NCBI GenBank assembly: GCA_032622095.1 | Contig: CP136066.1 | Coordinates: forward strand, 157,193,152-157,257,151 | Length of the DNA stretch: 64,000 nt | Direction: 5' to 3' | From: Siphonodentalium dalli | Lineage: Eukaryota > Mollusca > Scaphopoda > Gadilida > Siphonodentaliidae | Shown: piece after piece, positions 1-64,000 of the stretch | Position numbering within the stretch: the first letter of the stretch is position 1 | How the letters are laid out: every line of letters starts with the position of its first letter | Notes under the pieces: model-generated | Databases searched by the model: none | What the model saw: only the letters and a program-made list of their open reading frames with translations | Told to the model about the DNA's origin: nothing | Made by a program: the position numbers and the translations under genes

Positions 1-300
1 GAGGTATGCCCAAATATGCTCATGAGTGGCATATTAATAAACAAAAATTAATTTAATTTCATCTTTTATATATGGTGATGTTTTTGTAATTTTATGAAAT
101 TATGAGCTTCTATTTGTATTTATTTTATAAATATATATACCTAAACAAAACAGTCATGAAAACAGAGTTTTATACAGCTAATTTTAAATACATGCATGTT
201 ACATAAAATAATACAACACTTTAAACAGCTGAGAAATAGTGGCCGTATTTGAGCATGCAGACTACAGCCAGCTGTGACTTATAAGACATGCGCAGTTGAA
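1..300. other. AT-rich intronic sequence, nothing recognised
   Basis: No coding exon, repeat family or RNA gene was recognised. By position it is intron 3 of the HIF-alpha gene, whose exon 3 ends at 9404 on the minus strand. Confidence 0.5.
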
Positions 301-601
301 AGCTACAGGAATCAGGGAGCTAAATGTGTTCCAGAGTCGGGGAGCGAGTACACCGTGGAATGCTAAAGGTGAAGGTAACTGAAGAATGACCTTCACCTGA
401 TACATGTGACACGTTATTAAAGAATGACATCGTGCTTATTTGATTTGTACATCATATCTAAATAATTTAAACTGGTGAATTAATGGGGGAATGGATTTTT
501 TTGAGTGGGAATTTGATTTAACTAGCTACTGTAGTTCTGGGTTTTTCCAGACCAAATTTGGCTGTGGGATAGCCCTGTCGTTCCCTTGGGGATTTATTTA
601 A

Positions 602-3339
602 ACGAGAGGCCAATCACGATCGGCAGATGTTTAACCCATACTTTGGCGATAGCGATCAGCTATTTTCATAAATCCTTACATCAACCTTTTCATGAGTGCT
701 AAAGTTTCAACAATTCACACTTAATATAGTGATCGTGTGAAAAATATTTAGTTATCACATTGTGTCAACAGGATTGGTGGAGGATGTTAATATTTTTAAG
801 CAAATAAACCAAATGACCCTCACTATGCAGGTTAGGGGTGTGTTCTCGTCAACTATGCCAAGAACTACATGTATAAACATAATCAATTGAAATATTTGAG
901 TTATCAAATCGGATAGAATGGGGTTAATCTTACCCAAACTAATGAACTGATAAACACAAAATAGTCTATACAAAGCATGTTATTGGATTAAAAAACCCAT
1001 ACAATAAGTCAGTCTCAAGAATACCAGCACCATTAATATTACCCTGGAGTCCAAATGCAATTGAGGGAATTTCAAAATAAGACATTTCATCTAATGATGA
1101 ATATTCAATTGGTGATTTATTGAAACCCTTACGGAACCTGGATGAAGTGAAAGGGATAATATTATATCTGTCTATCGCAAAATATGTGTCTATGGAATGG
1201 TTTAATTTTAATCCCAAATCCATGCAAATCAAAAGTGGATCACTATCAACCTGGACATAATATAGGAGAATGATCAAATGAAAAGCATCAAAACCATATG
1301 ATGTGTGGAGAGGGTTAATCATTTTCAATGACATCATATCATGGAACTAAGGAATGTGTGGATTAATTTTTGTCTAAGATAAGACAACAGTGTCTGTAAA
1401 CAACATGTTTCAGCAAAGGGGTTAACTTAATGTTTCACAGAAAACAGAACTCCACCAGATAGTCATCAATCAATTTGACATTATGATAAACAAATCCTAC
1501 CAGCCAGTGGTACCACTATCAGGCTTTATAGCATGTCATATCTAATGTCCATAGTGATAATTAACTCATTTCAATAACACACATGGTCTGTGAGATATGT
1601 TCTCTTAAAATTCCCAGCAGTAATTACTTGAATTATAAAGGGTCATAACTCTGTTAAAATATATCGGATCAAACCCATATTCGAACTTGATCTGTATTTA
1701 GGGGTGATAAAATCATATACCAAATTTGGTGTTGATCAGATGAAAAATGTTTTGAGTCATAGCGGCTTGGGTAAACATAAGAGTGAAAAGGGTTAATTAA
1801 ACAATACAAAAAACCATACAGACGAAGAACGTGCTAAGAAAAGCCTAGGTATTGCATTGGATAGCATGTGTGTAAAGGGTTAATTATTTTCTAAACCGAT
1901 CAACCAATCAATACCAAAAACTATACAGATGAGGGGCATGTCATCATAAACCTACATATCAAATATGAACACAATCAGAGAAAAAATACTTCGGTTATAG
2001 TATCAGATTTTTTTTCAATTTAATTTTTGAACAAGAGCATCGCTAGGGCATGGCAAAATACGCCCTTTAGCCATTTCGAATTGTACTATCGCAAAATAAG
2101 ATAATACTTTGAGCTTACATTTAAAGAAAATCTGATATACCCCTAATTTCAATGCCAAAATGTGGTCAAATTCTAAGTTGAAAAATGGCCATAACACATG
2201 TAAAAATAATTAGACAGAACCTATATTCAAACTTGGCATGTAGTTTTAGCTGGGAAATACACATACCAGCTTTGGTTCAGCTCAAATAATAAAAACTGGA
2301 GTTATCGGTCGGAAACCAAAATGTTATGAAATTGGTCAAATTCTAAGTTGAAAAAGGGCCGTAACTCATGTAAAAATAATTGGACGGAACCCATATTCGA
2401 ACTTGGCCTGTATCTTTAGCTGGGAAATACACATACCAACTTTGGTTCAGATAAAATAATCCAAACTGGAGTTATTGGTCGGAAACCAAAAATATTAACA
2501 GACGGTCAAATTCTAAGTCGAAAAAGGGCCGTAACTCATGTAAAAATAATTGGACGAAACCCATATTCGAACTTGGCCTGTATCTATAGCTGGGAAATAC
2601 ACATACCAACTTTGGTTCAGATCAAATAATCCAAACTGGAGTTATCGGTCGGAAACCAAAAATGTTAACACGGTAAAATTCTAAGTCGAAAAAGGGCTGT
2701 AACTCATGTAAAAATAATTGGACATAACCCATATTCGAACTTGGCCTGTATCTTTAGCTGGGAAATACACATAACAACTTTGGTTCAGATCAAATAATCC
2801 AAACTGGAGTTATCAATCGGAAACCAAAAATGTTAACGGACGGACGGCGGACAGACAGACGGACGGACGGACAGACGGACGGACGGACGGACAGACTGAT
2901 AACATAATACGACCTTTTTTCAAAAAGGGCGTATAAAAATGGGTCATAACTCCTTTAAAATATATCGGATCAAACCCATATTCGAACTCGATCTGTATTT
3001 TGGGCTCTGAAACTCGCATACCAAATTTGGTTCCGATCAGATAAAAAAATTTGAGTTATGACAGCATGCGTGAATTCGAAGTTGAAAAAGGGCCATAACT
3101 CCATAAAAAAAACCTCGGATCAAACCCATATTTGAACTCGATCTGTATTTTGGTCTGAGAAACTCATATACAAAATTTGGTTCTGATCGGATAGAAAATA
3201 TTTGAGTTATCGCACCATGCGTAAAGTGTCTACGGACAGACAGAGACAGACGGTGTGACAGACGGACGCACGGACGCACAGCGAGTGGTCAATCCGGACG
3301 TCGACATTATGTTGATCATACTATGGTATGGGTAAACAT
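602..3339 (+). mobile_element. HINE/Helentron-like element, ACGAGAGG family, copy A
   Basis: It starts ACGAGAGGCC with a GATCACGATC hairpin, then has a subterminal motif ATGTTTAACCCATAC. It ends in a short hairpin, CCATACTATGGTATGG, followed by GTAAACAT. The 5' motif is the inverted form of the 3' end, like the subTIRs of HINE elements. The body has tandem monomers of about 140-160 bp (text like GGGCCATAACTCC ... ACCAAATTTGGTTC) and a GACGGACAGACG microsatellite just before the 3' hairpin. It interrupts a GGAATCA element with no clear TSD. A second HINE family (2032-2936) is nested inside. Positions 751-1900 match 28691-29990. Confidence 0.65.
2032..2936 (+). mobile_element. HINE-like element, ACAAGAGC family, copy 1
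   Basis: It begins ACAAGAGCATCGC followed by ATACGCCCTTT, and ends with a hairpin in which TACGACC pairs with GGGCGTA. ATACGCCCTTT at the 5' end is therefore the inverted form of the 3' terminus. Four to five tandem monomers of about 160 bp (TCTAAGTTGAAAAAGGGCC ... GGTCGGAAACCAAAA) are followed by a (GACG)n microsatellite at 2837-2898. It is inserted into the tandem body of another HINE. The small minus-strand frames of repeated PSVRPSV type come from the microsatellite and are not genes. Confidence 0.6.
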
Positions 3340-3544
3340 AAAAAGTAAACACATGACCTATGATTTTTCTTGCATTTTCGTGATCAAATGGTGTCAATCT
3401 AGCTGGGCAAACACCACAGGAATAGCCTGTAGGCTTCAATTCAGAGAATTCAGTCGAAACGTTAACACTGTCGCCTATGGGAAACCATTTAGTTCATTGA
3501 TTCCTGTAGCAGCCAGGGAAATAAACACATCCTATTAAATATAT

Positions 3545-4018
3545 AGAGTTCCTCCCCCTTCTATTGTTTACATTGTCATGTCACTCATTTTTCACTTCTG
3601 CGGTCACCTGTGAAAAGTGTCTTTGTTTATACAGCATTTTCATACATCATGACACAATCATGGCTTTGGGAGAGTGTGAAAATCAATTAAGGTTGTCACC
3701 CTGCAATCAAAGTGCATACCTGTCCATTTTACCAATGAAAATCGGATGTATTTATTATGGCCACAGCAGGAGAAATGGGTGCTGCTTATCCATATTTTGG
3801 GGTTTTTCGCAATGGCAATCCGGGAGGCTCATTGACAATCCATGAAACTTAACAGCTCTGGTATCTACATAAAATGACACACTGTGTACTGCATGTCTGA
3901 TGTATTATCATGATTTTTTTTATGGATGTTTTGTCCTTCTTGTTATGATTCATGAGATTATCTGTAAATCAATTAATGTACATGTAGACGAGGCACTCAT
4001 CAAGAGCATCCTTTATTG
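3545..4018. other. Intronic sequence without recognised feature
   Basis: There is a 93-codon plus-strand open frame (3564-3845), but it shows no recognisable domain, splice context or repeat match. I regard it as chance. Confidence 0.4.
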
Positions 4019-4022
4019 TTAA

Positions 4023-4368
4023 CCCTTACATGGACTGGAGCTTCTTGAAATATTGCAAAAACCCTGTGCCAATGCATTCTCTTATACAGTAATGCAACAA
4101 GCGATATTTCCGACTAAATCGTGAAAAATTACCCATACTTCTGCTGTGGTTAAGGAGTCAATTATTTAGAGCATTACTGTATATGCGAGTCTCCCATAGG
4201 GAGCCTCGCATATATATAAGAATATGTTGGCCTAACGCTAACAGTATTTACCTTGACCATGTAAGCCAATGCATTTTCCTACATGAAAGACTTGCATAAA
4301 TAAGAGAATGCACTGCACAGGATCTTTAATGCTGCACCAGTACAGCTGCAGCTCCCGTAATGAAAGGG
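4023..4368. mobile_element. TTAA-flanked MITE, family a (ATGACTGGAGC), copy 1
   Basis: It is flanked by TTAA (4019-4022 and 4369-4372) and begins CCCTTACATGGACTGGAGC. It ends with GAAAGGG. The core has the family's internal hairpin (GCATTCTCTTATATATGCG and its reverse complement). It is interrupted at 4087-4179 by a P palindrome, with TA on both sides. TTAA plus CCCTTT ends fit piggyBac-type MITEs. Confidence 0.7.
4087..4179. mobile_element. P palindrome MITE copy P1 (deleted left arm)
   Basis: It starts CAGTAATGC and ends GCATTACTG, with TA on each side (4085-4086, 4180-4181). Removing it plus one TA restores the host text CTTATATATGCGAG of the surrounding TTAA element, so the TA duplication is directly visible. 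Most of the left arm is deleted. Confidence 0.75.
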
Positions 4369-4372
4369 TTAA

Positions 4373-4533
4373 CCCTTCCATGACTGGAGCTTCTTGAAAT
4401 TTTGCGAAAACCCTATGCCAATGCATTCTCTTATATAGGTGACTCCAACAGGGAGCATCGCATACATATCCCTATGGGAGACTCGCATAAATATAAGAGA
4501 ATGCACTATCACAGGATCTTTAAAGCTGCAGGG
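4373..4533. mobile_element. TTAA-flanked MITE, family a, copy 2
   Basis: It starts CCCTTCCATGACTGGAGC immediately after the TTAA that ends the previous element (4369-4372), and ends at TTAA 4534-4537. It is shorter than consensus and contains one of the internal TATATAAGAGAATGCA hairpins. It shares its left TTAA with copy 1. Confidence 0.65.
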
Positions 4534-4539
4534 TTAATG

Positions 4540-4900
4540 TACATGTATCAAATACTTTCTTCGATGTAGATGAAGTAATCGTCATTAATATTATCAAAGA
4601 AAATGTCAGTCCTTCCCAAGAGACAAGAGCAATTGCTATCGCACCGTACACACTAGCAATTTATAATTCATGGGTGTTAAATTTGCACTCGTCACTCTTA
4701 TCAAAGTGCTTATGGTGACTGTAATCATTTATTAAATATACAACTATTTGAAGGTTATTTAAATCCTTTCCCATCTCAGTTAAAATTATGGGCATGTGAA
4801 AGTGTAACTTGACATAGGTATATCCCGCAATGATATTTTGTTTGCGAAAAACCAAACTTACGATTATATTACTGGTGATACTATTGCGAATTACACCCGT
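4540..4900. other. Intronic sequence without recognised feature
   Basis: No repeat or exon was recognised here. It is host sequence up to the hAT target site CTTCTGAA. Confidence 0.4.
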
Positions 4901-5129
4901 CTTCTGAACAGGCCTCTCAAAAGTACCAGTACTGGTACCGGAACTGTCGGTACTTTGGTCATTTCACGGTACCAGTACTTAGGGTTGAGTACCGGCGGTG
5001 CAAGGTACTAGACGGTACTCGAATTAGTAGAGTGTATATACATGTGTGTAAGCGATAATTATCTTCATTTAGATGTTAGTCTATACAACATTCACAAAAC
5101 CACATCTGAACCACTGTTGGTTATTTCTA

Positions 5130-6330
5130 ACGAGAGGCCGATCAGTGATCGGATCAGCAGATGTTTAACCCTTTCAGTGCCAAGTCCGATTTTTGTATCA
5201 ACCCATATTTCCTTGATCATTTTTCAAATTTATTGATTATAATAATGTGATACATTGATAGAAAGAGCTCTAAGAGCTCTTTCCATCAATGTATCACATT
5301 ATTATAATCAATAAATTTGAAAAATGATCAAGGAAATATGGGTTGATACAAAAATCGGACTTGACACTGAAAGGGTTAACCCGTCCCTTGGAGATAGTAA
5401 ATTACTATGATCGGAATCATAAATTAGAGTTTTGATGTTGAATTAATATAGAGTATACTGTTATGTACTATTATAGACAAATGTACATTATATTAATTAC
5501 TGGAATTTATGGGTCACCCGCATATATAAGAGAATGCACTCGCACAGATCTGTAATGCACCAGTGCAGCCTTGGATTAAATGTGAAAAGTTGACCCGGAC
5601 ATGGAATACTTGGGTTAATAGAATCCAATTTAAGTTTACAATAATTTTTCAAATTCTACCAACAACACACCCATCAAGATAAGCCACATCACTGCTGACC
5701 CATTAATATGAATTATATAGCAGAGCTGTCAAATAATCACTGGCATTGTTTATGCTGAACCTTGGCATCTTTATTAAACCTATAACATTTATAATCACCT
5801 CCGACCATCTGTAGAGATATATACTCAGCTGTGCAATGTAGCAAAGATTTTCTAGTCTACTGTTCATAGTATGTCATGTGTATTGTTGAAAATGTCTTAA
5901 GAATTAGATACCATAGCTTTCTTTATCTGCGCATTGTCATAAGAACATCAGCGCATTGTCATAAGAACATCAGAAAATTATATAGCCATTTTAATAGCTA
6001 AGTAGTCCAAAGGCATGGGATGGAATTGGTGAATTGGGTTTAATATCGCTCGATACAAATTTACCAGTACATAACACAAGATTTTGGACCGATTTAAACC
6101 AAATTAGTTGTGGTGACTTGGGGTACCCTTGGAGGAGTTTAATGTCATGGCATTAGTTTTTCAAATTTGTTTAACATTAAAAAAAATGTTTGAGTTAACA
6201 CCATGTGTAAAGTTCTACGGACAGACAGACAGACAGATGGACAGACAGTCAGATACACAGATGGACGAACGACAAGTGGTGAATCCACATGTCGACACTA
6301 TGTTTACCATACTATGGTATGGGTAAACAT
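5130..6330 (+). mobile_element. HINE/Helentron-like element, ACGAGAGG family, copy B
   Basis: It has the same 5' start (ACGAGAGGCCGATC) and 3' end (CCATACTATGGTATGGG then TAAACAT) as copy A, with a GACAGACAGACAGATG microsatellite near 6220-6265. It lies inside the 4909-6722 hAT. Its 5' subterminal TTTAACCC is split by a TTAA palindrome. A fragment of the family a TTAA element is visible at 5520-5580. Confidence 0.65.
5169..5375. mobile_element. TTAA-flanked palindrome, family c (CAGTGCCAAG)
   Basis: A nearly perfect 207-bp palindrome (CCCTTTCAGTGCCAAGTCC ... its reverse complement) with centre CTCTAAGAG. TTAA is present at 5165-5168 and 5376-5379. Uninterrupted HINE copies read GATGTTTAACCC at this spot, so TTAA is duplicated, the hallmark of piggyBac transposition. 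There is no coding capacity. Confidence 0.8.
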
Positions 6331-6859
6331 AATAACTTAAGCGACCAGTTAGCAATGCTTCTTTGTAATACGATAAATTACACTCATTGTTCAAATGTCA
6401 AACGACCAATTGCTGACTGCAATTTACATGGTGTTATTTTCATGTGATATATGCTTGTTCTGAAGTGTTGTTTTTTTGTTATGATAAAAATAAATGATTG
6501 GTCAATCGATAGGTGAAATTCATTTTTTTAATCCTTCGAAATTCACAATGTTATCTACTTCCTGGCGTAAGACCAACTTGTATTTCGTACCTGCCACATT
6601 GTATGTATATTAAACTCATAGAAATCCGAGCACACACAGTACCGGAACTGGTACAAGTAGAGCGGAACCAGAACTGAACCGGTTCCGATAGGTCTGGAAC
6701 CATCGGTACTTTGGGAAGCCTGCTTCTGAATTGACGTCTTTCTATGTCTAATTCGCTACCACTATTGGCTTCAGTTAATTGCTACATCGTGATTAATTTT
6801 CTGAATTGTCCACCTCAGAATACCTTCAAATGTAATAGCGGTAAGCCTGGAACAAGTGT

Positions 6860-7115
6860 TTCCCCTTCTTTTCAGTTTCTATATACCTTAGTTTGCAGAA
6901 AAGAAAATTCATAATATAATCGAGGTGAACATCGGCAATATCAAAAGCGGAACTTCAATCTGATCCTAGATCAAACACAGCAATTGAGGCCAAAGCAGAA
7001 TGAGGTTCCAAGAGGGTGAATTTGGTAAAGCTAACCCACTGTGTGGGATAGCATCACTAAATTCACCCTCTTGGACCTGATTCTGCAAATGTCAGACACA
7101 CTATTTCCAGGATTG
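6860..7115. mobile_element. GAGGT-type hAT MITE, copy M1 (partial)
   Basis: It contains the family's palindromic head (GCAGAATGAGGTTCCAAG ... its complement, 6998-7090), the middle block with AATCGAGGTGAACATC, and an end resembling ACACACTATTTCCAGGATTG. The left head is missing. Members elsewhere in the window carry 8-bp TSDs. Confidence 0.6.
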
Positions 7116-7510
7116 AATGACTAAGACTAAAGTTTGATGACTCATGTTGTGGACTACAATCCTAATTATAGTTCAAGTTGAATACTTGTTGCTAAAACAC
7201 ACATTCTGATTGGTCGAGAGTTGCCAACTTCAGTTTTCGATTCACCATCATCAGCCACTGATCGGTTAAAAATTTTGAATGGAAAACTATAGATACTATT
7301 AACAGGAAGCTGATCTGAGTAAACCCATAGAACGTACCCAAAGAATTGATCACGAAAATAAAAGGCCGCTCGGCCACAGTGTCCCCCGAACTGGTGGCTT
7401 CATTTGGAGCCGAGGCTTTGTAGAAGTACACCATATGGATAAGACACTTGTGCATTGTCTCATTACTGACATGCATACAAATAACCAAATCTTTAAAAAA
7501 CTCTTAAAGT
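7116..7510. other. Intronic sequence without recognised feature
   Basis: There is a 98-codon minus-strand open frame (7192-7488), but I see no domain, conserved motif or splice support. It is likely chance. Confidence 0.35.
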
Positions 7511-7519
7511 CAAAATATA

Positions 7520-9015
7520 ACCTCAAATTGGCACAAAATTGAATTTTCTAAGTCGAAAAGCCCATAACTCTGAGAAATTATCAGTTCAAACTCAAATTCG
7601 AACTTGACCTGTATCGTGATATGACTGATCCACATAAAAACGGTATTTGCAATTAAAGGATCCAAACTTGAGATATCATCCGGAAACCGAAAAAGTGAGA
7701 AATTTTCTAAGTAAAACAAGTCGAAAAAGGGCCACAACTCTCGCAAAAATGGGCGGAGCATACCCATATTCAAACTTGACCTGTACATAGGGCTGATAAA
7801 CTCACATACCAAATTTGGTTCAGATATGATCACACAAACTGAAGTTATCATCCGGATACCAGAAAATTACAAGATTCTAAGTAAAACAAGAGCAACGCTG
7901 GGCATATACGCCCTCTCTTGGGTCAGCGGAAACTGGTAAAAAAGGGGCATAACTCTGGTAAAAATTGGTGGACGGAACTCAAATTTGAACTTGACCTGTG
8001 TTTTGGTGGGAGAAAGTAATATAACAAATTATCATTGAATCCGATAAGCTCTAGTAAAGTTATCATCCGGACAACAAATTTCAGGGATTTTCTAAGTCAA
8101 ATTACGTCAAATAAGGGGCATAACTCCGGTAAAAATTGGCGGACGGAACCCAAATTCTAACTTGAGCTGTCTTTTCTCCCAATAAACCCACATACCAAAT
8201 TTGATTAAAATCGGTTCACTCTAACTAAAGTTATCATCCGGACAACAAATTTCAGGGATTTTCTAAGTCAAATTACGTCGAAAAAGGGGCCATAACTCTC
8301 GCAAAAATTATCGGATTAAAACGAAATTCGGACTTGAGCTGTAAAACGGGTTTTGCGTATAAACATTCCAAAATCGAGTTATCATCTGGAAACCAAAAAA
8401 CATAAGAAAAACTGAATTTTCTGAGTCGAAAAAGGGGCATAACTCTGCCAAAAATGTTCGGACAGAACCCAAGTTCAAACTTGACCTGTGTTTTGGTGGG
8501 AGAAAGTAATAAACCAAATTTGGATTCATTCCGATAAACTATACTAAAGTTATCATCCGGACAACAAATTTCAAGGATTTTCTAAGTCAAAAAACGTCAA
8601 ATAAGGGGCATAACTCCGGTGAAAATTGGCGGACGGAACCCAAATTCGAACTTGAACTTACTTTTCGGCTAATAAACCCACATACCAAATTTTACTAATT
8701 TTGGTTCACTCTAACTAAAGTTATCATCCGGACAACAGGTTAACGGACGCCCGGACGCCCGCCCGCCCGGACGGACAGACCAATACTATAATACGGCCTT
8801 TTTTTCAAAAGGGCGTATAAAAAGGGCCATAACTCTCGCAAAAATGGGCTGAGCAAACCCATATTCGAACTTGACCTGTATTTTGGTCTGATAAACTCAC
8901 CTATGAAATTTGCTTTTGATCTAATATCCGAAACTAAAGTTATCATCCGGAAACCATTTCCGGAAACCATTTCCGGACGCATGGACGGACGGACAGTGCA
9001 ACGCACGGACGGACA
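7520..9015 (+). mobile_element. HINE-like tandem-repeat body, ATCATCCGGAAACC type
   Basis: Degenerate monomers of about 150 bp repeat the text AAGGGCCATAACTC ... CGAACTTGACCTGTA ... TTATCATCCGGAAACC. The block ends in a GGACGGACGGAC microsatellite at 8980-9012. It is interrupted by an ACAAGAGC-family element (7888-8819). The outer 5' end was not located. A fragment of the same type is at 13085-13250. Confidence 0.55.
7888..8819 (+). mobile_element. HINE-like element, ACAAGAGC family, copy 2
   Basis: It begins ACAAGAGCAACGCTGGGC then ATACGCCC, and ends AATACGGCC ... GGGCGTATAA. It has internal tandem monomers and a CGGACGCCCGCCCGCCC-rich microsatellite at 8747-8778. The organisation matches 2032-2936, including the 3' hairpin. 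Confidence 0.6.
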
Positions 9016-9403
9016 CCAGCTATTTTAATGATATCTCACCTCAGGGCATGCCCTTCTGATAAAAAGCGCATTTTGTGCAGTTTCTTTGGTGGATTACATT
9101 ACAATAGAGATAAACGTAACCTGTTTCGTTGGATATTCAGGGATTCGAGCAGGAAAACAGTTTGTGAACGAGCTGGCTTGACAGATTACATTTATCTCCT
9201 AATTATAAAATGTCCTCAGGGTGATCGTTTATACTGGGCAATGGGCTTGACAAAGATTACAATATATACTAGTACTCTTGAGCTGAAAATTCATTAGATG
9301 TTTAAGCACAATATAAAGCACGACTTATATCCAACAAGGCCCGATCTATACATCTCATGGCTCACAGTTGGGGTTTACATGCATAAATATTAATATGACT
9401 TAC

Positions 9404-9552
9404 CTGTTGGATACCAAGATATTTTGAAGAAGCTTCTGATGCAAATATGATGTCGCCTTCTTTGGAAATCAACAACAAGAAGCCATCAAGAGCTTTAGGG
9501 TATAGGTATGCCAACTTGGTCTCAATGGAATCGGTTTCAAATGGCTGCTCAA
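9404..9552 (-). CDS. HIF1A: HIF-alpha exon 3: start of the PAS-A domain
   Basis: This exon encodes residues 148-197 of the predicted protein (first base of codon 148 comes from exon 2). The acceptor is TTTTTCATTTCAG ending at 9553 and the donor is GTAAGT at 9398-9403; the exon ends in phase 0. The peptide contains YPKALDGFLLLISKEGD followed by IIFASEASSKYLGIQQ. It matches the opening beta strands of HIF PAS-A, where vertebrates have a similar KALDGF...D.I..S....YMG.TQ pattern. PAS-A serves dimerisation with ARNT. The exon length (149 bp) and junction positions agree with what I recall of vertebrate HIF1A exon 3. The next exon (HPCDH motif) was not found in 1-9397. Confidence 0.9.
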
Positions 9553-9662
9553 CTGAAATGAAAAACAAATTAAGTTGTAACATCAAACGTTAGTCAAATG
9601 TGCCGTGCTTACTGGAGCTTCCTATAATAAGATAGTCTCAACAATCCAATTATCCCCAATAG

Positions 9663-10027
9663 CACATCGGGCTACATCACCAAATTCACCATCCACATTC
9701 TACTTAAGCCTCATCTTCTGGAAAGTATCTATAGTCTCAAATTAACATTGTTTTTTAGTTACTTGTTCCCTTCTGTTCAGTTTCTATATCCTCTAATATG
9801 AAGAAGATAAAGTGCATAAATGAGGCGACTAATGCGTGAACATCACCAACTTCAACTGGAGAACTTCAATCTGATACTAGGTCTCCCATAGCAGTTGAGA
9901 CCTAAGCAGAATGAGGTTCCCAGAGGGCGAATTTAGTGATACTAGCCCGCTGGGTGGGGTAGCGTCACTAAATTCACCCTCTGGGGACCTCATTCAGCAA
10001 ATGTCAGATACACTTTTTCAAGGTTTG
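9663..10027. mobile_element. GAGGT-type hAT MITE, copy M2
   Basis: Its left portion starts inside the head (CATCACCAAATTCACC). A middle block follows with GAGACCTAAGCAGAATGAGG preceded by TAGGTCTCCCATAGCAG, then a complete palindromic head (9908-10003) and the tail ACACTTTTTCAAGGTTTG. The orientation is opposite to several other copies. It lies about 110 bp upstream of HIF exon 3, in intron 2. Confidence 0.6.
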
Positions 10028-10029
10028 GA

Positions 10030-10930
10030 TAAACTAACAGCAATAATTCTGCCAATGTTAGTCACTATTAACGATGCAGTGTGTTGCCGATTTGAATACA
10101 AACTTTGCAAAATATCTTCCTTCAGCAACATAAGTGTCTATTCTCATGCAATCACCACCCCAGCAAAGTATTTCACATCACAATAGAGCCAAATAGTTTT
10201 ATTCAGCTAACCCTAGACATGGCAAATTGCAACAACAATTCTACTCCAAAAATCTCATCAACTGATTAGCACCAGACAATCCAATCATACACCTCATCAG
10301 CAATGCTGATTATTATCACTGAGGTTTTGCTGTAAATTATTACTTTTAAGATGAGCAAGCCTCACTTGAACTGAGCACGTCAATAGATATAAATTTGTAT
10401 AGCCCACAGTTGTAATATTCCGGAGCCAACAATTGTTCTGCTGTTTTGTTACGAGAGTCAAAATTGGACAGAAAATACCATCTTCTTTATTGCTTTGCTA
10501 TCTTCTTCACAAACTGTTTTGAAGCTCGAATCCCCAAAAGGCCAACTCATCAGAGTACATTTATATCCCAAGTAAACAATCTGTACTCTTAGAATGCCTA
10601 AGAGTTGATATAGTTACAGATTAAAGCATCCACACCCTCTGATGACCCAGCCGTTTTTACTGACTTTAAGCACGTGTATGCTCAAGCTCTTGTCAAAAAT
10701 AATTCACACGAACAATCTTATTCTCAAAGTCAAAGTTTCCTTCAACGTAAGCCAGCTAATGAAATCGGTTGGGACTGTTTACGTCGACGATTGCATTACT
10801 CTTCTATAGCGGACTTTACACCCAGATCCAGACGCGGGGTTTTTCTTCAATTTTAATAGACTTTATCAAACAAAATAATATACAAGGGGTACACATCTAA
10901 GATGCTTTTGTCTAGCTTTTGGCAGTCGAA
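10030..10930. other. Intronic sequence without recognised feature
   Basis: Short open frames occur, but nothing is recognisable. The block 10793-10830 (ACTCTTCTATAGCGGACTTT) also occurs in the palindromic arms at 12595-12620, so it is a fragment of that element. Confidence 0.4.
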
Positions 10931-10934
10931 CCAA

Positions 10935-11655
10935 TAAGGTGCACTACTCCGGGAAAAAAAGTCGGACGGTGGTATATTATTGCAATAGACCTATATACCA
11001 AATATCAATTGAATCCGTTAATATTTCATTGAGTTATCGCACTAACGGTGATAAAATTGTTATTAAAATAGACAAACTAGGTTGGGAGTCCGAGATATTG
11101 TTGCAAGAGACTCATATACCAAATATTGTTTAAATCGGTTAATATTTCATTGAGTTATCGCGCTAACGGTGATAACATTGCTAAAAATAGACAAACTAAG
11201 ACCCATAACTCCGCGAAAATTTTTCGGACAACCTGGTTTTCGAACTCGTCCGAGATATTGTTGCAAGAGACTCATATACCCAATATTGTTGAAGTCGGTG
11301 AAAATTTCATCGAGTTATCGCGCTAACGTTGATAAAATTGCTAAAAATAGACAAACTAAGACCCATAACTCCGGAAAAGAAATTCGGACAAACCTGGTTT
11401 TCAACCTCGTCCGAGATATTGTTGCAAGAGTCTCATATACCAAATATTGTTGAAATTGGTTAATATTTGCGTGAGTTATCGCACTAACAGTGAAAAACTT
11501 GACTAAAAACCATCTAAGATGGATAACTCTTGTCAAAAAATTCAGACGTGACCCATTTTCTACAGGCAGTAAATAGTCATTGGGAGCAACTCACATACCA
11601 AAATTTTTTTGAATCCATTCACAAATGTCAAAGTTATAAGGCATTCTTTAGGTCC
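10935..11655 (+). repeat. Tandem array, monomer about 165 bp
   Basis: Four degenerate monomers share the text GAGATATTGTTGCAAGAG ... CATATACCAAATATTG ... GAGTTATCGCGCTAACG ... GACCCATAACTCCG. They resemble the central repeats of the HINE-like elements but form a distinct subtype. The array ends near 11655 with TCCGCCCGCCAACCGTCC. Overlapping small open frames are by-products of the array. Confidence 0.6.
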
Positions 11656-11741
11656 GCCCGCCAACCGTCCCTCGTCAAACCATATAAAGTCGAGTATTTT
11701 TTAAACTCGACTAAAAATGCTATATTTATCGCAGAGTGATA

Positions 11742-11946
11742 CAGTAATGCCCTAAATAATCGACTCCTTAACCACAACAGAATTATGGGTAATTTTTCTG
11801 GATTTAGTCGGAAATATGGCTTGTTGCCATTCATCGGAAGTGAGAGCTTCCCGATGAATGGCAACAAGCCATATTTCCGACTAAATCCTGAAAAATTACC
11901 CATAATTCTGCTGTGGTTAAGGAGTCGATTATTTAGGGCATTACTG
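11742..11946. mobile_element. P palindrome MITE copy P2
   Basis: A complete palindrome of about 205 bp, from CAGTAATGCCCTAAATAATC to its reverse complement, with TA on both sides (11740-11741, 11947-11948). The arms pair around a short centre at AGTGAGAGC. No coding capacity; both strands give mirror-image open frames. Termini with TA duplication fit the Tc1/mariner-pogo type, but no transposase was seen. Confidence 0.8.
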
Positions 11947-12356
11947 TACCTTATGATCATGATGTATTATAATATAAAATTTATGTTAAATTACGCACAG
12001 AATATGCCAAGTAATTAGGAATAACACATTTAATCTAAGCTTACGCTCAGAGAAGACCCAAATTGTTAGGAAGTTGCGAGGTCAAATGAGTTTATTTTCT
12101 TTTGAAAATATATAAACATGACAACTCTTGTGGAGTTCAGAACAAATATGTTCTTTATGGAATAAACCAGGTTACTTTCACAATTGTGACATTTTATTAT
12201 CGTCAGATGGTGATTTTAAATGAGCTATACAAACAAATACACTGGTATCTACAGACGGATGCTTTAAACAACATCATATGTGGGGATATTACTTGATACG
12301 TTAATTGCATAAGAAAAGCCATCCACTGATGCTATGCAATTAAGTAAAATTGACTG

Positions 12357-12640
12357 TACTTTACGCTCACTTATCGCTATAGAAGAGTATGGCAACCGTA
12401 CATGTACAGTAATGCCCTAAATAATCGACTCCTTAACCACAGCAGAATTATGGGTAACTTTTCAGGATTTAGTCGGAAATATGGCTTGTTGCCATTCATC
12501 GGAATTTCCGACTATATCCTGAGAAGTTACGCATAATTCTGCTGTGGTTAAGGAGTCGATTATTTAGGGCATAACTGTACATGTACGGTTGCCATACTCT
12601 TCTATAGCGGACTTTAAGTGAGCGTAAAGTACAGTCAACG
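12357..12640. mobile_element. Palindromic element split by a P MITE at its centre
   Basis: Left arm 12357-12406 (TTACGCTCACTTATCGCTAT ... ACCGTACATG) and right arm 12578-12640 (CATGTACGGTTGCC ... AGTGAGCGTAAAG) are inverted copies. Between them lies the P MITE P3, flanked by TA. Without it the centre would read ACCGTACATGTACATGTACGG-like text with TA at the axis. Confidence 0.6.
12407..12577. mobile_element. P palindrome MITE copy P3
   Basis: It starts CAGTAATGCCCTAAATAATC and ends GGGCATAACTG, with TA on both sides. The arms are shortened in the middle (GGAATTTCCGAC junction). It lies exactly at the symmetry centre of the 12357-12640 palindrome. Confidence 0.75.
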
Positions 12641-13637
12641 TAAACCATTATTATCCTTACCGATTTCACCAGCTAATTTAAGTCGAATGAAACTTGGACT
12701 AGTTTCTCCAAGAAAACCTAAAAGCATTGATATACAAGTAGTTACAGATTAAAAGCATCAACACAATCTGACAACCAGGCTGTTTTTACTGATTTGAAGA
12801 GCGTATATGCCCAAGCTCCATAAAAAATCAATTCTCACAGTCTGTTCTTTTTTTTTGAAAGCCTACAAGAGTTGATATAGTTACAGATTAAAAACATCCA
12901 CACCCTCCGATGACCAGGCCATTTTGACTGACTTTTAGAGCGTATATGCCCAAGGTCTGTCATAAACAATCTGTTGTTCTCTTAGAAAGCCTACAATTCC
13001 AGAACATTTCCAGAATTCCAGTCTAGCATGAGCCATGCTCAATTTCATTTTCTCCCCAACGAAAATCATCATTACATACCATTATGGGTATATTCCGAAA
13101 GAACAATAACTCCGGTAAGAATGGGGCAGACTGAGCCCAAATTAAAACTTGACCTGTATTTTCATGTGGGTAATCCACATACCAAATTTTTGAAAATAAT
13201 CAGATAACTGAAACTAAAGCTATCATCCGGAAACCATCTGGGACAGACACTGGTGATTTCTATAGTCCCCCAGAAATTTCAATGTGGGCTGCAGAATGCT
13301 TTTATAGCTTCAAATATGAAATCCAAGATAGCTGCAAGTGGCCATGTTTATTAACTAATTTAGAAAATTGCTCTTGTGCACTATCTTGGTTAAGTTTACT
13401 CAATAATTAACTGATAAAATGCAGCACAGTAAGGGTTTGGTTAACAGTCATCACCAGAAAAGTCATAGCATAAAATTAAATGAGCTGATATTGGCATCGC
13501 AGGGATAATTGAAGGTCAAAAACAACAATTTTCAGGGCAAATTTTTCCTCGTAAAAAGGGGGACCCACCCCATTATACTGAGTTATAAAAGAATAAATAT
13601 TGGGTAAATATTGCATCTGGGAGCCCCCATCTCTTGA
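12641..13637. other. Intronic sequence with a HINE fragment
   Basis: Direct similarity exists between 12720-12800 and 12880-12960 (GTTGATATAGTTACAGATTA ... GAGCGTATATGCCCAAG), also related to 10610-10690. Positions 13085-13250 hold one monomer of the ATCATCCGGAAACC HINE type. Nothing coding was seen. Confidence 0.45.
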
Positions 13638-13658
13638 TTATTATTTAGGGCATTACTG
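13638..13658. mobile_element. P palindrome remnant (one terminus)
   Basis: Only the terminal text TTATTTAGGGCATTACTG plus TA remains, showing an old or truncated P insertion. Confidence 0.5.
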
Positions 13659-14396
13659 TAGGTTGGTGGTTGCTGTTTTATTTTTATGTTATGTCAACAT
13701 GGGGCTGATTCCATTTATTATGCTGGCCTACAATGGACTCAGTACCAGACTTGCATTGTCCAGGATAAATGATGTGGCATGATATCCCTGAGCTATGCTC
13801 CTACACCTACTAGTAATCAGGAGCTGTAACTGCACGTGCTTGGGATTGTTCAGTGTCAACGTTGTTCTAAAATTAGGTATTTTTGCTTGTTCGGTAAAAG
13901 ACCAAATTCTCATTAGTTTCATTGTGAATATCAGATATTTTTTACTCATTTGTCTAATCCTTCATCTGTTCGACATGCCAAATGTGGGTTTTGTCAAATT
14001 TCCTCAATAAATTTTGTTTTATTTGCAGTTGTCAGTATGCTTTTTTTTACTCTATAGTCACCAACAATCATTCTGTTCAGTTTTGCCCTGGCCTGCCCAG
14101 GGTAATTTGTCCATTCCAGAGTAATTAAAGGAATCAGCTCGTGCCCTTGATACCAGAGATACATTAGAATACCATCAACCAGAGAAATATCTACGGATGT
14201 TTTGATACCTGTTTCAGGTATGGGCGCCCAAACTCGAGAAGTCCAAATTCCTAGTGGTATTGAGAATTTGAGTCAACATGGATTATTTTCAAAAATTCAA
14301 CAATATGCTATGTAAATAAAAAAAATCTGCAGTTGCAATAGAATGATTACCTGTATTTGCATGTTCAATTTGGAAATAAGAAATATTATGTCATAT

Positions 14397-15323
14397 CACA
14401 GGGGCCTGTAACGCGCTCCGCTGTCCGCCCCCCTTTTGCGCTGCCCATATACGCCGCTTCTATATACGTGCCTGCTTCACGTTAATGGTAGTATAATAGG
14501 ACAAGGGTAACTGTAGAAATTCACCTTTTTAACATCCCTCGGCAATTGGACAAATTTAGGCCATTCACACCAGTAATGCCACAGATATAACCACGGATGT
14601 ATCGGCGAAGCCAATCACCGCTCAGTGTTAGAATCGAGGTCAGGTCATAATGAATATTAAAATGAGGACCTCGATTCTAACACTGAGCGGTGATTGGCTG
14701 TTTCTACCATGTCAGTCATGGAAAGGTCAGGTCACAATGAATATTAAAATTAGGAACTGACTTGACAAATTTTTGTTTTATACATGTAGTTGGAATTATC
14801 GACAGATTTCTCCTCTATAGAAATTGTTTACTGACGATCTGTTGATTTGTATGAGTAAATAAATTATTAGCCGACAAGAAATCCCTGAGCGCTAAACGTT
14901 TAGCTGATCGTTTGGCCAATTTTTAATTATAGTAAGCCGCGCGGGGGTGATGTTAGAGGAAGATATAGTCCATTGTATTTTGAAACGGATCAATCCGAAA
15001 ATTTACGGTCTTCGGAGACAATATTCGGTGGTTAAAAATTTATCAAATGCTATGTATATGATAGGTTTTGATGGGAGTTTGTGGTATTGATTGAAAGATG
15101 AATTCTTCGCCGATACATCCATGGTTATATCTGTGGCATTACTGGTGTGAATGGCCTAAATTTGTCCAATTGCCGAGGGATGTTAAAAAGGTGAATTTCT
15201 ACAGTTACCCTTGTCCTATTATACTACCATTAACGTGAAGCAGGCACGTATATAGATAGAAGCGGCGTATATGGGCAGCGCAAAAGGGGGGGCGGACAGC
15301 GGAGCGCGTTACAGGCCCCTGTG
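14397..15323. mobile_element. Element with about 215-bp terminal inverted repeats
   Basis: The arms 14397-14609 and 15106-15323 are near-identical inverted copies beginning CACAGGGGCCTGTAACGCG. GTCATAT at 14390-14396 recurs at 15324-15330 as a 7-bp candidate TSD. The about 500-bp interior contains another hairpin (14611-14700: CCAATCACCGCTCAGTG ... its complement). No open frame of note. Long arms recall MULE-like or foldback elements, but those usually give 8-10 bp TSDs, so the class is left open. Confidence 0.7.
14611..14700. repeat. Internal hairpin, 32-bp stem
   Basis: GCCAATCACCGCTCAGTG through GAATCGAGGTC pairs with GACCTCGATTC through CGGTGATTGGC across a loop of about 22 bases. A degenerate direct repeat of the loop (GGTCAGGTCACAATGAATAT) follows at 14723. 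Confidence 0.65.
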
Positions 15324-15710
15324 GTCATATTTATATTATATGTATCTGCATCTGTGTTGGTTCGGTGTAGAAGTCTTATTAAGTTATATGGGGATACAAG
15401 TATTTATAGATTCTTCCCTGAATTTACTGCATATTTCAATCTTGTATTCTACCAAGAAAGTTTTTTATTAGCACAGTATATAGGTTTCTGTTTTATTTTT
15501 ATCTTTAATGTCAATATGCATTGCTGTTACCATGACAATTTGAACATCCTGATGGCTTGAAAGATGGTTTTATATGGTATGTATAACTAGGGGATTGCGC
15601 GTCAAAAATGGGTTTATAAACGCTCTTAAAGTTGGAGGGCTAGTGACACCCCTCCTCCCTCACCTTGTAGTACTATATGTCTATATACTATACAATGTTT
15701 CTTTGTTATA

Positions 15711-15818
15711 CAGTAATGCCCTAAGTAATCGACTCCTTAAACACAGCAAAATTATGGGTAACTTTTCAGGATTTAGTCGGAAATATGGCTTGTTGCCATT
15801 CATCGGAAAGCTCTCCTC
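15711..15818. mobile_element. P palindrome copy P4 (single arm)
   Basis: The left arm starts CAGTAATGCCCTAAGTAATC and stops at the centre (GGAAAGCTCTCC). The right arm is absent. Confidence 0.65.
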
Positions 15819-15973
15819 GGGCTAACGTATAGTGCAGCATGTTATAATATCCAAACTGTAGATCTATAGATAAAAAAATGAAATTCAGCTGAGTTTGAAG
15901 AAATTAATATAATTATAAATAATATAAGAAATTAATGTAGTTTGATAGTGTTTTACTGACGGTTATGCAGCTA

Positions 15974-16282
15974 CCCTTTCTATACTAACTGGATTATCCC
16001 ATTCAGTTATAAAAGTATATATTGGAATGTCTATTATTCACATGGAGTAAAGCAATGCCCTAAATAATCGACTCCTTAACTGTGCAGCAGAATTATGGGT
16101 AATATTTCAGGATTTAGTCGGAAATATGGCTTGTTGCCATTCATCGGAAAGCTCTCAGTTAGAGCTTTCCAATGAACGGCAACAAGCCATATTTCCAACT
16201 AAATCCTGTAAAATTATCCATAATTCCGCTGTGGTTAAGGAGTCGATTATTTAGGGCATTACTGTATTTAGTATAGAAAGGG
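15974..16282. mobile_element. TTAA-type MITE, family d (CTATACTAAATGG), copy d1
   Basis: It begins CCCTTTCTATACTAACTGG and ends TTTAGTATAGAAAGGG followed by TTAA (16283-16286). The left TTAA is degenerate. The block CAGTTATAAAAGTATATATTG, seen in other copies, is present. P5 is inserted near its right end. Confidence 0.6.
16050..16264. mobile_element. P palindrome MITE copy P5
   Basis: A full-length palindrome (about 215 bp) flanked by TA (16048-16049, 16265-16266), with the first terminal base changed. It is nested in family d element d1. Confidence 0.7.
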
Positions 16283-16289
16283 TTAAATT

Positions 16290-17186
16290 ATTGACATCAG
16301 GTATACTTTATTGATTAGTCTCACAATAATCTTACTCCTAATGGAACAAAAAGGATCAGACACCCGACTACATTTCGTCATGAAATGAGACAGCATTTAT
16401 TTCAGTTAATTAGTGACAATCTAACATTTTTAGCATTATCAATTATCCTGGGATTCAATTCTTCATCAATTGATCAACGATTTATCGTTTTCTATCGTGC
16501 ATAGCATGGACTGACTGAGACAGTCTAATGACTAAATGTCAGATATATCGAAGATGGCCCATTAGTACAGGATCCTATATTTGGACTTGATTCATATACT
16601 GGTCTTTGTTGCTGACATTTACACACATGTAAACAAGACAATTAATTATAAATGCGTTATAATAATGAATCGATGACACTGTAGCTCATCTTTGGAGAGG
16701 GAATAATTTGTAAAATGTTATACATTTCTCACTTCTAGAGGTCACCCCAAATATCATTATGAAGTTTGGTGATGATCGAATAAGAGATGTAGCCTGTAGG
16801 GTGTGCCTAATGATTTAGTCATGAAAAGACTAAAATCCAAGATGGCTGCTGGCAGCCATTTTTTTTAATGAATTTTGGAAAATTATAGGGCTTTCATTTA
16901 GAGGTTACCCCAAAAACCATTTGAGTTTGGTGATGATGGTGATGTGACCTGTCGAGGGAAATTTTTTATGGACAGACATACAGATGCCAACCCAAGGCCT
17001 AGTTGGTATTTGGGGGGGGGCTAACCCATAGTGTCCGAAAGGTTCGATAGGATGCACGAATGTATAGACAGAAGCCATTTCTATATCCCCTGCCAAACTT
17101 TGTTTGCACGGGATAATGAAATTTCTGAGTTATATACCGACAGCCAAAATTAATAGTATATCTGTCAATAGATAATATCAGCATGT
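16290..17186. other. Intronic sequence with a CCAAGATGGC repeat fragment
   Basis: 16735-17000 resembles one monomer of the 55312-56048 array (GTCACCCCAAATATCATTATG, CCAAGATGGCTGCTGGC). Nothing else was recognised. Confidence 0.4.
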
Positions 17187-17334
17187 TTAACCTTTTCTAT
17201 ACTAAATGGAGTCAGTTATAAAAGTAATTACCGTATTGGAATAGTCTATTAATATTAATCTGAAAGGGTTTTTTCTGCCAAAATAAGCAGACAACAGATA
17301 TTACAAGTACAGAAGGAGTCCTATTTATTGGAGG

Positions 17335-17391
17335 AAGTGTTCAGATAATAAGTTCAACAAACTATTGTTGAACTAATTATCTGAACATTTC
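17335..17391. repeat. Short palindrome
   Basis: AAGTGTTCAGATAATAAG pairs with the complement ending CTGAACATTT, around a short loop near ACTATTG. It lies directly beside the TTAA element at 17398. Confidence 0.6.
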
Positions 17392-17397
17392 CTTTAA

Positions 17398-17914
17398 AGG
17401 TGGATTATCTCTTTGTAAACATGTATTATATAGTTACCGGGGTATAAAATATTAGATTTCGATTCGACTCCTGTCCGGAAATGCTTCCATCGATTAATAA
17501 TCATGTTATTTTGAATAATTTCTGGTCTAAAAAGGTGTGTCTGTTCAGCTAACGAACACTAGTGGTTACTGTTAACAGAAACCAGAAATTTTATTGTACA
17601 ATTTTGTCACAAATACACATTAATTATACTCATTATCACTTATATCTGTGGAACAAAACAATACAAAAAATCTATCTGGGACATTTGACTTTCGGTGCAT
17701 AGCCATAGGAACAGCCCAGTGCTCTATATCGCAATATGGTATCATCCGAATGGTCTGTTCTAAAAATAGTAACATAAACGGTCCCGGTTTAATATTCGAA
17801 ATAAAATCAATATTAATTGATAGAAGCTTTTCAGGACAGGGGTATTCAGTTCATGTCTATTATTTTATACCCACGCAACTATTTAAAATTGTTATTTAAA
17901 GAGATAATCCATCT
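17398..17914. mobile_element. TTAA-flanked element, family e (AGGTGGATTATCTC)
   Basis: The inverted ends AGGTGGATTATCTCTTT and AAAGAGATAATCCATCT are flanked by TTAA (17394-17397, 17915-17918). The 517-bp interior has an 83-codon frame (17648-17899) with no recognised domain. The right TTAA is shared with the next element. Confidence 0.65.
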
Positions 17915-17918
17915 TTAA

Positions 17919-18160
17919 CCCTTTCATGACTGGAGCTTCCTGAAATTTTGTGAAAACCTGGTACCAATGCATTATCTTATATATGCGAGTCTCCCGTAGG
18001 GAGCCTCGCATATATAAGAGAATGCAGGGCTATCAATATGTACCTTTATAACCTTGTAAGCCAGTGCATTATCTTATATATGTGAGGCTCCCTATGGGAG
18101 AATGCACTGGCACAGGATGTTTAATTCTGCAGCAATGCAGCTTCTGTCACAAACAGGTTA
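17919..18160. mobile_element. TTAA-type MITE, family a, copy 3
   Basis: It starts CCCTTTCATGACTGGAGC right after TTAA (17915-17918). Both internal hairpins (TATATGCGAG ... CTCGCATATA) are present. The right end is degenerate (CTTCTGTCACAAACAGG), so the boundary is approximate. Confidence 0.6.
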
Positions 18161-18200
18161 CAGAGAATTACTCATCGATGAGTATTTAGTATAGAAAAGG

Positions 18201-19049
18201 TAAAGTGGGATAATAAATTGTCATTAAGATAAAGAAACCACATGGGAATCTTCATCCGTATTCATCGTATTTATATATCGACATGGGAATCTTAATCCAT
18301 ATTCATCGTATTTATATATTGATAGACGATTCAAGAACAGATCCGCCAGAAATGAATACAATTTGGCTATTTTTCCCAGTTGGTGTTTATAAGGGCCATG
18401 AGTGTTTAAAGTGATGTGAAACACTCCGATAGGGTGATCAAATAGAAATGGAGAATGATCTGGTTCAAAGTAGTAATTTTTACTAGTAGTATATCCAAAT
18501 TGACAACACACACCTTCATTCTTATATATGAATTAAATGCAGTTTTTATCGCCAATAGATCTATGCGTCCCGAGTTGAGGACTCCTGTGAATGAGGAGTA
18601 TTAAAATAACGATGTTTTCACATTTGCTTCACATTTTCGGCAATTATTCGGTCGATTTGCTTCACATTTTCGGCGATGTTAGTAGAATGTTCCATTCCTC
18701 CTGTTAGTATAGTGCGTGAATGCTAACTTATCAGTTTCAAGCACCCGAATGAGTACATAATATGTCTTTAACTGGTTCAGTGCTGAAAGCCCATATTTGG
18801 ACCCTATGTAAGAGTGCTGGAAGCCCAGATATGGGCTTTGGCAATGACACTGTCTTGTTTAGTCAACTCTTGTTTAGTTTAATCATTTAAATAGCGTTTG
18901 TCAGGTAATATTTCAGAAATATTGTTACATATATAATTAAATTGGGACATTGTGAAGTTTGAATGAATGCCGACCAATAAAATTGTCAGAAAAAGTACTT
19001 ATATCGCGAAAAGTTAGAGAAAACTTAGTAAATTACAAATGTTTTGCCC
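18201..19049. other. Intronic sequence without recognised feature
   Basis: A 60-bp direct repeat (CACATGGGAATCTT ... TTCATCGTATTTATATAT at 18240 and 18281) is the only structure noticed. Confidence 0.4.
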
Positions 19050-19405
19050 TAAGGGCAGCCGACAACCAAGCTCATAACCATAACCTAATCAGACATCCAG
19101 GCTCATATCGATAACCTACTTTGACAAACAGACAACCAGGCTCATAACCATAGCCTATAAATGAGACATCCAGGCCCATAACCATTGCCTAATGAAACAC
19201 CCAGACTCATAATTATTGCCTAATGAGACATCCAGACCCATAACCATAGTATAATGAGACATCAAGGCTCATAACCATAGCCTAATGAGACATCCAGGCC
19301 AGTAGGCATAGCCATAGCCTAATGAGACATCCAGACTCATAACCATAGCCTATTGAGACAGCCAAGCTCATAACCATAGCCTAGTGAGACATCCAGGCTC
19401 ACAAC
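19050..19405 (+). repeat. Minisatellite, unit about 31-36 bp, about 10 copies
   Basis: Degenerate repeats of GAGACATCCAGGCTCATAAC followed by CATAGCCTAAT. Unit length and sequence vary, which suggests an old or rapidly evolving array. Confidence 0.7.
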
Positions 19406-19409
19406 ATAA

Positions 19410-19929
19410 TCACAAATGCATATATTTCGGGGTCAAATTTGAGAAAAGAGTGCAAATTATCAACTCCGAGCATAAAATTCAATAATTTTCTGTTTGTTGA
19501 AATATATATACGCATTTTATTACGTGTATGTAGGATATTTAGCAGCGAACCAGTTTAATACATACCCCGTTTCGTCGTTACAATATTTTTTAGATTGATA
19601 TTAAGGGGTTTCCATGCATAGCCCATCTCAGGATGTGGAAAGTTTAGATGGACCTACATGAACACAGAATTACTAAATGTTAAGCTAGTGCACCACCTGA
19701 AGGAATCGATGCTGTCTGAAGAATAGTCATATATAATAAATCCTCACATCAAACATGGGGAATCCATCACATAAGGTATAACATAGATAATAAGTTTAAT
19801 ACGATAAATTATTATGCTCTGGTTGTTTATTACAAAGACATTTCTGACAAAAAATGTTGAACTTTTCCGCCGAGAAGGAGACGCCTTTCAAATTACCTCC
19901 CCAGAATATCATGCATGCTAAAAATAGAA
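19410..19929. other. Intronic sequence without recognised feature
   Basis: No exon, palindrome or known family was recognised. Confidence 0.4.
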
Positions 19930-19937
19930 TTCTGGAT

Positions 19938-20627
19938 TAGGCCCCTGCGAAGCTTCGAGATTCGATTCGATTCGCGAATCGGTCGTCCTGATTCGATTCA
20001 ATTCGATTCGACTGTCCGATTCGAGTATTTTCGAATCATTCATGATCAGACATCATATATAGGCAATCAACTGTCATAACCCGGTGATCAAACGGATCGC
20101 CGCATCGACCAATAATCTATAAATAGAACCAATGTAGGTAATGTCGTAATGACTATTGAAGTGACGTAATTGGGAATTCCTGAGGCGCGTGTTTACAAAA
20201 TAATACAAAACCAAAATGAATGAGTTTCATTGCCTGTTCAATTTATTAAAAGGCGAGAACAAATATGCGTGTAAGCACTGCCCCACGCTTTTGTCTGTTC
20301 AATCCACGGGTACAACAACACACCTTAGGCTGCATGTCCAGCGGAAGCACCCTGCTCTGTTCGAGAGAACGACACAGACGGAAAATTCAAAAAAGCCGAA
20401 AGTTGAACTTCCAGAAAATTCGCAAGTAGGTGATCATGATTCTGCATCATTATGGTTTACACGAATCTAATGGTGTTCGTTCAACTTTTGTCCAGTACAA
20501 TCATGCTAAATTTTGATGTCCGCGAAAGGTATAGATTCGATTCGAGATTCGATTCGATTCGCGAATCATTCTCGTGATTCGATTCGAGATTCGATTCGAA
20601 ATGAAATCCCCGATTCGCAGGGCCCTA
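19938..20627 (+). mobile_element. hAT element remnant with 8-bp TSD
   Basis: The ends TAGGCCCCTGCGAA and TTCGCAGGGCCCTA are inverted. TTCTGGAT is duplicated at 19930-19937 and 20628-20635. Subterminal regions consist of repeated GATTCGATTCGA motifs, as hAT ends often do. The interior carries a BED-finger ORF. At 690 bp it is strongly deleted and lacks the catalytic region. Confidence 0.8.
20216..20470 (+). pseudogene. Truncated BED zinc-finger ORF of a hAT transposase
   Basis: An 84-codon frame inside the 19938-20627 hAT. Residues about 17-45 read KYACKHC ... TTTHLRLHVQRKHP, the C-x2-C ... H-x4-H pattern of BED fingers. BED fingers bind DNA and sit at the N-terminus of many hAT transposases. 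The RNase H-like DDE domain and dimerisation region are absent, so it cannot be an active transposase. A BED-only protein could in principle still bind element ends, but no expression evidence is visible. The internal deletion of the parent element explains the truncation. Confidence 0.65.
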
Positions 20628-20859
20628 TTCTGGATTTTCCCAGCGATAATGGGTGTGCTAAAATTAGGAAGCAGGCTATCATGTAGGGAAGAAACTATCG
20701 GAAATAGTGAATGTCAAGCAACCAATCACAAGTGTGGATATGGCTTAGAAAGTCACATAAAATATCACAACTTATGTCATGTGTTGTGGTTTGGTTTTAT
20801 TTACGTTGTTTCAGCAGCAAGGACATGTCATGGCTTCAGTTTTAATTGTAAAAGAGGTA

Positions 20860-21015
20860 TAGTAATGCCCTAAATAATCGACTCATTAACCACAGCAGAA
20901 TTATGGGTAATTTTTCAGGATTTAGTCAGAAATATGGCTTGTTGCCATCCATCGGAAAAATCTCACTCAGCTCTCACTATTGTGGTTAAGGAGTCGATTA
21001 TTTAGGGCATTACTG
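20860..21015. mobile_element. P palindrome MITE copy P6 (shortened)
   Basis: It starts TAGTAATGCCCTAAATAATC (first base changed) and ends GGGCATTACTG, flanked by TA. The right arm is mostly deleted. Confidence 0.7.
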
Positions 21016-21017
21016 TA

Positions 21018-22300
21018 CCACACAGATGGTTAATTCCATGGAAAATCACTCAACTGCATGTAGAAACCACTGACACCCGATAAGCAAATGACAAATTTGG
21101 CCAGATACATGTAGTCCAGGAGATCGGGAGGTAGTGTTGCTCATATTGACGGACAAGCTGCGACCATGTTATTTTTAATGTTTTAGGTATGGTAATGAAG
21201 AAAAATCATGATAGCAAGAACAAATTTGTAGCCTTCTTTCGACATTTTAAGCCCAAAATTTTCAATTTTTTTTTCAATGTGTAAAGATTTCATTTTAGCA
21301 TGATTTTGGTGATTAAGTTGAATAGTAATTGTGTTAATAATGTTAAATAACTAATTGTGCTGAAAAAATTGAAGAATTTAAATGTTTTCTTTTTCAATAT
21401 TTTACCATTTTTTTAAAAATTTTAAAATTTTACGCAAAATCGTCCAAATTGCAACCATTTCATCTCAGTATGATTTTAAGGTTAAAATTCACCATAATTA
21501 TTTTAATATTGTTAAATAATTTACAACTTGGCTTCTACAATGTTTTTAAATGGATTTAAGAAGGTTTCTACTTGTTTTCTAAGTTGAGGGGGGGGGGGGG
21601 TCTAATTCAAATCCAATTAAGCATTGTACTGTTCAAAATTAGATAAATTCCTTAAGGCGTATGGTAGATATACGTAACTAGTTTCCAAAACGTATACATA
21701 TGCCTTTCTACCCTGTGCGTTATGCACGCGAGTCGGATTTTACAAATTAAATTATGATGAAAAACCCTGAATTTTGGGTGTGGTCACATTTGTGGTCATA
21801 ATATTCCGATTAGAGAGTGGATGGACATGGGGCATGCGACACTGTGCAGTATATATGTATATAAGAAGCATGTACTAATAAACTGTGCTTCCAGAGTTAT
21901 CAGGAATCGAGTATCGGTGTTATTTCTTACCCCCCAAAAAATGGTCAATTTTAAAACGGGGTATGTGGGTCAAAGGACCACTGGGAGATAATAGGATGTC
22001 CAATGACTTCTATATTTCTATTGTATCACAGTAAAGCTTTTTTTTGGAAAATTGGCGCAGTTTTTTAAATTACACGATCAAAGTTCGATTTTCTTTACAA
22101 TTATATGTTACAAGCAACTAATTATATAGAGTTACGCTTCTTGAAACTCGAGTCAGCATAACAAAACAATCTGGCTGCTGATTGGTTGATTATCATTGAG
22201 GGAAATATCCCTAATCGGGAACAGAAAATCATAGCCTACGTAAATATAGCGATCGTGTATGTTTAGATGTCCAGGAAGAGTCTGGTGGTATCCAGAAGTT
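21018..22300. other. Intronic sequence, possible solo LTR inside
   Basis: A G(10) tract lies near 21590. At about 21776-21935 there is a TATA-like GTATATATGTATATAAG, an AATAAA at 21878 and a CTTCCAGAG ... GGTGTTATTTCTTACC ending that resembles the R-U5 part of an LTR, but no TG..CA boundaries or TSD were confirmed. The rest is AT-rich without features. Confidence 0.3.
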
Positions 22301-24552
22301 ACGGAAGGGGTCTGGATATGTTTATGCTGCTGATTTTACATGTGGTCGGTTACCATTAAGGACCACAGTGGAAATAAGCAAACTTTGGCTTGCTTTCCTG
22401 TGCGCTCCTTGATGGCAATCGATGGCATGACTTGTCAGACGAGCGTATTCATATGTATATTTCTCTTCTACTACTCTATTTTCCTCTCTATCTTTCTATG
22501 TACGATGACAGTACTTGGCCAGCTGCATATATTGTCACATGCCAGTCTAAAGCCGGTCATACATGGCAGCAGTGTGTATATGCAGGTGGCGAAGAGCTGT
22601 TGTTACTCTTACTAGTATCTCTTAAGTAACATGACAGTCCTGTTGAGGGAGGAGGGTGGGATAGCACGGGTTGATTTTTCATGTTGTATCTATATATACA
22701 GGTACGAGTATCTATTTAGTAGTCATTACTAAGCTAGGTTTATTCACTATCTTGTCCCACTACAGAACTGTCAAGCTGCATTCTTGTTATATTTATATAT
22801 CTATACTTTTTATATTTATACTATATGAATGTCACACTCTGTGTTACTCTTTTGTATATATGCTTATGCTCATATGTCTGCAAATTTTGCATCTTTTAGC
22901 CATTCAAAAATTATCTATCTATCTATCTATCTATTTTTGTGCAGTAAATGGGGTAGTTGTGGAAATGCAAGATTATCGTTTGAAAAAAATACCGAAAATG
23001 GCGCGTTTGTTGTCACATACTGGTGCAGCGGATGAAGTGCTAAGGGAAAATTGACCACTTGAAGTTCAAATAGGCTTAACTCATCGCCGGCGGGACTTTT
23101 AGTTAATACTGTCGCATATGGAAAATAATTAGGTGTTTGTAACATATAGAAATCTCGATATTAGTCATTTCAGACCATAATAACATAGCATTATATATTA
23201 ACCCATCGAGAAATATGTCAAAATGACACACTATATTACACCCACCCCTATATAACTGCGTCCTCCCTGACACAGGCTGCATATAAAAAGTTTATCCATG
23301 TCTACTTAATGAGAGTATACAGTTCTGTCAAAATCGGGCGAACAATTTGGTCTATAAATCCCGTAGTGTGACACATTTAATATAGACCAAAACAATCAAC
23401 ACCTTTCAACTCAAAGATAGTTACATTTTAATTGCAAAAATGGTCCAAACATGAAAAGTTTATTTTTGCCGATATTTAAGTCAACTTTTTGAGAGAAAAG
23501 TCCAATATTTTTGGTGATGTCAGTGGTGACAATAGTAACAATTAACCATGGCACATCAGACATGTTAGTATTCAATGTACAGAAGGCAGAATAGCCAATT
23601 TTGTACATCATCCACAACTTGTAATCGATTGCAGGACACGCTGGGGCAATATTTATCATTTTCCATATTTTGGCAGCCATTTTGAGCCAAAGTAAGAATT
23701 TTGGTTCCAGTGAGTTGGAATATTCATAGGTATAATCATATGCATCACTTACATTACAAAGTTCTGTTCATTTCTTGTTAAAATATGACTATAATCCCAA
23801 TTGTGATTTTTTTGTGAAATTTTATACTGCGTTCTGTAAATTCGAATTTTTGAGGGAACGGAAGGGGCTAGGAACCCAAAAAATGCATATTTAATTGCCC
23901 CAATGATCAGTTACACAAAATACAAAATAAAGTCGCATTACTCAACCAGTTCCAAACAGCATGAATCGATCTAGAAGATATTTGTAAAAAAAAAATCATA
24001 TTTTCAACTTCCGGCAGCCATTTTGGTGGCCATCTTGGATGGTGAGTTTCAATTTTGCCCCAAAAAAATGACATTATGTCTTAGCTTCACGAAAATATAT
24101 ACATTTGTATACATTATACAAGATTTTCACCGCTATAATTTGAATAAACTGACTTAGGGTCTGGTCTGAAAAACGGCGGCCATGATGGACGCCATTTTGT
24201 CTGAAGTCTATACGGCCACTTTTTTTTCTTGTTCACATTGCTTAAAAGTTGAAGGACATAATAAGGAACAAAATGAGTTGGGAGAAGTTAAGTCCCAGGG
24301 GGTGCAAGGGTACCCATATTAGCTCCCGGACTAGTAGTACTATGACGTCGCCAGAAAATTCTTTCATTTTCGGTCGTCGGGTAGGTCAATAAAAACACTT
24401 TTTTCGCCAATTAAGCTACAAATTCACCACTGCTATCATGGATTTTCGTAATCTACACATATTTTACTACAAAATTAGACCGGATAGCACTTGTCCGTCA
24501 AAATGAGCAACATTTGTTATTTCTTGGGGTCGATCTCCTGGACTAATGTACA
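22301..24552. other. Intronic sequence, short repeats only
   Basis: A (CTAT)n microsatellite lies at 22914-22933. A stretch from 23690 to 24210 holds sequences like GCCATTTTGGTGGCCATCTTGG, related in style to the CAAGATGGC arrays. Several open frames (e.g. 22671-23054) are AT-rich and show no domain. Confidence 0.4.
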
Positions 24553-26532
24553 CAGGTTACCTAATTCTCTTTGAGTGGATATAAAACAAACTGCGCCTAT
24601 CAGGAATAAAATAAGCTTTCCCATCACGGGACCGCTTGTCACGGCCTCTTGTGCTTTGCACCTGACCCACCGAGCCACCAGGTGTCCACACCTTAGGTTT
24701 GTGGATATAGTTCCATGAGTTCACTGTTTTCAACGTTTCAATAACAAAGTTCAGTTTGATTTGTGACTGGGTGCACAAACCTATTACTAGTGTTTTATTT
24801 TAACCTGAACTGTGGCCACATTCAAAATTATTTTTGTTTCAGCTGACCCTACCGAAAATTTCAAGAATGGGTAAGTAAGTAGGTAATTAATTATTTTTTC
24901 AATTATAACTAATCACTGTGTAATAGCTGTTGAGATTAAATTTTATCTATTTATCTAAATATGATAAAAAGTCATGTAGCCAAAATCTTTGAAGCTATGT
25001 TAAAGAAAAAAACATGTTTTCAATAGATAATTTTAAATATTCTATTTATGTTTGTCATCAGATTGAAAATAAAACGAGAGGCCGATCACGATCGGCAGAT
25101 GTTTAACTCATACCTTGGCGACAGCAATTAGCTATTTTTATAAATTTTATAAATCCTTACACCAACCTTTTCATGAGTGCAAAAGTTTCAACAATTCACA
25201 CTTTATATAGTGATCGTGTGAAAAATATTTAGTTACAAGCCTTAAAATAAGTGGTCGGACACGGACAAATGTCCGACGCCGGATTCGCATTTTTATGGGT
25301 TGTCCGGCTCTGCTTTGAAACTGTCGGACATAATGTCCGATTGAAATATTGTCGTATTTTAAAGAAAATGTCACTGATAATGTGATATATTCCAAGATAA
25401 ATGGGAAAAGTGTGCATTGAAATAAAATGTATTCTATTGTCGAGTAGTTTTAATTATTTGTTTTGCCGAAATGAGAGTTTCTACAAAATAATGGAATAAA
25501 AAAAATACGGAACTCCGACTCGAGTTATAGCGGCATGGGACCCAGGTTACCTAATTCTCTTTGAGTGGATATAAAACAAACTGCGCTTATCAGGAATAAA
25601 ATAAGCTTTCCCATCACGGGACCGCTTGTCACGGCCTCTTGTGCTTTGCACCTGACCCACCGAGCCACCAGGTGTCAACACCTTAGGTTTGTGGATATAG
25701 TTCCATGAGTTCACTGTTTTCAACGTTTCAATAACAAAGTTCAGTTTGATTTGTGACTGGGTGCACAAACCTATTACTAGTGTTTTATTTTAACCTGAAC
25801 TGTGGCCACATTCAAAATTATTTTTGTTTCAGCTGACCCTACCGAAAATTTCAAGAATGGGTAAGTAAGTAGGTAATTAATTATTTTTTCAATTATAACT
25901 AATCACTGTGTAATAGCTGTTGAGATTAAATTTTATCTATTTATCTAAATATGATAAAAAGTCATGTAGCCAAAATCTTTGAAGCTATGTTAAAGAAAAA
26001 AACATGTTTTCAATAGATAATTTTAAATATTCTATTTATGTTTGTCATCAGATTGAAAATAAAACGAGAGGCCGATCACGATCGGCAGATGTTTAACTCA
26101 TACCTTGGCGACAGCAATTAGCTATTTTTATAAATTTTATAAATCCTTACACCAACCTTTTCATGAGTGCAAAAGTTTCAACAATTCACACTTTATATAG
26201 TGATCGTGTGAAAAATATTTAGTTACAAGCCTTAAAATAAGTGGTCGGACACGGACAAATGTCCGACGCCGGATTCGCATTTTTATGGGTTGTCCGGCTC
26301 TGCTTTGAAACTGTCGGACATAATGTCCGATTGAAATATTGTCGTATTTTAAAGAAAATGTCACTGATAATGTGATATATTCCAAGATAAATGGGAAAAG
26401 TGTGCTATGAAATAAAATGTATTCTATTGTCGAGTAGTTTTAATTATTTGTTTTGCCGAAATGTGAGTTTCTACAAAATAATGGAATAAAAAAAATACGG
26501 AACTCCGACTCGAGTTATAGCGGCATGGGACC
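24553..26532. repeat. 990-bp direct tandem duplication
   Basis: 24553-25542 and 25543-26532 are near-identical copies. I saw only a few differences: GCCTATC/GCTTATC, GTGTCCACA/GTGTCAACA, a small change at TGTGCATTGAA/TGTGCTATGAA, and ATGAGAGTT/ATGTGAGTT. CAGGT occurs at the start of each unit and again right after the second (26533-26537), as microhomology. The unit contains host sequence, the 5' end of a HINE and the first about 307 bp of a hAT element. Confidence 0.9.
25236..25542. mobile_element. Duplicated orphan 5' end of the hAT element
   Basis: This is the tandem-duplicated copy of the first 307 bp of the hAT element at 26226. It carries the same CAAGCCTTAAAATAA terminus and the left TSD TTTAGTTA (25228-25235), but it has no 3' end. 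Confidence 0.75.
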
Positions 26533-28689
26533 CAGGTCGGTAGTACGTTATATGTTTATTACAGACATGGTTCATCAGTATATTAATTATGTTTCCAAAA
26601 AACTTCCGTTGTACACACGAGTGAGTGACGCGATATATAAATGTGTATAGGCCATACTCGGCTCCGATTTAGGTATTCCTAATTTTTTATCAATCGTCAT
26701 TATTCCCACTTCCGGCTTTCCGCCGCGAGGTTCAAACATGAATAAAAAAATGAATCAAAGAAGCGAAAAATAGACACTAATCAAACTAAAACCACCTGTA
26801 ACAATAGAACATTACGTGCAACGACTGTATGTTGTTGGATCAGAAATGACCTCGCCGTCTATGAAGCTTCAGAATGGCTTAAATTTGAGGTCGACGGCAA
26901 CGGATTGGTCACTTTGCTGACCTGTTCCTACTGTATATCACAGAAAGACCAATTGAAACTTCGTCGAGAATATTCAGGAGCATGGATTTTATTTACTTTC
27001 ATCACTTCTTCCACTTGAAAAATTAAAGTTTCATATCTAATATATATCGTTGTCATTTATATTAATACAATTCAATAGACTACCAGTAGTACCAAAAAGA
27101 ACATCCATGGATTCAATCTAAAATAAGCCTTTGCTGCCTTTTTTGCAATCTCCAAATCCACCATTTTGGGTTGGAAACTTGGACAATGAGATGTGAAAGA
27201 TCTCAAAAGCAAATACATGTACATGTAGACGTAGTTGCATTCTTACACCACCATAAAGTACTCCATACATGTAAATACTAGTATTATTTAGCGACCGTCA
27301 GCAAAATGTAGCCAATAAATTACAATAACTACATGTAAGTTTAATTTACAGTCATCCACTAGCTAGTATCAAGCCAGGATCGTACTAAATTTGTACAGGT
27401 CTTAAATTGTAAACAAATATAAAAACTAATTAACTTTAGTCTTTGACATCTAACATATTCTATCCTGAGATTTCCTGACCCCCAAATGGTGGATATGGTG
27501 GTAGTATAAATGCTTCTATTAGTTATATTATATAACTTATATACAAGACAAGTATGTAGATGTTACTGTGACATAGTGACAAACTGTTACATGACTATCA
27601 TATGGATAGGCATACCCCCTAGGGGTGCAACTATTAATCGTATAATCTCCGTTATTTATTCCGGACGTCGGAAAGTGCCTGGTATTATTGAATACCGTGT
27701 TTGTTTTACAGTTTAATCTACAACCGAAGGTTTAACAACCTTTCATCGTGCATCAGAGAGAGTCTGACAACATGAGTATACGGGTACTTAGATGTTACTA
27801 GTACAGTCTATCACTTATCGTGTGGTGACTGCTAAATGAAACTCACTATTACTATCACAATTACTTAACTTGTTCTGAGTCTTGAAATTTTTGGGTGGGG
27901 GGCCACCTTTGTGATTGTTGTCCACTCTGGAAGTTTGCTGAAACTTATATAGTTTCTGTAACATTAGATTCCTTTTTTAGGAACCGCCGGCGGTCCGTCA
28001 TGCATTCCTATTCTTATATTGTTTGTATGTTTGGCTATTCATAACACTGAAATTAATGGTTAATTTCGTTCTAATGAACTCACAATTATTGTAACCTTGA
28101 CATCGCCAATAAATGTGCTGGTATAGGATACATTGTGGTCTTTAGTCATTACAGGTTGTTTATGGTGCACATTATTAACATAAAAATTACATCAGTCGAG
28201 TTTTTTAACCAACACCCAGCCAATAGGCCATATTACAGAATACGGTACTTCCACTGTTATTGATATTAGGTACGATTAATCGATTATAATCGATTATTGA
28301 TGACCGATTATCGATTATCGATTATCAAAATCAATAATCGTGGCACCTCTAATACCCCCACATGGTGCTAGTAACAGCACAGGGATCAGAGCAAATGAGG
28401 ATTTATGTAACCTTAGAATTGAGTGTGAAATTGGCAAGCATGACTAGCATGCTGTGGTCAGGTTGGGCAAATTTGCATTATTTATTGTAAAAAACTTCAA
28501 ATTGAGGAGAGGAACATAAATGGGCCATTATGGGGGATAATACAGGATAATACACCATTATTAGTTTCACTTGGCATTATTTTGGGTGATAAAAAAGACA
28601 TGTCAGGCGTACTTTTGAAATGTCAGACCATGTCCATTTGGTGCCTGACAAAATGTCAGACACTCGAATAAACATTATTTTAAGGCTTG
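26226..28689. mobile_element. hAT-type element hAT1, exact 15-bp TIR and 8-bp TSD
   Basis: The termini CAAGCCTTAAAATAA and TTATTTTAAGGCTTG are perfect inverted repeats. TTTAGTTA is duplicated at 26218-26225 and 28690-28697. Copy A of the host HINE (around 748) gives the empty site ATATTTAGTTATCACATTG. Subterminal TGTCCGAC/GTCGGACA repeats at the left and TGTCAGAC/TGCCTGACA repeats at the right are candidate transposase sites. A second hAT (27620-28351) is inside. No transposase was recognised. Confidence 0.85.
27620..28351. mobile_element. hAT-type element hAT2 nested in hAT1
   Basis: The left end TAGGGGTGCAACTATTAATC and right end AATAATCGTGGCACCTCTA are inverted (TAGRGGTGCMACKATTA). The TSD ATACCCCC is at 27612-27619 and 28352-28359. 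Right subterminal repeats ATCGATTATAATCGATTATT lie at 28273-28335. It is 732 bp with no transposase. Confidence 0.8.
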
Positions 28690-30187
28690 TTTAGTTATCA
28701 CATTGTGTCAACAGGATTGGTGGAGGATGTTAATATTTTTAAGCAAATAAACCAAGTGACCCTCACTATGCAGGTTAGGGGTGTGTTATCGTCAACTATG
28801 CCAAGAACTATAAACATAATCAATGGAAGTATTTGAGATATCAAATCGGATAGAATGGGGTTAATCTTACCCAAACTAATGAACTGATAAACACAAAATA
28901 ATCTAAAAAAGCATGTCATTGGATTTAGAAACCCATACAATAATTCAGTCTCAAGAATACCAGCACCATTAATATTATCCTGGAGCCCAAGTGCAATTGA
29001 GGGAATTTCAAAATAAGACATTTTCTCTATTATAAATGATGAATATTCAATTGGTGATTTATTGAAACCCTTACTGAACCTGGCTCAAAGTGAAAGGGAT
29101 AATATTATATCTGTCTATCGCATAATATGTGTCTATGGAATGGTTTAATTTTAATCCCAAATCCATGCAAATCAAAAGTGGATCACCATCAACCTGGACA
29201 TAAAATAGGAGAATGATCAAATGAAAAGCATCAAAACCATATGATGCGTGGAGAGGGTTAATCATTTTCAATGACATCATATCATGGAACTAAGGAATGT
29301 GTGGATTGATTTTTGTCTAAGATAAGACAACAGTGTCTGTAAACAACAATGTCTGTAAAACATCCCTACAAAGTAACAATGGACTATTCCAATTTATTAT
29401 TTTAGAATAGGTGTCATATGGTGTGTGCATTAACTAATGTAATGAACCTGTTTCAACAAAGGGGTTAACTTAATATTGCACAGAAAACAGAACTCCACCA
29501 GAGAGTCATTAATCACAGTTTGACATATGATATAAACAATTCCTGCCAGCCAGTGGTACCACTATCAGACTTTGTAGCATGTCATATCTAATGTCCATAG
29601 TGATAATTAACTCATTTCAATAACACACATGGTCTGTGGCATATGTTCTCTTCAAATTCCCAGCAGTAATTACTTGAATTATAAAAGGTCATTACTCTGT
29701 TAAAATATATCGGATCAAACCCATATTCGAACTCGATCTGTATTTAGGGGTGATAAATTAATATACTAAATTTGGTGTTGATCAGATGAAAAAAGTTTTG
29801 AGTCATAGCAGCTTGGGTGAATTCAAAGTAAACATAAGAGTTAAAAGGGTTAATTAAACAATACCAAAAACCATACAGATCAAGAACGTGCTAAGAAAAA
29901 CCAAGGTAAGAAATATGAGGCAGATCAGAAGAAATATGTTCAACATATTGCATTGGATAGCATGTGTGTAAAGGGTTAATTATTTTCTAAACCGATCAAC
30001 CAATCAATACCAAAAACTGAATTTTTTTATTTTTGAAAAAAGGGTCATAACTCCTTTAAAATAAATCGGATAAAACCCATATTCGAACTCGATCTGTATT
30101 TTGTTCTGTGAAAGTCACATACAAAATTTGGTTCCAATCAGATAAAAAATGTTTAAGTTATGACAGAATGCATGAATTATAAGTTGA

Positions 30188-31395
30188 ACGAGAGGCCGAT
30201 CACGATCGGCAGATGTTTAACCCATCCCTTGGCGATAGTAAATTGTTATAATCAGAATCATAATCTTTTAATGTTGAATTATAGAGTATACTGTTATGAT
30301 CTAAAGTAGTATATGGCAAATGTACATAATAACCAGTAATAACACAAATTATTGGAATGTATGAGTCAATATAGAAGGGTTAAATAACATCTAAACTCTA
30401 GAGCCTGTCACCACTATCATAGTGTACGCAGTTCTATTCATGTTGTTGCAAATTGCCATGTGAGATGCCAAAATAATATAATTATTTATTTAATGGAAAA
30501 GGTTAAAAGACATGGAATGGGTAAAAGGGGTTAAATCACCTATCTCTGCCCTGTTTGATCCAATGTAGTCCCATCATCCAAGGACTTAGAGAGCTCCATT
30601 GGTCTAGTTAAATAAATTCACATTAAGTTGTGGTTAATAAGATAGCTAAATCAATTTATCCAATAATTCACCAATTTGTGTCTCTTATACAGAGGGAACA
30701 TATGAGGGCTATAAATAACTCTCAATAAACCATGTCTTTTTATCTCTCTCACAGAGAAGCTGTGAGGCTGAGGTATTCATTAATTGTAAGTTACTTGGGT
30801 TATAATTGGATAATTCTTAGTTGATAAAGGGCCATATCTCTGGTATAACAAATTGGATCTAACCCATATTCAAACTCGTTCTGTATTTTGAGTTGAGAAA
30901 CTCATATACCAAATTTGGCTCCTATCAGATGAAAAATGGTTGCTTTATCGAAGTATGTGTGAACTATATGTCAAAGGACCATAACTCCATTAAAAAACAT
31001 CCGATCAAACCCATATTCGAACTCGGTCTGTATTTTGGGCCGAGAAACTCACATACCAAATTTGGTTCCGATCAGATAAAAAATGTTTGAGTTATGGCAG
31101 AATGCATGAATTCTAAGTCGAAAAAGTTCCATAACTCTGTAAAAAAAAGTCGGATCAAACCCATATTCGAACTCGATCTGTATTTTGGGCTGAAAACCCC
31201 ATATACAAAATTTGGTTTTAATCAGGTAGAAAATGTTTGAGTTATCGCATTACACGTAAAGTGTCTACGGACGGACAGACGGACGGACAGACGGACGGAC
31301 AGACGGACGGACAGACGGACGGACAGACGGACGAACGACGAGTGGTCAATCCGGACAACGACACTATGTTTACCATACATGGTATGGGTAAACAT
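30188..31395 (+). mobile_element. HINE-like element, ACGAGAGG family, copy D (nested in C)
   Basis: It starts ACGAGAGGCCGATCACG and ends GGTATGGGTAAACAT. The flanks AAGTTGA | AAAAAGGGCC rejoin to the monomer text seen in uninterrupted arrays, with no evident TSD beyond an ambiguous A. The microsatellite GACGGACAGACG runs at 31268-31332. The long SVRLSVRLSV-type minus frames come from this microsatellite. Confidence 0.7.
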
Positions 31396-31619
31396 AAAAA
31401 GGGCCATAACTCTGTAACAAAAACTCGGATCAAACCCAAATTCGAACTCGATCTGTATTTTGGGCTGAGAAATTTGGTTCCGATCGGATAGAAAATGTTT
31501 GAGTTATCGCATTACTCGTAAAGTGTCTACGGACAGAGATAGACAGACGGACAAACGACGAGTGGTCAATCCGGACAACGACACTATGTTTACCATACTA
31601 TGGTATGGGTAAACATAAA

Positions 31620-32637
31620 AACAAAATCCATGAGAAGCCTGGAGAGGCCAATCAAATATTTTGAGTAGGGAGGTTTTTGTTTTAGGGTAGGTAGGGTCAG
31701 AGGAAACAATTTTGTTTATTATTTTGGCCTGAATATCGCTGCTACAGCACATTTGTTGGACTACAACTATCAACATAAAATAAATGACAATAGAAACTTT
31801 GGTGTGAACCACACATATATATATGTATGGCTTTTCATATGTTTGTTTTTATCACATCCATGTTGCACCCAGTTGCATCCATAATGTTTTCATAGTATAA
31901 AGGTCACACATGAGTCAGAAAAGGTAGTAAAATATTTTAGCAAACTGTGGCATTCTCTCATTACGAATGGAACTGAGACAGACATACTGATCAATTTTTT
32001 TCGGTGTCAGGCAACAGTAATTTAATAGCCTGGTTTATTAACCCCTCCTAAAACTTTTTCCTCTATATTGTAAAAAAAACTAGAGGTGTGACTGTCCCAA
32101 GGGGCCCCATGTTTTTAAAACACTAAGATGTTTCACATGTCAGTAAACATTTAGTTAAAATAATAAAATTACAGATTCCCATTGCAGGTGCAAACCCTTT
32201 AAAGCCCTAACCCTAATCCTAAACATATTGACTGAAAAATATAGGAATAAAAGCTCGGACAAAATTATGCATGTTGAGAAAATGTTCTGTTCTAAGTCGA
32301 AAAAGGGGGATAACTTTCATTTATTACTTTATAATCAATGTGACTTCTATATGGTGTTAAGTAAGCATTCTGTGATCTCAGGCACCTTCCTCGTATCTCA
32401 TATAGCTCTGAGTATCTGCTGTTTGCATGTTATTGATTTTAGACTGATTTAAATTTGGCTGAGTCACCCTGGTGGATGTTATTATAGTGTTATTATTTAT
32501 TTTTTTTATAATTTTTATAAGAGTTTAAAACAAATATATTAAATTGAGCAAGAAATTAATCTCAATTAAAATAAAAAATAAAAATTTGAAGAAAAAAAAC
32601 TGAACTTATAATCTCAACATTTCCTAAGGAAACTAAC
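31620..32637. other. Intronic sequence without recognised feature
   Basis: AT-rich, with short open frames only. GTAGGGAGG/GGTAGGTAGGGTCAG text near 31665-31695 recurs loosely at 33750-33765. Confidence 0.35.
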
Positions 32638-32752
32638 TACCTGTCAATGAGTATTATAACTACCTGTCAATGAGTATTATAACTACCTGTCAATGAGTAT
32701 TATAACTACCTGTCAATGAGTATTATAATTACCTGTCAATGAGTATTTAGTA
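32638..32752 (+). repeat. Minisatellite, 23-bp unit, about 5 copies
   Basis: CTACCTGTCAATGAGTATTA plus TAA is repeated head-to-tail with very little divergence. The CAATGAGTATTTAGTA text at its end resembles the inner end of family d TTAA elements, which may be its source. Confidence 0.8.
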
Positions 32753-32834
32753 AATACAGAGTTAAATAATGTTGCCATCTTGTTATAAATAATGGTGCCA
32801 TCTTGTTGTATTCAAAATATTGGTGGGCTAGATT

Positions 32835-33269
32835 CAAGTCTGCAAATAGTGTGTCTCTCATTTGCAGAATGAGGTCCTCAGAGAGTGAATTTAGTGACGT
32901 TATCCTGCACGGCACGCTAGCATTACAAATTCACTATCTGAACCTAATTATGTTTAGGGTCAACTGCTATGGGAGAACTAGGATCAGATTGAAGTTCCCC
33001 AGTTGGTGATGCTCACCCATTGGTTACCTCAATCATGCATTTTATCTTCTGCAAACTAGGGGATAAAGAAACTTCTCAAAAGGGAAAAAGTAACTGAAAA
33101 CAATGTTAATTTGAGACTATAGATACTTCCCAGAAGATGATGCCGAAGCAGAATGAGGTGCCCAGAGGGTGAATTTTCTAGATGCTAGCCCACTGTGCGG
33201 GGTAGCATCACTAAACTCACCCTCTGGGACCTCATTCTGCAAATGTCATACACACTATATCCAGGCTTG
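32835..33269. mobile_element. GAGGT-type hAT MITE, copy M3 (full length)
   Basis: It starts CAAGTCTGCAAATAGTGTG and ends ATCCAGGCTTG. Two palindromic heads (32865-32945 and 33152-33240) flank the middle block containing CTGCTATGGGAGAACTAGG and GAGACTATAGATACTTCCC. It ends about 190 bp from HIF exon 2, in intron 2. A clear TSD was not found. Confidence 0.65.
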
Positions 33270-33432
33270 TTTCTATACTAAATACTCATTGATGAGTAGT
33301 TACCCCTGCTACACTGGTATTATGTCATCTGCTCATATTTCCTGAACATACCGGCACCTCCAGATGAATAATAGACCATTCCAATGTCTACTTTTATAAC
33401 TGAGTGGAAGAATCCATTTAGTATAGAAAGGG
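33270..33432. mobile_element. TTAA-type MITE, family d, copy d3 (reverse)
   Basis: It runs from TTTCTATACTAAATACTC to CATTTAGTATAGAAAGGG, then TTAA at 33433-33436. It contains CATTCCAATGTCTAC and CTTTTATAACTGAG, as in d1 reversed. It sits only about 20 bp from the donor of HIF exon 2. Confidence 0.6.
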
Positions 33433-33458
33433 TTAACATCCCTATTTTTGACACTCAC

Positions 33459-33658
33459 CTTTAAGTCTGTCATCTTCCATTATTTTGTTGATTTTCAGGT
33501 AACTTATTGCAAGTCTCATCACAGAGGCTTTATCCAACTGAGATGATATGCCTTCAGGAATCGGCACTTCTTCATACAGATGACTGAAAATTTCGCTCTC
33601 TTTTCCTCGTCGACTTCGCGCTGCATCTCGAGATCGCTCTTTACGTTTTTCAGAATTC
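33459..33658 (-). CDS. HIF1A: HIF-alpha exon 2: bHLH domain
   Basis: This exon encodes residues 82-147, plus the last base of codon 81 and the first of 148. The acceptor is TTTCTATTTTCCAG (ending at 33659) and the donor GTGAGT (33453-33458). The basic region reads [18 protein letters not shown], followed by helix-loop-helix text with [19 protein letters not shown]. The RDAARSRR core and [13 protein letters not shown] are diagnostic of HIF-alpha/EPAS1/Sima rather than of ARNT, SIM or TRH-type proteins. HIF-alpha pairs with ARNT and binds RCGTG hypoxia response elements in the nucleus. Phase joins perfectly to exons 1 and 3. Confidence 0.95.
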
Positions 33659-33664
33659 CTGGAA

Positions 33665-34228
33665 AATAGAAACAATAGAGTGAAATAATGCTGCATTGGT
33701 CCTAAAAAAAAGATTGTATGTTTCCGCTAACAGAGTGAAAGAATTAGGGTAGGTAGGTAGGGAATTTTTTTTTTTTTATATATTTTTTATCCAGCTGCAG
33801 AAATATTGAACTACCTCGACTGAAGTGACATAAAATGCCAACTATTGTTGTGGGGAAAGTATTACTTGAACAACACAGTGGAAATATACAATAAGATTGA
33901 ATAAAAGACAAACTTGCTTTCTGCTTTAAGTGTGTGATTTGTTATTCACATACCGCATTTTCCTCATTTTGGCTATATTACTTCATTTACTTGGTACGAA
34001 ATTTATGTCACTAACATTTCATGAAAATGTTACCAATAATTCCGTCATTTATATACCGGTACCTGTAGTGTGACAACTACGTCCCATTATCTGGAGGCAG
34101 CCAACCCAGAATGCCAGGTTTGTGGAAACAGTAGTCACACCCCTACCATGTGTGGTACAAAACCTTGGAACTGTTTGATGTTGTGACAGGGAAGTTAATA
34201 GCATTGAAAAAACAGTGCAGGTAACATA
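33665..34228. other. Intronic sequence, T-rich tract
   Basis: A T-rich run (33769-33795) follows GGTAGGTAGGG. No feature of known type was recognised. Confidence 0.35.
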
Positions 34229-34439
34229 CAGTAATGCCCTAAGTAATTGACTCCTTAATAACCACAGCAGAATTATGGGTAACTTTTCAGGATATAGTCG
34301 GAAATATGGCTTGTTGCCATTCATAGCTCTCCCCGAGAGCTTTCCGATGAATGGTAACAAGCCATATTACTGACTAAATCCTGAAAAGTTACCCAAAATT
34401 CTGCTGTGGTTAAGGAGTCGATTACTTGGGGCATTACTG
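34229..34439. mobile_element. P palindrome MITE copy P7
   Basis: CAGTAATGCCCTAAGTAATT to GGGGCATTACTG, flanked by TA (34227-34228, 34440-34441). Full-length with small arm mismatches. Confidence 0.8.
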
Positions 34440-34593
34440 TATTTCTTAGTTAATACCTGTTCCATAATAAAGAATAAAGTAGTTCACTGCAGGTGAATGT
34501 CCCAACTCAAAGTTGCTGGATTTATGTGACTTTGTGAGCGATTTTGCTTTGCATCGCTTACAATCATGGAATTTAATTTAATTCTCCCAGATA

Positions 34594-34796
34594 CAGTAAT
34601 GCTCTAAGTAATCGACTTGTTAACCACAGCAGAATTATGGGTAACTTTTCAGGAAATATGGCTTGTTGCCATTCATTGGAAAGCTCTCCCTGAGAGCTTT
34701 CCGATGAATGGTAACAAGCCATATTTCCGACTAAATCCTGAAAAGTTACCCATAATTCTGCTGTGGTTAAGGGGTCGATTATTTAGAGCATTACTG
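34594..34796. mobile_element. P palindrome MITE copy P8
   Basis: CAGTAATGCTCTAAGTAATC to AGAGCATTACTG, flanked by TA. It lies 154 bp from P7. The left arm has a small deletion (TTTTCAGGAAATATGG). Confidence 0.8.
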
Positions 34797-34799
34797 TAA

Positions 34800-35328
34800 T
34801 TAAATCCATGTTTATTGCGACATCGGCTGAAAAGTCACCAAAAAGCATGCAATCTCGAGCTGGGACTACCCCCGATTGTGTATTGAGGAACAAATATTAA
34901 CAAAAAAATATATTCTCTGCCTTGTTTGTTCTATGTTATAAAGTTCCCCGTCAGGACAGGCCAGAATACCAAAAATTCCCAGGTTCTGTACTGGTGGAAT
35001 CTGATCTCAATGGGTGAAGGTAGAGCAGAGATTCATGGCATGATCTAGTGACTTGGGGAGGGGCATCTTTTCCTTAAAATGTGCCTCTGCTCCATATTTT
35101 TGTCCCAGTGAGAAGTGACCTCTCTGAATAATAGTATGTCGCAACAGCATGTTTAAAGTATATTTATTGATTATGTGTTCTTGCTCATGAGTTATAAATC
35201 GGCTCTCGTGTTGCAGAATACTAAATATTCATTGGAGCTCTATGTAGAATGGTGATGTTGGGGTGTACATCCATAGTCACTTCTCCCTAATAACCAAACA
35301 CGGAAAAGTGACTTCTCATAATTTGATA
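34800..35328. other. Intronic sequence without recognised feature
   Basis: No exon, palindrome or family match was noticed. Confidence 0.4.
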
Positions 35329-35329
35329 C

Positions 35330-35420
35330 CAGGCCTGTCATTTGCAGAATGAGGTCGCCAGAGGGTGAATTTAGTGTCGCTAACCCGCACAGTGGACTAT
35401 CATCACGAAATTCACCCTCT
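35330..35420. mobile_element. GAGGT-type MITE fragment M4 (one head)
   Basis: Only one palindromic head remains: GCAGAATGAGGTCGCCAGAG ... AAATTCACCCTCTGC. It abuts the repeat starting CATCTAACTCTTGACAC. Confidence 0.55.
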
Positions 35421-35554
35421 GCATCTAACTCTTGACACGTTATGGGTCAATTTACCCCATGTTTCAATTTTCACCGACCAGATTGCAACCATTTTAGTTA
35501 TATAATTAATTATTTTATTAAATTAATAATTAGTGCCCTAAAATAACAGTCTAA
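35421..35554. repeat. Dispersed repeat ATGGGTCAATTTACC, copy 1
   Basis: The text TATGGGTCAATTTACCCC ... GTTTCAATTTTCAC ... TTAGTGCCCT recurs at 37015-37125 and 61950-62060. The Harbinger remnant is inserted at its end. Confidence 0.6.
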
Positions 35555-36253
35555 AGCCGCTTACACATAGGCGCGGCGCGGCCGGTGCGACCGACGCGGC
35601 CGGACGTTCGAGTTTGTGCAATCATGAAGCACGGGACCTTTACACATTGGCGCGGCGCGGCCAATCGACGGGCGGCGACATTTTTAATGAGCGGCGCGAT
35701 TATTTTCAATGGAACTGTGAGCCATTTTGCAGAGCGATCGCGCGGCGAATCACTGTCAGATCAAAGCATTCCACACATATTCATCGGGTCATGTAGCACT
35801 ACCTCAAATTTAAGGGAAATCCCCAAAAAATCAATTGGCTTCCGCGCCCTGTATTCGTTCTTTATATCATCTTCGATGAAGAAAAGTATCCGTGCGAACT
35901 ATTCCTTTGGTGTTCTAAAGTATTGTATAAATTTGTCCCCATCTGAATAGAGTTCACGGTATAAATTATGATTAAATACACCATGTAAATATCTCTTCTT
36001 ATTAATTGGGTGTACCAAAAACCTTCTATTTCTCTTCTTTTTCCGTTGTCGATACAAATATGCCAGTGCTATTATAACAAGTGTGTCATCAGACACTGCC
36101 TCCGTTCTAAAATCATGTTATGAAACACAATACTTCGGGCGTTTATAATTATTCTGCCGCTACCATGTGAAAGCGCACACTCACGCGGCGAAGACAAAAA
36201 GTTTATTCGCTAGATAAACGCGTCGGTCGCGCCGCGCCCATGTGTAACCAGCT
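35555..36253. mobile_element. PIF/Harbinger element remnant, 3-bp TSD TAA
   Basis: The ends AGCCGCTTACACATAGGCG and CGCCCATGTGTAACCAGCT are inverted and continue into GC-rich CGGCGCGGCC/GGTCGCGCCGCG arms. TAA is duplicated at 35552-35554 and 36254-36256, as expected for Harbinger. The GC-rich ends contrast with the AT-rich host. A HARBI1-like ORF fragment lies at 35899-36096 on the minus strand. Confidence 0.8.
35899..36096 (-). pseudogene. Truncated HARBI1-like transposase N-terminus
   Basis: A 65-codon frame containing KKKRNRRFLVHPINKKR followed by HNLYRELYSDGDKFIQYFR. Harbinger/HARBI1-like nucleases of animals begin with this RRFWVHP-...-HNLYREL-...-KFFQYFRM pattern before the DDE domain. 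The DDE nuclease is missing: the frame ends after FRTPKE and the element ends nearby. It is non-functional as a transposase. Confidence 0.7.
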
Positions 36254-36256
36254 TAA

Positions 36257-36583
36257 CACATCGATCCTGATTCCATTGACGGCATGTATAAACATGATGC
36301 AACATGCATGTAACCTCTGACTAATACTCTTCCAGTCACAATGGTTTTACCACCAATTTTCCCGACATATTTCTGGACTGATAATAAACGCTCTTTATTG
36401 ATCATATAGTTTATTTATCCCCATTTAAGTCATCTGCGGTCAAACTTCAACATCAAACTTCAAAGATGCCCATCCCATGGCATTCCTCTGGTAAGGTGAG
36501 TGGTGACACATATGTACCAATATTCCTACACATCTTCTAAGCTGATAGGGAATGCTCTTTATTGCTCATATTTGCCCCTTTAA
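36257..36583. repeat. Dispersed repeat related to 61300-61930
   Basis: CACAATGGTTTTACCACCAA and AAACGCTCTTTATTGATCAT occur here. The first matches 61540-61560 in reverse complement, and the second matches 61880-61900 and (reverse) 61305-61325. It is a moderately divergent copy with no coding content. Confidence 0.5.
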
Positions 36584-36587
36584 TTAA

Positions 36588-36979
36588 CCCTTTACCCAAC
36601 AAACTGGCCAAAACCGGCCAAATAAAGCTTCAACAGCCTGAAATATCTTCGGTCTGTCTCAATAGAACCATACAAATATGGATATCATTGGAACCGGCTC
36701 CTTGACCACATTGTGATAGTTACAGTTATGCCCTGTGCCAATGCATTCTCTTATATATGCGAGTCGACCATAGGTCGCCTCGCATATATAAGAGAATGCA
36801 TTGGCCTAAAAAAAATCTTTTTTTAACACTTTTTACCATTTTTTCTTACATTCTTTAACAATTTTATAATTTTTAATGTGTTAAGCCAATGCATTCTCTT
36901 ATATATGCGAGGCGACCTATGGTCGACTCGCATATATAAGAGAATGCATTGGCACAGGGCCGTTCTGTTGGGTAAAGGG
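36588..36979. mobile_element. TTAA-flanked MITE, family b (ACCCAACA ends)
   Basis: The inverted ends CCCTTTACCCAACA and TGTTGGGTAAAGGG are flanked by TTAA (36584-36587, 36980-36983). The core is the same double hairpin as in family a (GCCAATGCATTCTCTTATAT ... twice), but the outer 140 bp on the left and 20 bp on the right are unrelated to family a. The hairpin tip is GTCGACCATAGGTCGCC, not GTCTCCCATAGGGAGCC. Confidence 0.75.
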
Positions 36980-36983
36980 TTAA

Positions 36984-37260
36984 GTCATCTGACATCAACA
37001 GCATCTAACTCTTGACACTCTATGGGTCAATTTACCCCCATGTTTCAATTTTCACTGACCAGATTGCAACCTTTTTTTTTATATAAATAATTATTTTATT
37101 TTATTAATAATTAGTGCCCTTTTAAGACATCTGTCGTCAATGGAACTTATCTAATAAGATTATCCGGGTCAAATTAACTCTTTACACAAATTTTTCAGCT
37201 CTGCCATACAGTAAACATATTGGTCTCACACTATCTAACTCAAACAGTACCATATTAATT
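36984..37260. repeat. Dispersed repeat ATGGGTCAATTTACC, copy 2
   Basis: It matches 35421-35554 and 61931-62060 and continues with CTTTTAAGACATCTG. Nothing coding was seen. Confidence 0.55.
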
Positions 37261-37476
37261 AATAATCTATACTAATAAAAATAAATTTTGTTTGTTTGTT
37301 TGTCAGGCTATGGGAAACAAAACGGCTGGAACCTCGGAGCTGAAAATGTGTACACAGGGATCAATTGACCTGGGTAATGTCATGGGATATGTGCCGTTGA
37401 CAAGGGTTTTCTTGTGTTTTAATACCAAGAAACTAATATCAGACGACTTAAGTGCCACCGCTGTTGTTGCAATTAA

Positions 37477-37696
37477 CCCTTTAATGGATGGAGCTTCCTG
37501 AAATTTTGCGAAAACCCTGTGCCAATGCATTCTCTTATATATGAGTCTCCCATAGGAAGCCTCACGTATATAAGAGAATAATTAGCCTAACAATATTTAC
37601 ATTAACCGTGTAAGCCAGTGCATTCACTTATATAGGCAAGGCTCCCTATGAGAGACTCTCATATACCAGTATAAGAGAATGCACTGGCACAGGATA
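37477..37696. mobile_element. TTAA-type MITE, family a, copy 4 (3' truncated)
   Basis: It begins after TTAA (37473-37476) with CCCTTTAATGGATGGAGC and contains two internal hairpins. The end is lost where it abuts a GAGGT-type fragment at about 37697. Confidence 0.65.
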
Positions 37697-37698
37697 TA

Positions 37699-37779
37699 AA
37701 ATGCGGGATAGCATCACAAAATTCACACTCTGGGGGTCCTCATTCTGCAAATGACAGGCATGCTAAGTTCAGGCTTGTT
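37699..37779. mobile_element. GAGGT-type MITE fragment M5 (right head)
   Basis: It holds the right half-head (GCGGGATAGCATCACAAAAT) followed by the terminus ATGCTAAGTTCAGGCTTG. Confidence 0.55.
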
Positions 37780-37990
37780 AATTAAGAGAGTTCTCAATTT
37801 TTGTGTTCATCATTCATATTTTACGGCTATGATTACTTGTAGTTTTTCATATTTTATATGGTGGAATATTATCCATTTTTCGGAGAGCTACAGCGTATTT
37901 ACCAGTGAATGTATTCCATCAAGATAAATGAATTGTAAATTTTTAACAACATATAGGACTTAGATTTACAATTGTAATGTAAAATTTATA

Positions 37991-38062
37991 TCTCGAGTCA
38001 TTAAAGATACTCAATCCGATTAAACACCACATCGGATTGAGTACCTTTAATGACTCGAGAAA
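37991..38062. repeat. 30-bp-stem hairpin with TTAA inside each arm
   Basis: TCTCGAGTCATTAAAG and TACTCAATCCGAT are mirrored by ATCGGATTGAGTA and CTTTAATGACTCGAGA around the loop TAAACACCAC. It contains the sequence AGATACTCAATCCGAT between TTAA sites. Confidence 0.7.
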
Positions 38063-38492
38063 TAAATTTTGATTACTCTTTCTTTGGCTTCGGGGGTAAA
38101 AAATATTTTATTCGAGTCCAGGAACCTACCCATCAATGCTCAGAGTGATCAGATATCGATTTTTGAAGTTTGTTATTTCAATTGTTTGTGGCCCAGAAAC
38201 ACGCCATCAAAAGGATGGTCTCGGTCAAAATTGCGGATGAAGATGGATAACTCTAAAAAACAAGTGGTAATATGGCAAAATTTCATGAATACTCGAGTGA
38301 TAATACGGCGATATTTCATTGAACAAAATGTTCATAAATAACACGTTTTGGGAAATTTGATACCACAATTGACAGTGGTTAGCATTATTTTTAGGCAATT
38401 AATCGATTCTGATAACTAAAGCGTATTTTGAAGAAATGTTGTTGTTGTTGTATCTTGATTATATGGGGACCCTCTGATCGGATTGAGTACCT
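38005..38492. mobile_element. Possible TTAA-flanked element, family g
   Basis: AGATACTCAATCCGAT after TTAA (38001-38004) is inverted relative to ATCGGATTGAGTACCT before TTAA (38493-38496). The interior has no recognised ORF. It lies about 95 bp from HIF exon 1 in intron 1. The nearer inverted copy at 38031 leaves an alternative 48-bp mini-element. Confidence 0.45.
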
Positions 38493-38590
38493 TTAAATTG
38501 AAATATTAATAAAGCATGTGAAAAAAAAAAATACATGTGTATAAAAGACGAGGGAAAAAAAAAGAAGATATTTCTCAAGTTTACACTCAC

Positions 38591-38832
38591 TTGCAGTAAT
38601 CGAAGGATAACTCTTGACTTTGTTGTCCATAATCCATTTTTTTTGGGTTATAATCCAATTTCGGGTTATAATCCAATTTCGGAGGACTACTAGTACATTC
38701 CATTTTGGGAGGACTGCAGTCCATTCTATGTGGACTGTAGTCCAACCTCTGAGGGCTATAGTCCATCCTTTGAGGATGATACCCCATGGTATTGCACCTC
38801 CTCCCAGAGTAGAGTCCATAATCAAACAACAT
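38591..38832 (-). CDS. HIF1A: HIF-alpha exon 1: start codon and repeat-rich N-terminus
   Basis: The ATG is at 38830-38832 and is the first in-frame ATG after an in-frame TAG (38902-38904). The exon ends at donor GTGAGT after two bases of codon 81; exon 2 supplies the third, giving Lys. Eighty residues precede the bHLH exon. They form imperfect heptads of type [ML]-D-[YC]-[SN]-P-x-[RK]: HPQRMDYSPQRLDYSPHRMD, then SPPK and NPK variants up to KKMDYG. In DNA these are 21-bp repeats at about 38680-38790. Vertebrate HIF-1alpha has only a short N-terminal tail here. The CTTCAG at 38862-38867 could be an acceptor of an untranslated first exon. Phase continuity makes it part of this gene; the function of the repeats is unknown. 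Confidence 0.8.
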
Positions 38833-38979
38833 CACCGAGGTGTCATCAGTAAGAACAGTGGAGGAACTGAAGACATGAGAGCAATGGCACAGATGAAATA
38901 CCTATACACAGGGCATGGCTCAGCTGTGGTAGGGCCACATTCATTTATAGATTTGTTTCACCAGGTGTTTAGCAGCAAT
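38833..38979 (-). promoter_or_regulatory. Presumed 5' UTR/upstream segment of HIF-alpha
   Basis: This segment upstream of the start codon has no clear TATA box or RCGTG hypoxia element that I could see. The part 38862-38982 is duplicated, in pieces, at 40030-40066 and 41333-41420. The transcription start is not determinable from sequence. Confidence 0.35.
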
Positions 38980-39232
38980 CAAGCCTTGAATAGGGTGTCT
39001 GTCATTTGCAGAATGAGGTTCCCAGAGGGTGAATTTAGTGATGCTACCCCGTATAGTGGGCTAGCATCACCAAATTCACCCTCTGGGAACCTCATTCTGC
39101 TGAGGTGTAAGCTGAATGAGGTCCCCAGAGGGTGAATTTGGTGATGCTAGCCCGCTATGCGGGGTAGCATCACTAAATTCACCCTCTGGGGACCTCATTC
39201 TGCAAATGACAGGCACACTATTTCAAGGCTTA
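38980..39232. mobile_element. GAGGT-type hAT MITE, copy M6
   Basis: It runs from CAAGCCTTGAATAGGGTGTC to TTTCAAGGCTTA. It has two adjacent palindromic heads (39010-39100, 39116-39203) and no middle block. GCAGCAAT (38972-38979) and GCAGCTAT (39233-39240) form an 8-bp imperfect TSD. The related host copy at 41402-41414 (AGCAGCAATGGATG) is the empty site. It lies about 150 bp upstream of the HIF start codon. Confidence 0.75.
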
Positions 39233-39344
39233 GCAGCTATGGATGATTGAGTTAATGGAGTCAGACAAGCCACCAATCACATTGTTATAGATTTCCTTCG
39301 TCATCATAATTTGTCCTTTTTTATGACAATAACCATATATAAGA

Positions 39345-39402
39345 GAATGCACTGGCACAGGATTGTTAATGATGCACTAGCACAGCTCCCATCATGAAAG
39401 GG
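39345..39402. mobile_element. TTAA-type MITE, family a, copy 5 (right end only)
   Basis: ATATATAAGAGAATGCACTG through CATCATGAAAGGG, then TTAA (39403-39406). The left half is missing. Confidence 0.55.
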
Positions 39403-39476
39403 TTAATGTTCGCTCAAGTAGATAGGAGATGTCATTGTTGTTTTTTATTGGTTAAAGTTTATAAAACTTTGATGTA

Positions 39477-39689
39477 CAGTAATGCTCTAAATAATCGACT
39501 CCTTAACCACAGCAGAATTATGGGTAACTTTTCAGGATTTAGTTGGAAATATGGCTTGTTGCCATTCATCAGAAAGCTCTCAGTGAGAGCTTTCCGATGA
39601 ATGGCAACAAGCCATATTTCAGACTAAATCCTGAAACCTTACCCATAATTCTGTTGTGGTCAAGGAGTCGATTATTTAGGCCATTACTG
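39477..39689. mobile_element. P palindrome MITE copy P9
   Basis: CAGTAATGCTCTAAATAATC to GGCCATTACTG, flanked by TA (39475-39476, 39690-39691). Full-length palindrome. Confidence 0.8.
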
Positions 39690-39731
39690 TAGGTTACACT
39701 GGTGAACTTTAAGCAAAAATATTGATATCTC

Positions 39732-40020
39732 CAATCCTTAAAATAGTCTGTCTGACATTTGCAGAATGAGGTCCTCAGAGGGTGAATTTAATGACACTTT
39801 CCTGCACTGTGTGCTAGCATCACCAAATTCACCCTATGTGAACCTCATTATGTTTAGGGTCAACTGCTATGGGAGACCTAGTATATAGCCTCATTTACCT
39901 AAGCAGAATGAGGTCCCCAGAGGGTAAATTTGGTGATGCTAGCCCACTGAGATTAGCATCACTAACTTCACCCCTGGGGACCTCATTCTGCAAATGTCAG
40001 ACACACTATTTCAAGGCTTG
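39732..40020. mobile_element. GAGGT-type hAT MITE, copy M7 with perfect TSD
   Basis: The termini CAATCCTTAAAATAG and CTATTTCAAGGCTTG are inverted. GATATCTC is duplicated exactly at 39724-39731 and 40021-40028. This is direct proof of the 8-bp TSD of the family. It contains two heads and a shortened middle block. Confidence 0.85.
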
Positions 40021-40069
40021 GATATCTCACTGAAGACATGAGAGAAACGGCACAGATGAAATACTTATA

Positions 40070-41332
40070 GGAATCAGGGAGCTAAATGTGTTCTAGAGTC
40101 GGGGAGCGAGTACACCGTGGAATGCTAAAGGTGAAGGTAACTGAAGAATGACCTTCACCTGATACATGCGACACGTTATTAAAGGATGACATCGCGTTTA
40201 TTTGATTTGTACATACCCGGTAATATCTAAATAATTTAAACTGGGGAATGAATGGGGAATGGATTTTTGTGAGCGGGAAATGTATTTAACTAGCTGCTGT
40301 AGTTCTGGGTTTTAGTTCTGGGGGTGATGGCATCACCAGTAGTGTTAATGTCGTGCAAAACTGTCATGGCAGGTTTGTTAAACAGATAGTATGCCCTGCC
40401 ATCTGGTCAAATTTCATGCCAGAAGCTGTGGCTGATGTTGTATCATTATGTTTAGATATTTAAATTGACTTATGGTTGCTTTATAATGCTATTAAAGTAT
40501 TTTTTATTTCAATTTTCTGTTAATTTTTGTAAATGTTTATTATAAATTGACAAATTCTGCATGAAAAGAGTTTAAAATTGGACAAGTTATCCCTCTCAAA
40601 ATGTATATTAATTAACATATCCTCTTCAATTTAGTAATATTATGGTATATAAGGGCATTCTTCAGTTATACGAGATGCATCAGCTAGTAAAATTGAAAAA
40701 AAAAATCTAAATTTTTTGGCTTTATTTTGAGGAGTGACACTAATTTTCAGGATGCCTCATATTGGAAAAATAAACAACTACTGCTCGATATTATCCATTT
40801 TTTATTTCAGTAAGGTCTATATTTTGATAAAATACTATAAGAAACGCTGTGTTTCACACATATACATATATATAGGAATCAGGGAGCTAAATGTGTTTTA
40901 GAGTCGGGGAGCGAGTACACCGTGGAATGCTAAAGGTGAAGGTAACTGAAGAATGACCTTCAGCTTATACATGCGACACGTTATTAAAGGATGACATCGC
41001 GTTTATTTGATTTGTACATAATATCTAAATAATTTAAACTGGGGAATGAATGGGGGAATGGATTTTTTTGAGCGGGAAATGTATTTAACTAGCTGCTGTA
41101 GTTCTGGGTTTTTCCAGATCAAATTTGGCTGTGGGATAGCCCTGTCGTACACTTGGGGATTTATTTTTTAAAGTAAACACATGACCTATGATTTTTCTTG
41201 CATTTTCGTGATCAACTGGTGTCAATCTAGCTGGATAAACATCACTGGTATGGCCTGCAGGCTTCAATTCAGTGAATTTGGCCGAAACGTTAACACTGTC
41301 GCCTATGGGAAACCATTTACTTCAGTGATTCC
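40070..41332. mobile_element. GGAATCA-ended element, copy 2, TATA TSD
   Basis: It starts GGAATCAGGGAGCTAAATG and ends CCATTTACTTCAGTGATTCC. TATA flanks both ends (40066-40069, 41333-41336). The related sequence at 38895-38925 (GAAATACCTATACACAG) is the empty site. Inside, the left-end text recurs at 40874-41172, so either a second copy is nested or the left part was duplicated. No ORF was recognised. Confidence 0.65.
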
Positions 41333-41422
41333 TATACACACAGCATGGCTCAGCTGTGGTGGGGGGCCACATTAATTTATGGATTTCTTTCACCAGGTGC
41401 TCAGCAGCAATGGATGATTCAG

Positions 41423-42053
41423 CAAGCCTGAATTTAGTGTGTCTGACATTTACAGAATGAGGTCCCCAGAGGGTGAATTTAGTGACCCTATCCCTCATAG
41501 CACCGCCAATGTATATGACTGCTCTTTATTGGCAGTGACGTCATCAGCAAATCGCATGATTGGCAAGCGAATGATGAAATTATTTCATTGTTTGCACTGA
41601 CGTAAAATGACGAAGATTTAAGAATGAGTAAATGTCAATCAACTGAACAAGCCTTGAAATGTATGTAGTGTGTCTGTCATTTGAAGAATGAGGTCCCCAG
41701 AGGGTGAATTTAGTGATGACATACTGCACAGCAGGCTAGCATCACCAAATTCACCATCTGGGAACCTCATTCTGTTTAGGGTCAACTGCTATGGGAGACC
41801 TAGGATCAGATTGAAATTCCCCAGTTGATGTTTTCACCCATTAGTCACCTCGATAATGCATTTTATATTCTGAAAATTAGGGGATTTAAAAACTTCCCAG
41901 AAGGGAAAAGGTAACTAAAACAATGTTAATTTGAGACTATAGATACTTCACAGAAGATGAGGTCCCCAGAGGGTGAATTTGGCAATACTTGCAGCATCAC
42001 TAAATTCACTAGATCTCATTCTGCAAATGTCAGACACACTAAATTCAGACTTG
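41423..42053. mobile_element. GAGGT-type hAT MITE, copy M8 (with internal second copy)
   Basis: The ends CAAGCCTGAATTTAGTGTG and CACACTAAATTCAGACTTG are inverted. The TSD is TGATTCAG (41415-41422) and TGATTGAG (42054-42061). A second left end starts at 41648 (CAAGCCTTGAAATGTATG). The host flanks match 38970-38979 and 39233-39260, upstream of HIF exon 1. Confidence 0.75.
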
Positions 42054-42502
42054 TGATTGAGTTAATGGAGCCAGACAAGCCACCAAACACAATATTATAG
42101 ATTTCCTTGTCATCATAATTTGTCCTTGTCCATGACAATAACCAATAGGTTGATCCAGTTAGCTGACAAGTGGACATAGTTATAAGACAGTACAAATTGG
42201 CAGACATCATCCGATTATGCCAAAGTCAGTGCTACCTGCCAATTAGTCTAAGGAATAAAGAAGGGCCTTGCATTCTTGAGATATACTACTGTAGAATGGC
42301 CTTGAATTAGAGAGCTATACTTATTACCAATGAAAGTCCTTAATATTAAAATACCCTTTTGATTCAATATCAGATTTAGAATCTGCGGAAAATTGCCGAT
42401 TCGCAAGGCCCTAGACTTTTGGCGTTTTTTTTGCCAGTTTCCAAACCAATGCATTACAAAAGAATGAGGAGATCTTGAAAAGTTTATTTAATTTGTTTTC
42501 AA
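42054..42502. repeat. Copy of the HIF-upstream flank, then unassigned sequence
   Basis: TTGAGTTAATGGAG through GACAATAACCA (42057-42147) matches 39243-39338. The short text CGATTCGCAAGGCCCTAGA near 42399 resembles a hAT end of the 19938-20627 type. No gene was seen. Confidence 0.5.
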
Positions 42503-42506
42503 TTAA

Positions 42507-42690
42507 CCCTTCTGTGACTGCAGTTTCTTGAAATTTTGTGAAAACCCAGTGCCAATGGATTCTCTTATGTATGGAGTCTCCCATAGGGAGCTTTGCATAT
42601 ATAAGAGAAAACATTGGCCTAACAATATTTACCTTGACCTTGAAAGTCAGTGCATTCTCTTATATGAGAATATAAGAGAATGCACTGGCT
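42507..42690. mobile_element. TTAA-type MITE, family a, copy 6 (truncated)
   Basis: It begins after TTAA (42503-42506) with CCCTTCTGTGACTGCAG and contains the hairpin blocks. The right end is replaced by a GAGGT-type head fragment (42692-42752). Confidence 0.6.
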
Positions 42691-42691
42691 T

Positions 42692-42752
42692 ACTAAATTC
42701 ACCCTCTGGGGACCTCATATTGCAAACGTCAGACAAACTATTTGAAGGCTTG
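42692..42752. mobile_element. GAGGT-type MITE fragment M9 (right head)
   Basis: ACTAAATTCACCCTCTGGGG through ACTATTTGAAGGCTTG. Only the right terminus remains. Confidence 0.55.
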
Positions 42753-42780
42753 GATATCTCATTGTCATCACTTCAACATA

Positions 42781-42945
42781 CAATAACGCTCTAAATAATC
42801 GACTCCTTATCCCCAGCAGAATTATGGGTAACTTTTCATGATTTAGTCGGAAATATGGCTTGTTGCCATTCATCGGAAAGCTCTCACTGAAAAGTTACCC
42901 ATAATTCTGATGTGGTTAAGGAGTCGATTATTTAGAGCATTACTG
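42781..42945. mobile_element. P palindrome MITE copy P10 (shortened)
   Basis: CAATAACGCTCTAAATAATC to AGAGCATTACTG, flanked by TA. Most of one arm is deleted between GCTCTCA and CTGAAAAG. Confidence 0.7.
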
Positions 42946-42999
42946 TAGATTTACATTTTGACATCATTGTGCTGAATCATGCATAATATTTGCAATTAT

Positions 43000-43191
43000 A
43001 GTAATCGACTCCTTAACCGCAGCAGAATTATGGGAAATTTTTCAGGATTTAGTCGGAAATATGCCTTGCTGCCATTCATTGGAAAGCTCTCAGTGAGAGC
43101 TTTCCGATGAATGGCAACAAGCCATATTTCCGACTATATCCTGAAAAGTTACCTGTGGTTAAGGAGTTAAATTTTATTTAGGGCGTTATTG
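43000..43191. mobile_element. P palindrome MITE copy P11
   Basis: The left terminus lacks ATGCCCTAAA (TAGTAATCGACTCC), and the right end is GGGCGTTATTG with TA. The arms are otherwise well paired. It lies 54 bp from P10. Confidence 0.7.
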
Positions 43192-43202
43192 TATGAAATT
43201 AA

Positions 43203-43285
43203 CCCTTTGTATTCTGAATGGATTCTCCCACTCAATTATAAAAGTGTGCATTGAAATGGTCAGTTATTATTACTGTATTGCTAAA
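43203..43285. mobile_element. TTAA-type family d fragment d4
   Basis: After TTAA (43199-43202) it reads CCCTTTGTATTCTGAATGG and ACTCAATTATAAAAGTG, as in family d. The other end was not found. Confidence 0.5.
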
Positions 43286-43647
43286 TCTACTTAATAAACC
43301 AGTGGAAAACACGCTTTTAATAGTCATAATGTCCAACACAAACTCAACCAAGTACCTGTACAGGTAGGTCATTTCAAATTTATACCTATACATCAGGAAG
43401 TCAATAAGGGGGGGCTGAATTCTGGACTACAACAACAAACAGAGGTGGGATTTGACAGTCGCCGCAACAAAAAGGGCAAGACCTAATTGACATTTCACAT
43501 CAATATGAGGTCAACATGAATGACAAGGTAAATTAAAAGTAAAACATTGACAGTTATCACCAGTGCTAAATAATTAAATAATCAATTAGTTGATTAATTA
43601 ATTCATAATTAGTTAATCAATTAATTGATTTATAAAATATTGTCCAC

Positions 43648-44386
43648 CTTACTCGTACTTAAATTCACGCAGTACTATTTTTCACGCATCCATTGGTGCA
43701 CGAATTTAAAACAGAGCGAAAAATAGTACAATTCCTGAATTTATGCCAAAACCACGTGGGAAAATAAGAGAGTTATATCTATATGTTCATGAGTTCCATA
43801 TAAATGTATTACGGAAGACTGGACTGATTTCATTCACGTGCGGACAATCAATCACTAGTGACTACCAATTTATATAAAGCGATAAATATTTGTAAAATCT
43901 TTGATGTTTAAAGCTTGCAAAAATACACATATTCCAGAGTGAAGGTGCACAAAAGCACGTCTCCATACCCACAACCCTGCACCGTGGCGCCATGGTCATA
44001 TAACGGTCTCAGTTATTGATGTGAACCCAACTATTTAAAATACTAGGAATCAATTTTATCTGAAGTCGACAGCCTACGCGGTTTTGGTTTTACTTCTTTC
44101 GAGCTCAATGTTTTGATCCCCATAATAATTTAAATAAGAAAAATTACTTGAAGCATATATACACTCATCTTCGCAACAAAATTGTAATGCAGTTATGTTC
44201 TACTCGACGTAAATTTCCATCGTGATGATCTAAAATACACACGTATCTTTAGGAGCGATTAAGAACTGGCACGATCAAACAGGACCTTTTCTAAAATATT
44301 TTTGTCAGTTTTGATTTCGCACAGCATGGTGGGCGAATTTAAAACAGAGAGAAAAATAGTACTCCGCGAATTTAAATACGAGTAAG
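43648..44386. mobile_element. Unclassified element with CTTACTCGTA inverted ends
   Basis: Left CTTACTCGTACTTAAATTC and AGTACTATTTTTCACGC are inverted relative to the right end GAGAAAAATAGTACTCC and GAATTTAAATACGAGTAAG. The left arm itself contains an inner inverted copy (GAATTTAAAACAGAGCG). No TSD was recognised and no ORF. It includes one CACGTG (43752). Confidence 0.55.
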
Positions 44387-44389
44387 ATA

Positions 44390-45545
44390 TTTAACCAATC
44401 TTATGCGGTTTCACATCATGATTTCCATATCTATTTGTTAATTTTTAGTAATGTACAAGGATGATAAGATAATTAATCCATCTCGGAAGATCATATGACC
44501 AGTTATAAAATAAAACAAGAATCAGCCACAAATTTTTGTTATTCATGGTGGAAACAGGAAGACGACCTGGATAGGTCATGTTGCCTCCACATGACATATC
44601 ACTTCTTTTTTTCTTATTATGTTTATGTTTATATTTTATAGACTATGTTATGTCATGAAATTAAGTATTCTGACCAGTGTTTTTCTTCCCTATCAAATTA
44701 ATAAAATCAATCTCAATCTCAGTCCGAGGAAGCTTGGCTTTTGATTTTAAACCACATTGAATTTATTGGCACCATAAACACAACACTATTAAAGAAAGCT
44801 TGCAGTACTTGACAAGCCTAATGCCATGAACATGATATACCCTTAGTGTGGGCAGATGTGGGCAGATAATTGCTACTGAGTGAGAGAAACTTGTTTTTGA
44901 TGACTACATGTATATGGTAATCCCTTTGATGTTGGTTTTATTGTGGCCCCTTCTGGGTGGCAATACCATAAATTGCCTGTAAATGAATGCACTTTCATTC
45001 TCCTGACTGTTAGATGAGCTGTATGTCATATTCTCTGGGTGACGAGATTATTCAGCCATGTAGATGTGAGAACGGGGTTTTCTGTATACATGTAAGTATG
45101 TTGTTGCCCATGATTCAAACATTTCTAATCCCAACTTTCGAATTGAATTGAATCGAAGCTTAGTGGCGATTTCGAATACTCAAAGCTTCACATGGACCTT
45201 GAACAATAATATAATAAGACGTGTTCACCTTGGGTGAGAATAGATACTGCGTGATATAATAGGACAGATCATAACAATTCAAGATGTCATAGCAGTCACC
45301 AGCACAAAGCTCTGAATATTATATAGACACCTGTGAGACTACTTCCTGCTAATAAAATACTCCATTCTGTCATATTCCATAGAAGGTTGGCTAAATAGCC
45401 TACGATCTGCAAGGATCATGTGAATCTGTATTGACTTCAATTTGTCTTGCTGGGACATACTAGTATTATGTTTGTAGAAATGTACTTCAGGTATTTATCG
45501 ATCAAATTTGATGCTTGAAAAATTCAAAAGCGAATAATGTTTATT
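44390..45545. other. Upstream sequence without recognised feature
   Basis: TTCGAATTGAATTGAATCG near 45137 recalls hAT subterminal repeats of the 19938 type, but no element could be delimited. No gene was seen. Confidence 0.4.
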
Positions 45546-45551
45546 GGTGTA

Positions 45552-45691
45552 CATTAATGCCATAAGTAATCGACTCCTTAACCATAGCAGAATTATGGGT
45601 AACTTTTCAGGATTTAGTCGGAAATATGGCTTGTTGCCATTCATCGGAAAGCTCTCAGTGGTTAAGGAGTCAATTATTTAGGGCATTACTG
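45552..45691. mobile_element. P palindrome MITE copy P12 (shortened)
   Basis: CATTAATGCCATAAGTAATC to GGGCATTACTG, flanked by TA. Most of the right arm is lost (TCTCAGTGGTTAAGG). A family d end (CCCTTTCTATACTAAAT) follows at 45721 after TTAA. Confidence 0.7.
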
Positions 45692-45911
45692 TATTTTGGA
45701 TAAGAAACATGTGGCTTTAACCCTTTCTATACTAAATAGCTGCTGCCAGCCATGTTTTTCAACGCATTCCGAAAACATTTGATTACTCACATCTTAGGCG
45801 CCTGCGAATACCGGGTTTTCAGTCAAATCATATTCTTGAAATACATGTATTCGAAAACGAATCAAATTTCAAATTGAATATTTCACAATCTTGTTCACCA
45901 AAATTATAAGA

Positions 45912-46211
45912 TACTAGCTGATGTGACCGACTTCGTCCAGGCTATTTAGGGATTTCTTTGTGATCGCCTCCGTCTGGGCAGAATATACAGCATCTGGACA
46001 AACTATTGTTTGATCGGTCAAGAAACATGCCTATATGAGTGAGGTCAAGATCAAAGACACAGTCGCACGTGAAATTGGACCCGCCCATATTGTTCGCGGG
46101 AACAAAGTAGGACTACATACCAAATTTGAGTCAAATCAGTTGAGCAGTTTTCGAATCTATAAGACACACACATACATACACACAGACAGAAGTTCCAAAT
46201 ATATAATAGAC
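45912..46211 (+). repeat. TAGC...TAGAC repeat unit R1
   Basis: It starts TAGCTGATGTGACCGACTTC and ends with a CACACATACATACACACAG run and ATATATAATAGAC. The body includes CATACCAAATTTGAGTCAAA and GAGCAGTTTTCGAATCTAT. The class is uncertain; it may be the 3' part of a non-LTR or other dispersed element. Confidence 0.5.
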
Positions 46212-46326
46212 TAGGGGATTGATTGCCCGTCAAATTGACGTGTGTTTATTGAATGAAGTGATGAAGTGATTTGTAATGACGTAAAATGACGAAGATATAA
46301 GAATGAGTAATTGTCATTCAACTAAA

Positions 46327-46778
46327 CAAGCCTTGAAATAGTGTGTCTGTCATTTGCAGAATGAGGTCCCCAGAGGGTGAATTTAGTGATAATATCCCGC
46401 ACAGCAGGCTAGCATCACCAAATTCACCCTCTGTGAACCTCATTCTGCTTAGGCCTCAACTGCTATGGGAGACCAAGGATCAGATTGAAGTTCCCAAGTT
46501 GAAGTTGGTGATGTTCAACCATCAGTCACCTCGATTATGCATTTTATCTTCTGCAAATTAGGGGATAGAATCTTCACAGAAGGGAAAAAGTAACTAAACA
46601 AATGCTAATTTGAGACTATAGATACTTCCTAGAAGATGATGCCTGAGCAGAATGAGGTCCCCAGGGCAGCCCAGGGGGTGAATTTGGTGATGCTAGCCCA
46701 CTGTGCGGGGTAGCATCACTAAAATCAACTCTTAAGGACCTCATTCTGCAAATGACAGACACACTATTTGCAGGCTTT
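46327..46778. mobile_element. GAGGT-type hAT MITE, copy M11 (full length)
   Basis: CAAGCCTTGAAATAGTGTG to CACACTATTTGCAGGCTTTG, with two heads and the middle block (CTGCTATGGGAGACCAAGG ... ATAGATACTTCCTAGAAG). A TSD was not found. The sequence before it (46260-46326) also precedes the inner copy at 41648. Confidence 0.7.
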
Positions 46779-46988
46779 GACAAGGGTCCAAGGGAAATAT
46801 TTCCAAATAGGTATGAGATTAGTCACAATAGAAAACCTGCAAACTGTGACCTAATTTCATGATAATCCACAGATTACCCTCTGATAGACGCAGAATTTAC
46901 TGAAGGCATATGCCATCTGAATAGGCAATGGATGAATTCAAGGTAGGTCATCGTGGGAGGGGCATAGTAGTTGCTCAAATATATATTA

Positions 46989-48042
46989 CTAGCAGGTTAG
47001 CCCACAATGGCGTGGTTGGTCAGAAACATGACATTTTTAAAAATTATTTGTATTCAATGAGTTAATTCTGCCTTTTTAATTTTTTAATTTAATTTTTTCA
47101 ATGAGTTAATTCTGCCTTTTTAATCAAGAGAAATTATGGTACCTGTTCCTAAAAGAGGTATGATTTAAGGTGACCCGATGAAATTCTCCCCCCTTCCTAA
47201 GAACGACAAACATAAGAATCACACAGCACCCATTTTTTTGTTTTTCAATGAGTTAATTCTCCCTTTTTAATCAAGAGAAATTATGGTACCCATCCCTAAA
47301 AGAGGTATGATTTACGGTACATCGGGCGGAAAAACTGACCCGATGAAAATCTCCCCCTTCCTAGGAACGACAGACATAAGAATCACACAACACGCATTTT
47401 TTGTTTTAATTCTGCCTTTTTTATCAAGAGAAATGATGGTACCCGTCCCTAGGGCGGAAAAACTGACCCGATGAAATTCTCCCCCATCCCTAAAAGAGGT
47501 ATGATTCGATGAAAATCTCCCCCGTTCCTAGGAACGACATACATAAGAATCACACGACACGCATTTGTTGTAATCCCCCGTTCCTAGGAACGACAGACAT
47601 AAGAATCACACGACATGCATTTGTTGTTTTCCAATGAGTTAATCACATGACACGCATTTGTTGTTTTCCAATGACTTAATTCTGCCTTTTTAATCAAGAT
47701 AAATGCATTCCGGTTCCGGTGCGTTTTGCATCCGTAGTTTCGTACACATAGGTGACCGTTTAGCAATGCCGATGGCAGTAAAGAGCGTTACTCGGTTAAC
47801 AACGCCAAATTTGGTCAATATAAAGAGCGTGTCTGCCTTAACCCCCCGCAGTGCCGAGGACGGTGATTATGATGATTGGGAGTGGAGAACGAGTGCTCAG
47901 AGCTTCTCCAACACGCCGCGATGACGATTCCCGTGGGATTTTACCATTAGATGGGAAGTTTGAGCTCAATCGAGCCAGCCGTTTTCGAGTCTATAAAGGA
48001 CACATATATTTATATACAGAGTTCTCAAAATATATAGTAGAC
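46989..48042 (+). repeat. TAGC...TAGAC repeat unit R2 with inner tandem repeats
   Basis: It starts TAGCAGGTTAGCCCACAATG and ends AAAATATATAGTAGAC. 47080-47710 holds about four tandem monomers of about 150 bp (AATGAGTTAATTCTGCC ... GGTACCCGTCCCTA ... TTCCTAGGAACGACAGAC). The next unit follows with no gap. Confidence 0.6.
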
Positions 48043-49260
48043 TAGCAGGTTAGCCCGCCACTGGCGGCATTCGTCCCATGGCTTTGTTTCAGAAACATGA
48101 CATTTTTGTAATTATTTTGTTTTTATTTATTTTTGTTTTTTATTTTTTAATATGAATTTAATGTTTTTTAAATTTAATTTTTTTTTTCTGGCGGAAAAAT
48201 TTACCCGTAGAAATCCCCCCTTCCTAGGAACGACAGACAACGCATTCTTTGTTTCGTGAAATCTCTCTACGATAACATTGCATTGAATTGAAATAAAATT
48301 TTAAATTGTTTTAATTAAATTTTTTGTTTCTGGCGGAAAAATTTACCCGTAGAAATCCCCCTTCCTAGGAACGACAGACAACGCATTCTTTGTTTCGTGA
48401 AATCTCTCTACGATAACATTGCATTGAATTTAAAACAAACGCTTCCCATCGGGAAATCTGTCTGCATAATATTTTGAGTCTGCCGTACCCGTCGTAATGT
48501 CGTGAAATCTCTCTGCATAATAGATAACATTGCATTGAATCTGTTGTTGGCATTCAGGGCTTCGGGTCGTTGTTGTTGGCATCACGGCTCCCCGAAAACT
48601 CTCACATTGCCGAAAACGTGTATTTAGTAATATCGTTGTTGTTGATATTTACGGCTTGGGGGCTATTTTCATATTTAGCAAGTTAGAGCTCAATCGGTTC
48701 GAGTCTATAAAGGACACACTCATATATATGACACTTCCCGTGGGTAGCAAGTTTGAGCTCAATCGGCATTCCCTGGAATTTCCCGTAGATTGGCAGATTC
48801 CACTAGCATTATAACGGTATATCTGGGGAGAAATCTGATAATATTCGTGATTATCTGGGATGATTTCGGTATATAACTATATCCTGTAAAAACAAAGCGC
48901 GCCATCCGTGCTCGCAGGGTTGGTCAGAAACAACTGTTTTTTAAATTTAATGTATGTTCCGTATATCTCTCTGCAGATGCAAATAACGTTGAATGGCAAA
49001 CAGACGCTCTTTATAGAGATGCGTCAAAAACAAATGCTCATTAAATAATCACTTGATTAACCCAAGCCGTGCCTTTGCGGTGATTTGAGATTGGAGAACG
49101 GGTGCTCTGAGCTTCTCTAAACCGCGACCACGGTCGTGACGGTGGGATTTTACATTTAGATGGGAAGTTTGAACTCAATCGAGCGAACCGTTTTCGATTC
49201 TATGAAGTACATACATACACACATATATATATACGAAGTCTCAAAATATATAGTATAGAC
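48043..49260 (+). repeat. TAGC...TAGAC repeat unit R3
   Basis: It starts TAGCAGGTTAGCCCGCCAC and ends AAAATATATAGTATAGAC. It contains two direct copies of TTTCTGGCGGAAAAATTTAC. A second unit start may be buried near 48893 (GCGCGCCATCCGTGCTCG). Confidence 0.55.
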
Positions 49261-49905
49261 TAGCCAATGAGCCCGACGTTGTCCGGGCTATTCAAAAACC
49301 AAATTTCAAGTCGATAGCTATTCAAAAACCAAATTTCAAGCCGATAGCTCCACCCGTTTCCGAGATCTGGTCTGCGCATGCGCGAATCTGAGGCCTAGAC
49401 GTTGTCCGGGCTATTCAAAAACCAAATTTCAAGTCGATAGCTCTACCCGTTTCCGAGATCTGGTCTGCGCATGCGCGAAGCTGGCGTCGCACGGGGCTCG
49501 GCGACCCGATAAAATTTGTATCCGGGGCAAGATACATTCACATACCAAATTTCAAGTCGATAGCTCCACCCGTTTCTGAGATCTGGTCTGCGCATGCGCG
49601 AAGCTGCGTCGCACGGGCTCGGCGACCCGATAAAATTCGTATCCGGGGCAAGATACATTCACATAGCAACTTTCAAGTCGATAGCTCCACCCGTTTCCGA
49701 GATCTCGTCTGCGCATGCGCGAAGCGGGCGCCGCACGGGCTCGCCAATACAACAACGTCCACCGCCTGGTCAAACTACACACACGTACCAAGTTTCGTCC
49801 CGATCGGTCGAAAATCGTAGATTTGTATTAATGACAAACATACAGACAAACATACAGACAGACAAACATACAGACAGAGGTCTTCAAAATATATATGAGA
49901 TAGAC
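49261..49905 (+). repeat. TAGC...TAGAC repeat unit R4 with about 110-bp monomers
   Basis: It starts TAGCCAATGAGCCCGACG and ends ATATATGAGATAGAC. At least four monomers share CAAATTTCAAGTCGATAGC, TCCACCCGTTTCCGAGATC and CTGCGCATGCGCGAAGC, a GC-rich block in AT-rich surroundings. Open frames across it on both strands reflect the repeat period. Confidence 0.6.
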
Positions 49906-50283
49906 TAGCCGATGAGCCCGACGTTGTCCGGGCTATTCAAAAACCAAATTTCAAGTCGATAGCTCCACCCGTTTCCGAGATCTGGTCTGTGCATGCGCGA
50001 AGCTTGCATCGCACGGGCTCGGCGACCCGATAAAAATCATATCCGGGGCAAGATACATTCACATAGCAAATTTCAAGTCGATAGCTCCACCCGTTTCCGA
50101 GATCTCGTCTGCGCATGCGCTGCACGGGCGTCGCACGGGCTCACCAATACGACAAGGACGACCGCCTGGTCAAACTACACACACGTACCAAGTTTCGTCC
50201 CGATCGGTCGAGAATCGTAGATTTGTATAAATGACATACAGACAGACAGACAGACAGAGGTCTTCAAAATATATATGAGATGT
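49906..50283 (+). repeat. TAGC...TAGAC repeat unit R5
   Basis: It starts TAGCCGATGAGCCCGACG directly after R4 and ends ATATATGAGATG. It contains two of the about 110-bp monomers and a GACAGACAGACAGACAG tract. Confidence 0.6.
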
Positions 50284-50289
50284 ATATAA

Positions 50290-50838
50290 ATACAATTGTA
50301 CAGCATACATTTTTATGGTTATGATGGAACACACACAAGAACGTTATGCTGGAACACACACAAGAACATACCTTGTTCTCGCTTTTAAATGTAAACATTT
50401 TTTATGATTGTCAGCATAATGAAACAAACTGATAATCATGAAGAAATAAATTTAAAAGTTCATGAACAAATCGTAAGATCAGTAAATTATGATTTGACTA
50501 AAAAAAGTCATTTAAAAACAGCCAATTCAACATTGAAAGTATGCACGGATATCCAAATAGGTCTGAACAGGAATGGCATCAGAATTTTCAATGCAGCAAA
50601 ATGAGCAAATGGTGGACTTGGTCACTGATTGGTAATCAACCCTCGAAAAAAAACTGGCAGTGCTTATAGCCGTGGTCAATTTCGATGACTGGGTAGAATA
50701 TATCGGATGATAATTATTTGATGGACGAATGTATGGATAAAATCCACAATATATTGATATCCTTCCCCTACAGTGTATGCTGATATATCATCATTCAAAA
50801 GGACAAGGACATTATAATCTATGAAATGATGCATCAAC
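50290..50838. other. Sequence without recognised feature
   Basis: A 66-codon plus-strand frame (50404-50604) has no known domain. A short direct repeat (GGAACACACACAAGAACGTTA-like) lies at 50327-50366. Confidence 0.35.
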
Positions 50839-50840
50839 TA

Positions 50841-52246
50841 CTGTTATGCCCTAAGTAAATGACCCATTACAACTGCGGTTAAACCGTAACCGCACCGCAG
50901 TTATTTGCCGTAACTGCGGTGGCATCGCAGTTACATGCGGTTAGGTTACCACAGTTAATAACCCTTAACTGCGGTTACACTGCACGTAAACGTTAACCTT
51001 CCGGTATTTGAATATTTAATGGGAAAGAGAGGGGTACTACCCATGCATCTACCAGTGTATGTTATTGTTTTGTGTTTTAGCGATCACGGCAAAGTGGTAA
51101 GTTCATAATCGACCAGGAGTTGATTGTATGTTTTTGTTATCATCATCGGTACTCAACACGATATATTTTATGTTTTAATCCCGACTTGTTGAAAACTGTA
51201 TAATTTTGACGTATATGTTCTAGTATACGTCCGTTGTTCGGCTTGAGAAAAAATACATGCTTATGTTTGAAGCAAAGTAGAGTGCTGAATTTAATACTAG
51301 TAATAGTACATACGCAATTCGCGAATCTAGCTGGCGTGTCACGTTTGTAGTTAATTATAATTATATAGCAACAAATGCAAGATCGGAAAACTTAAATATC
51401 GGTTTCCGATATCCGAATAATGCCCGACGTTTGAAGAGTGCGGTTGTTCTGTTTAAACGCATTTTTGTTTCCCTCACTTTACATTTATGATGCATGTGTG
51501 GGACTCTAACCCCCACTTTATATTATTATATAATTATCCACTCGAATCCGTTTGAAATTCAGTGGCCATTTGATCCGTTTGAATGCGTTTTTTCCGTTTT
51601 GCGGTTGTTCCATTTTAAACGCGTTTCCTTACATTGAAAGTGACCGGCACTCGTCAGCTAAATTGTCGAATAATTATATTTATATATAATTATATAAATA
51701 TTTATTTTATCGATGGTTAATGTCGAAAATGGGACGTAAGAATTCCGATTACCCGTCGGGGTTAGCCCAACTGTTATTTTCACCAAAAGGCTACTATAAA
51801 GTATACAACATTATTATAAAAAGAAATCCAAAAATAAATAAAACACACAAAAACGCTTTTATTTTTTCACACCATACATCACAATCTTCCGTTTACCCAA
51901 AACATAAAATATTGGTATATGAATGTCTGTTCTATTTATCCAAAATAAATAGAAGATCCACAACAAAAAATATTGATATTGAAAGGGACACTGCCATGTT
52001 ATTTGTGCTAACTTGTCTAACGAGCATGGCAACTAAATCATGACACGCCATATACGCCATATGGTATCTGTTCCATTACGAGCGACATATACCGGTTTAA
52101 TCGCGACGTATCCGTTTTAACCGCACAATTTATTCGGTTCTCTTGCGTTTTAAACGCATCTTATAACCGCGGTTAGGTTAAAACGGAACGCAGTTAAACT
52201 GGGGTGCCACTTCAGTTAGATGGGCCATTTACTTAGGACATAACAG
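50841..52246. mobile_element. Large TA-type element L1 with P-like termini
   Basis: The ends CTGTTATGCCCTAAGTAAAT and ATTTACTTAGGACATAACAG are inverted, with TA outside (50839-50840, 52247-52248). The first 20 bases resemble the P palindrome end (CAGTAATGCCCTAAGTAATC). Subterminal blocks hold repeated AACTGCGGTT/AACCGCAGTT motifs. The interior has a 107-codon K-rich frame (51720-52043) without a recognised domain. A candidate longer relative of the P MITEs. Confidence 0.7.
51720..52043 (+). other. Unrecognised 107-codon frame inside L1
   Basis: The frame starts MSKMGRKNSDYPSGLAQLLF and is Lys/Asn/Ile-rich. I recognise no zinc finger, HTH or DDE motif. It may be a remnant ORF of element L1 or chance in AT-rich DNA. 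Confidence 0.2.
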
Positions 52247-52248
52247 TA

Positions 52249-52639
52249 TAATGCAACAATTTCATCAGAGACAGAGTTTTTTTTAAGTCCGACAAGCCTT
52301 GTCAGACAAGGGCACACAATGATGCTAATCTCAAATAATGCACCCAGTATAATGTATAAGAGACCTGATTTGCGTAAAAAGATCTGCAAGTCATTTCAAT
52401 TCATTCGCATATAAAAATAATTAACTTTTTACTTTAATATGACACTGAGGTAAAAGTCTAAGACATTTGAATCCCTGGATCATATGGCCTGCTGCATCAG
52501 GTTATGCAAGGGTCAGTAATTCCTGATTTATATAGGGACTAAATGGGTGATTCTTATTCATATATGTGTAACAATATAAACCTGCCATTACTACATTACT
52601 TGTACCGTAGTTCCAGACAATTAATGGACCATACAGCAT
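52249..52639. other. Sequence without recognised feature
   Basis: No repeat family or exon was recognised. Confidence 0.4.
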
Positions 52640-52643
52640 TTAA

Positions 52644-52830
52644 CCCTTTCATGACGGGAGCTGCGCTGGTGTAGCATTAAAGATCCTGTGCCAGGTGCAT
52701 TCTCATATATATGGAGCCTCGCATATATAAGAGAATGCACTGGCTTACAAGGTCAAGATAAATATTGTTAGGCCAATGTATTCTCTTATATATGCGAGGA
52801 TCCCTATCACGACCCTATGCCATGGGATCC
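52644..52830. mobile_element. TTAA-type MITE, family a, copy 7 (truncated, reverse)
   Basis: It begins after TTAA (52640-52643) with CCCTTTCATGACGGGAGC and continues through ATTAAAGATCCTGTGCC and both hairpin blocks. It breaks off near GCGAGGATCCCTATC. Confidence 0.6.
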
Positions 52831-52849
52831 CTATTCAAATAAATGTGAA

Positions 52850-54070
52850 TATTTAGGTTCAATATGAACCTATTTGCAGAGCAGATGTACGCTCTTTATA
52901 TGTGTTTTCACTGTGGCCTGTGCCATCCAACAGAATAACTATGGGCTTGGGTTATTTCAGAACCAAATGAGTTTAATATGAACCTACATAAATATTTACT
53001 AGTAGGTCCAAATGTGTGCAAAGAGCACACAGGGGCTGTTAGTGTAAGCCTGTAACGCACAAAGGGGCCACAGGCCCCTGCGACGCTGAATAAAGGCTCC
53101 AAAAACAGAGCAATAACGCTGGGGTCCTGTTGAATTTCTATGATGCTAGTAGGGAACACCAATGCTGTTAAGTGAAGAGTATTGTTATTTTTGTTTAATT
53201 ATTATTTTGCAGTCTTTGGCTAATTCAATTGACTTGTCAAAAAAGCTAGTGTTTGCATGAAACATTCATTAACAATTTTTTTTTAAATATTGCAATCAGG
53301 GCTGCTCATGTGTTTGCAAAAGCAACAGGAATAGCCACCTTGATAATGGCAGGTTTGTAATACCAAAAAGAGTCATTATTTAAAAAGCTTAAGATATCTA
53401 TGTTTTTGAATTTTTCCTCCATGAAAAATAATCATTCAGATTACCCACAGGTCTTGAAAATGACAAAATAAACGTAAATTTTCTGAAGAGCATCAATTTG
53501 TTCTGCCAGCATCATAGTAATTCAGCAGGACCCACCAGCAACATAGTAATTCAGCAGGACCCACCAGCATCATAGTAATTCAGCAGGACCCACCAGCATC
53601 ATAGCAAATTTGGAGACCACTTCACCAGGGGTGCTTCCTATTCCAAGGTGGTCATTATCTAGATAAGGCACAGTTGGGCTGATAATGACTGGCCAAATAA
53701 TTGCCACCTTGGAGAGATAACACTTGGTTGTTATTGGTGAACCCCATTCATCGAGGTGCAGTAATACTCAAGCGACAACAAAAGGGAGAGGTATCTCAAA
53801 ACATACCTATGGCCTATGTGGGAGATTTCTGAAAAAACTCTTCGATATCACGCTTCTATGACCCAATAAGTATTATGCAATACAAGAACCCATTCAATGG
53901 CATTCATAAACCATTATAATGAGTAAGTACACAATTATAATTAGTAAATGCATGCTACATACATGCTGTTTTGAGATATGCATACTATATTAGTATATGA
54001 GAGAGGTCACTTCTCAGGGCTCGATTTAACTGGATTCGTTTCAATTTCTGCTGACCAATTTACAATGAAA
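52850..54070. other. Sequence without gene; one minisatellite
   Basis: Apart from the 29-bp minisatellite at 53502-53608, nothing was recognised. Minus-strand frame 52908-53162 has no known domain. Confidence 0.4.
53502..53608 (+). repeat. Minisatellite, 29-bp unit, about 3.6 copies
   Basis: TTCAGCAGGACCCACCAGCA then TCATAGTAA, nearly identical copies. Confidence 0.8.
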
Positions 54071-54076
54071 ACAACA

Positions 54077-54344
54077 GAGTAATGCCCTAAATAATTGACT
54101 CCTTAACCACAGCAGAATTATGGGTAATTTTTCAGGATTTAGTCAGAAATATGACTTGTTGCCATTCATCAGAAAGCTTTCAGTGAGAGCAACATGGCAA
54201 CAATACGGCTTGTTGCCATTCATCGGAAAGCTCTCACTAGAGAGCTTTCCGATGAATGGCAACAAGCAATGTTTCCGACTAAATCCTGAAAAATTACCCA
54301 TAATTCTGCTGTGGTTAAGGAGTCGATTATTTATGGCATTACTG
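54077..54344. mobile_element. P palindrome MITE copy P13 (with internal duplication)
   Basis: It starts GAGTAATGCCCTAAATAATT and ends GGCATTACTG with TA. The centre is duplicated: CTTGTTGCCATTCATC occurs at 54153 and 54209, making it longer (268 bp) than the norm. Confidence 0.7.
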
Positions 54345-54520
54345 TATATTGTACCGAATGCAATACAAAATGTAACCAGAGCTGTAAAGTGCTATACAAA
54401 TTTTAAAAATTTAATTAACCCCTGCTTCTCCCTACAACAGAAATAGTGAGAAGTGACACATTTAGGGAGAAGATATCTCCACAGATGCCCTCTAGGCTGG
54501 ACCCAGGATCAAGATCCAAC

Positions 54521-54988
54521 CAAGTCTGAGTTTAGTGTGCCTGTCATTTGCAGAATGAGGTCCCCAGAGGGTGGATTTATTGAAGCTATCCCACAGCGAG
54601 GGCTAGCCTCACCAATTTCACCCTCTGGGGACAGCATTCTGCATGGCCTCATCTGCTACATGGGAGACATAGACTCAGATTGTAGTTCCCAAACGGGGAA
54701 TATTGTGATGAACACCTATAGGCTATTGGGAACCTCGATTATGCAATGTGTCATCTGCCAATTTGAGGATAAAGAGAAACTAAACTAAAAAAGAAATAGA
54801 ATCTATGTGAAGAAGTTTCTATACAAAGTTGATAATAAAGAAACTATCCAAGAAAATGAGGCATAAGCAGAATGAGGTCCCCAATGGGTGAATTTAGTGA
54901 TGCTAGCCCGCTATGCGGGATAGCATCACTAAATTCACTCTCTGGGGACCTGATTTTGCAAATGACAGGCACACTAAACTCAGACTTG
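54521..54988. mobile_element. GAGGT-type hAT MITE, copy M12 with perfect TSD
   Basis: CAAGTCTGAGTTTAGTGTG to CACTAAACTCAGACTTG. GATCCAAC is duplicated exactly at 54513-54520 and 54989-54996. It has two heads and the complete middle block (468 bp). Best full-length reference copy in the window. Confidence 0.9.
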
Positions 54989-55019
54989 GATCCAACCCAA
55001 GGCAAGAACTCAAGTGATG

Positions 55020-55042
55020 CATTATTATTATTATTATTATTA
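55020..55042 (+). repeat. (TTA)n microsatellite
   Basis: A simple TTA repeat of about seven units. Confidence 0.8.
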
Positions 55043-55311
55043 ACCTTTGTAATAGGTGCTGTACATAATAGAGCTGTTATAAGTATATATACAATAAAAA
55101 ACAGATTGGATAAGAAATACCTGAGGGTTAAAGTGAGTTGACTGAGATATGAGAAATACGAATACTGAAAAGAAGCTTTAAATATATCTGCAGTTAAAAG
55201 TCAGTCAGTGAGAAATAGAAATCATAAAACAACCATAAACGGTGAGATTAAGTGAGTTGGCTCTTTTTCGAGTACATGCATATTGTGTTGGCTATCCCTA
55301 TCCCTATCAGC

Positions 55312-56048
55312 CATGACAAATTTCATAATTATCCGACCAAAGGTCCTGTGCTAAAGGATTTAGTCATTAAAAGAGTAAATCCAAGATGGCTGCTGGCGGC
55401 CATGTTTTTTGGCCGAACGACCCCAAAATTACATGTTCCCATCTACATGTCAATATTAACATCCATGACAAATTTCATTATGATCAGATGAACAGTACGA
55501 CCTGTAGCCCATGCTAATGGATTGAATTTTGAAATCAAAGATGGCCGCTGGGGACATGTTTTTTCCCCGAATGACCCCAAAATGACTCGTTCCCATCTCC
55601 ATGTCAATGTCAAAACCCATTTCATAATGATCCAACCAAAGGTACGACCTGTAGCCCGTGCCAACGGATTTAGTCATGCAAAGTGTAAAATACAAGATGG
55701 CTGCTGGTGGCCATGTTTTTTCCCGAATGACCCCAAAATGACTCGTTTCCCATCCACATGTCATTGTTAACATCCATGACAAATTTCATTATGATCAAAC
55801 CAAAGGTACGACCTATAGCCCATGCCAAAGGATTTAGTCACGCAAAGAGTAAAATACAAGATGGCTGCCGGCGGCCATGTTTTTTTTTGCCGAATTACCC
55901 CAAAATGATTTGTTCCCATCTAGATCAACAGCTCTGACATATTTCATAATGATCTGACCAAAGGTACGACCTGTAGCCTGTATTGTAGATGCCTCACACA
56001 TGCACATACGCACACAGACGACGGATACCAAGCCATGGCAATAGCTCA
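55312..56048 (+). repeat. Tandem array, about 160-bp monomer, CAAGATGGC type
   Basis: Four to five monomers share ATTTAGTCATGCAAAG, ACAAGATGGCTGCTGG, CATGTTTTTTCCCGAATGAC and CATTATGATCAAACCAAAGG. The array ends with CGCACACAGACGACGGATAC and CCATGGCAATAGCTC, again a monomer array plus distinctive 3' end as in HINE-like families. Fragments occur at 16735-17000. Confidence 0.6.
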
Positions 56049-56049
56049 A

Positions 56050-56660
56050 AAATACAAAGTAAAGTTGAGCTAAAAATATTCATTACATCAGATTACATGT
56101 ATGTTTTCTACTGGTTAACAGATATAAATAAGAATTTGGATATAAAGTTGTGCAGTCTTTATCAAAGGCACTGGTTCTCCAACCCTTTTCCATCCTTAAC
56201 TCTGACAATGTCAATTTAGAAATGTTTAGCCTGCACAATTATCATCCTCCTAAAAAGTTACAGGGTCCTCTAGATAGTCCAACATTAATTGATACAGGGG
56301 ACAGACAGATACATATGCTATATGTACCATATGCTACTTGTACAATCATATACATGAATACAGAAGCTTCCAAACCATGAGTTTATCAAAATGACTGTTC
56401 CACAGGTGTCAGCAAACAATAATTGATTTGAGTTTATAGAGACAACTTGAGTCATCAAGACATACAACATACAGTGTGAAGAGCAATCATGTCAGGATGC
56501 AGTGAATTAATTCCACCTTGCATGGAATGAATGAAATTTATTGCTTATTATGTGATGGAGACAGGTGGTGAAGGTTGCATTAATCAATATTTAAATTGGG
56601 TAATTAAATGCTCTGGTTAATAGACAAGAGATAAAAAGGGCTATATCTCAACACAAATCA
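56050..56660. other. Sequence without recognised feature
   Basis: No exon or repeat family was recognised. Confidence 0.4.
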
Positions 56661-56664
56661 TTAA

Positions 56665-56776
56665 CCCTTTCAGTGCCAAGTCCAATTTTTGTATCAACCC
56701 ATATTTCTTTGATCATTTTTCAAATTTATTTATTATAATAATGTGATACATTGATGGAAAGAGCTCTTTCAGAGGG
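56665..56776. mobile_element. TTAA palindrome family c, half copy
   Basis: CCCTTTCAGTGCCAAGTCC through GGAAAGAGCTC matches the left arm of 5169-5375; the right arm is reduced to TTTCAGAGGG. TTAA lies at 56661-56664 and 56777-56780. Confidence 0.7.
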
Positions 56777-56780
56777 TTAA

Positions 56781-57265
56781 AGGCCCACTTAATTTTCGAG
56801 TCACAAATTTTTTATAGTGCCTTGATATAAGGTTTTAATAACCATCTATGCCAAAAATATAATTATCATACTATAATTCATCACCGTTTGGAACGTCTGT
56901 TTCTCAGAAGGTGCCCATGCCCCATAGAGTAATAGAAAATAGCTTAAATCATAAAATCATTTCCCTTGTTATGGCTCCCAGAATGCAATAGAATTGAAAC
57001 TATAGTTTATTTTCAATGGAAGGGGAATAACTCTATATCTAATATATATTTATTCCCCTTCCATTGAAAATAATAGACATTGTGTAGCAACTTCAGCACT
57101 GAACAGACGTTGATATCTCAACAAAAACAACATGTTCATAATTTATACATCGAATAAGTTGAAAATACAGTGTTTTGGAGCTTCCTCTTTCAAATGGTAT
57201 AATATGGCATTATATACCGTAATTTTATATAATGTGATCTGGGGGTTCGAAAATTAATTGGGCCT
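56781..57265. mobile_element. TTAA-flanked element, family f (AGGCCCACTTAATT)
   Basis: The ends AGGCCCACTTAATTTTCGA and TCGAAAATTAATTGGGCCT are inverted, with TTAA at 56777-56780 and 57266-57269. An internal hairpin at about 57007-57084 pairs TTTTCAATGGAAGGGGAATA with its complement. No ORF. It shares its left TTAA with the family c half copy. Confidence 0.75.
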
Positions 57266-57327
57266 TTAAACCAAACACATATTCAAGCTAAATAGGCTGT
57301 GTTGTTGGTTGAGAAACACACATACTA

Positions 57328-57444
57328 CAGTAATGCCCTAAATAATCGACTCCTTAACCACAGCAGAATTATGGGTAATTTTTCAAGATTTAGTCTGAAA
57401 TATGACTTGTTGCTATTCATCAGAAAGCTCTCAAAGCATTACTG
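57328..57444. mobile_element. P palindrome MITE copy P14 (one arm plus end)
   Basis: It starts CAGTAATGCCCTAAATAATC and the left arm is intact up to GCTCTCA. It then jumps to AAGCATTACTG with TA. Confidence 0.7.
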
Positions 57445-57460
57445 TAAACATATGGCAAAA

Positions 57461-57951
57461 CAGGCCTGAATATATGGTGCCTGACATTTGCAGGATGAGG
57501 TCCCAGAGGGTGAATTTAATGATGCTACCCTGCACAACGGGCTAGCATCATCAAATTCATCCTCTGGATACATGTATGGGAGACCAAGACACAGATTTAA
57601 GTTCTCAGATTATGTGCACCCATTGGGCACCTCGATTATGCATTGGGGATATAGAAAAATAAGAGAACCGTTGGGGTGTGGGTAAATATGCTCATGCCCA
57701 ATTTGGTGATATAGAGAAATAAAACTAAACATACGTACTAAAAAAGCAAAATAAACTTTCTAAAGTTACAAGTTTCAAAAGAAACTAAAAAAATTGTTAA
57801 TTTGATAATAAAGATAATTCCAGAGAAGATCACACCTGAGCAGAATAGATCCTCAGAAGGTGAATTTAGTAATGCTAGCCTGGTAGCGTCACTAAATTCA
57901 CCCTCTGGGGACCTCATTCTGCAAATGTCCAGCACCATATTTTCAGACCTG
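57461..57951. mobile_element. GAGGT-type hAT MITE, copy M13 (divergent termini)
   Basis: The ends CAGGCCTGAATATATGGTGC and GCACCATATTTTCAGACCTG are inverted. It has two heads and the middle block (57570-57840). A possible imperfect TSD is ATGGCAAA/ATGACAAA. A terminal variant of the family. Confidence 0.65.
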
Positions 57952-58008
57952 GATGACAAATAGTAAACAATCCAAAATTGGCAGATATCGGTTGCGCTCA
58001 ATATGTAA

Positions 58009-58242
58009 CCCTTTCATGATGGGAGCTGCATGCAGCATTAAAGATCCTGTGCCAGTGCATTCTCTTATATATATGTGATTCTCCTATAAGGAACCCTACA
58101 TATATAAGAGAAAGCACTACATGTATTGTTAGGCCAATGTATTCTCTTATATATATGAGAGCCTCCCTATGGGAGACTATATAAGAGAATGCATACGCAC
58201 AGGGTTTTTGTAAAATTTCAGAAAGCTCCAGTCATGCAAGGG
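58009..58242. mobile_element. TTAA-type MITE, family a, copy 8 (reverse)
   Basis: From CCCTTTCATGATGGGAGC to GCTCCAGTCATGCAAGGG with TTAA at 58243-58246; the left TTAA is altered to GTAA. Both internal hairpins are present. Confidence 0.7.
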
Positions 58243-58280
58243 TTAAGATCAAAGACCATCTACCGACCAGGAGGCATATA

Positions 58281-58491
58281 CACTAATGCCATAAATAATC
58301 GACTCCTTAACCACAGCAGAATTATGGGTAATTTTTCAGGATTTAGTCGGAAATATGGCTTGTTGCCATTCATCGCAAAGCACTCACTGAGAGCTTTCCA
58401 ATGAATGGCAACAAGCCTTATTTCCGACCAAATCCTTAAAAGTTATATCATTCTGCTGTGGTTAAGGAGTCGGTTATGTAGGGCATTACTG
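58281..58491. mobile_element. P palindrome MITE copy P15
   Basis: CACTAATGCCATAAATAATC to GGGCATTACTG, flanked by TA. Full length (211 bp) with several mismatches. Confidence 0.75.
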
Positions 58492-58494
58492 TAG

Positions 58495-59437
58495 GGTTGT
58501 AATGTAGGACACCACAGAACAGTCATGAGAATTTCGGTCACAGTTGTCTGATAAGTTAATACCACTGGTAGTACTTTATGTACCCAGAGAATCCTTTGAT
58601 CGCTTGCACGTGCCCAGAGAATTCTTTGAGCATTTGCACTTTGTGACAGGGAAAAAAAATATGGTCAACATCATTAATAAATGTACTGGGGGGGGGGGGG
58701 GGACATTGATTCCATCTAGTCCAGTAAAGGGACAGTTATAAAGAGCCTGAGCTTCATTAGTAGAAGTGACACTTGATCTCGACAAGACATCCTAATCAGA
58801 ACCACTGGGCATACTCATTTCACAGAGTCATTAGTAGTCAATTAGCTAGAGGGGATTGTAAAGTATATACCGAAGTGACAGAAGGCAATATATGATGACA
58901 GTTCTTATTTATGTTGCCATGGGCTTTTCTTCAATTATGCTTGCCATCGCCAGAGCAGTCAGTATCTGCGAGATAGGAATAAAATCTGAAAATAATGTTA
59001 TTGTTGGTGGAAAATCAATGTGGCCACCGAGTGTGGTTAGTGACAAGGCGCCAGCCAATGGTTTAGACTGCTTGGAATTATCAGAATGTCTTCACTGACT
59101 GATTGGTCGATTCTTTTTGGCATGACATTTTAAAGATACGGTAAGCGCTGGCAGTCGATATTGCTATTAAAATAGTCGCGTACATTAAAACCACCATAAA
59201 CAGAAAGAATATTGTATTATAGACAAACTTTGTTCTTATACCAATCTTATTTATCATGTATATTGCATGTTAGTACTCTCTGTCATGTAAACAAACAATT
59301 CAGATTGTTTGGCTTCAGCAAACTGCTAAAGCAACCCTTTGCCATGGCCCAATTTGCTTCAGCAAATGGCTTCGGCATTGCCATAGCCAATTATGAGGGC
59401 TGTTTAGAGAGCACTACCTTGCATTCATATATTGTAC
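58495..59437. other. Sequence without recognised gene; G-run
   Basis: A G tract lies at 58688-58702. A direct repeat (CCCAGAGAATTCTTTGA-like) is at 58581-58635. Open frames (e.g. 58892-59098) show no domain. Confidence 0.4.
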
Positions 59438-60434
59438 TAGCAGGTTAGCCCGCCACTGGCGGCGTTGGTCAGAAACATGACATTTTTTGGGCTTTTCAAC
59501 GAGTTACATGTAATTGTGCCTTTTTAATCAAGAGAAATTATGGTACCCGTCCCTAAAAGATTTAAGGTACATCGGGCGGAAAGAACTGACCCGATTAAAA
59601 ATTGTTGAGCCCGACGTTGTCCGGGCTATTCAAAAACCAATTTCAAGTCGATAGCTCCACCCGTTTCCGAGATATGGTCTGCGCATGCGCGAAGCTGTCG
59701 TCGCACGGGCTCGGCGACCCGATAAAATTAGTATCCGGGGCAAGATACATTCACATACCAAATTTCAAGTCGATAGCTCCACCCGTTTCCGAGATCTCGT
59801 CTGCGCATCTCGTCTGCGCATGCGCTGCACGGGCGTCGCACTGGCTCGCCAATACGACAACGACGACCACCTGGTCAAACTACACTCACGTACCAAGTTT
59901 CGTCCCGATCGGTCGAGGTGTTGGTATCTGATGCAAAAGACGAAATTGTGAGTGTTGGTTTGTAACCGGGATTTCTGAGAAGCATTATGCCTATATCCAC
60001 ACTAACTACCCCCCCTAAGCCCTGACCTAAGTGTCATACATACTATAACAATGATGTTGTAAAAGTACTATGGCATCCAATATATAAAATCTCCCCGCAT
60101 AGGAAACCACTGAAAATTATTGTTCCCGTATATCGCTCTGCAGATGCCAATAACATTGAATGGTAAACAGACGCTCTTTATAGCGATGCGTCAAAAACAA
60201 ACGCTCATTAAATTATCACTTGATTAACCACCGCAGTGCCGTTCGCGGTGATTTTGATGATTGGGAGTGGAGAAAGGGTGATCAGAGCTTCTCCAAAACG
60301 CGACAACTACGGTGTCCGTGGGATTTTACACTTATATACGAAATTTGAGCTCAATCCGTCCACGCGTTTCCGATTCTATGAAGTACACACATACATATAT
60401 ATATATACGGAAGTCTCAAAATATATAGTACAGA
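59438..60434 (+). repeat. TAGC...TAG repeat unit R6
   Basis: It starts TAGCAGGTTAGCCCGCCAC and ends AAAATATATAGTAC. It fuses segments of R2-type (GGTACCCGTCCCTAAAAG), R4-type (TCCACCCGTTTCCGAGAT with CTGCGCATGCGC) and R3-type (TGGGAGTGGAGAAAGGG) text in one unit. Confidence 0.55.
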
Positions 60435-60487
60435 TGGTATCTTGAAAAATTTATTTTTAAATTATATCACAACATTCTGAAGTTTAA

Positions 60488-60595
60488 CCATTTCATGATG
60501 GGAGCTGTGCTGGTGCAGCATTACAGACCCTGTGCCAGTACATTCTCTTTTATAGCTAAGAGAATGTATTGGCAAAGGGTCCAGTCATGAAAGTG
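60488..60595. mobile_element. TTAA-type MITE, family a, copy 9 (short)
   Basis: ACCATTTCATGATGGGAGC-type start after TTAA (60484-60487), CTGTGCCAGTACATTCTC, then a short return arm to AAAGTG before TTAA (60596-60599). Confidence 0.6.
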
Positions 60596-60604
60596 TTAAA
60601 TTAC

Positions 60605-61280
60605 AAATAGTTGATACATGTGTATATATATTTTTTTCAGTTTTCTCTCGTGAACATTAAATTATATTATCTGAGGGTATAAAATAAAAAATCTGAATGG
60701 GAGAAGATTCTGTCACTAGAAATAGATTTTTCCACACATTAATACCAGTGGGACAATTTTTTTTATACTATTTTTAGAACAATTTCAATTGTGCATATTT
60801 TTCAATTAAAAATCACATTTTGAGTTGATTATGCATTACACCATGTGCTTCTAATGTACGAAACTAGGTTAAGTACAACATGTCCTCCCCCTGATTGAGT
60901 AAAAATTAAGGTGAGAATTAGTTATCGTGAGACCTGCATTTATAAACTTAGGCACGACCTGTTTTTCGTTGTCGCGGCATTTTCATTTCAGATAACCTCC
61001 AGGCGAACTGAACGGTCGTTCATCTCAAATTGGCAGGCCTATAATGAAAGTGTCAATGACATCTTGTCAACTTGAAAATGAGATCATGCCATATACATGT
61101 ATTAGTCCATAGAGCGATAGGGAACTCAGACAGTTTATATGCATAAGTACATGTAACTAGAGGTTAATCTGAAGATGCATGAACATTTTGGGATTAATCG
61201 GATGAAAAAGATTGGCTGTAGGGAGTGCCATTTAAGATTGCAGCAATACTAATAGAAAGAGTAAAATGAGATATATGTCG
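60605..61280. other. Sequence without recognised feature
   Basis: AT-rich, no gene or family recognised. Confidence 0.4.
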
Positions 61281-61282
61281 TT

Positions 61283-61937
61283 TACCTCAGACGACTTAAA
61301 GGGGCAAACATGAGCAATAAAGAGTGTTCCTTAACTTCCTTATGTAGAATAATTGGTACAGATGGGTCACCTGGCCAGGGGAATTTCATGGGATTGGCGC
61401 ATCTTCCCATCTTTCATGGATATTGGCGGAGAATCAAGCATTACTTACTTACCTTTGACCTCTTAACTGGAGAAATAATAAATTATATGATCAATAAATA
61501 GCATTCATTATCAGTCTAGAAGATATGTGAGAAATTGATGGTAAAACCATTGTACGATATGATAGGAAGAGTATTGGTCACAGGTTACATGTATGTCATG
61601 TCGTGTTTATACAGGTTGTAAATGGAATCAGGATAGAGGTGTTATCGTGTTAGACTGTTATTTAAAAATTGGCTACCAAATTTCCCATATATCTTCTGGA
61701 AAGATAGTAAATGCTCCTTATTGATCATAGTCGATTAGTCCCACTTTAAGTCATCTGAGGTCAAAGATAAGTAAGTAATGTTTCATTCTCAGCCATTATT
61801 CATGGATGGAACATGAGAAGATGTGCCTATCTCATGTATCCTCCCTGGTCAGGTGACCCATCTGTACCAATTTCCCTACATAAGAAACGCTCTTTATTGC
61901 TCACATTTGCCCCACTAAGTCATCTGAGGTTAACGGC
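61283..61937. repeat. Inverted-repeat segment, CTCTTTATTGCTCA arms
   Basis: ACCTCAGACGACTTAAAGGG with AGCAATAAAGAGTGTT (61283-61331) is inverted relative to AACGCTCTTTATTGCTCAC with AAGTCATCTGAGGT (61883-61937). Related text occurs at 36300-36600. It may be a foldback-type element; termini and TSD are unresolved. Confidence 0.5.
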
Positions 61938-62424
61938 ATCTATCTCATGACACTATATGGGTCAATTTATCCCCGTGTTTCAATTTTCACCGAACAGATT
62001 GCAACCATTTCAGGTATATAATCAATTATTAAATTAAATTAATTATTAGTGCCCTTTTAAGAGATCTGATCTAGTAATGACACCCAGGTCAAATTACCCA
62101 TATATACAAAATTTCAGCTCCAAGGGTCCAGCTGTTTCTGTATAAACAATCAGTAGATAAAAGCCAATTGGGACAGCCTTTTAAGTTTGACACTGCATGT
62201 CGCTAGTAGTCCCTCATATGACGTCACATGAAGGAAGATTCAGACTGCATAATCCATAATGGAATATTTAATTGAATGAATCGGCATATAACTTCATTTA
62301 TGGGCGGCCTATCACAAAAATCTTTTTGGCAACGTGCTCAGTGGGTTAGTGGGCATCAATAAAGACTGACAAGAGCCACACCAGTGTAATTCTTGTATGA
62401 ACCACAAGTCACACTATATACAGT
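61938..62424. repeat. Dispersed repeat ATGGGTCAATTTACC, copy 3, then unassigned sequence
   Basis: 61950-62060 matches 35421-35554 and 37015-37125. The rest is unassigned. Confidence 0.5.
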
Positions 62425-62425
62425 A

Positions 62426-63517
62426 CTAGTACTGCCTTAAGTAATTGATCCAGTAACTGGGGTGCTTATGTGTTTATAACTGCAGTCAAACCATAACTTC
62501 CCCACAATTTATATTATAATTAAGGTTATGTGACTGTTGTGGCACCACCGAGTAAATGATTAAATGTGGTAAAGGAACCTTGGTTATATTCCTTGACTGC
62601 CAATACTCTTGGGCTCCAAATAAACATGCATGCACGTTTATTATTTTCTTGGGTAATTTCCCCCCCCCCCTGCACAGTGCTTATTTGGGTCTGCGTGTTT
62701 ATTAATATGAGGCTATGAAAATTTAAATTAGCATATACACATGTATATATATAATATATATATATATATGATTCTGATATCAAGATGTCGTAGCACACCG
62801 GTATAACTTCTTGCATGAACATATTCAAGTATATGGCATACATGTGGACAATTAAATATTGTATAAAATGCCACATGTCACATACTATGTTGATTCCTAT
62901 ACTTGATCTACTAAAAATAATTTGTTTAACCACAGCTAATATGTTGATGTTTTGCTCAGAGTCCCCCCTGCACTTTTATTTGGGTCTGCACGTTTATTAA
63001 CTTTCAATGGAATTTCCCCCCTGCACTATTATTTGGGCCTGCACTTTTATTTGGAGCCCAAGAGTACACTGTAGGAATTAGTAACTGCTGACTGTTTCAT
63101 TTCTGTGATATTATATAAATTTCTGGAGCCACAATTGTACATGGAAGTTACTATTTCATACCTGTTGATGATTACATGCATTTTAGGTCCACAATCCTCT
63201 GGTTATCTTGCAGTTTATAACCCGCAATTAAAGTCTAAACGAAATGTGGTCTAACTAGGGTGGCACCCTGGTTCAATGAGTCATTTACAATAATGCCCTA
63301 AGTAATCAACCCCTTAACCACAGCAGAATTATGGGTAACTTTTCAGGATTTAGTCGGAAATATGGCTTGTTGTCATTCATCGGAAAGCTCTCACTCAGAG
63401 CTTTCCGATGAATGGCAACAAGCCATATTTCCGACTAAATACTGAAAAGTTACCCATAATTCTGCTGTGGTTAACGGGTTGATTATTTAGGGCATTACTG
63501 TACTTAGGGCAGTACAG
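62426..63517. mobile_element. Large TA-type element L2 with P-like termini (P16 inside)
   Basis: The left end CTAGTACTGCCTTAAGTAAT and right end CTTAGGGCAGTACAG are inverted, with TA outside. The right end is cut by P16 inside its TIR. Subterminal AACTGCAGTCAAACCATAAC (left) and ATAACCCGCAATTAAAGTC, GTGGCACCCTGGTTC (right) match the corresponding parts of L1. The interior has an (AT)n tract (62745-62769), C-run (62661-62670) and direct repeats of CCCCCTGCAC ... TTATTTGGG. Confidence 0.65.
63288..63500. mobile_element. P palindrome MITE copy P16 inside L2
   Basis: CAATAATGCCCTAAGTAATC to GGGCATTACTG, with TA at 63286-63287 and 63501-63502. Removing it and one TA rejoins ATGAGTCATTTACTTAGGGC, the L2 right TIR. 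Full-length palindrome. Confidence 0.85.
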
Positions 63518-63519
63518 TA

Positions 63520-64000
63520 GTGTTCTGATCATTGAAATATCACTGTATTAGGCTAACCACAGAACATTTACGCTACATGTATACACTGAGGTATGTATGT
63601 TATAATTGTCAGATGGATTCTCAGCCGGGATAGCCCCAAAATACACAGGACAATGCCAAACAAGAGCAAAATGTATATTGGCGAAAAAAAATTACTAAGC
63701 AAAATGAAGCTTTTCTACTCTATGTTTCCTCTTGCCATGCTCGACAGATGGCTTTTCGTATGGGGTGGTTGTGCTTCAGTTGTGCCCCCAAATTCGAAAT
63801 GTGTTGGGTATTGCTCCACTGAATCTCCCATTTATTGTATTGGCCCTAATTTGTCTTCGATTTTTTGAATTTGAGTATACCGGGTAGTCACCTCAATGAC
63901 ACATGTACCAGGGAATCCCAATGTTGAGGTTAAAATATGCCAAATTTACGGTCTGAGTCTGAGTGGGGTTGGGGATTGTCACCAAAACAGATAAAACATA
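63520..64000. other. Sequence without recognised feature
   Basis: A 91-codon plus-strand frame (63593-63868) shows no known domain. No repeat was recognised. Confidence 0.35.

Follow-up and report, generated by a model that had tools for sequence, protein, structure and literature searches.

Among the oxygen-response factors of animals HIF-alpha is the central one, and most discussion of it concerns the C-terminal half, where oxygen is sensed. A stretch of genomic DNA from the scaphopod Siphonodentalium dalli (64,000 nucleotides of contig CP136066.1, hereafter the window, with positions counted from its first letter) raises a question about the opposite end of the protein: does a stop-free segment that carries an array of 21-bp repeats truly serve a HIF-alpha gene as its first coding exon and, if so, what might a repeat-built arm do in front of the DNA-binding domain? 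We consider it reasonably probable that the segment is a genuine HIF-alpha first coding exon, or one of them, that its repeats encode an arm maintained by selection, and that this arm may serve as a multisite target of proline-directed kinases through which HIF is tuned.

The preliminary description of this DNA assigned the gene to HIF-alpha, and database comparisons of the second and third exons agree. Exon 2 scores 86.3 bits for Pfam family PF23171 (bHLH_HIF1A), whose cut-off is 27, as expected of a HIF-type bHLH domain. Its best match in PDB, obtained with a query that took in 35 bases of the preceding intron and 14 of the following one, is HIF-1alpha (E 3.3e-20; 19 sequences at E<=0.01), followed in order by HIF-2alpha (1.9e-18), HIF-3alpha (3.9e-15), NPAS3 (1.7e-14) and NPAS1 (9.4e-13), with AhR-type proteins and one BMAL1 as the lowest matches. 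Exon 3, queried as 9365-9589, has the PAS-A domain of HIF-2alpha as its best PDB match (E 2.1e-6), then HIF-1alpha and HIF-3alpha (nine sequences); this short exon matches no Pfam family at E<=1. Judged by these matches, the gene is of the HIF-alpha type (bHLH-PAS class I), either the canonical gene or a paralogue like the HIF-alpha-like gene of oyster. No PAS-B, NODD/CODD or CAD was found in the window, where the minus strand below 9400 was scanned with 13 PAS-type patterns without result, and these later HIF-alpha domains probably lie outside the window end. Relatives of exon 2 confirmed in viral-contig and genome-contig collections, which are not animal collections, numbered zero; seven other open reading frames of the window matched no Pfam family over the cut-off, and no Rfam family reached its gathering score anywhere in the window.

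The exon in question was proposed to splice in phase to the bHLH exon, and the gene structure (Table 1) supports this. The frame from the first ATG to the end of the exon is free of stops, intron 1 has GT-AG ends, and the acceptor of exon 2, TTTTCCAG/G at 33658, completes a lysine codon split as AA/G. Exon 2, ending in phase 1, continues in frame into exon 3, whose own end is in phase 0 at a CAG/GTAAGT donor, and the three exons joined contain no stop. Going by the human sequence and the PDB alignment, we take the human and the present exon 1/2 junctions to lie about one residue apart at most. At the exon 1/2 boundary of human HIF1A, insertion of the three bases TAG is described as changing Lys to Asn and adding an Arg (PMC6540211), so that the human lysine codon would likewise be split after its second base (AA/G or AA/A).

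Table 1. Features of the HIF-alpha locus of S. dalli, in window coordinates; a slash marks an exon/intron boundary
Feature	Position	Strand	Remarks
Upstream TATAAA box-like hexamer	38944-38949	minus	about 117 bp upstream of first ATG; consensus match only
Upstream ORF	38832-38876	minus	14 codons (MSSVPPLFLLMTPR, then stop); stop overlaps first main ATG as TGATG
Putative HIF-alpha first coding exon	38591-38832	minus	ATG at 38832; 242 nt = 80 codons + AA; donor CAA/GTGAGT
Second in-frame ATG	38785-38787	minus	context ACCATGG; exactly at first heptad (MGYHPQR...)
Repeat array U1-U7	38638-38787	minus	self-match at lag 21; TRF rows within 38629-38744
U1	38767-38787	minus	MGYHPQR
U2	38746-38766	minus	MDYSPQR
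U3	38725-38745	minus	LDYSPHR
U4	38704-38724	minus	MDCSPPK
U5	38677-38703	minus	27 bp, MECTSSPPK
U6	38659-38676	minus	18 bp, LDYNPK
U7	38638-38658	minus	LDYNPKK
Intron 1	33659-38590	minus	4932 bp, GT-AG
Exon 2, HIF-alpha bHLH DNA-binding domain	33459-33658	minus	Pfam PF23171 and PDB matches
Intron 2	9553-33458	minus	23,906 bp, GT-AG, repeat-rich
Exon 3, PAS-A start	9404-9552	minus	PDB matches; splice sites; open join with exon 2
Antisense stop-to-stop ORF	38611-39132	plus	174 codons; open frame

The array was described as encoding about seven heptad-like units, and the count stands: with unit limits counted directly on the sequence, seven units resembling [ML]-D-[YC]-[SN]-P-x-[RK] are found by a relaxed pattern and five by the strict pattern [ML]D[YC][SN]P, against maxima of two and one, respectively, in 20,000 shuffles of the peptide. 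At the DNA level the self-match is greatest at lag 21 (0.434), whereas 1000 dinucleotide shuffles, scored at lags of 1 to 59, all stayed below that value. One unit of nine residues (U5) and one of six (U6) are not heptads, and the 21-bp period therefore has 27-bp and 18-bp exceptions; after U7 comes a decayed unit, MDYGQQS.

A further expectation, that the exon behaves as a minisatellite differing in length between individuals, finds little support in the array itself. TRF rows comprise 2.1-2.6 copies at 75-95% match, and the mean pairwise difference between units is 35%; the low copy number and match indicate an array that is mostly old and point-diverged, in which near-identity is confined to the 18-bp pair U6/U7, the one part that appears recent. 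Strong length polymorphism is accordingly not expected of so old and diverged an array, and a hypervariable minisatellite, with its many near-identical copies, is rejected in the main. A transposon origin of the unit was rejected as well: a search of the window for the consensus-like unit at up to six mismatches returned U1-U4 and a single six-mismatch site at 28135 on the plus strand, U5-U7 being too diverged for detection.

Other repeats occur in the window. A 23-bp tandem repeat in intron 2 (32634-32747; 5.0 copies, 98% match) is more likely to be a length-variable locus than the exon array. The same intron holds a 998-bp direct repeat (24550-26537), whose copies are 99.4% identical and overlap by 8 bp, and which is either a very recent tandem duplication or an assembly artefact. 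A dispersed pair at 747-1922 and 28690-30018, alike in two pieces of 94% and 85% identity, perhaps represents a transposon family, and a 31-bp tandem repeat lies at 19061-19405 (10.6 copies, 76% match), mixed with periods of 99 bp and 37 bp.

Evidence on whether the exon is coding comes from the differences between the repeat copies themselves. In the splicing frame, comparison of unit with unit gives pS 0.93 and pN 0.24, and the resulting pN/pS of 0.25 is the lowest among the six frames inspected (0.47, 0.55, 0.88, 2.64 and 3.50 in the other five), a ratio that derives from seven short units aligned by hand, with two U5 codons omitted and pS near saturation, and that exchange between copies could distort. 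Across seven choices of units the ratio stays between 0.18 and 0.28. Differences at the first, second and third codon positions amount to 23, 48 and 76, each of 141, and the excess at third positions has p 0.016 by column permutation (0.013-0.021 over five alignment choices). Neutral simulations, run on star trees and on Yule trees and either allowing or excluding stops, produced a pN/pS as low as that observed in one of 15,539 accepted runs, acceptance meaning similar total divergence, when the four settings were pooled (0/7463, 0/2479, 1/4115 and 0/1482). In the aligned units, three further frames are also free of stops. The divergence of the copies thus argues for a peptide under selection, in the very frame that is spliced to the bHLH exon. 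The predominance of synonymous change between copies also speaks for translation of the exon in the course of its evolution, with which an additional alternative first exon would be compatible.

The exon also stands out among its possible competitors. In the 30.2 kb that precede exon 2, the minus strand contains 22 candidates for a first exon that could be spliced to it in phase, counted as stretches from an ATG to a donor scoring at least 5 of 7, a list that misses poorer donors and exons beyond the window. The repeat-bearing exon is the longest (80 codons; the next have 53 and 39) and is one of two with a donor score of 6, the other being a candidate of 22 codons at 50439-50372. An antisense gene on the plus strand was considered and set aside: all three reverse frames exceed the sense pN/pS (0.47, 0.55 and 3.5; stops are lacking in two), and the portion of the antisense open reading frame beyond the exon enters an inverted-repeat element.

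Translation of the exon may begin at either of two codons. The first ATG has the context GTG-ATG-T; the context of the second is presumably a strong one for initiation, and we judge this codon at least as likely as the first to be the true start. The short upstream open reading frame may be due to chance. An alternative view of the upstream region would place a 5' untranslated exon further upstream. Two adjacent inverted-repeat elements occupy 39011-39200, beside the likely promoter and some 180 bp ahead of the first ATG; an arm of these elements (GAATGAGGTCCCCAGAGGGTGAATTT) has 25 matches in the window, on both strands, at up to four mismatches. One inverted-repeat element of the window had no match in the genome-contig and viral-contig collections, and a second had none in the viral-contig collection.

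The composition of the arm suggests how it might act. S/T-P-x-K/R is the full CDK-type consensus, and the 80 residues contain four S-P-x-[RK] sites (SPQR, SPHR, SPPK and SPPK), clustered as in CDK substrates; the many possible S-P phosphorylation sites foreseen in the preliminary description thus come to four, all of this type. The S-P site varies, however: in three of the seven units another residue stands before proline, namely His in U1 and Asn in both U6 and U7. With ten K/R and ten D/E, the arm has a net charge of zero.

A likeness to the C-terminal domain (CTD) of RNA polymerase II, suggested by the Tyr-Ser-Pro spacing, does not extend far. The CTD heptad is YSPTSPS, with which the S. 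dalli units share a period of seven and the Y-S-P triplet; unlike it, they lack a second S-P, differ at the other residues and stand at the N-terminus rather than the C-terminus. Exon 1 matched no Pfam family at E<=1 and no PDB sequence at E<=10. With the YSP triplet alone common to both by eye, a relation to the CTD was rejected, and the sequence appears to be better read as a probably disordered arm of zero net charge that bears four CDK-type sites.

Under the explanation that we favour, an old tandem duplication of the 21-bp unit would have produced an arm of about 65-80 residues before the bHLH domain, after which selection would have acted on the peptide and not on the DNA. The arm, presumably disordered and neutral at rest, could then be phosphorylated by proline-directed kinases of the CDK/MAPK class at several of its four putative S-P-x-[RK] sites. 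Once phosphorylated, it would place negative charge beside the basic segment that contacts DNA and serves nuclear localisation, and such a charge switch might tune HIF DNA binding or nuclear entry independently of oxygen. The basic domain of HIF-alpha is described as having an N-terminal extension, lacking in SIM1, that touches the DNA on the flank of the core site (PMC12774657). In HIF-1alpha the N-terminal nuclear localisation signal is given as residues 17-33, and CDK1 is able to phosphorylate S668, far from the N-terminus (PMC4763087). A bolder version, in which the number of repeats and their S-P content set how far HIF binding is damped or biased by MAP kinases or those of the cell cycle, strikes us as unlikely; if it were true, evolution could adjust the hypoxia response by duplicating the 21-bp unit, independently of the VHL/PHD route.

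Several other explanations of the exon were weighed, and the probabilities assigned to them and to the favoured explanation are not mutually exclusive. The exon may be real and translated and its arm a passive, lineage-specific spacer, loosely kept in composition and with no regulatory role. Such a spacer would fit the variable length of the units (18, 21 and 27 bp), the loss of serine before proline from three of the seven, and the differences among HIF-alpha isoforms at the N-terminus described for human and oyster (PMC6540211, PMC5096685), but the synonymous bias between copies is stronger than a free spacer should give; we hold this reading possible, with some doubt. Much the same tentative standing belongs to the proposal that the gene has several alternative first exons, this one being specific to a tissue or to stress, and that the main form starts elsewhere and has a short tail, which would be compatible with the kinase-target explanation. 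Alternative first exons and starts have been reported for HIF-alpha, so a different main start is possible for the S. dalli gene: the oyster HIF-alpha-like gene is described with four isoforms that have alternative 5' regions and starts (PMC5096685), and human HIF1A with an alternative, longer N-terminus (PMC6540211). The 21 further in-phase candidates in 30 kb offer room for such exons, and that at 50439-50372 equals the donor score of the repeat-bearing exon, although the remaining candidates are shorter, at 53 codons and fewer.

Two further explanations are given little weight. It is quite improbable that the exon acts at the RNA level, the folded array and the overlapping upstream open reading frame together regulating translation of HIF-alpha. 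The exon RNA does fold better than all of 200 shuffles (z -3.0), near-palindromic 12-mers (GGACTNNAGTCC) occur in two units, and the upstream stop overlaps the start as TGATG; folding scores, however, may be inflated by repeats, and it is mainly at synonymous sites that the copies have changed, although an RNA function should restrain those sites too. That the frame is open by chance, in a non-coding minisatellite within intron or promoter DNA, is about as improbable. The window is very repeat-rich, a match of phase alone has a chance of one in three, and the aligned units have three other stop-free frames, but the pN/pS of 0.25 falls in precisely the splicing frame, neutral simulations matched it in one of 15,539 runs, and the exon has a good donor and is the longest candidate. 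Should the exon prove to be untranscribed, the locus would be a caution against taking repeats for exons.

Comparison with known systems places the favoured explanation, a selected repeat arm on HIF-alpha, in context. The gene resembles vertebrate HIF-1alpha and HIF-2alpha (EPAS1) in its bHLH and PAS-A matches and, with the human junction deduced as above, in a lysine codon split after its second base at the exon 1/2 boundary. The main vertebrate HIF-alpha form has a short N-terminal tail, with about 11 residues before the split lysine in human HIF against 80 in the S. dalli exon; no such repeats are known from the N-terminal arm of vertebrates or from a 24-residue extension found in human. 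The contrast with a short vertebrate tail drawn in the preliminary description thus stands for the main form and fails for one human HIF-1alpha isoform, which is reported to have 24 additional N-terminal residues (PMC6540211); that longer N-terminus arises from an alternative start and is shorter than the S. dalli arm.

Among the matches listed in the open-access literature searched, the coverage of which is partial, there was no report of a repeat-built HIF-alpha arm, and the sole match to the unit peptides consisted of three occurrences of one peptide under a title on irritable bowel syndrome. The only mollusc HIF cloning paper noticed among the matches listed concerns oyster CgHIFalpha-like, like the present gene an invertebrate HIF-alpha-type bHLH-PAS gene, with isoforms that have several 5' ends and start sites (PMC5096685). 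Compared by description, the oyster isoforms differ from the S. dalli arm in that they vary by 5-7 residues or by loss of the bHLH domain; the word 'repeat' has no occurrence in the main text of that paper (PMC5096685). Longer or alternative N-termini of HIF-alpha are thus already known from human and oyster.

The closest analogy in design may be found in sperm histone H2B, whose N-termini are described as carrying repeated SPK(K/R) motifs (PMC9903204), that is, repeated S-P in an extended N-terminus beside a DNA-binding fold. The sperm motif is S-P-basic-basic, whereas the S. dalli arm has S-P-x-basic, most of its units include an acidic residue, and its net charge is zero. What distinguishes this locus is a repeat-built, selected-looking arm on HIF-alpha, encoded by a putative first exon; if the favoured explanation is true, a lineage whose HIF N-terminus was extended by selected repeats with kinase sites would provide a natural experiment on the N-terminal arm of HIF.
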